This document shows, one piece after another, positions 1-39,484 of a stretch of DNA of 39,484 nucleotides. The notes under the pieces are model-generated. The model had not been told where the DNA came from and did no database searches. It worked only from the letters and a program-made list of their open reading frames with translations. The stretch is from assembly GCA_028287765.1 (NCBI GenBank), contig JAQBPA010000072.1, forward strand, positions 1 through 39,484, given 5' to 3'. Positions within the stretch are counted from its first letter, which is position 1, and each line of letters starts with the position of its first letter. This DNA is from Bacteriovoracaceae bacterium (GTDB lineage: Bacteria > Bdellovibrionota > UBA2394). Position numbers and translations under genes: made by a program.

Positions 1-666
1 TTTTATTCGCTGATTGGAAAAGTAATTTCGTTTGGTAAGGATCGCGAAGAAGCTCGACTCAACCTTATCAAGGCACTTCAGAATTTTGCCATTTTTGGGC
101 CGGCCACGAACCGCGGATTTCTTCTTCACCTGCTTCAGATGAAAAAATTTATATCTGGCGACTTTTCGACCGACCTGATTTCAAAAACATCTTATCGCTT
201 TGATCTCGCCGAGGGGCTTCGTGCGATCAAAGCTTTAAAATCTAATCCTACTCAGTATCTCGAGGACGATCTCGATCTTTACTCTCCTTGGGGTGCTGCC
301 CGAGCGTCGGAGCCGAGCGCTGATTCTGAAGTTTATTACGAAGATTTTGGCGATAAGCGCTATTTTCATACTCCCTTCGCAGACTTTTCAAGTCCTCGTC
401 CTGATCGGGGTTCTTCCGTTCAAGCGGCTTCGTCTGAGACAAACGAAATTGAAGTGAGAAGTCCGATGCCTGCGCGAGTGATTAAAGTGCTTGCAAAAAA
501 AGGAAGTCGTTTAAAAAAAGGGGATGTCGTTCTTGTTCTTGAAGCCATGAAAATGGAGCATCAGATTAAAGCGACCAAAGACAGCGTTCTTGAAGATCTT
601 TTTGTGAAAGAGGGCGATCGAGTTCAAGTGGATGCCTTATTAATTAAATGGGGAAAAGACTCATGA
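1..666 (+). CDS. Biotin carboxylase/BCCP subunit of an acyl-CoA carboxylase (3' part; probably methylcrotonyl-CoA carboxylase alpha)
   Basis: The reading frame is open from base 1, so the gene starts outside the window; the ATG at 139 is internal. The first 45 or so residues match the end of the biotin carboxylase C-terminal domain (FGKDREEAR, then ATNRGFLLHLL). A variable linker follows, then a biotin carboxyl carrier domain with the biotinylation motif EAMKMEH; the acceptor Lys codon is at 550-552. Family knowledge: such subunits use ATP and bicarbonate to carboxylate biotin, for transfer to an acyl-CoA by a partner beta subunit. The next gene is HMG-CoA lyase, overlapping by 4 bp (ATGA), which favours methylcrotonyl-CoA carboxylase (leucine degradation) over acetyl- or propionyl-CoA carboxylase. 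That substrate assignment is inference; the domain identity is secure. Confidence 0.93.
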   Translation, partial: FYSLIGKVISFGKDREEARLNLIKALQNFAIFGPATNRGFLLHLLQMKKFISGDFSTDLISKTSYRFDLAEGLRAIKALKSNPTQYLEDDLDLYSPWGAARASEPSADSEVYYEDFGDKRYFHTPFADFSSPRPDRGSSVQAASSETNEIEVRSPMPARVIKVLAKKGSRLKKGDVVLVLEAMKMEHQIKATKDSVLEDLFVKEGDRVQVDALLIKWGKDS

Positions 667-1589
667 GTAAAAAAGTAAAAATTGTCGAAGTAGGACCTCG
701 CGACGGACTTCAAAATGAAATGAAAACTCTTTCAGTCACTGATCGCGTTGAATTTATTCAGAGACTTGTAAAGTCCGGGCTTAAATTTGTGGAAGGCGGA
801 AGTTTTGTTTCGCCCAAGGCAATTCCTCAGATGATGGATTCGGAAGGTGTTTGGGAGGGCATCAAAAATTTAAAAGAAGATTTTAGTTTTTTAGTTCCGA
901 ATGAGCGGGGACTTGAGCGAGCAATTTTCGCAAAAGTAAAATCGATCTCCGTTTTTACGGCGACGAGTAATGAGTTCAATCAGAAAAATATTGGAATGAG
1001 TGTGAAAGAATCGCTCACGGTGATTAAAGATCTTGTTCCCAAAGCAAAAGAGAAATTAAAAAAAGTACGAATTCGCGGCTATATTTCAACCGCCTTTGGT
1101 TGCCCCTACGAAGGCCCACAAAAGCCGCATGCGACGGTTAAAATTTTAAATGATCTTTTTCGGATGGGCTGCGATGAGGTTTCGATCGGAGATACGATTG
1201 GCGTGGCTCACCCCGAAGATGTAAAAAAAATGATCGGGTTACTCAGGCGAAATAAGCATTTTAAAAAGATTGCGCTTCATTTTCACGACACGCGCGGGAT
1301 GGCTTTGGTGAACATAAAGACAGCCTTAGACCTCGGGATTCGCATTTTTGATAGCGCAATCGGGGGGCTCGGAGGATGTCCTTATGCGACCGGCTCGTCC
1401 GGCAATGTAGCGACGGAAGAGGTCATTTGGCTTTTAAAGGGCTACGGCTTTAGTACGGGAGTCTCACTCGAGGACCTTCTTGAGACCTCAAAATGGATTG
1501 AAACTAAGATTGAGCGAAGGCTAAGGTCCAAGCTATACCTTTCACAGCCAAAGAGGCTTTTTTACGGTGGGAGAGGAAGAGAGTCATAG
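663..1589 (+). CDS. mvaB: Hydroxymethylglutaryl-CoA lyase
   Basis: The 308-residue TIM-barrel enzyme cleaves HMG-CoA to acetyl-CoA and acetoacetate, the last step of leucine catabolism. Visible motifs are the N-terminal VEVGPRDGLQNE with the catalytic Arg and metal-ligand Asp, HFHDTRGMA with metal-binding histidines, and the family signature GLGGCPYATGSSGN with the active-site Cys. The ORF track begins at 648, but the ATG at 663 overlaps the stop of the carboxylase gene as ATGA, gives the usual short N-terminus before the first strand (MSKKVKIVEVG), and implies translational coupling. The enzyme is soluble and of normal length. Pairing with a biotin carboxylase subunit supports a leucine/isovalerate utilisation operon whose other members lie upstream. 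Confidence 0.95.
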   Translation: MSKKVKIVEVGPRDGLQNEMKTLSVTDRVEFIQRLVKSGLKFVEGGSFVSPKAIPQMMDSEGVWEGIKNLKEDFSFLVPNERGLERAIFAKVKSISVFTATSNEFNQKNIGMSVKESLTVIKDLVPKAKEKLKKVRIRGYISTAFGCPYEGPQKPHATVKILNDLFRMGCDEVSIGDTIGVAHPEDVKKMIGLLRRNKHFKKIALHFHDTRGMALVNIKTALDLGIRIFDSAIGGLGGCPYATGSSGNVATEEVIWLLKGYGFSTGVSLEDLLETSKWIETKIERRLRSKLYLSQPKRLFYGGRGRES

Positions 1590-1672
1590 AGTGACTCGAA
1601 TATGCAAATGGTGTGCTTGAATAGTGAAGCACGAAATAAAATGTACTGAATATTGGATAGGACAAATGAACC

Positions 1673-2080
1673 ATGGATGAAAATAAAGGCGGCGATCGAC
1701 CCGATTACCGCAGCGATAGAAATGATAGAAGTGACAATCGATATCCGCAAAATAGAAATCGAAGTAACCGATTTCGTCATGGCCAGCACGGCGGCGGATT
1801 TCAAGGCCGAGGTCGTCTTCAAAGACCTCTTCTCACCTCTTCAATTAACGGAGCGGGCTTAACTCTTATTGCTTTAGTGGCAGTAAAAACTCACCCGGAT
1901 ACGAGTTATTTAGCATCCTATTTATCTCTCGCAGTGATTGCGTTTGGTATGTCGGCGCTTGTTTCGTATGTTGCTCAGAGAATTAAACCGAAGATTATTG
2001 AAATTATTTCGGACGTTTTCTTTTTGGCAGGTGCGATTATTATTATTTACTCTGCTCTGCGACTTGGCGGGCTAGTTTAA
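1673..2080 (+). CDS. Small membrane protein with a disordered Arg/Asp/Asn/Gly-rich N-terminus
   Basis: No family was recognised. The first 55 residues are extremely polar and low in complexity (repeated RSDRND/RSDNR-like units, then GQHGGGFQGRGR). About 75 residues follow with two long hydrophobic segments, YLASYLSLAVIAFGMSALV and IIEIISDVFFLAGAIIIIY, plus a shorter one near residue 60. The likely topology is a basic cytoplasmic tail followed by two or three membrane helices. The overlapping frame at 1653-1862 is a shadow: only this frame gives coherent membrane segments. The gap to the HAD gene is 3 bp, so the two are probably co-transcribed. There is no strong ribosome-binding site before the ATG. 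Reality as a gene is likely; function is unknown. Confidence 0.7.
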   Translation: MDENKGGDRPDYRSDRNDRSDNRYPQNRNRSNRFRHGQHGGGFQGRGRLQRPLLTSSINGAGLTLIALVAVKTHPDTSYLASYLSLAVIAFGMSALVSYVAQRIKPKIIEIISDVFFLAGAIIIIYSALRLGGLV

Positions 2081-2083
2081 AAA

Positions 2084-2776
2084 ATGAAAAGTCCTTCGAT
2101 CATCTTCGACCTAGATGGAACCTTATTTGACTCGAGAGAAAGCATTCTCTCGAGCATTTATTTTGCATTTGCAAAATTGGGGCGGTCGGAGAAGGTCGAT
2201 GAGATTAAAGCCCTTCGTCAGGATCTTTGGACAACACTTCGCGAAACTGGCGAAAGATACGGAACTCGATTTAGCGATGAAGAACGATTTCGATTTATTC
2301 AAACGTATCGCGCTCATCAAAAAGATACGATCGCCAAAATGCTGAAACCTTTTGAAAGCGTTCCCGATGTGCTTGCTGATCTTGGAAAATCATTTTCTCT
2401 CGGCGTCGCTACGACAAAGACCACCGAGCAAGCCGTACATATTCTCGAAGAATTTAAACTCGATCAATTTTTTGGTCATATCCAAGGAACGGATAAGGGA
2501 CTTCGATATAAACCGGCTCCCGATATTTTGCTTCGAACCATGGATAAACTAAATAACGCGGGCGGACTCGCCGCTTATGTAGGAGATAGCCCTCACGATC
2601 TGCTCTCCGCAAAAAATGCTGGAATGCTGAGCATTGGTGCTGTTTATGGTTATTCTGAACTGCATGAACTTGAGAGCGAAACGCCTGATTACGTTATTCA
2701 CCAATTCGATGAATTACTCGCTATAAAAGACCGCCTGTTCTTGGGGGCTTCCAGCGAGAAGGCTTTGATTTCTTAA
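2084..2776 (+). CDS. HAD-superfamily phosphatase, phosphoglycolate-phosphatase-like
   Basis: The 230-residue soluble hydrolase opens with HAD motif I, IIFDLDGTLFDS, carrying the nucleophilic Asp and acid/base Asp. An alpha-helical cap occupies roughly residues 18-80. Motif II is in LGVATTKT, the motif III Lys is in RYKPAPD, and motif IV is YVGDSPHDLLSAKNAG. This is the Gph/PGMB layout. Family knowledge: members dephosphorylate small phosphometabolites such as 2-phosphoglycolate, or hydrolyse pyrophosphate, but sequence alone does not fix the substrate. It sits 3 bp after the small membrane protein gene and is the last gene of that run before a secreted-protein gene. Confidence 0.88.
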   Translation: MKSPSIIFDLDGTLFDSRESILSSIYFAFAKLGRSEKVDEIKALRQDLWTTLRETGERYGTRFSDEERFRFIQTYRAHQKDTIAKMLKPFESVPDVLADLGKSFSLGVATTKTTEQAVHILEEFKLDQFFGHIQGTDKGLRYKPAPDILLRTMDKLNNAGGLAAYVGDSPHDLLSAKNAGMLSIGAVYGYSELHELESETPDYVIHQFDELLAIKDRLFLGASSEKALIS

Positions 2777-2829
2777 GCTAATTTCGGACGGGATTGTATC
2801 CCCACCTCAATCTGGTATGAATCCCTCCT

Positions 2830-3192
2830 ATGAACTGGAAACTAAGTTCGATCTCTTTATTACTTTTTTTATCTTTTTACTACTCTGTCGAATCAGCGCC
2901 GGCCGTTCGGCAAATGAGTACTGAAGAAGTTTCTACTCTCGCAAATTCAGCGCTTCCCTATGTGGAGGCTTGCTTTAAAAAACACAAAAAAAACCGAGGC
3001 AAGAAGTTAACGACCAAAATATCACTTGGATTAGATCGCACCGGACGAGTGACTGCGTTCTCAGAAAAATCTTCGACTAAAAAATTGGACACCTTTGTCC
3101 TTTGTCTCAATCAAAAACTCAATTCAGCAAATTTAGCTGTGCCAAGCGACTCCGCGAGCGGCGTATTTGATATCAATATTACTCTTCAGTAA
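2830..3192 (+). CDS. Small secreted protein with a TonB-C/AgmX-like C-terminal segment
   Basis: The 120 residues begin with a plausible Sec signal peptide (charged start, LSSISLLLFLSFYYSV core, cleavage probably near SAPA). The mature part has the pattern of TonB/AgmX-PglI C-terminal-like domains: VEACFKKH, a basic stretch, then a strand with LDRTGRVTAFS, FVLCLNQKL and a closing strand FDINITL. Two Cys in the positions typical of that fold could form a disulfide. This relationship is a pattern judgement. In myxobacteria and bdellovibrios such domains occur in envelope proteins. The gene ends 5 bp from the convergent helicase gene. The start ATG has no clear Shine-Dalgarno sequence. Confidence 0.65.
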   Translation: MNWKLSSISLLLFLSFYYSVESAPAVRQMSTEEVSTLANSALPYVEACFKKHKKNRGKKLTTKISLGLDRTGRVTAFSEKSSTKKLDTFVLCLNQKLNSANLAVPSDSASGVFDINITLQ

Positions 3193-3197
3193 GTCCG

Positions 3198-6050
3198 TTA
3201 TTTCACGGCAGGGCAAATGGCTTTATATTCGCACCATTTGCAGTGCATTCCGGGGGTTGCTGTAAAGTTTTGATTTAAAATATTTTCTGCGATTTCACTC
3301 ATTTGTTTTTTTACCTGGATGAGATCTTCATTCGATCGGGTCGTCGTGAGAGTTTTCTTTTCATAAACATAATCAAAGACGAGATCACTGACTTCAATTT
3401 TTAAGATTTCTTTGGCGGCGAGTGCGTAAATTGAGAACTGAAGGGAGTGCTTTGCAAACTTTACATCGTCTGGATTGTCGTTCGATTTTGCTCGTCCTGT
3501 TTTATAATCAACAATTCGATAACCCTCGTTTGTTTTATCGATTCGATCGATTTTTCCACGAATTCTATGTTCTCCGAGCGGGAGTATAAAATCCTCTTCG
3601 ACCGCATGTGGAAACGGAAAGCTTCCTTTGTGAAAATCATGATACTCAGCGAGTTTTGTTTTTCCTTGATCGAGGTGGGTCTCATTTAGTTTTAGATCGT
3701 TAGCCTGCAAATCTTTAAATGCTTTTTCAAAAAAGCCGACGAGTTCTTCTTTGGAAGGCTGAGCTCCCTTTTTAATACCTCTAAAGAAAAGTTCAAGCGC
3801 TGTGTGAATCGCCGATCCGACGCTCATATGTGGAGGAACTTCGACGGGAATTTGAAAGTCATATTTGAACTGATAGGCGAGTGGACAGCTTTCGTATTTT
3901 TCAAGCTGAGTGAACGAAAGCGAAAGCGGCTTCTTTGCCTTTTCTTTTGATTCGCTTGGCTGCGTAAAGCGACTGAACGGTTTTATCGGCGTAAATAATT
4001 TTTCTGCCATGCTTGCAGGAGACGGCTCTCGCTCGATTAGTTTTAATACTTTTGGTTGCGAGAGAACGGACTTTAAATCGCCGAGAAGAAAGATGCTTGG
4101 TTTGGTTCCTTTTTTTTCGATGCACGTAAGGGTGAGTCGCTCGCGAGCTCTCGTCATCGCGACATAGAAAAGTCTTCGTTCTTCTTCCAGGTGACTTTCT
4201 TTATTGGGTGCCGCTTCTTTTCTAAGCGCGTCTGGAACTAGCCACGTATTTTTTCGAAAGGCAGAAGGGAAGCGCCTACCTACAAGCGACGGAATAAAAA
4301 CGTAGTCGAATTCGAGTCCTTTACTTGCGTGAGCCGTAAGGACCGAAATCGCACTTCCTGATATTCCTGTGTCCCCCTCTGCATCGAGTGAAAGAGAATT
4401 TTCTTTTAAAGATTCTAGAATCGGAAAAAGACTTTTTAAATTTCCATCGCCTTGAGCCGATTCCCAAGAACTCAGCTGCACATGAAAGCGACCTAAAAGT
4501 CTGAGGGCTTCCGGATCTTTTTCGAGAAGAGATCTTATAAACGGAAGCTTTTCATAAAATGAAAGCAAAACTTGGGTTGCTGTCTTTTTGGAAGCTTCTA
4601 AAAAGAGTTCTTTGTAAGCCGCGTAAAAAAGTTTGAGTTTCTCTTTAGCGGAATCTGAAATCGGCATTTCTGATAAATTTTCTAGCTGATCGACGAACGG
4701 CCCATTTCTTTTGATCGCTCGACAAAATGAAAAAGTATCGTCAGCAGATATTTGAAGAAAGCTCGAGTCAAAAAGTCTCAAAAACGAAACAGAATCCGTC
4801 GGATCGCAGATTAATTTAAGAACTGCGAGAGCGTCTTTAATGACAGGTTCTTCAAAAAAGCTCCGAGTGGTCGAGGTTTGTACAGGAAGGCCGCGCTTTC
4901 TTGCTTCGGCCAAAAAATATTCTGCATGAGAGTGCGCTCGTACTAAAAGCCCAATTTCTTTCGGGGACGCTCCACTGCTAAGTAAATTTTCTATTTCATC
5001 ACAAATGAAAATCGCTTCATCTTCATAGGAGTTCGTCTTTACAAGATTCACAGGAAGATCATTTTTCTTTTTTGAGACCAGTCTTTTATCTGGCCTAAAT
5101 CGATGCTCTCCGTTTGCAGAAATCAAATGGGAAGCACACTCCAAAATGGAAGAAGGCAATCGATAAGTTTCTTGAAGCTCGACAATTTTAGGCTCTGAAA
5201 AAAATTCTTCAAAAAATTTGAATGCCGAATAAGAAGCTCCTCGGAATCGATAAATCGATTGATCATCGTCACCAACCACCATCACGTGAGCGGTGGGCGC
5301 TGCAAGAAGTCGGAGCAATTTAATTTGCGACCAATTGGTATCCTGAAATTCATCGACGAGGATCGCTTGGTATTTTTTTTGGATTTCTTCTCTTACGATT
5401 GCAAATTCTTCGAGAATTCGAAGAGCCGAGAGAATTGCATCCCCAAAATCCATGAGGCCACTTTCAAAACAAAATGATTGATGGGCGTTATAAATATCCC
5501 CGAGCGCTCGCCATTCTTCTTTGATCTGAATTTCGTCAGACGATTCTTCTGGAAGCGATTCGGCATACCTGACGATCGATTCCGGCCATAGACCTTCGTC
5601 TTTGCAATCCGCAAAAAAATTAATCAGATCTTCGATGATAGGATCAAAATTGGATGTTTTTAAAAGAGGTTGTAGCGGAAGACGTGAAGAGACTTTTTTA
5701 AAAAAGACGTACGCTTCTGACTCGGTCATGATTCTAGGCTTTTTTTGAAATCCCAGACGAAAGCCGTGTTGTTCAACAATTTCTGCACAGAGTGCGTGAA
5801 GGGTCGAAATTTTCATCCGATCTGGAAGGCCAACCGAAAGCGCGGCTAGCCTTTCTTCCATTTCTTGAGTCGCTTTTCTCGAAAAAGTGACCGCTAAAAT
5901 CGCCTCTGCTGAGATGCCTTTTTTTAATAAATTCTCTACTTTGGAGACGATCACTCGCGTTTTTCCGGTACCAGGGCCAGCTAAGATGAGGAGATTCCCC
6001 TCGAGGGTCTCGGAGGCCAATTGCTGGGCGGAATTGAGCGAAGAGGACAT
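3198..6050 (-). CDS. UvrD/Rep-type helicase fused to a RecB-like Fe-S nuclease
   Basis: The 950-residue protein combines a superfamily 1A helicase and a PD-(D/E)XK nuclease. Helicase signs are the Q-motif LNSAQQLA, Walker A AGPGTGKT (residues 24-31), DEAD-box equivalent VDEFQDTN, motif III GDDDQSIYRFRGA, and motifs V/VI LTAHASKGLEFDYVF and FYVAMTRARERL. The nuclease spans roughly the last 250 residues, with GKIDRID, IVDYKTG and QFSIYALA. Four Cys in AddB-type arrangement (one in YESCPLAYQFKY, three in CKWCEYKAICP) suggest a 4Fe-4S cluster that staples the nuclease. Family knowledge: such enzymes unwind and resect DNA ends for recombination repair. No AddA/RecC/AdnA partner is adjacent, so it may act alone or with a distant subunit. 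It is divergent from grpE. Confidence 0.92.
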   Translation of the reverse strand: MSSSLNSAQQLASETLEGNLLILAGPGTGKTRVIVSKVENLLKKGISAEAILAVTFSRKATQEMEERLAALSVGLPDRMKISTLHALCAEIVEQHGFRLGFQKKPRIMTESEAYVFFKKVSSRLPLQPLLKTSNFDPIIEDLINFFADCKDEGLWPESIVRYAESLPEESSDEIQIKEEWRALGDIYNAHQSFCFESGLMDFGDAILSALRILEEFAIVREEIQKKYQAILVDEFQDTNWSQIKLLRLLAAPTAHVMVVGDDDQSIYRFRGASYSAFKFFEEFFSEPKIVELQETYRLPSSILECASHLISANGEHRFRPDKRLVSKKKNDLPVNLVKTNSYEDEAIFICDEIENLLSSGASPKEIGLLVRAHSHAEYFLAEARKRGLPVQTSTTRSFFEEPVIKDALAVLKLICDPTDSVSFLRLFDSSFLQISADDTFSFCRAIKRNGPFVDQLENLSEMPISDSAKEKLKLFYAAYKELFLEASKKTATQVLLSFYEKLPFIRSLLEKDPEALRLLGRFHVQLSSWESAQGDGNLKSLFPILESLKENSLSLDAEGDTGISGSAISVLTAHASKGLEFDYVFIPSLVGRRFPSAFRKNTWLVPDALRKEAAPNKESHLEEERRLFYVAMTRARERLTLTCIEKKGTKPSIFLLGDLKSVLSQPKVLKLIEREPSPASMAEKLFTPIKPFSRFTQPSESKEKAKKPLSLSFTQLEKYESCPLAYQFKYDFQIPVEVPPHMSVGSAIHTALELFFRGIKKGAQPSKEELVGFFEKAFKDLQANDLKLNETHLDQGKTKLAEYHDFHKGSFPFPHAVEEDFILPLGEHRIRGKIDRIDKTNEGYRIVDYKTGRAKSNDNPDDVKFAKHSLQFSIYALAAKEILKIEVSDLVFDYVYEKKTLTTTRSNEDLIQVKKQMSEIAENILNQNFTATPGMHCKWCEYKAICPAVK

Positions 6051-6140
6051 GATGCCAGACTCTACAAGAGCCGTCCGTAGATTGACAAATGATGGAAGCG
6101 GATTACGTTACTTATTTAAAAGCGAACGGAGAGATACTTA

Positions 6141-6752
6141 GTGAAAACAAACGGAAATACAGAGCAGCCGAATAACGTAGACGACGAAGAAGGTAAAAAG
6201 CCTGAAGAGGCCATCGAAGAAGCTCCTGCACCCGAAGAGCCTAAGGCTCCCGAAGTCGATTTCAAAACCAAGCTTCGAATTAAAGATCTCGAAGGCAAGG
6301 TCGCATCTTACGAAGCAAAAATCTCGGAAGTTCGTGATTATGTACGAAAAATGGAAAATGAGATTCAAGAGATCCGGACAAGAACCGAACGAGATCTTCA
6401 AAAAAATAGTGATAAACAGGCAGCCGAATTTTTTCACGATATTCTTCCGGTCGTCGATAACTTTGAGCGAAGTTTAAGAGCAGCCATAGATAAAAAAGAA
6501 TCCGGAGCTTTTATAGATGGAGTTCGCATGATTCATCAACAGCTCGAAGATCTTTTTAAAAAGTCAGGGCTTAAAAAAATTCCAACGAAAGGGGAGATCT
6601 TTAACCCCGTTCTTCATGAGGCACTGACCACTGCGCCTGTAGATGACGAAAATCAAGATGATCGCGTTCTTGAAGAAGTAAAAGCGGGTTACAAATATAA
6701 AGACACTGTCGTGCGTCCTGCCCAAGTTATTGTCGGAAAGCTAATTCAGTAG
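6141..6752 (+). CDS. grpE: GrpE, nucleotide exchange factor of DnaK
   Basis: The 203-residue co-chaperone promotes ADP release from DnaK in the cytoplasm. The N-terminal 45 residues are acidic and disordered (EEGKKPEEAIEEAPAPEEP). A long coiled coil runs from about residue 50 to 95 (DLEGKVASYEAKISEVRDYV). The C-terminal beta domain carries family hallmarks FHDILPVVDNFERSL and GYKYKDTVVRPAQVIV. The start is GTG at 6141, preceded by GGAGA six to seven bases upstream. No dnaK, dnaJ or hrcA lies in the window, so this is an isolated grpE. The 90-bp gap to the divergent helicase gene holds its promoter, but I see no clear heat-shock (CIRCE) inverted repeat there. Confidence 0.95.
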   Translation: MKTNGNTEQPNNVDDEEGKKPEEAIEEAPAPEEPKAPEVDFKTKLRIKDLEGKVASYEAKISEVRDYVRKMENEIQEIRTRTERDLQKNSDKQAAEFFHDILPVVDNFERSLRAAIDKKESGAFIDGVRMIHQQLEDLFKKSGLKKIPTKGEIFNPVLHEALTTAPVDDENQDDRVLEEVKAGYKYKDTVVRPAQVIVGKLIQ

Positions 6753-6798
6753 CGCTTTTTTTCTCGTCTGGGATTCTTTTAAGTCTTAATCTTAAAGG

Positions 6799-7431
6799 AT
6801 GCGACAAAAGGTCATTAAACATAACTATCAAGTTTTGGCGCACTTACTTAAAAATATCGTGGCGGAACGTTTTAAAAGAATGGCCAAAGATGATGTTCTC
6901 TTTAAGTTTATTTCGAATCGCATCGATCCTGCTCTTTTAGTGGATCACAATATTCAAGCTGAAAGAGAAGCCATGGATCTTGCTGAAATGAGCCTACTTA
7001 AGCTTGTGGATTCAGAACATATCGATATTGAACTTAAAAAGTCGGCTGATAAAATTCAAAAAAATTTCCAAAGAATGTTCGGTGAAAATGCATCGAAAGA
7101 ATATCTTACAAAACCTTTAATCGAATCCCGTGTATCGTGGCTTTCGTCGCGAGTCGATTTTTATCGCCGAATGCTCAGTCTCGCGGAAGAAGTGGAAAGT
7201 CCGTTGGAGCTTGGCTCAAAAGCATTTCGAAGTTTGAGAAATTTTAATCGATGTTTAAGGCCAATCACAGATGCCGATAGAAAATTTGCAGACGCCATCG
7301 TTCAGTCGACCGCTGCGCTCAATCGATTTTTGATGCGAAAGCATATGGATTACGAGCTCAAAAACTCCGAAGTCATTTGGAACGACTATGCTGGTGAAGT
7401 ATTTCGAAAATCGCCGGAGCTGACGGAATAG
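6799..7431 (+). CDS. Hypothetical alpha-helical protein
   Basis: No family was recognised in these 210 residues. The composition is charged and helical throughout, with no signal peptide or membrane segment. Notable stretches are AEREAMDLAEMSLLKLV, KSADKIQKNFQRMF and a Trp-containing end (VIWNDYAGEVFRKS). It follows grpE by 46 bp on the same strand and may be read through from it. The start context is odd: AAAGG directly abuts the ATG, too close for a normal ribosome-binding site, so the true start could be slightly downstream. The gene ends 6 bp from the convergent leuS. Codon use resembles its neighbours, so it is likely a real resident gene of unknown role. Confidence 0.65.
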   Translation: MRQKVIKHNYQVLAHLLKNIVAERFKRMAKDDVLFKFISNRIDPALLVDHNIQAEREAMDLAEMSLLKLVDSEHIDIELKKSADKIQKNFQRMFGENASKEYLTKPLIESRVSWLSSRVDFYRRMLSLAEEVESPLELGSKAFRSLRNFNRCLRPITDADRKFADAIVQSTAALNRFLMRKHMDYELKNSEVIWNDYAGEVFRKSPELTE

Positions 7432-7437
7432 TTTCTT

Positions 7438-9843
7438 CTATCCTTTCACAACAAAATTATAGAGTTTTCTCGGTACAAAAATCTCTTTAACGATTTCACC
7501 TTTTAAATAGCCTTCGACCTTGGGATTTTGAATTGCCAAGGCGCGCACCTGATCCTGCTTTGAGTCGGGAGAAGTTTTTACGGTCGCTCTCAGTTTTCCG
7601 TTCACTTGAATTGCAAACTCTACTTCGCTCTCAATTAAATATTTTGGATCGGCTTTTGGCCACTCGGCTTCAATGATGGAGCCTTTATGTCCGAAGAGTT
7701 CCCAAATTTCTTCCGTAATATGCGGAGCGAAAGGAGAAAGCAGAATAATAAATTTCTCAGCCATCTCTTTTGGAATATCGGGCTGATCCGACATGAAATT
7801 ATGGCAGATCATCATTTGAGAGATGGCCGTATTCATCCGAAGATTTTCGATATCATCTGAAATCTTTTGAATCGTTTGATGAATTATTCGAAGTTCAGCG
7901 TCGGTCATCGGCCGATCTTTAATTTTTGATTCGTGTACAAAATTTCGCCAAATGCGATTCAAAAATCGATAAACGCCGTCAATATTATTGGTCGACCAGG
8001 GTTTCACTTTTTCGAGAGGCCCAAGAAACATCTCATACATTCGAAACGCATCGCAGCCGTATTGATTAATGACGTCGTCAGGATTCACGACGTTTCCTCT
8101 CGACTTACTCATTTTTTCGCCGTCTTCACCGAGAATGAGCCCGGGATTTACGAGTCGCTTAAACGGCTCTTTTGTACTCACATAGCCGAGATCATAGAGC
8201 ACCTTATGCCAAAATCGCGCGTAGAGAAGATGAAGGACTGCATGCTCGACGCCGCCCACATACAAATCGACGGGCATGAAAAACTTTTCGACATCCTTAC
8301 CCCAAGCCGCTTTGTCATTTTTTGGATCGAGATATCGGAGATAATACCAGCACGATCCTGCCCACTGAGGCATGGTGTTGGTTTCGCGCTTCGCCTTTTT
8401 TCCAGTCTTTGGATCGATGATATTCACCCAGTCTGAAATGGTTGAAAGTGGACTTTCTCCCGTTCCACTCGGCTCGTATTTTTCGACATTCGGAAGAAGA
8501 ACCGGGAGTTCGTCTTCATCGAGCACACGATAACTTCCGTCTTCAAAATGAATAATCGGAAAGGGTTCACCCCAATAGCGTTGACGACTAAAAATCCAGT
8601 CGCGAAGTCGGTAAGTCACCGTAGCTTTTCCGTGTCCGATTTTTTGGAGCTCAGCACAAATTTTCTTTTTGGCAGCATCGTTATCAAGTCCGTTGATGAA
8701 GTCGGAATTGATATGTTTGGCGTTTCCTAAAAAAGGAAGTTCTTCGGATTCTAAAACTTTGACGATAGGGAGATTAAATTTTGTCGCAAATTCAAAATCT
8801 CTCTCATCGTGTGCAGGTACAGCCATAAGCGCACCCGTTCCGTAATGCCCGAGAACAAAATCAGCGATCCAAATGGGAAGTTCTTTTTTTGTAAAAGGAT
8901 GCATGGCGTACGAGCCAAGAAACACGCCGGTTTTTTCTTTGGCGAGTTCGGTTCGATCAAGATCCGACTTCGAAGCAGTTTGTTTTTTATAAGCCGAAAC
9001 CTTTTCTTTTTGCTCGGGGGTCGTTAATTTTTCGACGAGTGGATGTTCAGGCGCGAGTACAATAAAGCTCGAGCCGAAGAGAGTGTCTGGACGAGTCGTA
9101 AAAACTTTAATTTTTTCTTTTTCGCCTTTGATATCAAAGTCAATTTCGGCGCCTTCAGATCTTCCGATCCAGTTTCGCTGCATCTCTTTGATATTTTCGG
9201 GCCAGTCTAGTTCATTAAGATCTTCGACGAGACGATCAGCATAGGCTGTAATTTTTAACATCCACTGCCGCATATTTCTGCGCTCAACCGGATGGCCTCC
9301 AATCTCAGATTTGCCGTCCACAATTTCTTCGTTCGCAAGCACAGCTTTTAATTCCGGGCACCAGTTGACGGGCGTCATCGCTTCGTAAGCGAGGCCTTTT
9401 TTATAAAGCTGAACAAAAATCCACTGCGTCCATCGATAATATTTTGGATCGGTTGTATCAACCTCTCGGTCCCAATCGTAAGCAAAGCCAAGGCGCTTCA
9501 GTTGACCTCTAAAAGTTTCGATATTTTTTTCGGTTGTAATGCGTGGATGTGTTCCCGTTTTGATGGCGTAATTTTCAGCCGGTAAACCAAAGGCATCAAA
9601 ACCCATGGGATGAAGAACATTAAAGCCGCGCATTCTTTTATAACGAGCGACGATATCGGTCGCGGTATAACCTTCGGGGTGGCCAACATGAAGACCCGCG
9701 CCTGAGGGATAGGGGAACATATCCAGAACGTAGAACTTTGGTTTTTTACCACCGTCTTTTGGATTAAATTCCGTCTTAAAGGTTTTATTTTCGTCCCAAA
9801 ATTTTTGCCATTTTGGCTCTATACTTGCTGGATTGTAGTACAT
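7438..9843 (-). CDS. leuS: Leucyl-tRNA synthetase
   Basis: The 801-residue class I aminoacyl-tRNA synthetase charges tRNA-Leu. The catalytic HIGH-type motif appears as HVGHPEG in [13 protein letters not shown], and KMSKS as [14 protein letters not shown]. The CP1 editing domain is present ([11 protein letters not shown] and [16 protein letters not shown]), so it should hydrolyse mischarged tRNA. The C-terminal anticodon-binding helices and the end of the leucine-specific domain ([13 protein letters not shown]) are complete. Length is slightly below that of the E. coli enzyme, within the family range. The start ATG is preceded by AAGAAAGAG. It is divergent from the HIT gene with only 52 bp between starts, so their promoters overlap or abut. 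Confidence 0.98.
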
Positions 9844-9895
9844 GGTCTCTTTCTTCTATTAGCTTTTCAGGCTGTAGTGAAATATTATTAGCCGT

Positions 9896-10276
9896 ATGAC
9901 GATTTTTGAAAAGATAGTTAAGGGTGAAATTCCTTCTTATAAGGTTTGGGAAGATGCTGAGCATTTGGCTTTTCTGGATATCCGACCGGTGGCGCCTGGG
10001 CACACGCTAGTGATTCCCAAAAAGCCGGTGGATCCAATCTTTAGTCTTGATACGGCTGCTTATCAGCGCTTGTTTTTGGCTGCGAAGACGGTGGCAGAAC
10101 TTTTGAAACAAAAAATAACCTGTGAACGCGTTTGTATGGCGGTGGTGGGCTTTGAGGTTCCTCATGCTCATATCCATTTAATTCCGGCACGTTCCATTTC
10201 GGATTTTCCCTGGCGGGGTGGAAAGCCAGCAAGTCCTGCCGAACTTCAAAAAATCCTTTCAAGTATTCGAAATTAA
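9896..10276 (+). CDS. HIT (histidine triad) family nucleotide-binding protein
   Basis: The 126-residue HINT-like protein has the histidine triad HAHIHLIPA near residue 92 and the family N-terminus TIFEKIVKGEIPSYKV, followed by AFLDIRPVAPGHTLVIPK. Family knowledge: HINT proteins hydrolyse purine nucleoside phosphoramidates and acyl-adenylates, including aminoacyl-AMP released by tRNA synthetases. That is interesting next to divergent leuS, though no functional link is shown here. It is the first gene of a run in which all genes lie on the plus strand up to 15.3 kb. The next start follows its stop by 3 bp, so it may share a transcript with the nonulosonate genes. The start has no strong Shine-Dalgarno sequence. 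Confidence 0.92.
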   Translation: MTIFEKIVKGEIPSYKVWEDAEHLAFLDIRPVAPGHTLVIPKKPVDPIFSLDTAAYQRLFLAAKTVAELLKQKITCERVCMAVVGFEVPHAHIHLIPARSISDFPWRGGKPASPAELQKILSSIRN

Positions 10277-10279
10277 TTG

Positions 10280-11023
10280 ATGAAAAAGGCCGGTCAAAAA
10301 ATAGTCATCATTATTCAGGCGCGAATGACGTCCAGTCGCCTCCCCGGAAAAATTTTAAAGGAAGTTCTGGGGAAGTCTTTACTCGAATATGAAATCGAGC
10401 GCCTTCAAGAAATTCCTTCGAAGCCAGAAATTTGGATCGCCACCACAACCAATCAAACCGACGAGCCCACAGTAGAATTAGCTGAAAAGTTAAAGATCAA
10501 ATTTTTTCGTGGAAGTGAGGATGATGTTCTTGCTCGCTATTATTTTTGTGCAAAAGAAGCGAAGGCGGATGCGATCGTTCGTATCACGGCAGATTGCCCG
10601 CTGATCGATCCCGAAATCGTGAGTGAAGTTATTGAAACGTATAAAAAATCAGATGCGGATTATGTCTCCAATGTGGTGGAGAGAACGTATCCGCGCGGAC
10701 TGGACGCCGAAATATTTTCTTTTAAAGCACTCGAAGAGTCCTTTCATGAGGCAAAAAGCCAAAGTGAGAGAGAGCATGTGACTCCTTTTATTCGTGAAAA
10801 CGCGAATCGCTATCGCTCTCAAAACGTCAAATGCGCGTCAGGAAATTATGCAGCGCACCGATGGACTGTGGATACGAAAGAAGATTTTGATCTGATTAAG
10901 CATCTTCTTGAGGCTCTTTATCCCAATAATCCAAAATTTCGAATGCAGCACGCCTTGCAATTATTAGTGACGCATCCGGATTGGTCTAAAATTAATGCGG
11001 ATGTGGCGCAGAAAAAAGAGTAA
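10280..11023 (+). CDS. spsF: SpsF-like cytidylyltransferase-family protein (nonulosonic acid activation)
   Basis: The start is ATG at 10280; the ORF track uses the TTG just before it. The 247-residue protein begins IVIIIQARMTSSRLPGKI, the nucleotide-binding signature of the SpsF (COG1861) branch of nucleotidyltransferases, and continues with ITADCPLIDPEIV and YVSNVVERTYPRGLDAEIF. It lacks the IPARGGSKRIP start of classical PseF/NeuA. Family knowledge: SpsF-type proteins occur in spore-coat, pseudaminic and legionaminic sugar clusters and are presumed to make the CMP-activated sugar. Here it precedes PseH-, PseI- and WbpG-like genes, so CMP-pseudaminate-type synthesis is the natural inference. 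Whether it replaces PseF has not been shown. Confidence 0.82.
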   Translation: MKKAGQKIVIIIQARMTSSRLPGKILKEVLGKSLLEYEIERLQEIPSKPEIWIATTTNQTDEPTVELAEKLKIKFFRGSEDDVLARYYFCAKEAKADAIVRITADCPLIDPEIVSEVIETYKKSDADYVSNVVERTYPRGLDAEIFSFKALEESFHEAKSQSEREHVTPFIRENANRYRSQNVKCASGNYAAHRWTVDTKEDFDLIKHLLEALYPNNPKFRMQHALQLLVTHPDWSKINADVAQKKE

Positions 11024-11110
11024 TCTTCGAGAGTGATGTCTCTGTGCGGGTTTTAGAACTTTCCACATGGCATCAATGCCCACTTTTTAGAGAAAATAAG
11101 AAGATAACCT

Positions 11111-11653
11111 ATGGCTTCAAAGTCCGCATATTCATTGAGAAAAATATCACGGGAGGACCTTCCAATGGTTCTTTCGTGGAGAAATTCTGCGCGCATTCGA
11201 AATTTATCTTATAACGATCGCGAAATTACATCGGAAGAACATACAGCGTGGTTTGAAAGTTTAGAAAAAGCTCACGACAGAATCTGTATGATTTTTGAAG
11301 CGAACGGAACTCCTGTTGGCGTTGTTCAATTTTTTGACATTTCGACTACAGATAGAAAGTGCAAATGGGGATTTTATTTAGGTGTGGATGATCTTCCGAA
11401 AGGGCTCGGGACGATTATGGGAGAGCTTGCGATCTCGTATGCTTTTCAAAACTTAAGAGTGGACCAGATTCTTGGAGAAAGCATTTCGCATAATTATGCG
11501 AGTCAGAAATTTCATGAAAAGCTTGGGTTTGTTCAAGAGGGTCGAATAGAGAGGCAAGTTTATCGAGATGCAAAGTGGCTCGATATTATTTTATTTTCGA
11601 TCTCCAAAGACCACTGGATAAAACTCCACGGAAACGTGAGGGCCATCGCATGA
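11111..11653 (+). CDS. pseH: GNAT acetyltransferase, PseH-like
   Basis: The 180-residue GNAT-fold protein has an N-terminal YSLRKISREDLPMVLSWRNS, as in PseH and RimJ/RimL-like sugar acetyltransferases. A core acetyl-CoA-binding stretch KGLGTIMGELAISYAF sits in the position of the Q/RxxGxG/A motif, and the C-terminus SQKFHEKLGFVQEGRIERQV is typical. Family knowledge: PseH N-acetylates UDP-4-amino-4,6-dideoxy-AltNAc on the way to pseudaminic acid. The 87-bp gap before it is the largest inside the cluster and contains AAGAAG before the ATG. Its stop overlaps the start of the synthase gene as ATGA. The specific substrate is inferred from context; the fold is clear. Confidence 0.82.
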   Translation: MASKSAYSLRKISREDLPMVLSWRNSARIRNLSYNDREITSEEHTAWFESLEKAHDRICMIFEANGTPVGVVQFFDISTTDRKCKWGFYLGVDDLPKGLGTIMGELAISYAFQNLRVDQILGESISHNYASQKFHEKLGFVQEGRIERQVYRDAKWLDIILFSISKDHWIKLHGNVRAIA

Positions 11654-12711
11654 AAGAATTTTTACTCGGTGATCGAAAAGTAGGTCTTGCTCATCCGCCC
11701 TTTATTATTGCTGAAATGTCCGGAAATCATAATCAGTCTCTCGACCGTGCGTTCGAACTAGTCGACGCCGCCGCTAAGGCCGGTGCTCATGCTTTAAAAA
11801 TTCAAACTTATACCGCCGAGACGATGACTCTTAATTTAAAAGAAAATGAATTTTCTATTCGCGATCCAAAAAGTCTTTGGAATAATCGCTCACTTTTTGA
11901 TCTGTATCAAGAAGCCCACACACCCTGGGATTGGCATAAACCGATTTTTGATCGATGCAAAAGGCACGGCATGATGGGATTTAGCACTCCGTTCGATGCG
12001 ACCGCCGTGGATTTTTTAGAATCACTTCAGATTCCTTTTTATAAAATCGCTTCGTTTGAAGTGACAGATTTGCCGCTGATTCAAAAAGTCGCTTCCACCG
12101 GAAAACCCATGATCATCTCGACCGGAATGGCATCGGTCTCGGAACTCGAAGATGCTGTGAAGACAGCCAGAAAAGCAGGCTGTAAAGATTTGGTACTTTT
12201 AAAATGTACGAGCACTTATCCGGCGACTCCCGAGAACACTAATATTTTAACCATTCCGCATATGCGCGATCTCTTTCAGTGCGAAGTGGGTCTTTCGGAT
12301 CATACGATGGGCGTAGGTGTTTCTGTTGCAAGTGTCGCGCTCGGAGCCGTTGTGATTGAAAAACATTTTACTCTGAGCAGAGCCGAAGGTGGTGTTGACT
12401 CAGCCTTCTCGCTGGAACCCGAGGAACTCAAATCTCTCGTCGTCGAAACAGAGAGAGCTTGGAAGAGTTTAGGTGCGGTTCATTATGGCCCGACTGAAAA
12501 AGAGAAAGCTTCGCTCCAATTTAGGAGATCGCTCTATGTGGCAGAAGATATGAAAGCGGGAGAAGTATTTACCAAAAAAAATCTTCGAGCGATTCGTCCG
12601 GGCTTTGGGCTTCCGCCGAAATTTTTTGACGAAGTTCTCGGAAAAAAAGTGAGTGCAGATGTAAAAAAGGGAACGGCGCTCAAATGGGATTTAGTAAGAT
12701 TTTCGCAGTGA
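11650..12711 (+). CDS. pseI: Pseudaminic acid synthase (NeuB/PseI family)
   Basis: The start is ATG at 11650, overlapping the pseH stop; the ORF track extends it by 25 spurious residues. The 353-residue enzyme condenses phosphoenolpyruvate with a 6-deoxy N-acetylated hexosamine to form a nine-carbon nonulosonic acid. The NeuB barrel shows EMSGNHNQSLDRAFEL, KIQTYTAETMTL, GFSTPFDATAVDFLE, KIASFEVTDLPLI, ISTGMASVSELE and EKHFTLSRAEGGVDSAFSL (metal and PEP binding). A C-terminal SAF/antifreeze-like domain follows from about residue 290 (LYVAEDMKAGEVFT, IRPGFGLPP). The sequence is closer in feel to PseI than to sialate or legionaminate synthases, which is judgement rather than proof. It is followed after 15 bp by the amidotransferase gene. 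Confidence 0.9.
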   Translation: MKEFLLGDRKVGLAHPPFIIAEMSGNHNQSLDRAFELVDAAAKAGAHALKIQTYTAETMTLNLKENEFSIRDPKSLWNNRSLFDLYQEAHTPWDWHKPIFDRCKRHGMMGFSTPFDATAVDFLESLQIPFYKIASFEVTDLPLIQKVASTGKPMIISTGMASVSELEDAVKTARKAGCKDLVLLKCTSTYPATPENTNILTIPHMRDLFQCEVGLSDHTMGVGVSVASVALGAVVIEKHFTLSRAEGGVDSAFSLEPEELKSLVVETERAWKSLGAVHYGPTEKEKASLQFRRSLYVAEDMKAGEVFTKKNLRAIRPGFGLPPKFFDEVLGKKVSADVKKGTALKWDLVRFSQ

Positions 12712-12726
12712 ACTTGGGAGGAAAAG

Positions 12727-13953
12727 ATGGCTTTTAAACTTTGTACAAGATGTGTGATGCCGGATACAAAACCGGATCTGTCATTCGATTCCGAAGGCGT
12801 CTGCAGCGCATGTAAAGCTTTTGAAAATCGGAAAGCTGTCGACTGGGTTCAGAGAAAAAAAGAATTAACGGAAATTCTTGAGCGCTACCGATCCAAAGAC
12901 GGCAGCAATTGGGACTGCGTTGTTCCTGTGAGCGGTGGAAAAGACAGTACTTACCAAGTCGTGAAGATGCTTCAGATGGGAATGAAACCCCTCGCTGTTA
13001 CGGCCGCGACTTGTTCGATGTCGGAAGTGGGACGAAGAAATTTGGATAATATTCGAAAGCTTGGCGTGGATCTTCTCGAGTTCGGTCCGAGTCTTCCTAC
13101 TCGACAAAAAATTAATCGAATCGCTCTTCAGCAAGTGGGCGATGTGACTTGGCCAGAACATGTGACGATCTTTACGATTCCTGTTCGAGTGGCGATTCAA
13201 CATAAAATTCCGCTCATTATCTGGGGAGAAAATTCTCAACATGAATACGGCGGTCCTGCCTCTGCGCAAGACAAAAACTATCTCGATCGAAGATGGCTCG
13301 AAGAATTTGGAGGTCTTCTCGGAATGCGAGTGACGGATCTGATCGGACTTGAAGGGCTTACGAAGCGAGAACTCCTTCCGTATATTTACCCATCCGATGA
13401 AGAAGTCAGATCCGTCGGAGTGACGGGACTTTTTCTCGGCTATTATATTCCGTGGGACGGATTTACCAATACGATCGTTGCACAAAATCATGGCTGGGAA
13501 GCTTGGCCAAAAGTGGTTGAGGGCTCGGCTCTTGATTACGAAAATTTAGACAATCTTTTTCATGGGATTCACGATTATTTTAAATTTTTGAAGTTTGGCT
13601 TTGGTCGCGCAACCGATCACGTCTGTATGCAAATTCGGCGAGGACGTCTTGCCCGTGAAGACGCGCTCGAAATTGTGACGAAACAAGACGGCAAATTTCC
13701 TTGGACGTATCTGGATCAGCCGATTGAAAAAATGCTCAGCCAGATTGGTCTCAGTGTGGATGAATTTGTAAAAATCTGTGATCGCTTTACGAATAAAAAA
13801 ATATTCAAAAAAGATTCTAAGGGAAATTTAGCGAAAGATCACAAACTCAACCTTCAGAGATTGGATATCGTCGAAGCGGAAGTGAAGCCTCTCGTTATTC
13901 CTGAACTTCCGCTTGGGTACCCCGTGCCTGAACCCAAAAATATTCCTTCATGA
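12727..13953 (+). CDS. N-acetyl sugar amidotransferase (WbpG/PseA family)
   Basis: The 408-residue ATP-pyrophosphatase-type enzyme carries an N-terminal Cys cluster CTRCVMPDTKP...CSAC (probably Zn-binding), then the PP-loop PVSGGKDSTYQVV near residue 70, and a long helical C-terminal part. Family knowledge: WbpG in Pseudomonas and PseA in Campylobacter activate an acetamido group and use ammonia to form an acetamidino group. In Pseudomonas the ammonia comes from HisH2/HisF2. Exactly those two genes follow here, with a 4-bp overlap to hisH, so the three should form one amidotransferase system. It is preceded by GGGAGGAAAAG, a strong ribosome-binding site. Family call secure; the exact sugar (pseudaminate-type) is inference. 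Confidence 0.92.
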   Translation: MAFKLCTRCVMPDTKPDLSFDSEGVCSACKAFENRKAVDWVQRKKELTEILERYRSKDGSNWDCVVPVSGGKDSTYQVVKMLQMGMKPLAVTAATCSMSEVGRRNLDNIRKLGVDLLEFGPSLPTRQKINRIALQQVGDVTWPEHVTIFTIPVRVAIQHKIPLIIWGENSQHEYGGPASAQDKNYLDRRWLEEFGGLLGMRVTDLIGLEGLTKRELLPYIYPSDEEVRSVGVTGLFLGYYIPWDGFTNTIVAQNHGWEAWPKVVEGSALDYENLDNLFHGIHDYFKFLKFGFGRATDHVCMQIRRGRLAREDALEIVTKQDGKFPWTYLDQPIEKMLSQIGLSVDEFVKICDRFTNKKIFKKDSKGNLAKDHKLNLQRLDIVEAEVKPLVIPELPLGYPVPEPKNIPS

Positions 13954-14564
13954 GTGTCGCGATCATCGATTACGGAATGTGTAATCTGGGCTCGGTGCGA
14001 AGAGCTTTTGAAGAGTGTGGCGCAGACGTAAAAGTGATCGATCAACCTCGGGATCTGGATAGTGCTGATCATATTGTTCTTCCGGGTGTTGGAGCGTTTA
14101 CAAAAGGAATGGCGAATCTTCATTCGCAAGGTTGGGTAGAAGCTCTCAATCAAAATGCTCTCAAAGAAAGAAAGCCGCTTCTTGGGATTTGTCTCGGCAT
14201 GCAACTTTTAGCCGAGATTGGACTTGAAGGTGGAGAGACGAAAGGCCTCGGCTTTATTCCGGGGCGTGTTGAGAGATTTATTTCGACGAGTCCAGAGATT
14301 CGGATTCCTCATGTCGGATGGAATGAAATTCATTTCGAGAGCAGTCCTCTTTTTAAAGGATTAGCTCCAGGCACAGATTTTTATTTCGTGCACAGTTATC
14401 ATTTCGTCATAAAGAATGCGGCCAATAAACTTTCGTCGACACCTTATTGTGGAGAATTTGTTTCTGCCGTACACAATCAAAATATTTACGGCGTTCAATT
14501 TCATCCTGAGAAAAGTCAGAAGCCGGGATTTAAATTGATTCAGAATTTTTTAAGCCTATGTTGA
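13950..14564 (+). CDS. hisH2: HisH-type glutaminase subunit (HisH2) of the sugar amidotransferase
   Basis: The 204-residue class I glutamine amidotransferase releases ammonia from glutamine. The nucleophile motif is GICLGMQLLAE and the His-Glu dyad is in YGVQFHPEKSQ; the N-terminus VAIIDYGMCNLGSV and LPGVGAF are standard HisH. The start overlaps the wbpG-like stop by 4 bp and the end overlaps hisF2 by 7 bp, so the three genes are translationally coupled. No other histidine biosynthesis gene is near, which together with the modified HisF partner argues against a role in histidine synthesis. By sequence alone it could be called HisH; context decides for HisH2. Confidence 0.88.
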   Translation: MSVAIIDYGMCNLGSVRRAFEECGADVKVIDQPRDLDSADHIVLPGVGAFTKGMANLHSQGWVEALNQNALKERKPLLGICLGMQLLAEIGLEGGETKGLGFIPGRVERFISTSPEIRIPHVGWNEIHFESSPLFKGLAPGTDFYFVHSYHFVIKNAANKLSSTPYCGEFVSAVHNQNIYGVQFHPEKSQKPGFKLIQNFLSLC

Positions 14565-15322
14565 AAGTTCGAGTTATTCCCACCCTCCTTTGGAAGGACG
14601 TCGGTCTGGTAAAAGGAGAACGCTTCGATAGTTGGCGACGAGTCGGCACGGTCATGCCCTCGATCAAAGTTTATAATACAAGAGAAGTGGATGAACTTAT
14701 TCTTCTCGATATTACCGCAACCGCAGGAAAGCGTGAGCCAGACTATGAGGCGATCGATGAACTCGCGGCAGAATGTTTTGTTCCGCTCACTTTTGGTGGG
14801 GGCATTTTGAATCTCGAAATTGTGCGCAAAGTACTTCGCGCAGGCGCCGATAAGGTCGCCATTAATTCTGCACTTTACGACAATACTCGTCTCGTTTCCG
14901 AGACAGCAGATAAATTTGGTTCGCAGTGTGTGATTGCAAGTCTTGATATAAAAAAAACAGAATCAAATGCTTGGAGCTGTTTTAGCCATTCGGGAACTAA
15001 ACCCACCGGAAAAGATCCCGTTTCTTTTGCGCAAGAACTTGAAAAAGCGGGCGCCGGCGAAATTCTCCTCACATCCATTGAGCGCGATGGAACGATGGTG
15101 GGCTACGATTTAGAAATTATTCAAAAAATTTCTGAAGTCGTGAATATTCCGGTCATTGCTTCGGGGGGAGCTGGAAACTATGAACATATGTTCCAAGCTT
15201 TAAAAGCCGGCGCTTCGGCGGTGGCCGCTGCTGCCATTTTTCATTTTACGGAACAGACACCTCTTGAAGCGAAAAAATATCTACGCCAAAAAGGTATTCC
15301 GGTTCGACACAGTCAAATTTAA
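14558..15322 (+). CDS. hisF2: AglZ/HisF2-type acetamidino modification protein
   Basis: The 254-residue (beta/alpha)8 protein is clearly a HisF paralogue (LLDITATAGKREPDYE, FGGGILNLE, AGAGEILLTSIERDGTMVGYD, IASGGAGNYEHM). In true HisF the first strand ends CLDVKDG with catalytic Asp11; here the aligned stretch is IPTLLWKDVG, with Leu at that position. The second catalytic Asp is kept (ASLDIKK). Losing Asp11 should abolish the cyclase reaction while leaving the ammonia channel and HisH docking possible, as in HisF2 proteins of acetamidino sugar pathways. It is the last gene of the operon. Its stop overlaps by 2-3 bp the stop of a convergent lipoprotein gene. Confidence 0.88.
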   Translation: MLKVRVIPTLLWKDVGLVKGERFDSWRRVGTVMPSIKVYNTREVDELILLDITATAGKREPDYEAIDELAAECFVPLTFGGGILNLEIVRKVLRAGADKVAINSALYDNTRLVSETADKFGSQCVIASLDIKKTESNAWSCFSHSGTKPTGKDPVSFAQELEKAGAGEILLTSIERDGTMVGYDLEIIQKISEVVNIPVIASGGAGNYEHMFQALKAGASAVAAAAIFHFTEQTPLEAKKYLRQKGIPVRHSQI

Positions 15323-16113
15323 TCGGCTTTAAAATCTAAAATTTGCTTTTGTAAATTTTGGACAAGATTTGTCGCAGGAGCCAAAGCAGTACTTCCTGCA
15401 TTAACGATTTGTGCGGGTTCTGTTGCCACAATTTCCCATTCGCGATCCTGAGCAATTTCCATCGGGCGAAAACCTTCGAGAGTTTCGGCAGATGAATTGC
15501 TAGGGGTATCGGAAAACGGATTTACGCCAAAATTTCCAAAGAGATAAATACCACCAGGATTGCTTCCGATCGGGCCTGCCGCTGAGATCGTGGCCTGCAC
15601 ATCTCCGTTCGCTGCAAAAAATCTTTGTGTCGCAAAGAATTTTTTTGGAAGAGTATTAAATTGGGAGCTCAAAAGCGCGCCTCCCGCAATCAATTGCGGA
15701 GTCCCCTGAAAAAAGAAATTCGCAGTGAAGTCATTACTTCCTTTGCTCCAACTCTGAAGACTTCCGTTAGGAATAGAAGGCGGGAAGTTTCTTCCAGCCG
15801 GCAGACTTTTTATTTTTTTTGTTGGCCATGACCGTTGAAGAGTTGCCGGCTCTGCGGTGAGATTAGCGCCGATCTCCGTGAGTTGAGTTTGATCAGTCCA
15901 ATTCAAAAAGAGAGTTCCCAAATGATCGAAGGCAAAATTTCTCGTTTGTTTAATATTATAAGTCGGATTCAGTTCAAATTTTACCTGAACGATTTTTTGT
16001 GAAAACAAAACCCTAAATTTGACCTTCTTGGCGATGAAAGGATCGGAGCCGCATCCTGTAAGAAACAAACACAACGAAAAAACTAAGAAATACTTCATAG
16101 TACCCATCTTCAT
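15319..16113 (-). CDS. Predicted lipoprotein of unknown function
   Basis: The 264 residues begin with a lipoprotein signal: basic start, YFLVFSLCLFLTGC lipobox, Cys about residue 21, followed by GSDPF. The residue after Cys is Gly, so it is probably outer-membrane directed (inference). The mature part is beta-rich and polar (VRFELN-like strands, FNTLPKKFFATQRFF, NPGGIYLFGNFG), with no domain I recognise. It starts 1 bp after the tadA stop and is the last gene of the ung-tadA-lipoprotein run. The ATG at 16113 has GAGAAG upstream; an internal ATG at 16098 would also leave a good signal peptide. Confidence 0.75.
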   Translation of the reverse strand: MKMGTMKYFLVFSLCLFLTGCGSDPFIAKKVKFRVLFSQKIVQVKFELNPTYNIKQTRNFAFDHLGTLFLNWTDQTQLTEIGANLTAEPATLQRSWPTKKIKSLPAGRNFPPSIPNGSLQSWSKGSNDFTANFFFQGTPQLIAGGALLSSQFNTLPKKFFATQRFFAANGDVQATISAAGPIGSNPGGIYLFGNFGVNPFSDTPSNSSAETLEGFRPMEIAQDREWEIVATEPAQIVNAGSTALAPATNLVQNLQKQILDFKAD

Positions 16114-16114
16114 T

Positions 16115-16534
16115 TTATCTTCTCTGTCTGAAAAAATCTTGTAGCAAGTCCACAGAACGTTGTGTCAATGGGGAGGTGATTCGGCGATTCTTAGATTTAA
16201 AGTACCCTGGGCCGCGGGAACCGAACTTTTCAGATTTTGTAAGGTAATAGATATTTTTGATACGGCTGAGTTTTGCTGCGGTCCGGCACATGAGGCACGG
16301 CTCTAAAGTGACGAAGAGGTCGCAGCCGGTTAGATATTTAGAATTTAATTTTTTGCACGCTCTCTGGATACAAATCATCTCTGCGTGCGCTAGAAAGGTT
16401 TTCTTCTTTTCGGTTTGATTGTGCGCACGAGCAATGATTTTTCCGTCTTTCATTAAAAGAGCTCCGATCGGAACTTCGCTTCGCTTAAGTGCTTTTTCGG
16501 CTTGCTTTAAAGCAAGCTCGAAGGATTTTTTCAT
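16115..16534 (-). CDS. tadA: tRNA-specific adenosine deaminase
   Basis: The 139-residue zinc-dependent deaminase converts A34 to inosine in the wobble position of tRNA-Arg(ACG). The zinc and proton-shuttle motif is HAEMICI and the second zinc site is EPCLMCRTAAKLS. Also visible are the family starts ALKQAEKALKRSEVPIGALL and NQTEKKKTFLAHAE. Length is slightly short of E. coli TadA at the C-terminus but complete in the core. The stop of ung and this start are adjacent, so the genes are in one operon. A general cytidine or guanine deaminase is less likely given RRITSPLTQRSVDLLQDFF-like C-terminal residues, the typical helix for tRNA binding. Confidence 0.9.
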   Translation of the reverse strand: MKKSFELALKQAEKALKRSEVPIGALLMKDGKIIARAHNQTEKKKTFLAHAEMICIQRACKKLNSKYLTGCDLFVTLEPCLMCRTAAKLSRIKNIYYLTKSEKFGSRGPGYFKSKNRRITSPLTQRSVDLLQDFFRQRR

Positions 16535-17272
16535 TTAGATGATTTTCTGCCAATCGATGGGAGATGATTTAAGTTTTTCTTTTAAAATCGTATTCGTCTT
16601 AGAGAAATGCTTACATCCAAAAAAACCAGCGTGAGCTGAAAGCGGTGACGGATGAGCGGCTTTCAAAACAAAATGTTTTTGTGTATCGATAAGATCCACT
16701 TTCTTTTGCGCAGCCGCTCCCCAAAGTAAAAAAACAATCGGCTTTTCGCGAGCCGAAAGAAAACGAATGATTTTATCGGTGAAAATCTCCCAACCCTGAT
16801 TACGATGCGAAAAGGCTTTTCCTGCTTCGACGGTCAGCACGGTATTTAAAAGAAGTACACCTTGATGAGCCCAGCCCGTGAGATTAGAAACTTTCGGATT
16901 CATTGGAACGCCGATGTCGGAGGAAATTTCCTTATAAATATTTTGCAAACTAGGAGGCTTAGGAAAAGTTTCATTGGGAACAGAAAAGCAAAGCCCGACC
17001 GCCTGATTTTTCCCGTGATAAGGATCTTGCCCAAGAATCACCACTTTAACTTCATCAAAGTCCACAAGCTGAAGTGCTTTCAGAATTCTCTCAGCAGGGG
17101 GATAAATCGTTTTTTTGGCGAGGTACTCAGATTTTAAAAATTTCGTAAGCGATTTGAAGTAAGGTTCATCGACGTCTTTCTCAAGAAGCTTCTGCCAACC
17201 GATGGGAAGATTATGGGGAAATTGCCTGTTATTACTTTGAACGTCTTCGGTGTGTGCACTGGCTGTCGACAT
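16535..17272 (-). CDS. ung: Uracil-DNA glycosylase, family 1
   Basis: The 245-residue base-excision repair enzyme removes uracil from DNA. The water-activating loop is VVILGQDPYHGKNQAVGLCFS, with the catalytic Asp and the Tyr that excludes thymine, and the leucine intercalation/His loop is HPSPLSAHAGFFGCKHF. Residues WQKLLEKDV and LNTVLTVEAGKAFSH are also family-typical. The start ATG at 17272 gives about 20 extra polar residues compared with the core. It is first in an ung-tadA-lipoprotein transcript. Its promoter must lie in the 180-bp gap that also holds two inverted repeats and the toxin-antitoxin promoter on the opposite strand. Confidence 0.97.
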   Translation of the reverse strand: MSTASAHTEDVQSNNRQFPHNLPIGWQKLLEKDVDEPYFKSLTKFLKSEYLAKKTIYPPAERILKALQLVDFDEVKVVILGQDPYHGKNQAVGLCFSVPNETFPKPPSLQNIYKEISSDIGVPMNPKVSNLTGWAHQGVLLLNTVLTVEAGKAFSHRNQGWEIFTDKIIRFLSAREKPIVFLLWGAAAQKKVDLIDTQKHFVLKAAHPSPLSAHAGFFGCKHFSKTNTILKEKLKSSPIDWQKII

Positions 17273-17330
17273 TATTCATTTAGTACTCCCTATAAATTCG
17301 GCGTCAATAATCAGAATGGAGTGAGCAAAA

Positions 17331-17411
17331 GAATGTCGAGTTGGACATTCACTTTATCCAAAATGGCATTAAAACCCTACCCACCACCCGGAATGGAGAT
17401 GGCATCCATTC
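17331..17411. repeat. Two inverted repeats between ung and the toxin-antitoxin operon
   Basis: Direct observation: GAATGTC-N6-GACATTC (17331-17350) and GAATGGA-N7-TCCATTC (17391-17411) are perfect 7-bp inverted repeats sharing the half-site start GAATG. They could be binding sites for a dimeric regulator acting on ung or on the toxin-antitoxin genes. No regulator is identified, and neither repeat is followed by a T-run, so they are not terminators. Confidence 0.45.
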
Positions 17412-17426
17412 AATTCTTAGGGGGTC

Positions 17427-17455
17427 TTGACTTTGCGTACGTTTAAGCGTACGCT
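17427..17455 (+). promoter_or_regulatory. Sigma-70-type promoter with palindromic operator for the toxin-antitoxin pair
   Basis: TTGACT (17427-17432), a 17-bp spacer and TACGCT (17450-17455) form a good -35/-10 pair. A perfect inverted repeat GCGTACG-N6-CGTACGC (17435-17454) sits inside the spacer and over the -10, as expected for an autorepressing antitoxin. The ATG at 17462 is about 7 bp from the -10, so a transcript starting there would be essentially leaderless. Confidence 0.7.
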
Positions 17456-17461
17456 GTGAAT

Positions 17462-17734
17462 ATGGGAATTCCAAAGGTTAAAAACGCTACTCAATTTCGA
17501 GAAACTCTCTACGAAACTCTTAAAAAGGTCGCCGAAGGCGAAACTCACTTAATTACGCAGAAAGAAAGTGAACCCGTGGTCCTTATTTCTCAAAAGGACT
17601 TTAATCGCATGACAGAAGAACGGGAAACACTGCGAGCTATTGCGATAGGAACGTCCGAACTGGACGCAGGCAAGGCGGTCTCTCATCGAGAAGCACTTAG
17701 CCGATTGAAAGCTTTAAAATCGAAATGGAAATAA
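17462..17734 (+). CDS. Phd/YefM-type antitoxin
   Basis: The protein is 90 residues from the ATG at 17462 (the ORF track uses a GTG two codons earlier). The N-terminal part ATQFRETLYETLKKVAEGETHLITQKESEPVVLISQKDF has the Phd/YefM fold pattern: a helix, a beta-hairpin TQKESEPVVLIS and DFNRM. A C-terminal helical tail (AVSHREALSRLKAL) should wrap the toxin. Family knowledge: such proteins bind the operon operator and neutralise a RelE/ParE toxin. The toxin gene overlaps its end by 10 bp. There is no Shine-Dalgarno sequence, consistent with the leaderless promoter layout noted upstream. Confidence 0.87.
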   Translation: MGIPKVKNATQFRETLYETLKKVAEGETHLITQKESEPVVLISQKDFNRMTEERETLRAIAIGTSELDAGKAVSHREALSRLKALKSKWK

Positions 17735-18000
17735 TCTGGTCTCCGTCTTCTCTTCACCGGCTTGAGGAAATAGCGTGCTTCATTGCTCAGGATTCTCCCA
17801 CTCATGCTGTCTTATTTGTGAATACACTGATCGAGTCTGTAGAGCGCCTGAAAGACTTTCCACTGAGTGGAAGCCTTGTTGCCGAAAATCCAGTTTTTCG
17901 ACAAATCGTAGTGCAAGGATATCGAGTTGTTTACCGGCAAAAAGAAAAAGTTATCGAAATAGTGACTGTCATTTCTCCCGGATTAAATACTAAATTTTAG
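17725..18000 (+). CDS. RelE/ParE-family toxin
   Basis: The 91-residue small protein has the ParE/RelE pattern: IIWSPSSLHRLEEIACFIAQDSP, ERLKDFPLSG, FRQIVVQGYRVVYRQKEKVIEIVTV. ParE-type proteins poison DNA gyrase, whereas RelE-type ones cleave mRNA. The absence of clear RelE catalytic basic/His residues and the helical hairpin N-terminus favour ParE, but this is not certain. The gene starts inside the end of the antitoxin gene (10-bp overlap), the normal translationally coupled order. The pair lies about 540 bp upstream of tRNA-Ala and its attachment-site-like repeats, suggesting acquisition by transfer. Confidence 0.87.
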   Translation: MEIIWSPSSLHRLEEIACFIAQDSPTHAVLFVNTLIESVERLKDFPLSGSLVAENPVFRQIVVQGYRVVYRQKEKVIEIVTVISPGLNTKF

Positions 18001-18008
18001 TAAAAATT

Positions 18009-18293
18009 TCATTTTAAAAATGATCCCTTGAATGTACGAACGCCGATAAATTTGTCTGGCACCACCCATACGAGAATAATTAAAAAAACGAAAACTGCGA
18101 TCAATGAAATTTTTGCATATTTCTTCAGGGAACCATCTTCATTTGTTGCAAAATTAAACCAACTGCCCTCGCCATCTTTTCGCCACTTCGCCATTCTTGT
18201 ATCGGGCCCCGATTTTAAAAATGGAACTAAGATCACAATAATGCCAAGTCCAATCGTGAAGCCCAAACGCGAAAAGGTCGAAAAATCTATCAT
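18009..18293 (-). CDS. Hypothetical small membrane protein
   Basis: No family was recognised in these 94 residues. Two hydrophobic helices are visible: LGFTIGLGIIVILVPFL near the start and ISLIAVFVFLIILVWVV near residue 70, joined by a polar loop with WRKDGEGSWFNF. A short basic tail follows (GVRTFKGSFLK). The protein probably sits in the inner membrane with both ends on the same side. The start ATG has a weak AAGAG upstream. The antisense ORF at 18028-18315 is its shadow. It ends 8 bp from the convergent toxin gene. Confidence 0.6.
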   Translation of the reverse strand: MIDFSTFSRLGFTIGLGIIVILVPFLKSGPDTRMAKWRKDGEGSWFNFATNEDGSLKKYAKISLIAVFVFLIILVWVVPDKFIGVRTFKGSFLK

Positions 18294-18409
18294 CTCTTAT
18301 TTCATCATAAATTAGCAGGAACCTTCTACAAGGGTTAGTTCATTGCGATATGGAGGGGAGCTTCCGCCAGACCGCTTTTGAAGCTTTTTGAAATGAAGGG
18401 GCCGTAGCC

Positions 18410-18449
18410 GTGCACCCAGAAGGGTGCACCTGTGCGCCGGATGGCGCAC
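18410..18449. repeat. Twin stem-loops upstream of tRNA-Ala
   Basis: Two perfect hairpins lie 2 bp apart: GTGCACCC-AGAA-GGGTGCAC (18410-18429) and GTGCGCC-GGAT-GGCGCAC (18432-18449). Each has a 4-nt loop. Neither is followed by a T-run. They lie in the otherwise empty 18294-18537 stretch, about 90 bp before the tRNA. They could be a structured RNA, a protein-binding site or a recombination/repeat unit; the sequence does not decide. Confidence 0.6.
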
Positions 18450-18479
18450 CAAACAAACAGGGGGAGTCTCCCAACGCGA

Positions 18480-18510
18480 TTGGAATAAAATCCTTTGTCA
18501 CTTTTATAAT
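18480..18510 (+). promoter_or_regulatory. Probable tRNA-Ala promoter
   Basis: A consensus -10 TATAAT (18505-18510) lies 27 bp before the mature tRNA 5' end. The best -35 is TTGGAA at 18480-18485 with a long 19-bp spacer. TTGTCA at 18495-18500 is too close to serve that -10. Confidence 0.45.
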
Positions 18511-18537
18511 ACTTCCGCTAATTATAGAAACAGTCAT

Positions 18538-18613
<76 letters not shown>

Positions 18614-18734
18614 AGTTTACTTATCAACTCCCGTCGAGCTTAACTTACATTTAAAGAGAATCCGTGAGCCTAGGCACGATCGATCTATCTTATTTATCTT
18701 GTTCCACAAGATGTGGACAGCGCCAATCGCTACC

Positions 18735-18769
18735 GCGATCGTCGAGTTCGATCCCGACCAGCTCCACCA
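18735..18769 (+). repeat. tRNA-Ala 3'-end copy, attachment-site-like (copy 2)
   Basis: Positions 18745-18769 repeat the last 25 nt of tRNA-Ala with one mismatch. GCGATCG just upstream is shared with copy 3 but not with the tRNA. Bases after the CCA also resemble those after the real tRNA (GTTTACCCATCAACTC against GTTTACTTATCAACTC), so this is a diverged duplication of the tRNA end and flank. The surrounding 18614-18884 stretch holds nothing else I can identify. Confidence 0.8.
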
Positions 18770-18884
18770 GTTTACCCATCAACTCTCGTTCAGCTAACAT
18801 CCTCGGCTCAATGGAAAAAATAATGAAAGTCATAAATTTTTCACCTTTTTGCGCAATGTTGAGACTTCTGATAGTCATAACTCG

Positions 18885-19130
18885 ATGAAAAAATTTGGAA
18901 ATATTTTTGAAAAATTACCAGCGTCGATTCCAGAAGAGATTTTTGAAACAATTGTTGAATCAAAAACTGTCAAGATAGAGCGAATTATTTCGAAGGGGCA
19001 TGCAACTCCGCAAAGCGATTGGTATGATCAGGATAAAAATGAATGGGTAATGGTCATTAAGGGTGCCGCGCGTCATCGTCAAAATAGATTCAGAACAGGA
19101 ATTAAGAGCATTCATCGCCTAGGCCTTTGA
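18885..19130 (+). pseudogene. Truncated cupin-domain protein
   Basis: Residues from the ATG at 18885 match the N-terminal half of small stand-alone cupins: FEKLPASIPEEIFETIVES, IERIISKGHATPQSDWYDQ, NEWVMVIKGAA. After this point a complete cupin would continue with an acidic strand, PGD and an IPAHxxH-type metal motif. Instead the frame runs RHRQNRFRTGIKSIHRLGL and stops, giving about 81 residues instead of roughly 105-110. Half of the barrel and one metal-binding motif are therefore missing. The +1 frame at the same place reads RVIVKIDSEQELRAFIA before a stop, which looks like the end of a different gene, so a deletion junction is plausible. It lies between two tRNA-end repeats. Confidence 0.7.
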
Positions 19131-19979
19131 TCAGCCCTCTTCGCCTGGTTCTGAGAAATTAATAAACTGAACCTTGGGATTCTTTTTCAGCTCAAAAGTG
19201 ACGATCGCGTGAATGGCTGAAACGGGGCGATCTTTTTTCTTTGCATCATCCTCATGAGGATCTGTCGCTTCTTCAGCGACAAGATAAATTGATTTTTCCA
19301 CCGTGTCGCCACGCACATCTTGCGACAGCAAAAAAGTAGTTGGAGTTTTCTCCTTATATTGCATTCTCATCCACTCGGAAAACGCTCTAGCGGCAGAACT
19401 TGATTTCGGATCGTTTGGATTTCTTGAGTCCTTATTGTCGATATTTTGAAGAGCCTCATAGTAAAGTTGATAAGCCAATTTGGTCGAGCCAACAGCAGTC
19501 CTATTTTTATCATCGTACTCGATCACATCTGACGCGGGATCAGACCAAATGCCTTCATGCCCAGTTTTAATTTCACCCTTGTCATCCACGCGAATGGATC
19601 GAGCGAAGTAACTGGTATTTCCATCGCGATCTTTATAGTTTTGAAAAAATACAAAAAATCGACCTGAACGTTGATCGAACTTGGTTGCTCGCTTGAGACC
19701 GCCAATGTCTGTAAAATTAATCGGTCTCAAGGAAATAAATTCTCCGTTGTAAATGGCGATCGGCGATCCAATAAGTTTACCTTGCTTGCTCATAATTTTT
19801 TGTGATTCGTCTTTGAAAGCCGCTATAAATGCGCTCTCTGCCGCCTTGGTTTCCGATTTGTAATCCAAATTTGGGACGAAATCGTTTGCCGCTTTCTTTT
19901 CCTGAGCAGCCAAAGGTTGCACGGCCATTGTTAAAAAGATCGCGAAGTGAGCTAGGGAATTAAAAAATATATTCTTCAT
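19131..19979 (-). CDS. Secreted protein of unknown function
   Basis: The 282 residues start with a clear Sec signal peptide (MKN start, AHFAIFLTMAVQPLAAQ, cleavage probably after LAAQ or nearby). The mature protein is hydrophilic with no domain I recognise. Features include a beta-rich middle (RSGRFFVFFQNYKDRDG, YFARSIRVDDKGEIK) and an acidic C-terminal part (EEATDPHEDDAKKKDRP). It is predicted periplasmic or exported. It abuts the truncated cupin tail to tail without spacing, which is unusual and again suggests rearrangement. It lies inside the stretch bounded by tRNA-Ala 3'-end copies 2 and 3, so it is probably island cargo. Confidence 0.65.
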   Translation of the reverse strand: MKNIFFNSLAHFAIFLTMAVQPLAAQEKKAANDFVPNLDYKSETKAAESAFIAAFKDESQKIMSKQGKLIGSPIAIYNGEFISLRPINFTDIGGLKRATKFDQRSGRFFVFFQNYKDRDGNTSYFARSIRVDDKGEIKTGHEGIWSDPASDVIEYDDKNRTAVGSTKLAYQLYYEALQNIDNKDSRNPNDPKSSSAARAFSEWMRMQYKEKTPTTFLLSQDVRGDTVEKSIYLVAEEATDPHEDDAKKKDRPVSAIHAIVTFELKKNPKVQFINFSEPGEEG

Positions 19980-20007
19980 AAAGGGTCTCCAAGATTGCAG
20001 TTAGCAG

Positions 20008-20829
20008 ATGGCGGCGAAAATTGCCTTCTCTGTACAAGAGATTACGAAGGGATGCAATACGCTGTCGGTTCGTTTCAGCCTCCCTTGCTCCTTGAGGGAT
20101 TTATCGGTATTTAAAGCCATGCTGCGAGTTCTAATTTGGCGACTATGCTTTGAAGTTCTCAGCCTATTAAAGGCTTTTGGCTTAAAGGGAAAAACTTCTT
20201 ACTATTTTGCTTTTGGCGGGAATCTCGATCCAAGTGTCCTAGAGCGCCGGAGAATTAGTGTTGCTTCGCGAGAGATCGCATTACTTTCTGATCACGAGAT
20301 AAAATTCAACCACGAGGTCCCCTTTGAAGGGGTCGGTTTCGCCTCAGTAGAATCGAAAAAAGGATCGGAAGTCCCCGGTATGATTCTTGAGATATCGAAA
20401 ATCGATGAGTGGAGAATGGATTACTTTGAAGGCTGCCTCATTTTCAATAGATATCGCAAGAGTAGAACACAAATCGGCACCAAGAGGGTTTTTTATTATT
20501 TTTCTGGACGGCCTCTTGAGGGATTGAAGCCAACAACGGATTATTTGAAAAAAATCCTCGCAGGTTATCGACTTTTTTTGAACGAAGATTCAACGATCAT
20601 AAAGAAGCTCCTAACAGTTGAGTCAGTTCAAAATATGATAATCAAGCGCCCTCCCAGATTTCTTATCATAAATTATAATTGTCTCGGTTCAAGGTTTCGA
20701 TCGGTTCTGGAATGGTACGACTCGCAATGTATGAAGCTGTTTGTTTTCTTTATTTTTCGACCGTCTGTTTTTCAGAAATGGCTTCCGTTCAGTTTTCCTG
20801 ATGCCGATGCAGAATTGTTAAAGAAATAG
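20008..20829 (+). CDS. Gamma-glutamylcyclotransferase-like (AIG2-fold) protein
   Basis: In 273 residues the core from about 65 to 190 has the GGCT pattern: TSYYFAFGGNLDPSVLERR (the substrate-binding YxxYGSN loop in variant form, FAFGGN), PFEGVGFASVESKKG, VPGMILEISK, the catalytic-type Glu in DYFEGCLIFNRYRK, and GLKPTTDYLKKILAGY. Family knowledge: these enzymes cleave gamma-glutamyl amides to 5-oxoproline, but many members have unknown substrates. The first 60 residues contain a hydrophobic helix (LRVLIWRLCFEVLSLLKAF); an internal ATG at about 20119 could be the true start. The C-terminal 80 residues (FIFRPSVFQKWLPF) are outside the core and unrecognised. It is likely island cargo. Confidence 0.7.
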   Translation: MAAKIAFSVQEITKGCNTLSVRFSLPCSLRDLSVFKAMLRVLIWRLCFEVLSLLKAFGLKGKTSYYFAFGGNLDPSVLERRRISVASREIALLSDHEIKFNHEVPFEGVGFASVESKKGSEVPGMILEISKIDEWRMDYFEGCLIFNRYRKSRTQIGTKRVFYYFSGRPLEGLKPTTDYLKKILAGYRLFLNEDSTIIKKLLTVESVQNMIIKRPPRFLIINYNCLGSRFRSVLEWYDSQCMKLFVFFIFRPSVFQKWLPFSFPDADAELLKK

Positions 20830-20933
20830 CTATTTGGCATCTGTTAGTGATCTCGAAAACTCAAGCGAGGGCAGCACTCGTTGATATTGCATGACCGCCT
20901 TATTTTTCGGGATGCGCGGTAGCGTGCAAGCAT

Positions 20934-20968
20934 GCGATCGCTGAGTTCGATCCTGACCAGCTCCACCA
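20934..20968 (+). repeat. tRNA-Ala 3'-end copy, attachment-site-like (copy 3)
   Basis: Positions 20944-20968 are an exact 25-nt repeat of the tRNA-Ala 3' end including CCA. The upstream GCGATCG matches copy 2. The T-stem cannot pair here, so this is not a second tRNA. It is the expected footprint of site-specific integration into the tRNA gene and bounds a 2.2-kb segment with copy 2. The rest of 20830-21005 holds no gene. Confidence 0.8.
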
Positions 20969-21005
20969 TTTAAACTCACCCGCTCTTTTCAGCGTAAAGT
21001 TGATT

Positions 21006-21224
21006 TCAATGCCTACTCATAGATTTCAATGCCTTCTCATAATCGGCACGTCTCTCGGGTGTTGAAATCATTTGAAAGGCGTGTTGAAGGAGTTCGGATT
21101 TTCTTTTCCGTTCATCAGTACTTTCAATTGAATCCAATTCTTCAGTCCGCTCGTTATAAGCTGTCTGAATTTCGAGCGACGTCGCTTCTCTTGAAACCTT
21201 TAAAATCCCGTATGCATTGATCAT
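21006..21224 (-). CDS. Small J-domain-like protein lacking HPD
   Basis: The 72 residues follow the DnaJ J-domain pattern: NAYGILKVSREATSLEIQTAY (helices I and II), KSELLQHAFQMISTPERRADYEKAL (helix III and the end motif corresponding to LSDPxxRxxYD). The HPD tripeptide that stimulates the DnaK ATPase is missing; the loop reads ERTEELDSIESTDER. It therefore probably does not activate DnaK normally and may be a regulatory or structural J-like protein. The start is supported by an excellent ribosome-binding site AAGGAGAA, 6-8 bp upstream. It is a stand-alone gene just outside the third tRNA-end repeat. The 317 bp upstream, to the protease gene, show no further gene. Confidence 0.7.
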   Translation of the reverse strand: MINAYGILKVSREATSLEIQTAYNERTEELDSIESTDERKRKSELLQHAFQMISTPERRADYEKALKSMSRH

Positions 21225-21541
21225 ATTGCATTCTCCTTATTAAGTAGGTTTAGGTGCTAACGTTTACGATATTACGGATGTGACCCTTTCCGTTACTAGA
21301 AAATGAAATCCGCAAGGTTTTGCTCGAAAGAAGTTTGATATTCCCACCGTTTTTTTGTCAGCTTCGCCTTCCTTTCAAATTATTTTTTCGGTCAGAAGCG
21401 CTGCAGCAATTTCCCAGAACATTGTATTAATTCATTTAATTTTTCATCGATGAATCATTTGCGGTTTTGACTAGATGTTCCAACGCACCGGCCTCAAGAC
21501 GACTTTCTTTCTTACGTTCAGAATAAATATGGGGGTAGTTG

Positions 21542-22915
21542 ATGCGGGGTTTAATCGATAGTACAAAAATACTGCTATTTTTTATTTGCCAATTGAGCTT
21601 TCTTATCGCCGCTCCAAATCAGGCTTCGAAAAAGCCTTGGACGGTTCTTGTTTATCTAAATGCTGATAATAATTTAGAAGACGATGGTTACAACGATCTT
21701 CGTGAAATGGAGCGAGTGGGCTCTAGTGAAAAACTGAACGTCGTCGTTCAATTCGCTGGTGTAGTTCCGGCTGGAACCGAGCGAATCTATGTCGAAAAAG
21801 CGACAGGAAGTTATTTAGCTGATCTTCATACCTACCAGTCAAAGAATGTCGAAGTTCTCCCTCCGCTAGATATGGGAGATGCAAAAACCTTTGTAGATTT
21901 TGTGACCTGGGGAATGGATAACTATCCTGCCGATAATTATATGGTGATCATGTGGAATCATGGATCGGGTTGGGACAAAGATGCGGAGTCATCTTTGATT
22001 AAAGGGATTTCGTATGATGATTCCACCGGCAATCATATTACGACCAATCAACTTGCAGATGCGCTCGATCAAATTACTTCCGTCTCCGGCAATCGAATTA
22101 ATGTGCTTGCGATGGATGCTTGTCTGATGAGTATGTACGAAGTCGCCGATTCTCTTGCGGGAATGACGGACTATTTGGTTGCCTCAGAAGAAACGATTCC
22201 CGGAAATGGTTATCCTTACGACGATCTTCTCAAAATTTTTGTCGATAACGATGTCGTGACCTCGGAAGCTCTCGCGCGACATTTAGTGAACGTTTATGGA
22301 AAAAGTTATGAAGTCGGAGGGTCGCAAAATCATTCGAATAGTTCAGATGAATTTCACTCTGCACCTCAGGTTACTTTGGCTGCGATCAATCTTTCTCGCT
22401 TGGAACTTGTGAAACGTCGGCTCGGTCGATGGATTAATGCACTGAAAACAAATCAAGTTTCTAATGAAGTCTTACTAAAGGCCGTAAAAAAAACCACGAC
22501 TTACGAAGACTCGAGATATAAAGATCTCGGTGATTTCGTAAAACATATTCTAGAAGCCACGACTCAAAGTGACCCGGCGGGAGGTCAGCCGGAGAGATCT
22601 TCTGGCGGTTTAGTGGGAGCAAGTTTGTCTTTATTAAAGTCCGTTCAAGAAGCCGTGATCGCAAATTATAATAGTCCGAGATTTGTAAGATCGACCGGGA
22701 TTTCAATTTATATTCCATATGAATACGGATCGAGTTCTTGGAATGATAAATACAGTACTAAAAAGAAAGAATATTTAAAACTTAAGTGGGCAAAGACAAC
22801 CGATTGGGCGAGCTTTTTAGATGGCCTTTTCCCGATGCCAGTTACTACAGCCTTCGGAAGCACAAATGCTGGCGATGTTCCCCCAGTATTTCATATTCCA
22901 TATGATCTCGAGTGA
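21542..22915 (+). CDS. Secreted clostripain-family (C11) cysteine protease
   Basis: The 457-residue protein (ATG at 21542; the track uses the preceding TTG) has a Sec signal peptide (STKILLFFICQLSFLIAAP). The caspase-like fold follows: PWTVLVYLNADNNLEDDGYND, the catalytic His in VIMWNHGSGW and the catalytic Cys in VLAMDACLMSMYEVA, then YLVASEETIPGNGYPYDDLL. Family knowledge: C11 peptidases cleave after Arg or Lys and are often self-activated and exported; targets here are unknown. The ribosome-binding site is GGGGGT upstream. The gene stands alone and is closed by a strong terminator. Confidence 0.92.
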   Translation: MRGLIDSTKILLFFICQLSFLIAAPNQASKKPWTVLVYLNADNNLEDDGYNDLREMERVGSSEKLNVVVQFAGVVPAGTERIYVEKATGSYLADLHTYQSKNVEVLPPLDMGDAKTFVDFVTWGMDNYPADNYMVIMWNHGSGWDKDAESSLIKGISYDDSTGNHITTNQLADALDQITSVSGNRINVLAMDACLMSMYEVADSLAGMTDYLVASEETIPGNGYPYDDLLKIFVDNDVVTSEALARHLVNVYGKSYEVGGSQNHSNSSDEFHSAPQVTLAAINLSRLELVKRRLGRWINALKTNQVSNEVLLKAVKKTTTYEDSRYKDLGDFVKHILEATTQSDPAGGQPERSSGGLVGASLSLLKSVQEAVIANYNSPRFVRSTGISIYIPYEYGSSSWNDKYSTKKKEYLKLKWAKTTDWASFLDGLFPMPVTTAFGSTNAGDVPPVFHIPYDLE

Positions 22916-22943
22916 TCCCGCCATTTTCTAGAGCGTAAAATTA

Positions 22944-22979
22944 AAAACCCCGGTGGGATCCACCGGGGTTTTCTTTTTC
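22944..22979 (+). terminator. Rho-independent terminator after the C11 protease gene
   Basis: A perfect 13-bp stem AAAACCCCGGTGG/CCACCGGGGTTTT with a 3-nt GAT loop (22944-22972) is followed by CTTTTTC. It lies 28 bp after the protease stop. Confidence 0.92.
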
Positions 22980-23165
22980 AATTTTCTGAGCGACCTTTGG
23001 GAGGGGATAAAGGGTTTTAAGGGTCGGCCGCTCAAAAAAACTTAATAAATTATGATCTATTAATAATCCCAAAATCGCCGATTGCAAGATAAAAACTTAC
23101 GACCTTTGTTAGAGAAAAAAAAATGTAAAAATTACATACTTTTATGACGATCGTCTCACAAATTT

Positions 23166-23191
23166 GGGTAAAAAATACCCGGTTTTTGCTT
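23166..23191. terminator. Weak hairpin with T-rich tail between the protease and the response regulator
   Basis: GGGTA-AAAAA-TACCC (23166-23180) is followed on the plus strand by GGTTTTTGCTTTTTTT. It sits just beyond the 3' end of the minus-strand response regulator gene and might act as a terminator, but the stem is only 5 bp. The remaining 22980-23165 is AT-rich with nothing else recognised. Confidence 0.3.
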
Positions 23192-23194
23192 TTT

Positions 23195-24580
23195 TTAAAT
23201 ACTTGATTTGTATTTCGCAAGTTTGTTGTGAAGAGTCTTCAGACTTATGTCGAGAAGCTTTGCTGCTTTGGTTTTATTTCCATCGACATAACTTAATGTA
23301 TGAAAAAGAAATTCTTTTTCTACGTCTTCCATGGTTTGCCCCAATCGAAACTGAACCGTCGGAGCTTTATGAGCTTTTGAAGTGAGAGTTTCTGGCAAGT
23401 CCTCAACATCGAGCGAATCGCTTTTAGAAACAACGACAGCTCTCTCGATTACGTTTTTTAATTCTCTTACGTTTCCAGACCATGAATAAGTTTTCAGGAG
23501 GTGCATGGCTTCTCGGGAAATGCCTTTAACGGCTTTGTCGTTTTTTAAATTAAATTCTTCTAAGAAAGTATGGGCGAGAAGGGGAATGTCTTCCGCTCTT
23601 TCTCTGAGCGCAGGAATCTTGATACTAAAAACATTTAATCGGTCGAGAAGGTCCGCTCTAAAGGCCCCTTCTTCAACGGCCTCATCCAGATTTCTACTTG
23701 TGGCGACGATCACGCGAGCATCGACTTGAATTTCTTTTTTTCCGCCAAGTCTTCGAAGACTTCCCGTCTCAAGGACGCCGAGAAGCTTTATTTGAAGTTC
23801 AGGGGAGAGCTCATTAATTTCATCTAAAAAAACAGTTCCCCCGTCAGCTAATTCGAAACACCCGGCTTCTTGAGTTTTAAAACCTAAGGTTACGTCCTTG
23901 TCGTGACCAAAAAGTTCTCTTTCGAGAAGTGATTTGGCAACGACGCTACAGTTGATGGCGATATAAGGTTTATCTTTTCTTTTTGACCCGAGATAGACAG
24001 CCTTTGCGACGAGTTCTTTTCCGGTTCCACTTTCGCCGGTGATTAAAACAGAGGCAGTTGTAGGCGCGATCACTTGGATTTGTTTAAAGACGGCTTTCAT
24101 CTTCGGAGTGGAGCCGTTTAATTTTCCGAAAGTTCCAAGCTTCCTAACTTTGTCTCGAAGAAGCCCCATTTCTTTTTCGAGAGCAGATCGATTGGCAATT
24201 TTTTCTAGAAGAATTTTTAGACGGACCACGTCGAGAGGTTTGGTTAAAAAGTCATAAGCCCCGTTTTTGATGGCTTCTACTGCCGTATTAATATTTCCGT
24301 GAGCAGACAGGATGATGAAGGTGGTTAAATTTAAAAAACCTTCTTCGCGGAGTATATTGAGAAGTGCGAGCCCGTCCATCTCCGGCATAACGAGGTCAGA
24401 TAAAATAATGGCGGGTTGAAATTTTTTTACGGCTTCAAATCCCAAGCGTCCGTTTTCTGCAACCGCAACTTCGAACTCCCAACCTTCGAGAAGATCTTTT
24501 AGGCCTTCACGTGCGTTGGCTTCGTCGTCGATTACAAGAATTCTTATTTTTGCTTTAGAAACCAAATTATGTTCCTCCAT
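23195..24580 (-). CDS. NtrC-family response regulator with degenerate GAFTGA loop
   Basis: In 461 residues: receiver domain 12-128 with phospho-acceptor Asp62 (LSDLVMPEMDG) and Lys114 (FLTKP); AAA+ domain 155-380 with Walker A GESGTGKE (182-189) and Walker B GGTVFLDE; C-terminal Fis-type helix-turn-helix (DGNKTKAAKLLDISLKTLHNKL). In sigma-54 activators the AAA+ loop reads GAFTGA after ELFGHxK; here it is ELFGHDKDVTLGF, so the motif is lost at residues 229-234. It may still bind ATP and DNA but should not remodel sigma-54 polymerase in the usual way. It overlaps the histidine kinase gene by 14 bp, its evident partner. Confidence 0.92.
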   Translation of the reverse strand: MEEHNLVSKAKIRILVIDDEANAREGLKDLLEGWEFEVAVAENGRLGFEAVKKFQPAIILSDLVMPEMDGLALLNILREEGFLNLTTFIILSAHGNINTAVEAIKNGAYDFLTKPLDVVRLKILLEKIANRSALEKEMGLLRDKVRKLGTFGKLNGSTPKMKAVFKQIQVIAPTTASVLITGESGTGKELVAKAVYLGSKRKDKPYIAINCSVVAKSLLERELFGHDKDVTLGFKTQEAGCFELADGGTVFLDEINELSPELQIKLLGVLETGSLRRLGGKKEIQVDARVIVATSRNLDEAVEEGAFRADLLDRLNVFSIKIPALRERAEDIPLLAHTFLEEFNLKNDKAVKGISREAMHLLKTYSWSGNVRELKNVIERAVVVSKSDSLDVEDLPETLTSKAHKAPTVQFRLGQTMEDVEKEFLFHTLSYVDGNKTKAAKLLDISLKTLHNKLAKYKSSI

Positions 24581-25283
24581 TCGCTACAAGCGGAAAAATC
24601 AGGGTGAACTCGGTGCCCTTTCCAAGTTCACTTTTTACTTCAACATTTCCGTTATGCTCCTGAACGACGCGCTGAACAATCGAAAGTCCAAGTCCGCTGC
24701 CCTTTGCCTTCGTCGTAAAATAGGGAGTAAAAATTTTAGAGAGGAGTTCTTTTTCAATTCCAACTCCGCTATCTCGAACGATAATTTTTGCGTTTTTATG
24801 GTCATCTATGGATTGAATTAAAATAGTGCCCCCATTAGGTAAGCTTTGCATCGAATTTAAAAGCAGATTGAGGAGCGCTTGCTTAATTTGATCCGGACTT
24901 CCTAAAATGGCTGGAGAAACTTTGGCGAGGTCTAGCTGAAGATCTATTGTTTTGTGGGCCATTTCATTTTGAATAAAATCCCGAATTTCTTGGATAAGAG
25001 GATTAAGTTTAAATTTTATTTTGGTCGAAGTGGAGGGGTGTGCAAAATCAAGAAAACCCTTAATGACTTTATCAAGTCGTCGGATCTCAACCTCGATCAC
25101 TTCGACGTACTTTTTGGCCCTTTCGGCGGCCGTGCTTTGGCTTCCCTGTGTGAGCTCCAAGATCGAGTTTTTAAGAACTTCCATATTAATAATGATGGAG
25201 TTCATGGGGTTTTTGATCTCATGGGCGAGAATTGAGGAGAGTTCCCCCACGGTGATCATTCTATCTCTGTCTTGTGCGTCCAT
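24567..25283 (-). CDS. Soluble NtrB-like sensor histidine kinase
   Basis: About 238 residues from the ATG at 25283, which has GAGG six bases upstream; the longer ORF start at 25370 would overlap the divergent lipoprotein gene and lacks a good ribosome site. The H-box is ILAHEIKNPMNSI (phospho-acceptor His), then the N-box QALLNLLLNSMQSLPNGG, G1 VRDSGVGI, F-box IFTPYFTTK and G2 GSGLGLSIVQRVV. There is no membrane segment or sensory PAS/GAF domain, so input must come from other proteins or from an extra N-terminal stretch. It precedes and overlaps the response regulator gene, its likely phosphotransfer partner. Confidence 0.9.
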   Translation of the reverse strand: MDAQDRDRMITVGELSSILAHEIKNPMNSIIINMEVLKNSILELTQGSQSTAAERAKKYVEVIEVEIRRLDKVIKGFLDFAHPSTSTKIKFKLNPLIQEIRDFIQNEMAHKTIDLQLDLAKVSPAILGSPDQIKQALLNLLLNSMQSLPNGGTILIQSIDDHKNAKIIVRDSGVGIEKELLSKIFTPYFTTKAKGSGLGLSIVQRVVQEHNGNVEVKSELGKGTEFTLIFPLVANGGT

Positions 25284-25323
25284 TTCTTGCCTCGGCTTCT
25301 TTCGAATGCTTATATCTAACTTG

Positions 25324-26388
25324 ATGACTTCGAGCTTTAAATTTTTAGGTTTCTCATTTGTGGCAATCATTTTAACAGGTTGTGCTTCTCAAAACGCCAA
25401 CCGTTTATACTTTGAAGCGGATGAGGCGCTTAAAAAAGCCATGACAAAAGTTGGAGTGAACGATCCTGGAGCATCGGCAGCCTTTGATTCTTTGGCCAAG
25501 GGAAAAACCGAAATGATGAACGCTCATTATGATTTGGCTATTCATTTGTTTAGAGAGTCGGCGAAACAGAGCCGTGAGATCATTGGCGGAAATCCACAAA
25601 CTCCGCCCGCTTCTCTCCCTCCTCCCGCGCCGCCACCCGTTAAGCCAGTTCAGACCCCGACAATTGCAGAGACGCCAAAGGTGGTTGAAAATTCACCCCC
25701 ACCACCGCCAGCAAAACCCCATGTCGAAGTGGCGGCCAAAAAACCAAACGAGTCGAAACCAGAGCCGAAGCGTTCACTCCCCCGAGAAGCTCTTGCGAAA
25801 TATTTGGCTGGAAAACGAGCCAACTCCGAAAAGCAGAAAGCTGCGGTCGTGAAAGAAAAGGCTTCCCCCGATTCTCCTGAAAAAGAAAAAGCACCTCAGA
25901 ACGAAGTCCAAAAAGAAATGACACAAAATCAGACGGCGTCAGAAAATGTCACCATCGTTGCACCCGCAGCACCTACCATAAAGCCTCCGCCAAAACCGAA
26001 AGATGATCCAGCATTGACCATTGAAGAGGGGCTTACGGATTCAGCAGAAGCTTCCACTGATAAGACTGGCAAATCTAAAAACCTGGCGGGCATTCGAAGA
26101 AAAATTCCGGGTACGATCCCTTTTATTGTAGATGATCCTTCCATTTTGACCGATGCGATGACGAGCCTCAATCAGACCGGCAAATTTTTACTTGAAAATC
26201 CGAGTACGACGATCGTTCTCCAGGGGCAGCTCGCGCCCAATGAAGCCAAGGGACTTGCAGATGCTCGCTTTGAATCGATTAAGGCCTATCTCGTAGGAAA
26301 GGGAGTTCCTGAAGATCAAGTTCAGTTAGACGATGAACGAAAGCGTGGTAAGAATCCTGAATTCCAAATGTTTGTCATTGAGCATTAA
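25324..26388 (+). CDS. Lipoprotein with DUF4398-like N-terminus, Pro-rich linker and OmpA-like C-terminus
   Basis: The start is ATG at 25324, giving a lipoprotein signal FKFLGFSFVAIILTGC (lipobox LTGC) and 354 residues; the track start at 25021 is antisense to the kinase gene. After the Cys comes a helical segment of DUF4398 type (EADEALKKAMTKVG, DLAIHLFRESAKQSREI). A long Pro/Lys/Ala-rich linker follows (PPASLPPPAPPPVKP). The last 90 residues resemble an OmpA/MotB peptidoglycan-binding domain (LNQTGKFLLENPSTTIVLQG, ADARFESIKAYLVGKGV) but without the clear NxxLSxxRA core. It is probably a spacer from the outer membrane to peptidoglycan. It is divergent from the kinase, 40 bp apart. Confidence 0.8.
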   Translation: MTSSFKFLGFSFVAIILTGCASQNANRLYFEADEALKKAMTKVGVNDPGASAAFDSLAKGKTEMMNAHYDLAIHLFRESAKQSREIIGGNPQTPPASLPPPAPPPVKPVQTPTIAETPKVVENSPPPPPAKPHVEVAAKKPNESKPEPKRSLPREALAKYLAGKRANSEKQKAAVVKEKASPDSPEKEKAPQNEVQKEMTQNQTASENVTIVAPAAPTIKPPPKPKDDPALTIEEGLTDSAEASTDKTGKSKNLAGIRRKIPGTIPFIVDDPSILTDAMTSLNQTGKFLLENPSTTIVLQGQLAPNEAKGLADARFESIKAYLVGKGVPEDQVQLDDERKRGKNPEFQMFVIEH

Positions 26389-26390
26389 TC

Positions 26391-26675
26391 GTGAAACCCG
26401 TTGAAATAAAAAAACAAGAGAAGGGTCTCGAGATTTCTTGGAGTGATCATCAGAAGACCTTTGCAAATTTTGGATCGGTCAGAAAATCTTGTACGTGCGC
26501 TGTCTGTAAAGAAATAAAAGTTCCACTGAATGACACCATGCCGTTTTATGAAAGATCGATCACACTTCAAAAAATGGAACTTGTAGGAAATTACGCGATC
26601 GAAATTCTTTGGGGAGACGGACATCGAAGTATTGTCTCCTTTGATCGGCTGCGAGCTAGCACGATTGAAAACTGA
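26391..26675 (+). CDS. DUF971 (GBBH-like N-terminal domain) protein
   Basis: The 94-residue small protein starts at GTG 26391, two bases after the lipoprotein stop. The DUF971 pattern is clear: an opening strand (GLEISWSDHQKTFANFGSVR), Cys-rich CTCAVCKE and closing VGNYAIEILWGDGHRSIVSFDRL. Family knowledge: DUF971 is the N-terminal domain of gamma-butyrobetaine hydroxylases and also occurs alone, sometimes near Fe-S cluster or ApbC/Mrp genes; the Cys residues are thought to bind metal. The stand-alone role is not established. It probably shares a transcript with the lipoprotein and the next two genes. Confidence 0.88.
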   Translation: MKPVEIKKQEKGLEISWSDHQKTFANFGSVRKSCTCAVCKEIKVPLNDTMPFYERSITLQKMELVGNYAIEILWGDGHRSIVSFDRLRASTIEN

Positions 26676-26931
26676 AGAGCTTACAAAACCACTCGGTTTA
26701 GAAGAAAAACATTTTAATCGAAGGTCTATTGATATTCCGATTATTGATACGTCACTCTATACGACGCTTGGACGAAAATTATTTGAGCTCTACCAAAAAC
26801 ATCAGATTTCTCCCGAAGACCAGCGCGAATTCGAGCGCCTTAGTTTTCTTCTCCTTTCATTTACGATCTCCCGCGATCAGAAACCCAAATCATTTTGGGC
26901 GAAATTTCGTGGGCTCTGGTGTTCAAAATGA
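26665..26931 (+). CDS. Hypothetical small protein without an ATG start
   Basis: No family was recognised. The frame has no Met at all: the track start at 26632 is TTG, and further TTGs occur at 26641 and 26665. I chose 26665 because it reduces overlap with the DUF971 gene to 11 bp. Residues LGRKLFELYQKHQISPEDQREFERLSFLLLSF look like a real helical protein, and the C-terminus FWAKFRGLW is basic and aromatic. It ends in ATGA overlap with the methyltransferase, fitting an operon. It is likely but not certainly expressed; the exact start is unknown. Confidence 0.5.
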   Translation: MKTEELTKPLGLEEKHFNRRSIDIPIIDTSLYTTLGRKLFELYQKHQISPEDQREFERLSFLLLSFTISRDQKPKSFWAKFRGLWCSK

Positions 26932-27542
26932 AAGCTAAATCTGTTCATAAAGAAAATTCAAAAGCCTGGTGGGATGAAAAATACACATCCAGCGGAAATT
27001 CTTTTTTTTACGATAAAGCTCCCTCAAATTTTTTGCTGCAAAACATCGAACTGATTCCTAAAGGTGCGAAAATTTTGGATGTGGCTTGTGGAGAAGGTAG
27101 AAATGCGGTTGCGCTCGCTTCGATGGGCCACAAAGTCACAGCGATTGATTTTTCGGCCGTGGCACTTGAGCGAGCCAAATCGCTGGCGAGAGAGTCGGGT
27201 GTAGAGGTGACCTTTAAATCCACCGACCTGGATATGTATCTTCCTGAACTGATGGCGTTTGACGTTATTTTGTCGGTAGACTTTAAGCCTGCGAAGACTT
27301 TTATTTCAAATGTCTCCCGCGGTCTCGCTCAACATGGATTTTTTTTAATGGAGGCTTTTTTAATGGCTGGAGCCAAAGCTTACGATTCGATTGAGGCATT
27401 TGAATGTTTTACTCCGAACGAGCTTATCCGCCAGTTTGTACCGTCGCAGGCGAGTTTTAAGATCTTAAATTATTCAGAGCTCGGCCCGGCTAAATGGGGA
27501 GAGAAGGTTTTTTTGGTGGCGCAGAAAGCGCAACTTTTCTAA
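26928..27542 (+). CDS. SAM-dependent methyltransferase (TehB/UbiE-like class I)
   Basis: The protein is 204 residues from the ATG at 26928, which overlaps the previous stop as ATGA. It starts WWDEKYTSSGNSFFYDKAPSNFLL, typical of TehB-like methyltransferases, then motif I ILDVACGEGRNAVALA, motif II VTAIDFSAVALERAKSLA and motif III FDVILSV. It is a small soluble enzyme; the substrate cannot be read from sequence, and tellurite or thiol detoxification is only one possibility. It precedes the IMPDH/GMP-reductase gene by 9 bp on the same strand. The family's HFP-type proline-rich substrate segment after motif III is not evident. Confidence 0.87.
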   Translation: MKAKSVHKENSKAWWDEKYTSSGNSFFYDKAPSNFLLQNIELIPKGAKILDVACGEGRNAVALASMGHKVTAIDFSAVALERAKSLARESGVEVTFKSTDLDMYLPELMAFDVILSVDFKPAKTFISNVSRGLAQHGFFLMEAFLMAGAKAYDSIEAFECFTPNELIRQFVPSQASFKILNYSELGPAKWGEKVFLVAQKAQLF

Positions 27543-27551
27543 AGGTGATGT

Positions 27552-28625
27552 ATGTCTGATGCAAACTCCTTCATTTTTAAAGCGGGCGATCTTGCGAGAA
27601 GAAATCGCGCCTATACTTTTGATGATGTTCTTTTAGTTCCGTGCCGCTCGGCAGTTCAAAGTCGATTTGATGTCAATTTAGAAACTCAGTTTACAAAACG
27701 ATACCGACTAAAACTTCCATTTGTGGCGGCGAATATGGATACCGTTTCGGAGCGTGAAATGTGTATTTCGCTGAACGAGATCGGTGCTACGGCGATCCTT
27801 CATCGCTTCATGACCACTGATGAACAAGTGGAACAGGTAAAAAGAATTGCTGAAAAAATTCAGAGTGGCTTTGGAACAGTTTCTGCTTCGGTTGGAGTGA
27901 ACCAAGACTCAAAAGAGAGAGCTAAAGCCTTGGTCGAAGCGGGCGTTCAAATTTTGACCGTCGATATTGCGCATGGACATTCTGAATCGATGATTGAAAT
28001 GGTCGGCTATTTAAAAAAGAAATTTCCCATGATCGATGTGATCGCAGGAAATATTGCGACCGCAAAGGCGGCTGAAGATTTAATCAAGGCCGGCGCCGAT
28101 GCGATTAAAGTTGGCATTGGTCCAGGAAGCATGTGCACCACTCGAATGATTACTGGAGTGGGGATGCCGCAGCTCTCTGCCATCGCAAGCTGTGCTGAAG
28201 TCGGACGAAAAGCCGGCGTTCCCGTGATTGCGGACGGCGGCATACGAACGAGCGGCGATGCAATGAAGGCTTTAGCCGCCGGAGCTTCGACCGTCATGCT
28301 TGGATTCGTTCTTTCGGGCTGTCTTGAAACTCCGGGTGAATTGGTAAATGGAAAAAAAGTTTATCGCGGGATGGCGTCGCGAATGGCGCAAACGGATTGG
28401 CGCGGTGGGCAGCTTCCAGAAGGCATGGCTCCTGAAGGCGAAAGTTCTTACGTCAATTGTAAGGGACCCGCGAAAGAAATTATTCACGAGTTCGCTGGGG
28501 GCGTTCGAAGCGGGATGAGTTATCTCAATTCCAAACGCCTGAGTGACCTGGAAGAGTTTGCTTACTTTGTCGAAGTGAGCCCGAATACACTCCGTGAAAA
28601 TATGGCGCACGGACTTTTGAGGTAG
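27552..28625 (+). CDS. CBS-less IMP dehydrogenase/GMP reductase family enzyme
   Basis: The 357-residue barrel enzyme has YTFDDVLLVP, FVAANMDTVSE, the catalytic Cys loop GIGPGSMCTTRMITGVGMPQ, VIADGGIRTSGDAMKALAAGA and a phosphate-binding end KVYRGMASRMAQTDW. The usual CBS (Bateman) pair of IMPDH is absent, as in GMP reductase (GMP + NADPH to IMP + NH3). The flap region with APEGESSYVNCKGPA is, however, IMPDH-like. GMP reductase is the favoured call, but a CBS-less IMPDH cannot be excluded. It starts with AAGGTG just upstream and ends an apparent five-gene run from 25324. Confidence 0.88.
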   Translation: MSDANSFIFKAGDLARRNRAYTFDDVLLVPCRSAVQSRFDVNLETQFTKRYRLKLPFVAANMDTVSEREMCISLNEIGATAILHRFMTTDEQVEQVKRIAEKIQSGFGTVSASVGVNQDSKERAKALVEAGVQILTVDIAHGHSESMIEMVGYLKKKFPMIDVIAGNIATAKAAEDLIKAGADAIKVGIGPGSMCTTRMITGVGMPQLSAIASCAEVGRKAGVPVIADGGIRTSGDAMKALAAGASTVMLGFVLSGCLETPGELVNGKKVYRGMASRMAQTDWRGGQLPEGMAPEGESSYVNCKGPAKEIIHEFAGGVRSGMSYLNSKRLSDLEEFAYFVEVSPNTLRENMAHGLLR

Positions 28626-28647
28626 GATCTGATTCCGGGTTTGGTCG

Positions 28648-29163
28648 TCAGTTCCGGCATGTCAACGTTTTATAGATCTCCGTAAATAGGGCGCTATCTG
28701 TGAGCTCTTCCCAAATTTCTTGAGCTTCGCCTGCAAGTAGATCGGGACCGATGAGGACGACAGACGATCCGATTGGTGCTGTAATTCTTTCGGACGCTAC
28801 GTATTTTTTGAATCCGAAGAATTTACAAGCATTTTCACTCTTATCAGAAAGTCCGGAGGGATTAGAATGTGCCCAGGCGGAGGATCGGTCATAAACTCTA
28901 ATTTGGTATGTGGATTCACCTCTTTTTATCGTTGGAGAGATAAGACTATAGGTTCCGTCTGAGTTTGAAACGATCTTCACATCCGTGAAGCGCTGCTTCA
29001 AAAGTTTTTGGTGCGCACTGAAGATCTCTTGAGGAGCCACTTCGAATTTTTCACCGTTGATGGATGTCACGATCACGGGATTGTCGGATACGGCGAAGGA
29101 ATTTTTTACTACGATGAAATTAGTTAAACAAAACGCAATGCTACCAAGGATCAACGACTTCAT
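28648..29163 (-). CDS. Secreted protein of unknown function
   Basis: The 171 residues begin with a Sec signal peptide (LILGSIAFCLTNFIVVKNSFA). The mature part is small, with strands such as VTSINGEKFEVAPQEIFSAHQ and STYQIRVYDRSSAW and two or three Cys (NACKFFG, KTLTCRN) that could form disulfides, suggesting a periplasmic protein. A repeated theme of surface-bound small domains in bdellovibrio-like genomes is possible but not demonstrated. It is convergent with the CBS-less dehydrogenase gene, 22 bp apart. The promoter must lie in the 356-bp stretch to tRNA-Arg, which otherwise holds no gene. Confidence 0.65.
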   Translation of the reverse strand: MKSLILGSIAFCLTNFIVVKNSFAVSDNPVIVTSINGEKFEVAPQEIFSAHQKLLKQRFTDVKIVSNSDGTYSLISPTIKRGESTYQIRVYDRSSAWAHSNPSGLSDKSENACKFFGFKKYVASERITAPIGSSVVLIGPDLLAGEAQEIWEELTDSALFTEIYKTLTCRN

Positions 29164-29283
29164 AATTTATTTTCTCCCAATTTTACAAATTCATTTAATA
29201 CTTGGGGCATCGTAGTTGCGTGGGAGCCGAATTGTCAAACGGGGGAAAATGAGGGGCGTTCGGGAGTTTTGTAATCGATTTGC

Positions 29284-29300
29284 GCGATTCGAACGCGCTT
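29284..29300 (-). repeat. tRNA-like T-arm remnant
   Basis: On the minus strand GCGCG-TTCGAAT-CGCGC is a perfect T-arm stem-loop lying about 220 bp beyond the 3' end of tRNA-Arg. It shares GCGATTCGAACGC (plus strand) with that tRNA. No acceptor or D-arm can be assembled around it, so it is debris rather than a tRNA. Confidence 0.4.
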
Positions 29301-29308
29301 GTCTCTGG

Positions 29309-29334
29309 ATCCTGCATCCGCAGGATTATTTTTT
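29309..29334 (+). terminator. Terminator-like hairpin without an upstream gene
   Basis: ATCCTGC-ATCC-GCAGGAT (29309-29326) is followed by TATTTTTT. It is a convincing intrinsic terminator shape on the plus strand, but the nearest plus-strand gene ends 680 bp earlier behind a convergent gene. It may be left from a lost gene or a transcript I cannot see. Confidence 0.55.
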
Positions 29335-29519
29335 AAGGATAGCTTCCCGAGAATGGCGACCGTGCTTGTTGGCATTGGTGGCTCATTTTCAGATGGTGTT
29401 GATTAGCAGCAATGCACCCTATTCGGGCACATCGCTTTGTCTCGCTCAGGACCTACGGTCGGGCGAGTCCGTGCGTTCTATAATTTACGAATTTTCCATT
29501 AACCCTCGGGGAGAAAATT

Positions 29520-29593
29520 TGCGGCCTGAGCGATTCGAACGCCCGACCCTCTGGTTCGAAGCCAGATGCTCTATCCAGCTGAGCTAAGGCCGC
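29520..29593 (-). tRNA. tRNA-Arg (anticodon TCG)
   Basis: A complete cloverleaf on the minus strand: acceptor GCGGCCT/AGGCCGC, D-arm GCTC-AGCTGGATA-GAGC, anticodon arm TCTGG-CTTCGAA-CCAGA with anticodon TCG, and T-loop TTCGAAT. The discriminator base is A and CCA is not encoded, unlike tRNA-Ala in this window. It decodes CGA. The track ORFs at 29216-29587 and 29453-29698 are artefacts of translating this tRNA. Confidence 0.96.
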
Positions 29594-29655
29594 ATATCTA
29601 AAAGACGTACCTAATAAATTGCAAATTCGCATTTCATTTCTTTGCTTACAATTAA

Positions 29656-29687
29656 GCGGCTCAGATGGATAGAGCGATGCTCTCTGT
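29656..29687 (+). repeat. tRNA 5'-half-like fragment (D-arm)
   Basis: GCGGCTCAGATGGATAGAGC followed by GATGCTCTCTG resembles the 5' half of a tRNA with a D-arm. It lies on the strand opposite the intact tRNA-Arg and 63 bp from its 5' end. No 3' half follows. The rest of 29594-29774 shows only a short hairpin CCAACC-TTC-GGTTGG (29695-29709). Confidence 0.4.
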
Positions 29688-29774
29688 TTATTGGCCAACC
29701 TTCGGTTGGACAGCTGAGTGGACTTGCCAGTTTCAGGCGGCGTTTGGTGACATTTTTGTGAGGCTTCTATAACT

Positions 29775-30191
29775 CTACGCCTTCGACGGCTTAGAACTTG
29801 TCGACGGGAAGGGGGTTTCTTCTATTTTTTTTCGGTTCTTGAATCCTGTGTCGTAGGAGTGGAAATATTCGACTCGTCTTTCGGGGTAGGACCAGCAGAG
29901 GTAGCCGTCGCCGGTGTCGAAATCTACTAACCAGAGACCTTTTGCGACGGCGCCTAGTCTGTGGATGCGGTCGACCCATTTTTCGATTGCTGAATCGAAT
30001 TCTTTTACCATTTTTTGGAAGTCTCTCGAATTGGCAGGTAAATCATCCATTTTCATCGAAAGAGTGGCCGTCTTTCCCACGGCTTCTGATGTGTATTTTA
30101 GGATAAGCGGAAGGATCAAATTTGCTGTTTTGACGGAGTGCGTCGAAGGAGGTGCTTCCTTCTCAGAAAAGATATTATAAATTCTGCCCAT
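29775..30191 (-). CDS. DUF2203 family protein
   Basis: The 138 residues show the DUF2203 layout: an N-terminal helix (ANLILPLILKYTSEAV), a long helical middle (FQKMVKEFDSAIEKWVDRIHRLGAVAKGLW), then VDFDTGDGYLCWSYPERRVEYFHSYDTGFKNR. The conserved core is the LVDF, LCW and H...GF...R set. No function is established for the family. The protein is soluble and single-domain. It is divergent from the transketolase N-subunit gene, with starts 24 bp apart, so both promoters are squeezed into or beyond that gap. Confidence 0.85.
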   Translation of the reverse strand: MGRIYNIFSEKEAPPSTHSVKTANLILPLILKYTSEAVGKTATLSMKMDDLPANSRDFQKMVKEFDSAIEKWVDRIHRLGAVAKGLWLVDFDTGDGYLCWSYPERRVEYFHSYDTGFKNRKKIEETPFPSTSSKPSKA

Positions 30192-30215
30192 ATGAGTTAG
30201 TTATCATAATTACCT

Positions 30216-31058
30216 ATGAAATCAAAAACTCATACTAACGATAGTCAGAACTCAAAGCCTTTGGTGAACGACGATGCTACAGCACGAAGGCTTCGAACAA
30301 CTATTCTCAAAATGATTCATGCTGGAAAAAGCGGACATCCTGGCGGAAGTTTTTCGTGTCTCGATATCATCATGACTCTTTTCGCGGATGTGCTGAATTT
30401 TAATCCCGAGAATCCGGAGTGGGAGAAGCGCGATCGATTTATTCTTTCGAAAGGTCACGGCGTTCCCGCGCTCTATGCAGTACTTTCTGAGTGCGGCTAT
30501 TTTCCTTCTGACTGGTTGATGACGTTGAGGCATTTCGGATCTCCTCTTCAAGGTCATCCCGATCGTGCGCGAATGTTTGTGATGGAAGCAGCGACGGGAT
30601 CACTTGGTCAAGGGCTCTCGATTGCTCAGGGAATGGCGATGGCCGGAAAAATGGATAAATCTGATCACCGAGTTTTTTGTTTAATCGGCGATGGCGAAAC
30701 ACAAGAAGGCCAAGTTTGGGAAGCGGCCATGAGTGCTCCAAAATTTCAGCTCGATAATCTCACCGTGATTACCGATTACAATCACGGACAAATTGACGGA
30801 AGAACAGAAGAGGTTATGAATTTAAATCCTCTCATCGATAAGTGGCGCGCTTTCAATTGGAATGTGCTCGAAGTGGACGGACACGACCGTGAAGCTCTTA
30901 AAAAAATTCTTCCCCAAAAAACGAAAGAAAAGCCAACGATGGTGATCGCCCATACCGTAAAAGGAAAAGGCGTTAGCTTTATGGAAGGCGTGATCGATTG
31001 GCACGGGGTCGCTCCGAATGATGAACAACTTGCAAAGGCCATAAAGGAGCTCGCATGA
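30216..31058 (+). CDS. Transketolase, N-terminal (TPP-binding) subunit
   Basis: The 280-residue protein corresponds to the first half of transketolase. Visible are SGHPGGSFSCLDIIMTLF, LSKGHGVPALYAVL, PDRARMFVMEAATGSLGQGL, and the thiamine-diphosphate/Mg motif GDGETQEGQVWEAAM...DYNHGQIDG. Family knowledge: together with the C-terminal subunit it transfers two-carbon ketol units in the non-oxidative pentose phosphate pathway. The gene overlaps the second-half gene by 4 bp (ATGA), giving equimolar coupled translation. Split transketolases are common in archaea and several bacterial groups. No TPP riboswitch precedes it; the one in this window is elsewhere. Confidence 0.95.
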   Translation: MKSKTHTNDSQNSKPLVNDDATARRLRTTILKMIHAGKSGHPGGSFSCLDIIMTLFADVLNFNPENPEWEKRDRFILSKGHGVPALYAVLSECGYFPSDWLMTLRHFGSPLQGHPDRARMFVMEAATGSLGQGLSIAQGMAMAGKMDKSDHRVFCLIGDGETQEGQVWEAAMSAPKFQLDNLTVITDYNHGQIDGRTEEVMNLNPLIDKWRAFNWNVLEVDGHDREALKKILPQKTKEKPTMVIAHTVKGKGVSFMEGVIDWHGVAPNDEQLAKAIKELA

Positions 31059-31975
31059 AAGCAACCCGAGATAGTTTTGGAGAAGAGCTTGCCGTATTAG
31101 GAGAAAAAAATCCTGAGATCGTTGTGCTCGATGCTGATCTGAGTAAATCAACAAAGAGTAACGGCTTTGCAAAAAAATTTCCGAATCGTTTTTTTGAAAT
31201 GGGAATTGCTGAGGCCAATATGATTGGAACAGCCGCTGGTCTCGCACTCTCTGGAAAAACTTCGTTTGCTTGTAGCTTCGGATGTTTTTTAACCGGCCGC
31301 TATGATCAGATTCGAATGTCGGTTTCTTATAATCGAGCCAATGTAAAACTGATTGTCACCCACTCCGGCGTTGCAATCGGAGAAGACGGCCATTCACAGA
31401 TGGGACTAGAAGACGTGGCACTTCTCAGATCACTCCCTGAATTCGAAATTTTTCAGCCGGCCGACGATCAAGAAACTCGCGCCATAATTCGCTACGTCGT
31501 CAAAAATAACGGGCCTTGCTATATCCGACTCACTCGTCAAAAAGTTCCAGATATTTATAAAACGCCTTTCGAATTCGTTCCAGGCAAATGGTCTGAGCTT
31601 CACAAAGGAAAAGGCATTGCTCTCATTGCGACGGGAGGTCTCGTCGGAGCCTGCGTCGAAGCAAATGAGAAAACTGGAAAAAAGCTCACGGTCGTGAACG
31701 CTGCGAGCTTAAAGCCAATCGATGAAAAATTAATTGAACAGCTTGCGAACAGCCACGAATGGATCGTGACCGCCGAAGATCATTATACAACCGGCGGACT
31801 GGGCTCTGCAGTCGCAGAAGTTTTGGCTTCGATCGGATCGAAGGCAAAACTTTACCGCATCGGCGTAGAAACCTTTGGAGAATCTGGATCTCCGGAAGAT
31901 GTCATCCATCATTTTCAACTCGATTCTGAAGGTGTGCTCGCAAGACTTCAGAAAAACGTTGGACTAAAAATTTAG
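31055..31975 (+). CDS. Transketolase, C-terminal subunit
   Basis: The 306 residues form the pyrimidine-binding and C-terminal domains of transketolase. The pyrimidine-domain motifs are VVLDADLSKSTKS, FFEMGIAEANMIGTAAGLA (with the Glu that activates thiamine diphosphate) and THSGVAIGEDGHSQMGLED. The transketolase C-terminal domain carries LIATGGLVGACVEA and WIVTAEDHYTTGGLGSAVAE. It must pair with the upstream N-terminal subunit to form the active site at the interface. The start overlaps that gene's stop. 1-deoxyxylulose-5-phosphate synthase is a related family, but the split arrangement and motifs point to transketolase. Confidence 0.94.
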   Translation: MKATRDSFGEELAVLGEKNPEIVVLDADLSKSTKSNGFAKKFPNRFFEMGIAEANMIGTAAGLALSGKTSFACSFGCFLTGRYDQIRMSVSYNRANVKLIVTHSGVAIGEDGHSQMGLEDVALLRSLPEFEIFQPADDQETRAIIRYVVKNNGPCYIRLTRQKVPDIYKTPFEFVPGKWSELHKGKGIALIATGGLVGACVEANEKTGKKLTVVNAASLKPIDEKLIEQLANSHEWIVTAEDHYTTGGLGSAVAEVLASIGSKAKLYRIGVETFGESGSPEDVIHHFQLDSEGVLARLQKNVGLKI

Positions 31976-32008
31976 ATCTCAAATTTTACTTAAAGTGGGC
32001 GGCATGCG

Positions 32009-32488
32009 ATGGGTCAAATAATTCAAATTAAAGCCGACCTGCCGAAGCCTCTTTTCTATCGAGAGCTCGAAAAGCAATTGAGAGTAGTTCTTGGTGACGA
32101 ATCCAATCGCATTTCGAGGATGGCTACGGTCGCTTCTGTTCTCGGTGAGACAAAAAAATTTTTGTGGGCTGGTTTTTATTTAGTTGAAGGAGATGAGCTT
32201 GTGCTGGGGCCGTTTTCTGGACCCCTTGCATGCTTTCGCATCAAGAAAGGGCGTGGTGTTTGCGGAACAGCGTGGGCAACCGAAAAAGCGATTTTAGTTC
32301 CAAATGTTCACGACTTCCCAGGACATATTGCATGCTCATCGCTTTCGAATTCTGAAATTGTGATTCCGATTCGTGATCGAAACAAAAAAAAGATTATCGG
32401 CGTTCTCGATATCGATCATGTCGATGTGAATGGGCTCGATGAAGACGATCTTCAAGGCTTCAAAAATATCGCAGATTTGATCGGGTAA
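32009..32488 (+). CDS. msrC: Free methionine-(R)-sulfoxide reductase (GAF-fold fRMsr)
   Basis: The 159-residue single GAF domain reduces free Met-R-sulfoxide using thioredoxin. The three conserved cysteines are seen in SGPLACFRIKKGRG, VCGTAWATEK and FPGHIACSSLSNSEIV. Other family hallmarks are FLWAGFYLVEGDELVLGPF and VLDIDHVDVNGLDEDD. Sequence agreement is strong enough to separate it from signalling GAF domains. It follows the transketolase pair by 33 bp on the same strand and may be read with them. It is convergent with a squalene/phytoene synthase gene 15 bp away. Confidence 0.93.
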   Translation: MGQIIQIKADLPKPLFYRELEKQLRVVLGDESNRISRMATVASVLGETKKFLWAGFYLVEGDELVLGPFSGPLACFRIKKGRGVCGTAWATEKAILVPNVHDFPGHIACSSLSNSEIVIPIRDRNKKKIIGVLDIDHVDVNGLDEDDLQGFKNIADLIG

Positions 32489-32503
32489 TATCTGATCTAA
32501 GAA

Positions 32504-33361
32504 TTAACTTAATTTTAAAGTTAAAATAGTTTTCAATACTCTCTTTAATTTCTCATACGACGTAAGTCGTTTTGGATTTCCAAATCTCCAATATTTGATA
32601 GCGCCTTCGATATATATGGCCGCCATTAATTCTGCAGGTAAGCATTTGAAGGAATACGGTTCTGCTTCATTTCTAAATTCCATGGCTCGCTTAAAAAGCT
32701 CTTCTCGAATTTCATCTTTGCACATCTCCATTTTGCGGCCGGATAAAAATTCTTCGGGTACATAGGTGCGCTGATTTGCGGCGTCTTCATCAAGATCCCG
32801 CATTATATTTAAATATTGCAGGCACTTTCCCATGGGGAGTGAATACGGTGCAGCCTTGGGACCGTCAGCGCCGAGAATCGAGAGCACGGCTTCTCCGACG
32901 CAGCATGCAACCCCGTAAACGTAGCGATTGAGTTCATTCCATGTTTGAATATTTAATGTCTCCGTTAAATCCATTCGAACGCCGTCAATAATCCCGAGGA
33001 GTGAGGAATTCGAAATATGTAAGTCTCTCTTTTCGTCTAGAAATCGGTCCCAATACGGGTGGCCATTTTTTTGGCCGTCCTTCACCCAAGAAGCGAGTCG
33101 ATCGAGAAGTTCACTTCGCCTCGCGATGCTTAAGCCCTCCTGGTCAGAAATATCGTCGGCGAGTCGGCAGAATGCATAAAAATCAGTGAGCGCTTGCCGA
33201 CGCATTCTAGAGATGACAAAAAGAAAGGTAATTTGAAAATGACTTTTACCTTGGGCGTAAATAGTCGGATCAAAAGTTGTTGAGAAAGGATTCCATGAAT
33301 CAGAAAGAATTGGTGAACTCTGTTTCTCGCTCTTTTGCTTTGAGTTTACTGACGCTTCCAA
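32504..33361 (-). CDS. Squalene/phytoene synthase family protein (HpnC/HpnD-like)
   Basis: The prenyl-diphosphate head-to-head condensing enzyme has two Asp-rich motifs: FYAFCRLADDISD and YLNIMRDLDEDAANQRTYVPEEF; the N-terminal substrate helix is KSHFQITFLFVISRMRR. Family knowledge: such enzymes join two farnesyl diphosphates into presqualene diphosphate or squalene (hopanoids), or make phytoene. The start is uncertain: conserved sequence begins near 33270, but no ATG, GTG or TTG exists there. The nearest candidates are TTG at 33361 (chosen) and ATG at 33442, both inside the divergent neighbour. The track start at 33556 adds unlikely polar sequence. The partner gene lies head to head. Confidence 0.85.
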   Translation of the reverse strand: MEASVNSKQKSEKQSSPILSDSWNPFSTTFDPTIYAQGKSHFQITFLFVISRMRRQALTDFYAFCRLADDISDQEGLSIARRSELLDRLASWVKDGQKNGHPYWDRFLDEKRDLHISNSSLLGIIDGVRMDLTETLNIQTWNELNRYVYGVACCVGEAVLSILGADGPKAAPYSLPMGKCLQYLNIMRDLDEDAANQRTYVPEEFLSGRKMEMCKDEIREELFKRAMEFRNEAEPYSFKCLPAELMAAIYIEGAIKYWRFGNPKRLTSYEKLKRVLKTILTLKLS

Positions 33362-34239
33362 AATCGGAGCGAGCGGCGGTTGCGCAGACTTATTTAGTGG
33401 CGCGTTATGCGGATACTCTCGTGGACTCTGGCTCTTGGTCATCAGAGGAACGTGTATCTCACCTGGCGAGTTGGGAAAATGCAATTCTTCTGAAAAATGA
33501 AAATCTCTGGAAATTAAAGGGTTCTTTGGGAAAATTTCCCGAAAAGGACGCGGCATTTTTAGTTGAAGGGACGAATATTTTAAAATTCTTTAATAAACTT
33601 CCAGGAACACAAAATCAGTTCGGTTGTGAGGTCGTTAAAACTCTTATTCACGGAATGAAATGGGATTTAAGTACCTTTGCTGCTGCATCCAAATCCAACC
33701 CGACGTATGGAGTAAAAGAGCCCCAGGCGTTTGATAATTACTGTTATCTCATCGCCGGTTGTGTCGGAAGATATTGGGTAGAAATTTTTCGTCTTCCTCA
33801 AAATCTGGAGCTCCTGGCGGTGTCTTACGGAAAAGGTCTGCAGCGGATTAACATTTTAAGAGATGTAAAAGAAGATTGGATGAGAGGCCGAGTTTATTTG
33901 CCAAAAACTTTACTCGATTCGTTTGATCTTTCTGAGGGCGAGCCGTGGAAGAAGAATCGTTGGAACGAATTTTGCAAACAGTACATTCAGGAAACCAAAG
34001 CACTTTTGATTTATGGTGCTCACTTTTGCGATTCGATTCCCAAAGTTTCAATGCGTCTTAGGTTTGCTTCTATGATGCCGCTCATGATCGGTTTTGAAAC
34101 TTTGCGAAAGCTTGAGAAGGCGAGATCTTGGGAAGAGCCGACCAAGATCTCTCGACGGGAAGTAAAAAGATTAGCTATGGTTGCAGTGCTCAAAGTAATC
34201 TTTGGAAGGGGCATTACCTCGTGGACAAGGAGATTTTAA
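33295..34239 (+). CDS. Squalene/phytoene synthase family protein (second copy)
   Basis: The 314 residues start at ATG 33295 behind an excellent GAGAAAGGA ribosome site; the track uses a TTG 18 bp earlier. It opens VNSVSRSFALSLLTLPKSER with YLVARYADTLVD as the first Asp-rich motif, CYLIAGCVGRYWVEIF, and QRINILRDVKEDWMRGRVYLP as the second. The arrangement is closer to squalene synthase (farnesyl-diphosphate farnesyltransferase) than its neighbour is. Two divergent members of one family suggest consecutive or alternative steps, as HpnC and HpnD do in hopanoid synthesis, but no HpnE or cyclase is present here. It is followed after 1 bp by the cobalamin adenosyltransferase gene. Confidence 0.88.
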   Translation: MNQKELVNSVSRSFALSLLTLPKSERAAVAQTYLVARYADTLVDSGSWSSEERVSHLASWENAILLKNENLWKLKGSLGKFPEKDAAFLVEGTNILKFFNKLPGTQNQFGCEVVKTLIHGMKWDLSTFAAASKSNPTYGVKEPQAFDNYCYLIAGCVGRYWVEIFRLPQNLELLAVSYGKGLQRINILRDVKEDWMRGRVYLPKTLLDSFDLSEGEPWKKNRWNEFCKQYIQETKALLIYGAHFCDSIPKVSMRLRFASMMPLMIGFETLRKLEKARSWEEPTKISRREVKRLAMVAVLKVIFGRGITSWTRRF

Positions 34240-34240
34240 A

Positions 34241-34783
34241 ATGAAGATCTACACAAAAACAGGAGACGACGGAACGACAGGTCTGTTTTCTGGAAAGCGA
34301 GTTTCGAAGAGTTCTTCTTATATTGAAGCCTACGGAAATGTGGACGAGTTGAATTCATGGATTGGTTATTGTTTGAGCGGTTGTAAAGACAAAGAATTTC
34401 AGAAAGATCTTCTCCTCATTCAACACGATCTTCATACGGTGTGCGCGGATCTTGCGACACCGATAGATTCTAACGGAAAAATTTCTAGAGTGGGGCCCAA
34501 TCGTGCGACTCATTTAGAAAAATTGATCGATAAGTTTGAAATAGAATTGAGTCCACTTACCCGATTTATTTTGGCTGGCGGTACAGCTCTCTCGTCGCAA
34601 TTGCATATTGCGCGAACGGTTTGCAGAAGAGCAGAGCGATCTGTTTATCGTCATTCGGAGCAAGAAAAAGTAAATCATGAAGTGATTGTTTATTTGAATC
34701 GTCTTTCAGATTTACTTTTTGTCATGGCGAGAGTCGCGAACCATCGTGCCGGTGTTCAGGATGTTTTTTGGGATCAGGCCTAG
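34241..34783 (+). CDS. PduO-type ATP:cob(I)alamin adenosyltransferase
   Basis: The protein is 180 residues from the ATG at 34241, preceded by AAGGAG; the track start at 34202 lies inside the previous gene. Family motifs are IYTKTGDDGTTGLFSGKRV (ATP binding), EAYGNVDELNSWIGY and the helix-bundle signature ARTVCRRAERSVY...LNRLSDLLFVMAR. The enzyme transfers the 5'-deoxyadenosyl group of ATP to cob(I)alamin, making coenzyme B12. No B12 riboswitch precedes it and no B12-dependent enzyme is in view, although acyl-CoA pathways elsewhere in the window (leucine breakdown) suggest methylmalonyl-CoA mutase as a possible client. Confidence 0.94.
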   Translation: MKIYTKTGDDGTTGLFSGKRVSKSSSYIEAYGNVDELNSWIGYCLSGCKDKEFQKDLLLIQHDLHTVCADLATPIDSNGKISRVGPNRATHLEKLIDKFEIELSPLTRFILAGGTALSSQLHIARTVCRRAERSVYRHSEQEKVNHEVIVYLNRLSDLLFVMARVANHRAGVQDVFWDQA

Positions 34784-34790
34784 AAATCTT

Positions 34791-35555
34791 TTATTTCAAT
34801 TCTCGAAGGATATGACTGCAGCGATATTTCTCAAGTTGTGCTTCAGCCAGGGCAGGCGAGAAATTTTTTAATCGTTCTTCACTTCCTAAGTATTTAAAAC
34901 ACTGATTTTTAATTCCAACGGAATCGAGCGCATCTCGGACACTGAGGGTATGTTTCCAAAGGTCATCGACAAAAATGATCTGACCGGGCTTAAATTTTTG
35001 ATCGGATAAAAATTTTACAAGGACTTCGCCCTTACTCTCATTTCCTGCAAAGAGAATCCCACCTCTCAGGCCGACAGCCTCATTTAAATGATGATTCCAG
35101 GCATTTTGCGTTCTCAAAAAAGGCTTCCATTTTAATTTAGCTTTTCGAAGTTGCTGTTCGGTTCTCTCCGATATCCAGAGAGCACGCGCTGTAAGGCCTA
35201 AAATTCTGTACGCTTTTTTTTCGACCTTTTTTAAAAGGCGAGGAGCTTCGGGTTCAATCGGATTGACGTCGATATCAAATTGGAGCCGACTCCAAACATG
35301 ATTGAGAAGATTGAGTGCACTTTTTTTATCATAGCCTTCAGCGATAAGTTTCTTTGAAAGATATTTATACCAAGGTGAATGACCAAAATCTTCAACCGGC
35401 TCGATCAGCGTTTCATCTAAATCGGAAACGATGAGCGTTTGAGAGTCGATCGAATGAAACGCATCTTCCAATCGATAGATCTCCGTCACGTCGACCGCGT
35501 ATAAGGAATTTGAAAAAAAGAAAACGGAGATAAATATTTTTTCGAGATGAGACAT
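34791..35555 (-). CDS. Secreted DUF2608 HAD-type phosphatase under TPP riboswitch control
   Basis: The 254 residues have a short hydrophobic signal peptide (KIFISVFFFSNSLYA). HAD motifs are all present: LIVSDLDETLIEPVEDFGHS (nucleophile Asp45 and Asp47), motif II LGLTARA, a Lys in NESKGEVLVKF and motif IV IIFVDDLWKH. The EPVEDFG/WYKYL segment is DUF2608-like. Family knowledge: members are exported acid-phosphatase-like HADs of unknown substrate. A TPP riboswitch occupies its leader and can pair with the ribosome-binding site AAAGGAAAG. I infer a periplasmic phosphatase that strips phosphate from thiamine mono- or diphosphate to allow uptake of thiamine when TPP is low. That function is inference from the regulation. 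Confidence 0.88.
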   Translation of the reverse strand: MSHLEKIFISVFFFSNSLYAVDVTEIYRLEDAFHSIDSQTLIVSDLDETLIEPVEDFGHSPWYKYLSKKLIAEGYDKKSALNLLNHVWSRLQFDIDVNPIEPEAPRLLKKVEKKAYRILGLTARALWISERTEQQLRKAKLKWKPFLRTQNAWNHHLNEAVGLRGGILFAGNESKGEVLVKFLSDQKFKPGQIIFVDDLWKHTLSVRDALDSVGIKNQCFKYLGSEERLKNFSPALAEAQLEKYRCSHILRELK

Positions 35556-35557
35556 TT

Positions 35558-35647
35558 CTTTCCTTTCGCCAGTATGATCTGGATCAAGTGATAGGGTCGC
35601 TCGACATTCGAGCCTCTCAGCCGCCGCTCGCGGCTCCCCTAAGAAAG
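35558..35647 (-). promoter_or_regulatory. TPP riboswitch (THI element), probably translational
   Basis: Read on the minus strand the leader carries GGGGAGCC, GGCTGAGAGG, GACCCTATC and then TTGATCCAGATCATACTGGCG, which match in order the TPP aptamer core GGGG-GC, CTGAGA, ACCC and TGATC...GCG. The P4/P5 helix CCAG/CTGG is compensated relative to the common CTGG/CCAG. An added hairpin GCTCGA-ATG-TCGAGC lies in the P3 region. The outer helix pairs 5' CTTTC (35647-35643) with GAAAG (35662-35658), which is part of the ribosome-binding site just before the ATG at 35555, so ligand binding should block translation. Confidence 0.92.
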
Positions 35648-35652
35648 TAATT

Positions 35653-36102
35653 TTAGTTTTTAATTTTTTGCCAACTTAGGCGGACAATTCCCGCTTTTCC
35701 TTTTCCGGTAAGTGTAATTTTATTTCCATTTCGGCTCACTTCTCGTTCTAAATCTTTTCCAATCCAGTCAAGTTTTGAAGAATTTAAAACATGGTGAATA
35801 ACTTTATTTTCTTTGGTGGAGTACTGGCCAGAATAAAAAACCATTTCATCTGGATCATCGCTTCTCTCAGAGGAACTGCCCGCTTTCATACAATTGATTC
35901 CAACAGCCATTGTACTCTCGCGAGTGTAAGTGATCATTCCGTCGGGAGAAGAGCAACGTGGTTTCCAATTTCCTTTGTCGTCCTGTTTTTCGTACGTGAG
36001 AAGCTCCCAACTTCCGATCATGTCCTTTTGAGAAAGTGCGTAACTTTTGGCACTAATAAAAAATATAAAAAGCGCGGGAATAAAAACGATTAATTTTTTC
36101 AT
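35653..36102 (-). CDS. Secreted lipocalin-like protein
   Basis: The protein is 149 residues from the ATG at 36102, giving a signal peptide KKLIVFIPALFIFFISAKSYA; the track start at 36144 would put 14 polar residues before it. The mature part follows the lipocalin-like (Lipocalin_5) pattern: MIGSWELLTYEKQDDKGNW, DGMITYTRESTMAVGINC, EMVFYSGQYSTKENKVIHHVLN and a final strand IVRLSWQKI. Such domains form small beta barrels that may bind hydrophobic ligands. It is predicted periplasmic. There is no strong ribosome site. It stands alone, 50 bp from the exonuclease gene upstream and 5 bp from the riboswitch downstream. Confidence 0.75.
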   Translation of the reverse strand: MKKLIVFIPALFIFFISAKSYALSQKDMIGSWELLTYEKQDDKGNWKPRCSSPDGMITYTRESTMAVGINCMKAGSSSERSDDPDEMVFYSGQYSTKENKVIHHVLNSSKLDWIGKDLEREVSRNGNKITLTGKGKAGIVRLSWQKIKN

Positions 36103-36152
36103 ATCTACGACGCTGCCAAGGGTTTTAATTGGCGGCAAGGTCATTTATTCTG

Positions 36153-36788
36153 CTAATTAAAAAGACTCCGAGTCTTAGGTTTTTCAGTTTTTACCAAAGT
36201 CTCGGCTCGAATAAAGGCGCTTTCAATTTGAGGAAGGCCGCTAATTTGTTGCTTCTCTAACATCTTAATAAACTCAATCAGGGCGAGAGCTGTATAGCGG
36301 CTATCGTCGATCGATCGGTGCCGATCGCCTGTTTTGGCAATCCCAAGGCGCGACATGATTTTATCTAAGTTATGAGACGTCTCATATTGAAAGATCATTT
36401 TGGAGAGGCCGATGGTATCGACAACAACGGTTTGTTTAAGCGGCATTTGAAGCTGCTTAAGCTTGTTCACGATAAAGCCGAGATCGAAGCGGGCATTTTG
36501 CGCGACCCAGATCCTATTTCCGGCGAACTGTAGAAACTGAGGGATGACGGTATGAATTGTAGGCGCATCGGCGACATCTTTATCTTTAATGCCGTGAATA
36601 GCCGTAGCTGAAGGTGGAATGGGCTTTCCGGGGTTTACAAGGCTATGGAAGGTCTTCTCGACGCACTGCATACCTTCGACATGAATGGCACCGATTTCGA
36701 TGATTTCATCACCTTGGTCTGGGTAGAGACCGGTTGTTTCTAAGTCAAAAACTACGTAACTCAAATCCTTAAGAGCCATTATATTCAT
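36153..36788 (-). CDS. DnaQ-family 3'-5' exonuclease
   Basis: The 211-residue DEDDh exonuclease has ExoI VVFDLETTGLYPDQGDEIIEIG, ExoII in WVAQNARFDLGFIV and ExoIII DRHRSIDDSRYTALAL (His and Asp). It resembles the Pol III epsilon-like proofreading subunit and also small processive RNases; lacking the epsilon C-terminal alpha-binding tail pattern, it may be a stand-alone DNA exonuclease. The ATG at 36788 has AAAGG seven bases upstream; a second ATG at 36779 is possible. It is divergent from the CNNM-type gene with promoter elements between. Confidence 0.9.
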   Translation of the reverse strand: MNIMALKDLSYVVFDLETTGLYPDQGDEIIEIGAIHVEGMQCVEKTFHSLVNPGKPIPPSATAIHGIKDKDVADAPTIHTVIPQFLQFAGNRIWVAQNARFDLGFIVNKLKQLQMPLKQTVVVDTIGLSKMIFQYETSHNLDKIMSRLGIAKTGDRHRSIDDSRYTALALIEFIKMLEKQQISGLPQIESAFIRAETLVKTEKPKTRSLFN

Positions 36789-36855
36789 GAATTTGCCTTT
36801 ATCCCCATTTCTCGCGTTAGATTGAATTATTGAGCGAGAGACTTCAAGCGCTTAT

Positions 36856-36885
36856 TTGACCATTCCCTATGCAAAGGGATACGTT
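36856..36885 (+). promoter_or_regulatory. Putative promoter for the CNNM/CorC-type gene
   Basis: TTGACC (36856-36861), an 18-bp spacer and TACGTT (36880-36885) lie 64 bp before the ATG at 36949. The track's start codon at 36856 is the TTG of this -35 box, which supports starting the protein downstream. Confidence 0.45.
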
Positions 36886-36948
36886 TTACCTTGGCGTTTC
36901 AATGAAAACATTTTTTTCCATTCTTCAAGCACTCCTTTAAATTCATTT

Positions 36949-38250
36949 ATGGATCCCGACTTTTATTATCCGATCGCAATAGGGATTTGTTTTCTTGCAA
37001 CCTCTTTTTTTTCTTTGACCGAAACGGCTCTCACGGCCCTTTCTCAAGTTCAGGCAGAAAAATTAGCTAGCGAGTCAGGATTTTTTAATGCGTCGATTAA
37101 AAATTGGATTCACCAACCGAGACGACTTCTCACAAGTATTCTTGTCGGTAGTACGGCATCCAATACCATGGCCGCAGTACTTGCCACGAACTGGATTCAT
37201 CAGCGTTTTCAAAATTTATCGGTGACCTTGACGTCGATTCTTTTGACGGCACTGATTCTTGTCTTTGGAGAAATTGCACCCAAGACGGTCGCTCGTGCTC
37301 ATGCTGAACGTGTTGCACCGATTGCTTGCCGGTTTTTGCTCGCTTTTGATGTGATCATCTATCCTCTCACGTATGTTTTTATTTCGATTGTCTCGCTAAT
37401 GGTGAGGGCACTCGGCATTACGATTCGAGATAAGCGGCTCGTCACTCACGCCGATATTGAATATATGGTCTCGCTTGCAGGGCGACAGGGAACGATCGAA
37501 ACAGATAAATCAAAAATTCTTTCATCGATCTTTCAGTTTTCGAAACGAAGAGTGAAAGACATCATGATTCCGCGCGATAAAATTTCGGCCATTTCCGTAG
37601 ACACAAATTTGTTAGAAGTTTTAGATTTTGTTCGCCAAGAAAACCATTCTCGCTATCCTGTTTTTAATCAAAACCTGGATCGGATCGTAGGTTTTTTTCA
37701 CGCTCGAGATCTCTTTGCCATTTTGAGAAGTTACGCCTTCTCACAAGGTGCACCTACAGCGGTTGAGCATTTTTCACTTAGAACCTGCTTAAGAAGAGCT
37801 TTCTTCGTTTCGGATCATTCGATGATTTCACGAGTCCTTAATGAAATGAAGACGAATCGAATTCATCTCGCGATCGTAAAAGATGAGTGGGGAAATGTTG
37901 TGGGGCTGGTGACTCTGGAAGATATTCTAGAAGAAGTTTTTGGAGAAATTGAAGACGAACATGACGATCACGCCGGTAAACCCGTAGTGGATCTCTATTC
38001 TGCTGGCGTTGAAGTCGAGGGTTCTGAGCTTCTTCTGGATTTGAAATCAAAATATGGTGTGGAGATCGAACCGACGGAATCTTATTCGACGGTGAATGGA
38101 TTTCTGATGCACTATTCGAGTCATCAACAGCTGACAGCAAAGACGGTTGTGATTTGGAAAAATTATGTGTTTTCGATTTCGTCTGTTAAAGACGGCGAGA
38201 TCGAACGCGTGAAAATTACGGAAATTCCTGAAGACGGAAAGGAAGAGTAA
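36949..38250 (+). CDS. CNNM/HlyC-CorC family membrane protein (DUF21-CBS-CorC_HlyC)
   Basis: The protein is 433 residues from the ATG at 36949. Domain order: DUF21 membrane domain with four hydrophobic helices (YYPIAIGICFLATSFFSLTETALTAL, LTSILLTALILVFGEIAPKTVARA), then a CBS pair (MIPRDKISAISVDTNL to VVGLVTLEDILEEVFGEIEDEHDD) and a C-terminal CorC_HlyC (TlyC-like) domain with the typical SAGVEVEGSELLLDL and VNGFLMHY. Family knowledge: such proteins transport or sense magnesium and bind ATP at the CBS pair. Length fits the family. Start choice is based on the membrane domain; there is no clear ribosome site. It is followed after 4 bp by the acyl-CoA dehydrogenase. Confidence 0.88.
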   Translation: MDPDFYYPIAIGICFLATSFFSLTETALTALSQVQAEKLASESGFFNASIKNWIHQPRRLLTSILVGSTASNTMAAVLATNWIHQRFQNLSVTLTSILLTALILVFGEIAPKTVARAHAERVAPIACRFLLAFDVIIYPLTYVFISIVSLMVRALGITIRDKRLVTHADIEYMVSLAGRQGTIETDKSKILSSIFQFSKRRVKDIMIPRDKISAISVDTNLLEVLDFVRQENHSRYPVFNQNLDRIVGFFHARDLFAILRSYAFSQGAPTAVEHFSLRTCLRRAFFVSDHSMISRVLNEMKTNRIHLAIVKDEWGNVVGLVTLEDILEEVFGEIEDEHDDHAGKPVVDLYSAGVEVEGSELLLDLKSKYGVEIEPTESYSTVNGFLMHYSSHQQLTAKTVVIWKNYVFSISSVKDGEIERVKITEIPEDGKEE

Positions 38251-38254
38251 TTGG

Positions 38255-39418
38255 ATGCAACCCTACGACGGCGTCGATTTTTTGAATTTAGATGAACTAC
38301 TATCGGATCAAGAAAAGCAGATTAGACAAAGCGTAAGAACTTTTGTGAGCGATAAGTTTCTTCCTGTGGTGGCAGAACATTATCAAGCCGGAACTTTTCC
38401 TTTTAATTTAGTTCCAGAAATCGGAGCCATGGGGCTTCTGGGCTGCAACCTTCAGGGATATGACTGCGCAGGGCTCAATGATATTGAATACGGACTCATC
38501 ATGATGGAGCTTGAGCGCGGCGATAGCGGACTCAGGTCTCTTGCTTCGGTTCAAACATCTCTTTGCATGTATCCGATTTATTCATTTGGAACGGAAGAGC
38601 AAAAAAAGAAGTGGCTTCCGCCCATGGCGAAGGGCGAAAAAATTGGCTGCTTTGGCCTTACGGAGCCCGACTTTGGCAGCAATCCTTCTGGCATGCTTTC
38701 AACCGCTGTCAAAAAGGGAAAAAGTTTTATTTTAAACGGTACGAAACGTTGGATCACCAATGCAAGTGTCGCGGACATTTCTATCGTTTGGGCAAAATAC
38801 GATGGCGACATTCAAGGTTTTCTCATTCCCAAAAATACTCCAGGTTATTTGCCAAAAGAAATTGGTGGAAAACTTTCTCTTCGATGTTCGGTGACGGGGG
38901 AGTTTGTCATGGATCATTGCGAAATTCCCGAAGAAAATATTTTAAAGAATGCGCGTGGATTAAAAGCAGCGCTGATGTGCTTGAGTTCTGCTCGATATGG
39001 AATCGCCTGGGGCGCGCTCGGAGCTGCGATGGCGTGTTATCACGAAGCACTCAACTATGCGAAGGAGCGCGAAGTGTTCGGTACTCCACTCGCACAAAAG
39101 CAACTCGTTCAATCGAAATTAGTTTGGATGATCACCGAAATTACCAAAGGCCAACTTCTTGCTCTCAGACTCGGGCAATTAAAACAATCCGGAAAAATCA
39201 GACCTCATCAAATTTCGATGGGCAAAATGAACAATGTTCAAATGGCTCTCGAAATCGCTCGCGTCGCTCGAGATATTTTGGGCGCGAGCGGAATTAGTGA
39301 TGAATATCAGTGTATGCGCCACAGCTGTAATCTCGAGAGTGTGAATACGTATGAAGGCACTTACGATGTGCATAAACTCATCATCGGCGAAAAAATTACG
39401 GGCCTAAACGCCTTCTAG
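38255..39418 (+). CDS. gcdH: Glutaryl-CoA dehydrogenase-like acyl-CoA dehydrogenase
   Basis: The 387-residue FAD enzyme has the acyl-CoA dehydrogenase fold: CFGLTEPDFGSNPSGM (FAD and substrate loop), YLPKEIGGKLSLRCSVTGEF, REVFGTPLAQKQLVQSKL, and the C-terminal catalytic region NLESVNTYEGTYDVH with the Glu base. GISDEYQCMRH and ARYGIAWGALGA are shared with glutaryl-CoA dehydrogenases, which convert glutaryl-CoA to crotonyl-CoA with CO2 release (lysine and tryptophan catabolism). The start ATG 38255 has AAGGAAGAG upstream. It is co-directional with the CNNM gene but functionally unrelated. The substrate assignment is likely though not certain among acyl-CoA dehydrogenases. Confidence 0.9.
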   Translation: MQPYDGVDFLNLDELLSDQEKQIRQSVRTFVSDKFLPVVAEHYQAGTFPFNLVPEIGAMGLLGCNLQGYDCAGLNDIEYGLIMMELERGDSGLRSLASVQTSLCMYPIYSFGTEEQKKKWLPPMAKGEKIGCFGLTEPDFGSNPSGMLSTAVKKGKSFILNGTKRWITNASVADISIVWAKYDGDIQGFLIPKNTPGYLPKEIGGKLSLRCSVTGEFVMDHCEIPEENILKNARGLKAALMCLSSARYGIAWGALGAAMACYHEALNYAKEREVFGTPLAQKQLVQSKLVWMITEITKGQLLALRLGQLKQSGKIRPHQISMGKMNNVQMALEIARVARDILGASGISDEYQCMRHSCNLESVNTYEGTYDVHKLIIGEKITGLNAF

Positions 39419-39424
39419 AGAGCG

Positions 39425-39453
39425 TTGACTTGAGGTATACAATCGTATACCGT
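39425..39453 (+). promoter_or_regulatory. Promoter with palindromic operator at the window end
   Basis: TTGACT (39425-39430) is followed by a perfect inverted repeat GGTATAC-N4-GTATACC (39434-39451) overlapping the -10 region (TATACC at 15 bp or TACCGT at 17 bp spacing). The layout mirrors the toxin-antitoxin promoter at 17427 and leads into an ATG only 8 bp after the -10. Confidence 0.65.
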
Positions 39454-39461
39454 AAGGGTAT

Positions 39462-39484
39462 ATGAAAGCCGTAGAAAAAAAAGC
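39462..39484 (+). CDS. Start of a gene cut by the window end
   Basis: Only seven codons are present (M-K-A-V-E-K-K). The compact promoter with palindromic operator suggests an autoregulated small protein such as an antitoxin or a transcription regulator. Nothing further can be said. Confidence 0.4.

Follow-up and report, generated by a model that had tools for sequence, protein, structure and literature searches.

What might an apparently exported phosphatase-like protein be doing under the control of a TPP riboswitch? This question is raised by a locus in the window, by which we mean the whole 39,484-nucleotide stretch of DNA analysed here (from a Bacteriovoracaceae bacterium, referred to below as the host), where a TPP aptamer and the gene of a DUF2608/HAD-superfamily protein stand together on the minus strand. 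TPP-regulated genes in 255 bacterial genomes have been sorted into biosynthesis and transport, and the word “phosphatase” is absent from the main text of that survey (PMC3766115). In the open-access literature we found neither a paper naming DUF2608 nor a description of a bacterial TPP-riboswitch-controlled exported phosphatase.

The aptamer itself is complete. A cmscan search of the entire window gave an RF00059 match at 35544-35650 of the minus strand, which scored 72.1 bits where the gathering score is 54.3 (E=1.8e-12), and in the alignment this match spans model positions 1-105, i.e. the full length of the family model. The ligand-binding core is kept (GGGG, CUGAGA, ACCCU, UGAUCC and GCG are all intact), and among 28 aligned aptamers of the phylum (that of the window and 27 others) the window aptamer shows no departure at any column with a conservation of 90% or more. 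The initial annotation had described a complete TPP aptamer core on the minus strand and named 35540-35660 as the stretch to search, and the score and the conserved columns agree with it. As the minimum free energy of the isolated aptamer has no clear advantage over that of shuffled sequences (z of about -1.2 to -1.7), the case for a riboswitch is built on the covariance model and not on folding energy. On this basis it is very likely that we are dealing with a genuine TPP riboswitch, acting on the DUF2608/HAD gene at 35555..34791 of the same strand.

The way in which it would act is suggested by the anatomy of the start site. In the RF00059 pairing, the P1 stem is formed by 35645-35641 with 35560-35556; its 5′ arm (UUCUU, 35641..35645) thus pairs with a 3′ arm (AAGAA, 35556..35560) which is at the same time the entire spacer between the Shine-Dalgarno sequence and the ATG that starts at 35555. 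The Shine-Dalgarno sequence (AAGGA, 35561..35565) also lies within the aptamer: three of its bases lie in the 3′ arm of the outer 3′-side stem, and the other two in the conserved GA that joins this stem to P1. The aptamer had been described as lying directly before the gene, which is correct as to adjacency but incomplete, since it also overlaps the ribosome binding site, the spacer and the start codon. With the Shine-Dalgarno sequence and spacer inside the aptamer, bound TPP should block translation directly; the start site should be buried once P1 closes on TPP, and a separate expression platform would be unneeded. There is no space for a terminator between the aptamer and the ATG. This layout is the standard one in the phylum, as 39 of the 50 TPP riboswitches that we surveyed there have a start codon at the 3′ end of the aptamer. 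The genes that follow these 50 riboswitches include 17 sodium:solute symporters, 9 TonB-dependent receptors and 5 ThiC-like, 5 ThiM-like and 4 ThiB-like genes (one symporter was confirmed with Pfam and the other groups were named from their sequences). The window copy shares both aptamer and layout with other RF00059 switches that exert translational control at the start codon, and differs from them in controlling an apparently exported phosphatase.

Upstream of the riboswitch, on the same strand, are the genes of a lipocalin-like exported protein (35653..36144, PF13924, E=3.6e-14) and of a DnaQ-like exonuclease (36153..36788, PF00929, E=4.6e-39). The stop codon of the lipocalin-like gene is located 2 nt before the aptamer, and only 8 nt separate this gene from the DnaQ-like one. 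Such spacings make the riboswitch intercistronic, probably acting on a read-through transcript, at the head of which the DnaQ-like exonuclease gene would probably stand, with the lipocalin-like gene, the riboswitch and the DUF2608 gene following it. Comparably tight spacing to the preceding gene was seen at a few other TPP riboswitches. On the other side, the convergent neighbour is the cobalamin adenosyltransferase gene cobA (34241..34783, plus strand, PF01923), which is the conserved anchor of this slot in relatives. Beyond it, at 32504-34239, there are two squalene/phytoene synthase-like open reading frames on opposite strands whose 5′ ends overlap as mechanically called; their true starts are probably further in.

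The content of the slot between cobA and dnaQ (34784-36150) is variable within the family. It holds the lipocalin-like gene, the riboswitch and the DUF2608 gene in the host, a different gene in one relative (G001), and short gaps with almost nothing in two others (G002 and G003). Because both flanks are syntenic with the relatives (cobA on one side, dnaQ and a gene for a CBS-domain protein on the other), we consider an assembly artefact unlikely.

The product of the controlled gene, P0001 (34791..35555, minus strand, 254 aa), is a clear member of the DUF2608 family, scoring 129.6 bits against PF11019, whose curated cut-off is 22.6 (E=1.8e-37). It carries motifs I-IV of the HAD superfamily (DxDxT, T, K, DD) in full, namely D45, D47 and T49 (DLDET), T122 (LTAR), K175, and D197 and D198 (FVDD). 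When 36 DUF2608 proteins are aligned, no variation is seen at D45, D47, T49 and K175, and hardly any at T122, D197 and D198; the claim of a DUF2608/HAD protein with intact catalytic aspartates is thus confirmed by both the profile and the alignment. The AlphaFold model (mean pLDDT 89.9) has a HAD fold, and its matches in the PDB are HAD phosphatases, class C acid phosphatases among them, although with low TM-scores of about 0.35-0.45. We also considered whether P0001 could be a class B/C acid phosphatase (PF03767; AphA, e(P4)), and rejected this assignment, as the match was weak and stayed under the cut-off (17.5 vs 27 bits). No feature specific to a particular substrate was identified in the protein. 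Its first 20 residues (35496..35555, ending in NSLYA), read as MSHLEKIFISVFFFSNSLYA and followed by VD, resemble by eye a Sec signal peptide cut before VD, and most of the DUF2608 relatives in the 36-sequence alignment have similar N-termini; we thus take the protein to be apparently exported.

The closest relatives of P0001 that we found share only about 32-35% identity with it, and a scan of viral contigs yielded none. At the level of structure, the best viral matches to the model were uncharacterised or putative secreted proteins of Tupanvirus, Pithovirus and Yasminevirus, with TM-scores of about 0.65-0.77, so that these giant-virus proteins are closer to P0001 in fold than any PDB entry.

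What use the host might have for such a protein is suggested by its thiamine metabolism. ThiC was found in none of the five family genomes sampled (the host included), ThiE in none of them save for one marginal match in G001, and a bona fide ThiL again in none, all matches to the ThiL profile being under the curated cut-off; that of the host sits in a 770-aa frame, a size as expected for PurL. As the host assembly is 76% complete, the absence of thiC, thiE and thiL leans on the relatives. Thiamine pyrophosphokinase (TPK), on the other hand, is present in four of the five genomes, including the host. The host is thus apparently a thiamine auxotroph, unable to make vitamin B1, at least as judged from its gene content and that of its relatives. 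Without ThiL, TMP would have no evident use in the cell, and free thiamine would be needed. Extracellular thiamine can be phosphorylated, whereas it is the unphosphorylated vitamin that one expects PnuC-family carriers and TPK to accept.

Exactly one other TPP riboswitch was detected in the host genome (C18:3570-3677, 61.1 bits), and it overlaps the start of a gene for a 221-aa PnuC-family protein (PF04973, E=9.7e-49; TIGR01528, 116 bits). TIGR01528 names this transporter as the nicotinamide riboside carrier PnuC, and the sole argument for thiamine is its riboswitch. PnuT of Bacteroides, which carries thiamine, belongs to the PnuC family (PMC5613172), and we infer that the 221-aa protein is a PnuT-like thiamine transporter. 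Another genome of the same family has a second TPP riboswitch of 62.1 bits, and the 387-aa open reading frame whose start it overlaps (L070:1105-2268, G003:C66) has no Pfam match.

Taken together, the lack of thiC and thiL, the presence of TPK and the other TPP riboswitch before a PnuC-family gene strengthen the view that P0001 belongs to a thiamine-salvage regulon. An exported phosphatase would also fit the gap left by a missing ThiL and a carrier expected to move the unphosphorylated vitamin. We thus propose that P0001 frees thiamine from thiamine phosphates for salvage, with its substrate, its export and the ligand of the transporter all inferred, and we put the probability of this reading at about 0.6. 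In the proposed scheme, when TPP is plentiful in the cytoplasm, the aptamer would be bound and P1 shut, the Shine-Dalgarno sequence and spacer would be sequestered, and no P0001 would be made. Under TPP shortage, the start site would open, P0001 would be made and exported, and thiamine would be freed outside the inner membrane by its hydrolysis of TMP and/or TPP. The PnuT-like transporter, under the other TPP riboswitch, would then import the thiamine, and TPK would turn it into TPP. That the complete scheme, i.e. a TPP-repressed exported phosphatase with PnuT-like uptake and TPK, operates in this thiamine auxotroph seems to us probable to the same degree.

Parts of this scheme have precedents in other organisms. 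PHO3 and PMU3 of yeasts are histidine phosphatases and not HAD enzymes, while the Haemophilus protein Hel is of the HAD type. PHO3 is a thiamine-repressed periplasmic phosphatase that converts TPP into thiamine for uptake (PMC4807840), and PMU3, which evolved in C. glabrata, is a thiamine pyrophosphatase critical for the use of external thiamine (PMC10246790). In both cases, as proposed for P0001, an external phosphatase supplies a thiamine transporter under thiamine shortage (PMC4807840, PMC10246790), but control is exerted by transcription factors in the yeasts and by a riboswitch here. In Haemophilus, something similar is done for NAD: the exported NadN and Hel proteins make nicotinamide riboside, which enters via PnuC, so that, as in our scheme, dephosphorylation by an exported phosphatase (Hel, or e(P4)) precedes uptake by a PnuC-family carrier (PMC10694654). 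The vitamin is nevertheless a different one, nicotinamide riboside, no TPP riboswitch takes part, and P0001 falls below the PF03767 cut-off. The pnuT-tnr3 and OMthi thiamine-uptake loci of Bacteroides resemble the host in that a thiamine transporter of the PnuC family, controlled by a TPP riboswitch, is accompanied by a thiamine-phosphorylating enzyme, but differ in that the text describing them mentions no phosphatase (PMC5613172). There is about an even chance, in our estimation, that P0001 is a bacterial counterpart of PHO3, acting together with TPK and a transporter of the PnuT type, and that a function has here been found for a DUF2608 protein for the first time.

It had also been proposed that the locus gives a function to the DUF2608 family as a whole, and this did not survive comparison with other genomes. 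In the same phylum, 81 of 369 genomes have DUF2608 and 117 have a TPP riboswitch, yet among the matches listed there is no further pair of the two nearer than about 18 kb (in G189). DUF2608 occurs in 162 of 234 genomes of a Chlamydiota-type set (the G375 group), where it is often present in multiple copies per genome, and a TPP riboswitch in 100; among the matches listed, which for DUF2608 were the stronger ones, and with riboswitch searches run under stricter filters, we found no credible linkage in this set either. In G438, a riboswitch match does occur at a distance of about 3 kb from a DUF2608 gene, but it is sub-threshold (30.5 bits) and on the opposite strand. Direct scans of about 50 DUF2608 genes and their flanks showed no TPP riboswitch, and at about 85 TPP riboswitch loci no other DUF2608 gene was located downstream. 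Six-frame translations of the riboswitch loci gave two matches to the DUF2608 profile, the window gene and a fragment at L137; the fragment was rejected as a second case because it lies on the opposite strand, outside the control of its riboswitch. The P0001 gene is absent from the four family relatives.

A family-wide link between DUF2608 and the TPP riboswitch can thus be set aside, the association having been found in the host genome only: P0001 is a clear profile member with its catalytic residues and an apparent export signal, but a TPP riboswitch was seen to control none of the other members examined. It looks like the host lineage recruited one DUF2608 gene locally, and given the frequency of DUF2608 in the G375 group, the main role of the family must lie elsewhere than in TPP-regulated salvage. 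As to the initial annotation, the metabolism of the family and the riboswitch of the PnuC-family gene strengthen the idea that P0001 forms part of a salvage regulon, with thiamine phosphates as plausible substrates; a function common to DUF2608 proteins is not supported.

Among the other TPP riboswitches that came up are some overlapping the starts of small, apparently exported proteins of 121 and 166 aa without Pfam matches (L099, G118:C63, and L102, G015:C31, respectively), which are possible further unrecognised parts of thiamine salvage. At G441:C213:1301-1651, two TPP riboswitches on opposite strands stand back to back, with about 160 nt between them.

That the riboswitch-DUF2608 pairing occurs in one genome and that HAD phosphatases are commonly promiscuous is evidence against the salvage scheme, and each of these facts lends itself to another explanation. 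The promiscuity would suit a protein which is TPP-regulated and exported, but which acts on some other phosphate ester of use when thiamine is short, such as nucleotides or phosphorylated HMP or thiazole, or which is a broad scavenging acid phosphatase; the non-specific class C acid phosphatases among the nearest solved folds and the weak match to the class B/C profile point in the same direction. However, for a general phosphatase one would expect phosphate control and not a TPP riboswitch, and since ThiE was not found in the host (with one marginal match in a relative), phosphorylated precursors of thiamine would be of no evident use. We find this possibility unlikely.

The restriction to one genome might in turn mean that the neighbourhood is a matter of chance, the riboswitch being real but having lost its original thiamine gene, or having been captured by a thiamine-unrelated DUF2608 gene in a variable slot. 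The relatives lack the cassette at this position, and DUF2608 has no thiamine link elsewhere, both of which agree with such a history. Still, the intact aptamer overlaps exactly the Shine-Dalgarno sequence and start codon of P0001, an orphaned or decaying element would not be expected to retain all conserved columns, and the gene encodes an apparently exported product in an organism that needs external thiamine; chance thus appears quite improbable to us. It is also conceivable that P0001 is catalytically idle and serves as an exported protein that binds thiamine or its phosphates and feeds the transporter, for PHO3 of yeast is also described as a soluble thiamine-binding protein in titles cited in PMC4807840. 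Every HAD catalytic residue of P0001 is intact, which makes an idle binder highly improbable.

If the proposed salvage function of P0001 is true, one DUF2608 protein would gain a directly testable substrate, while the family overall would stay unexplained. A TPP-controlled phosphatase would then be the missing outside step in bacteria that have neither the biosynthesis of thiamine nor ThiL, and the TPP regulon would reach beyond synthesis and transport.
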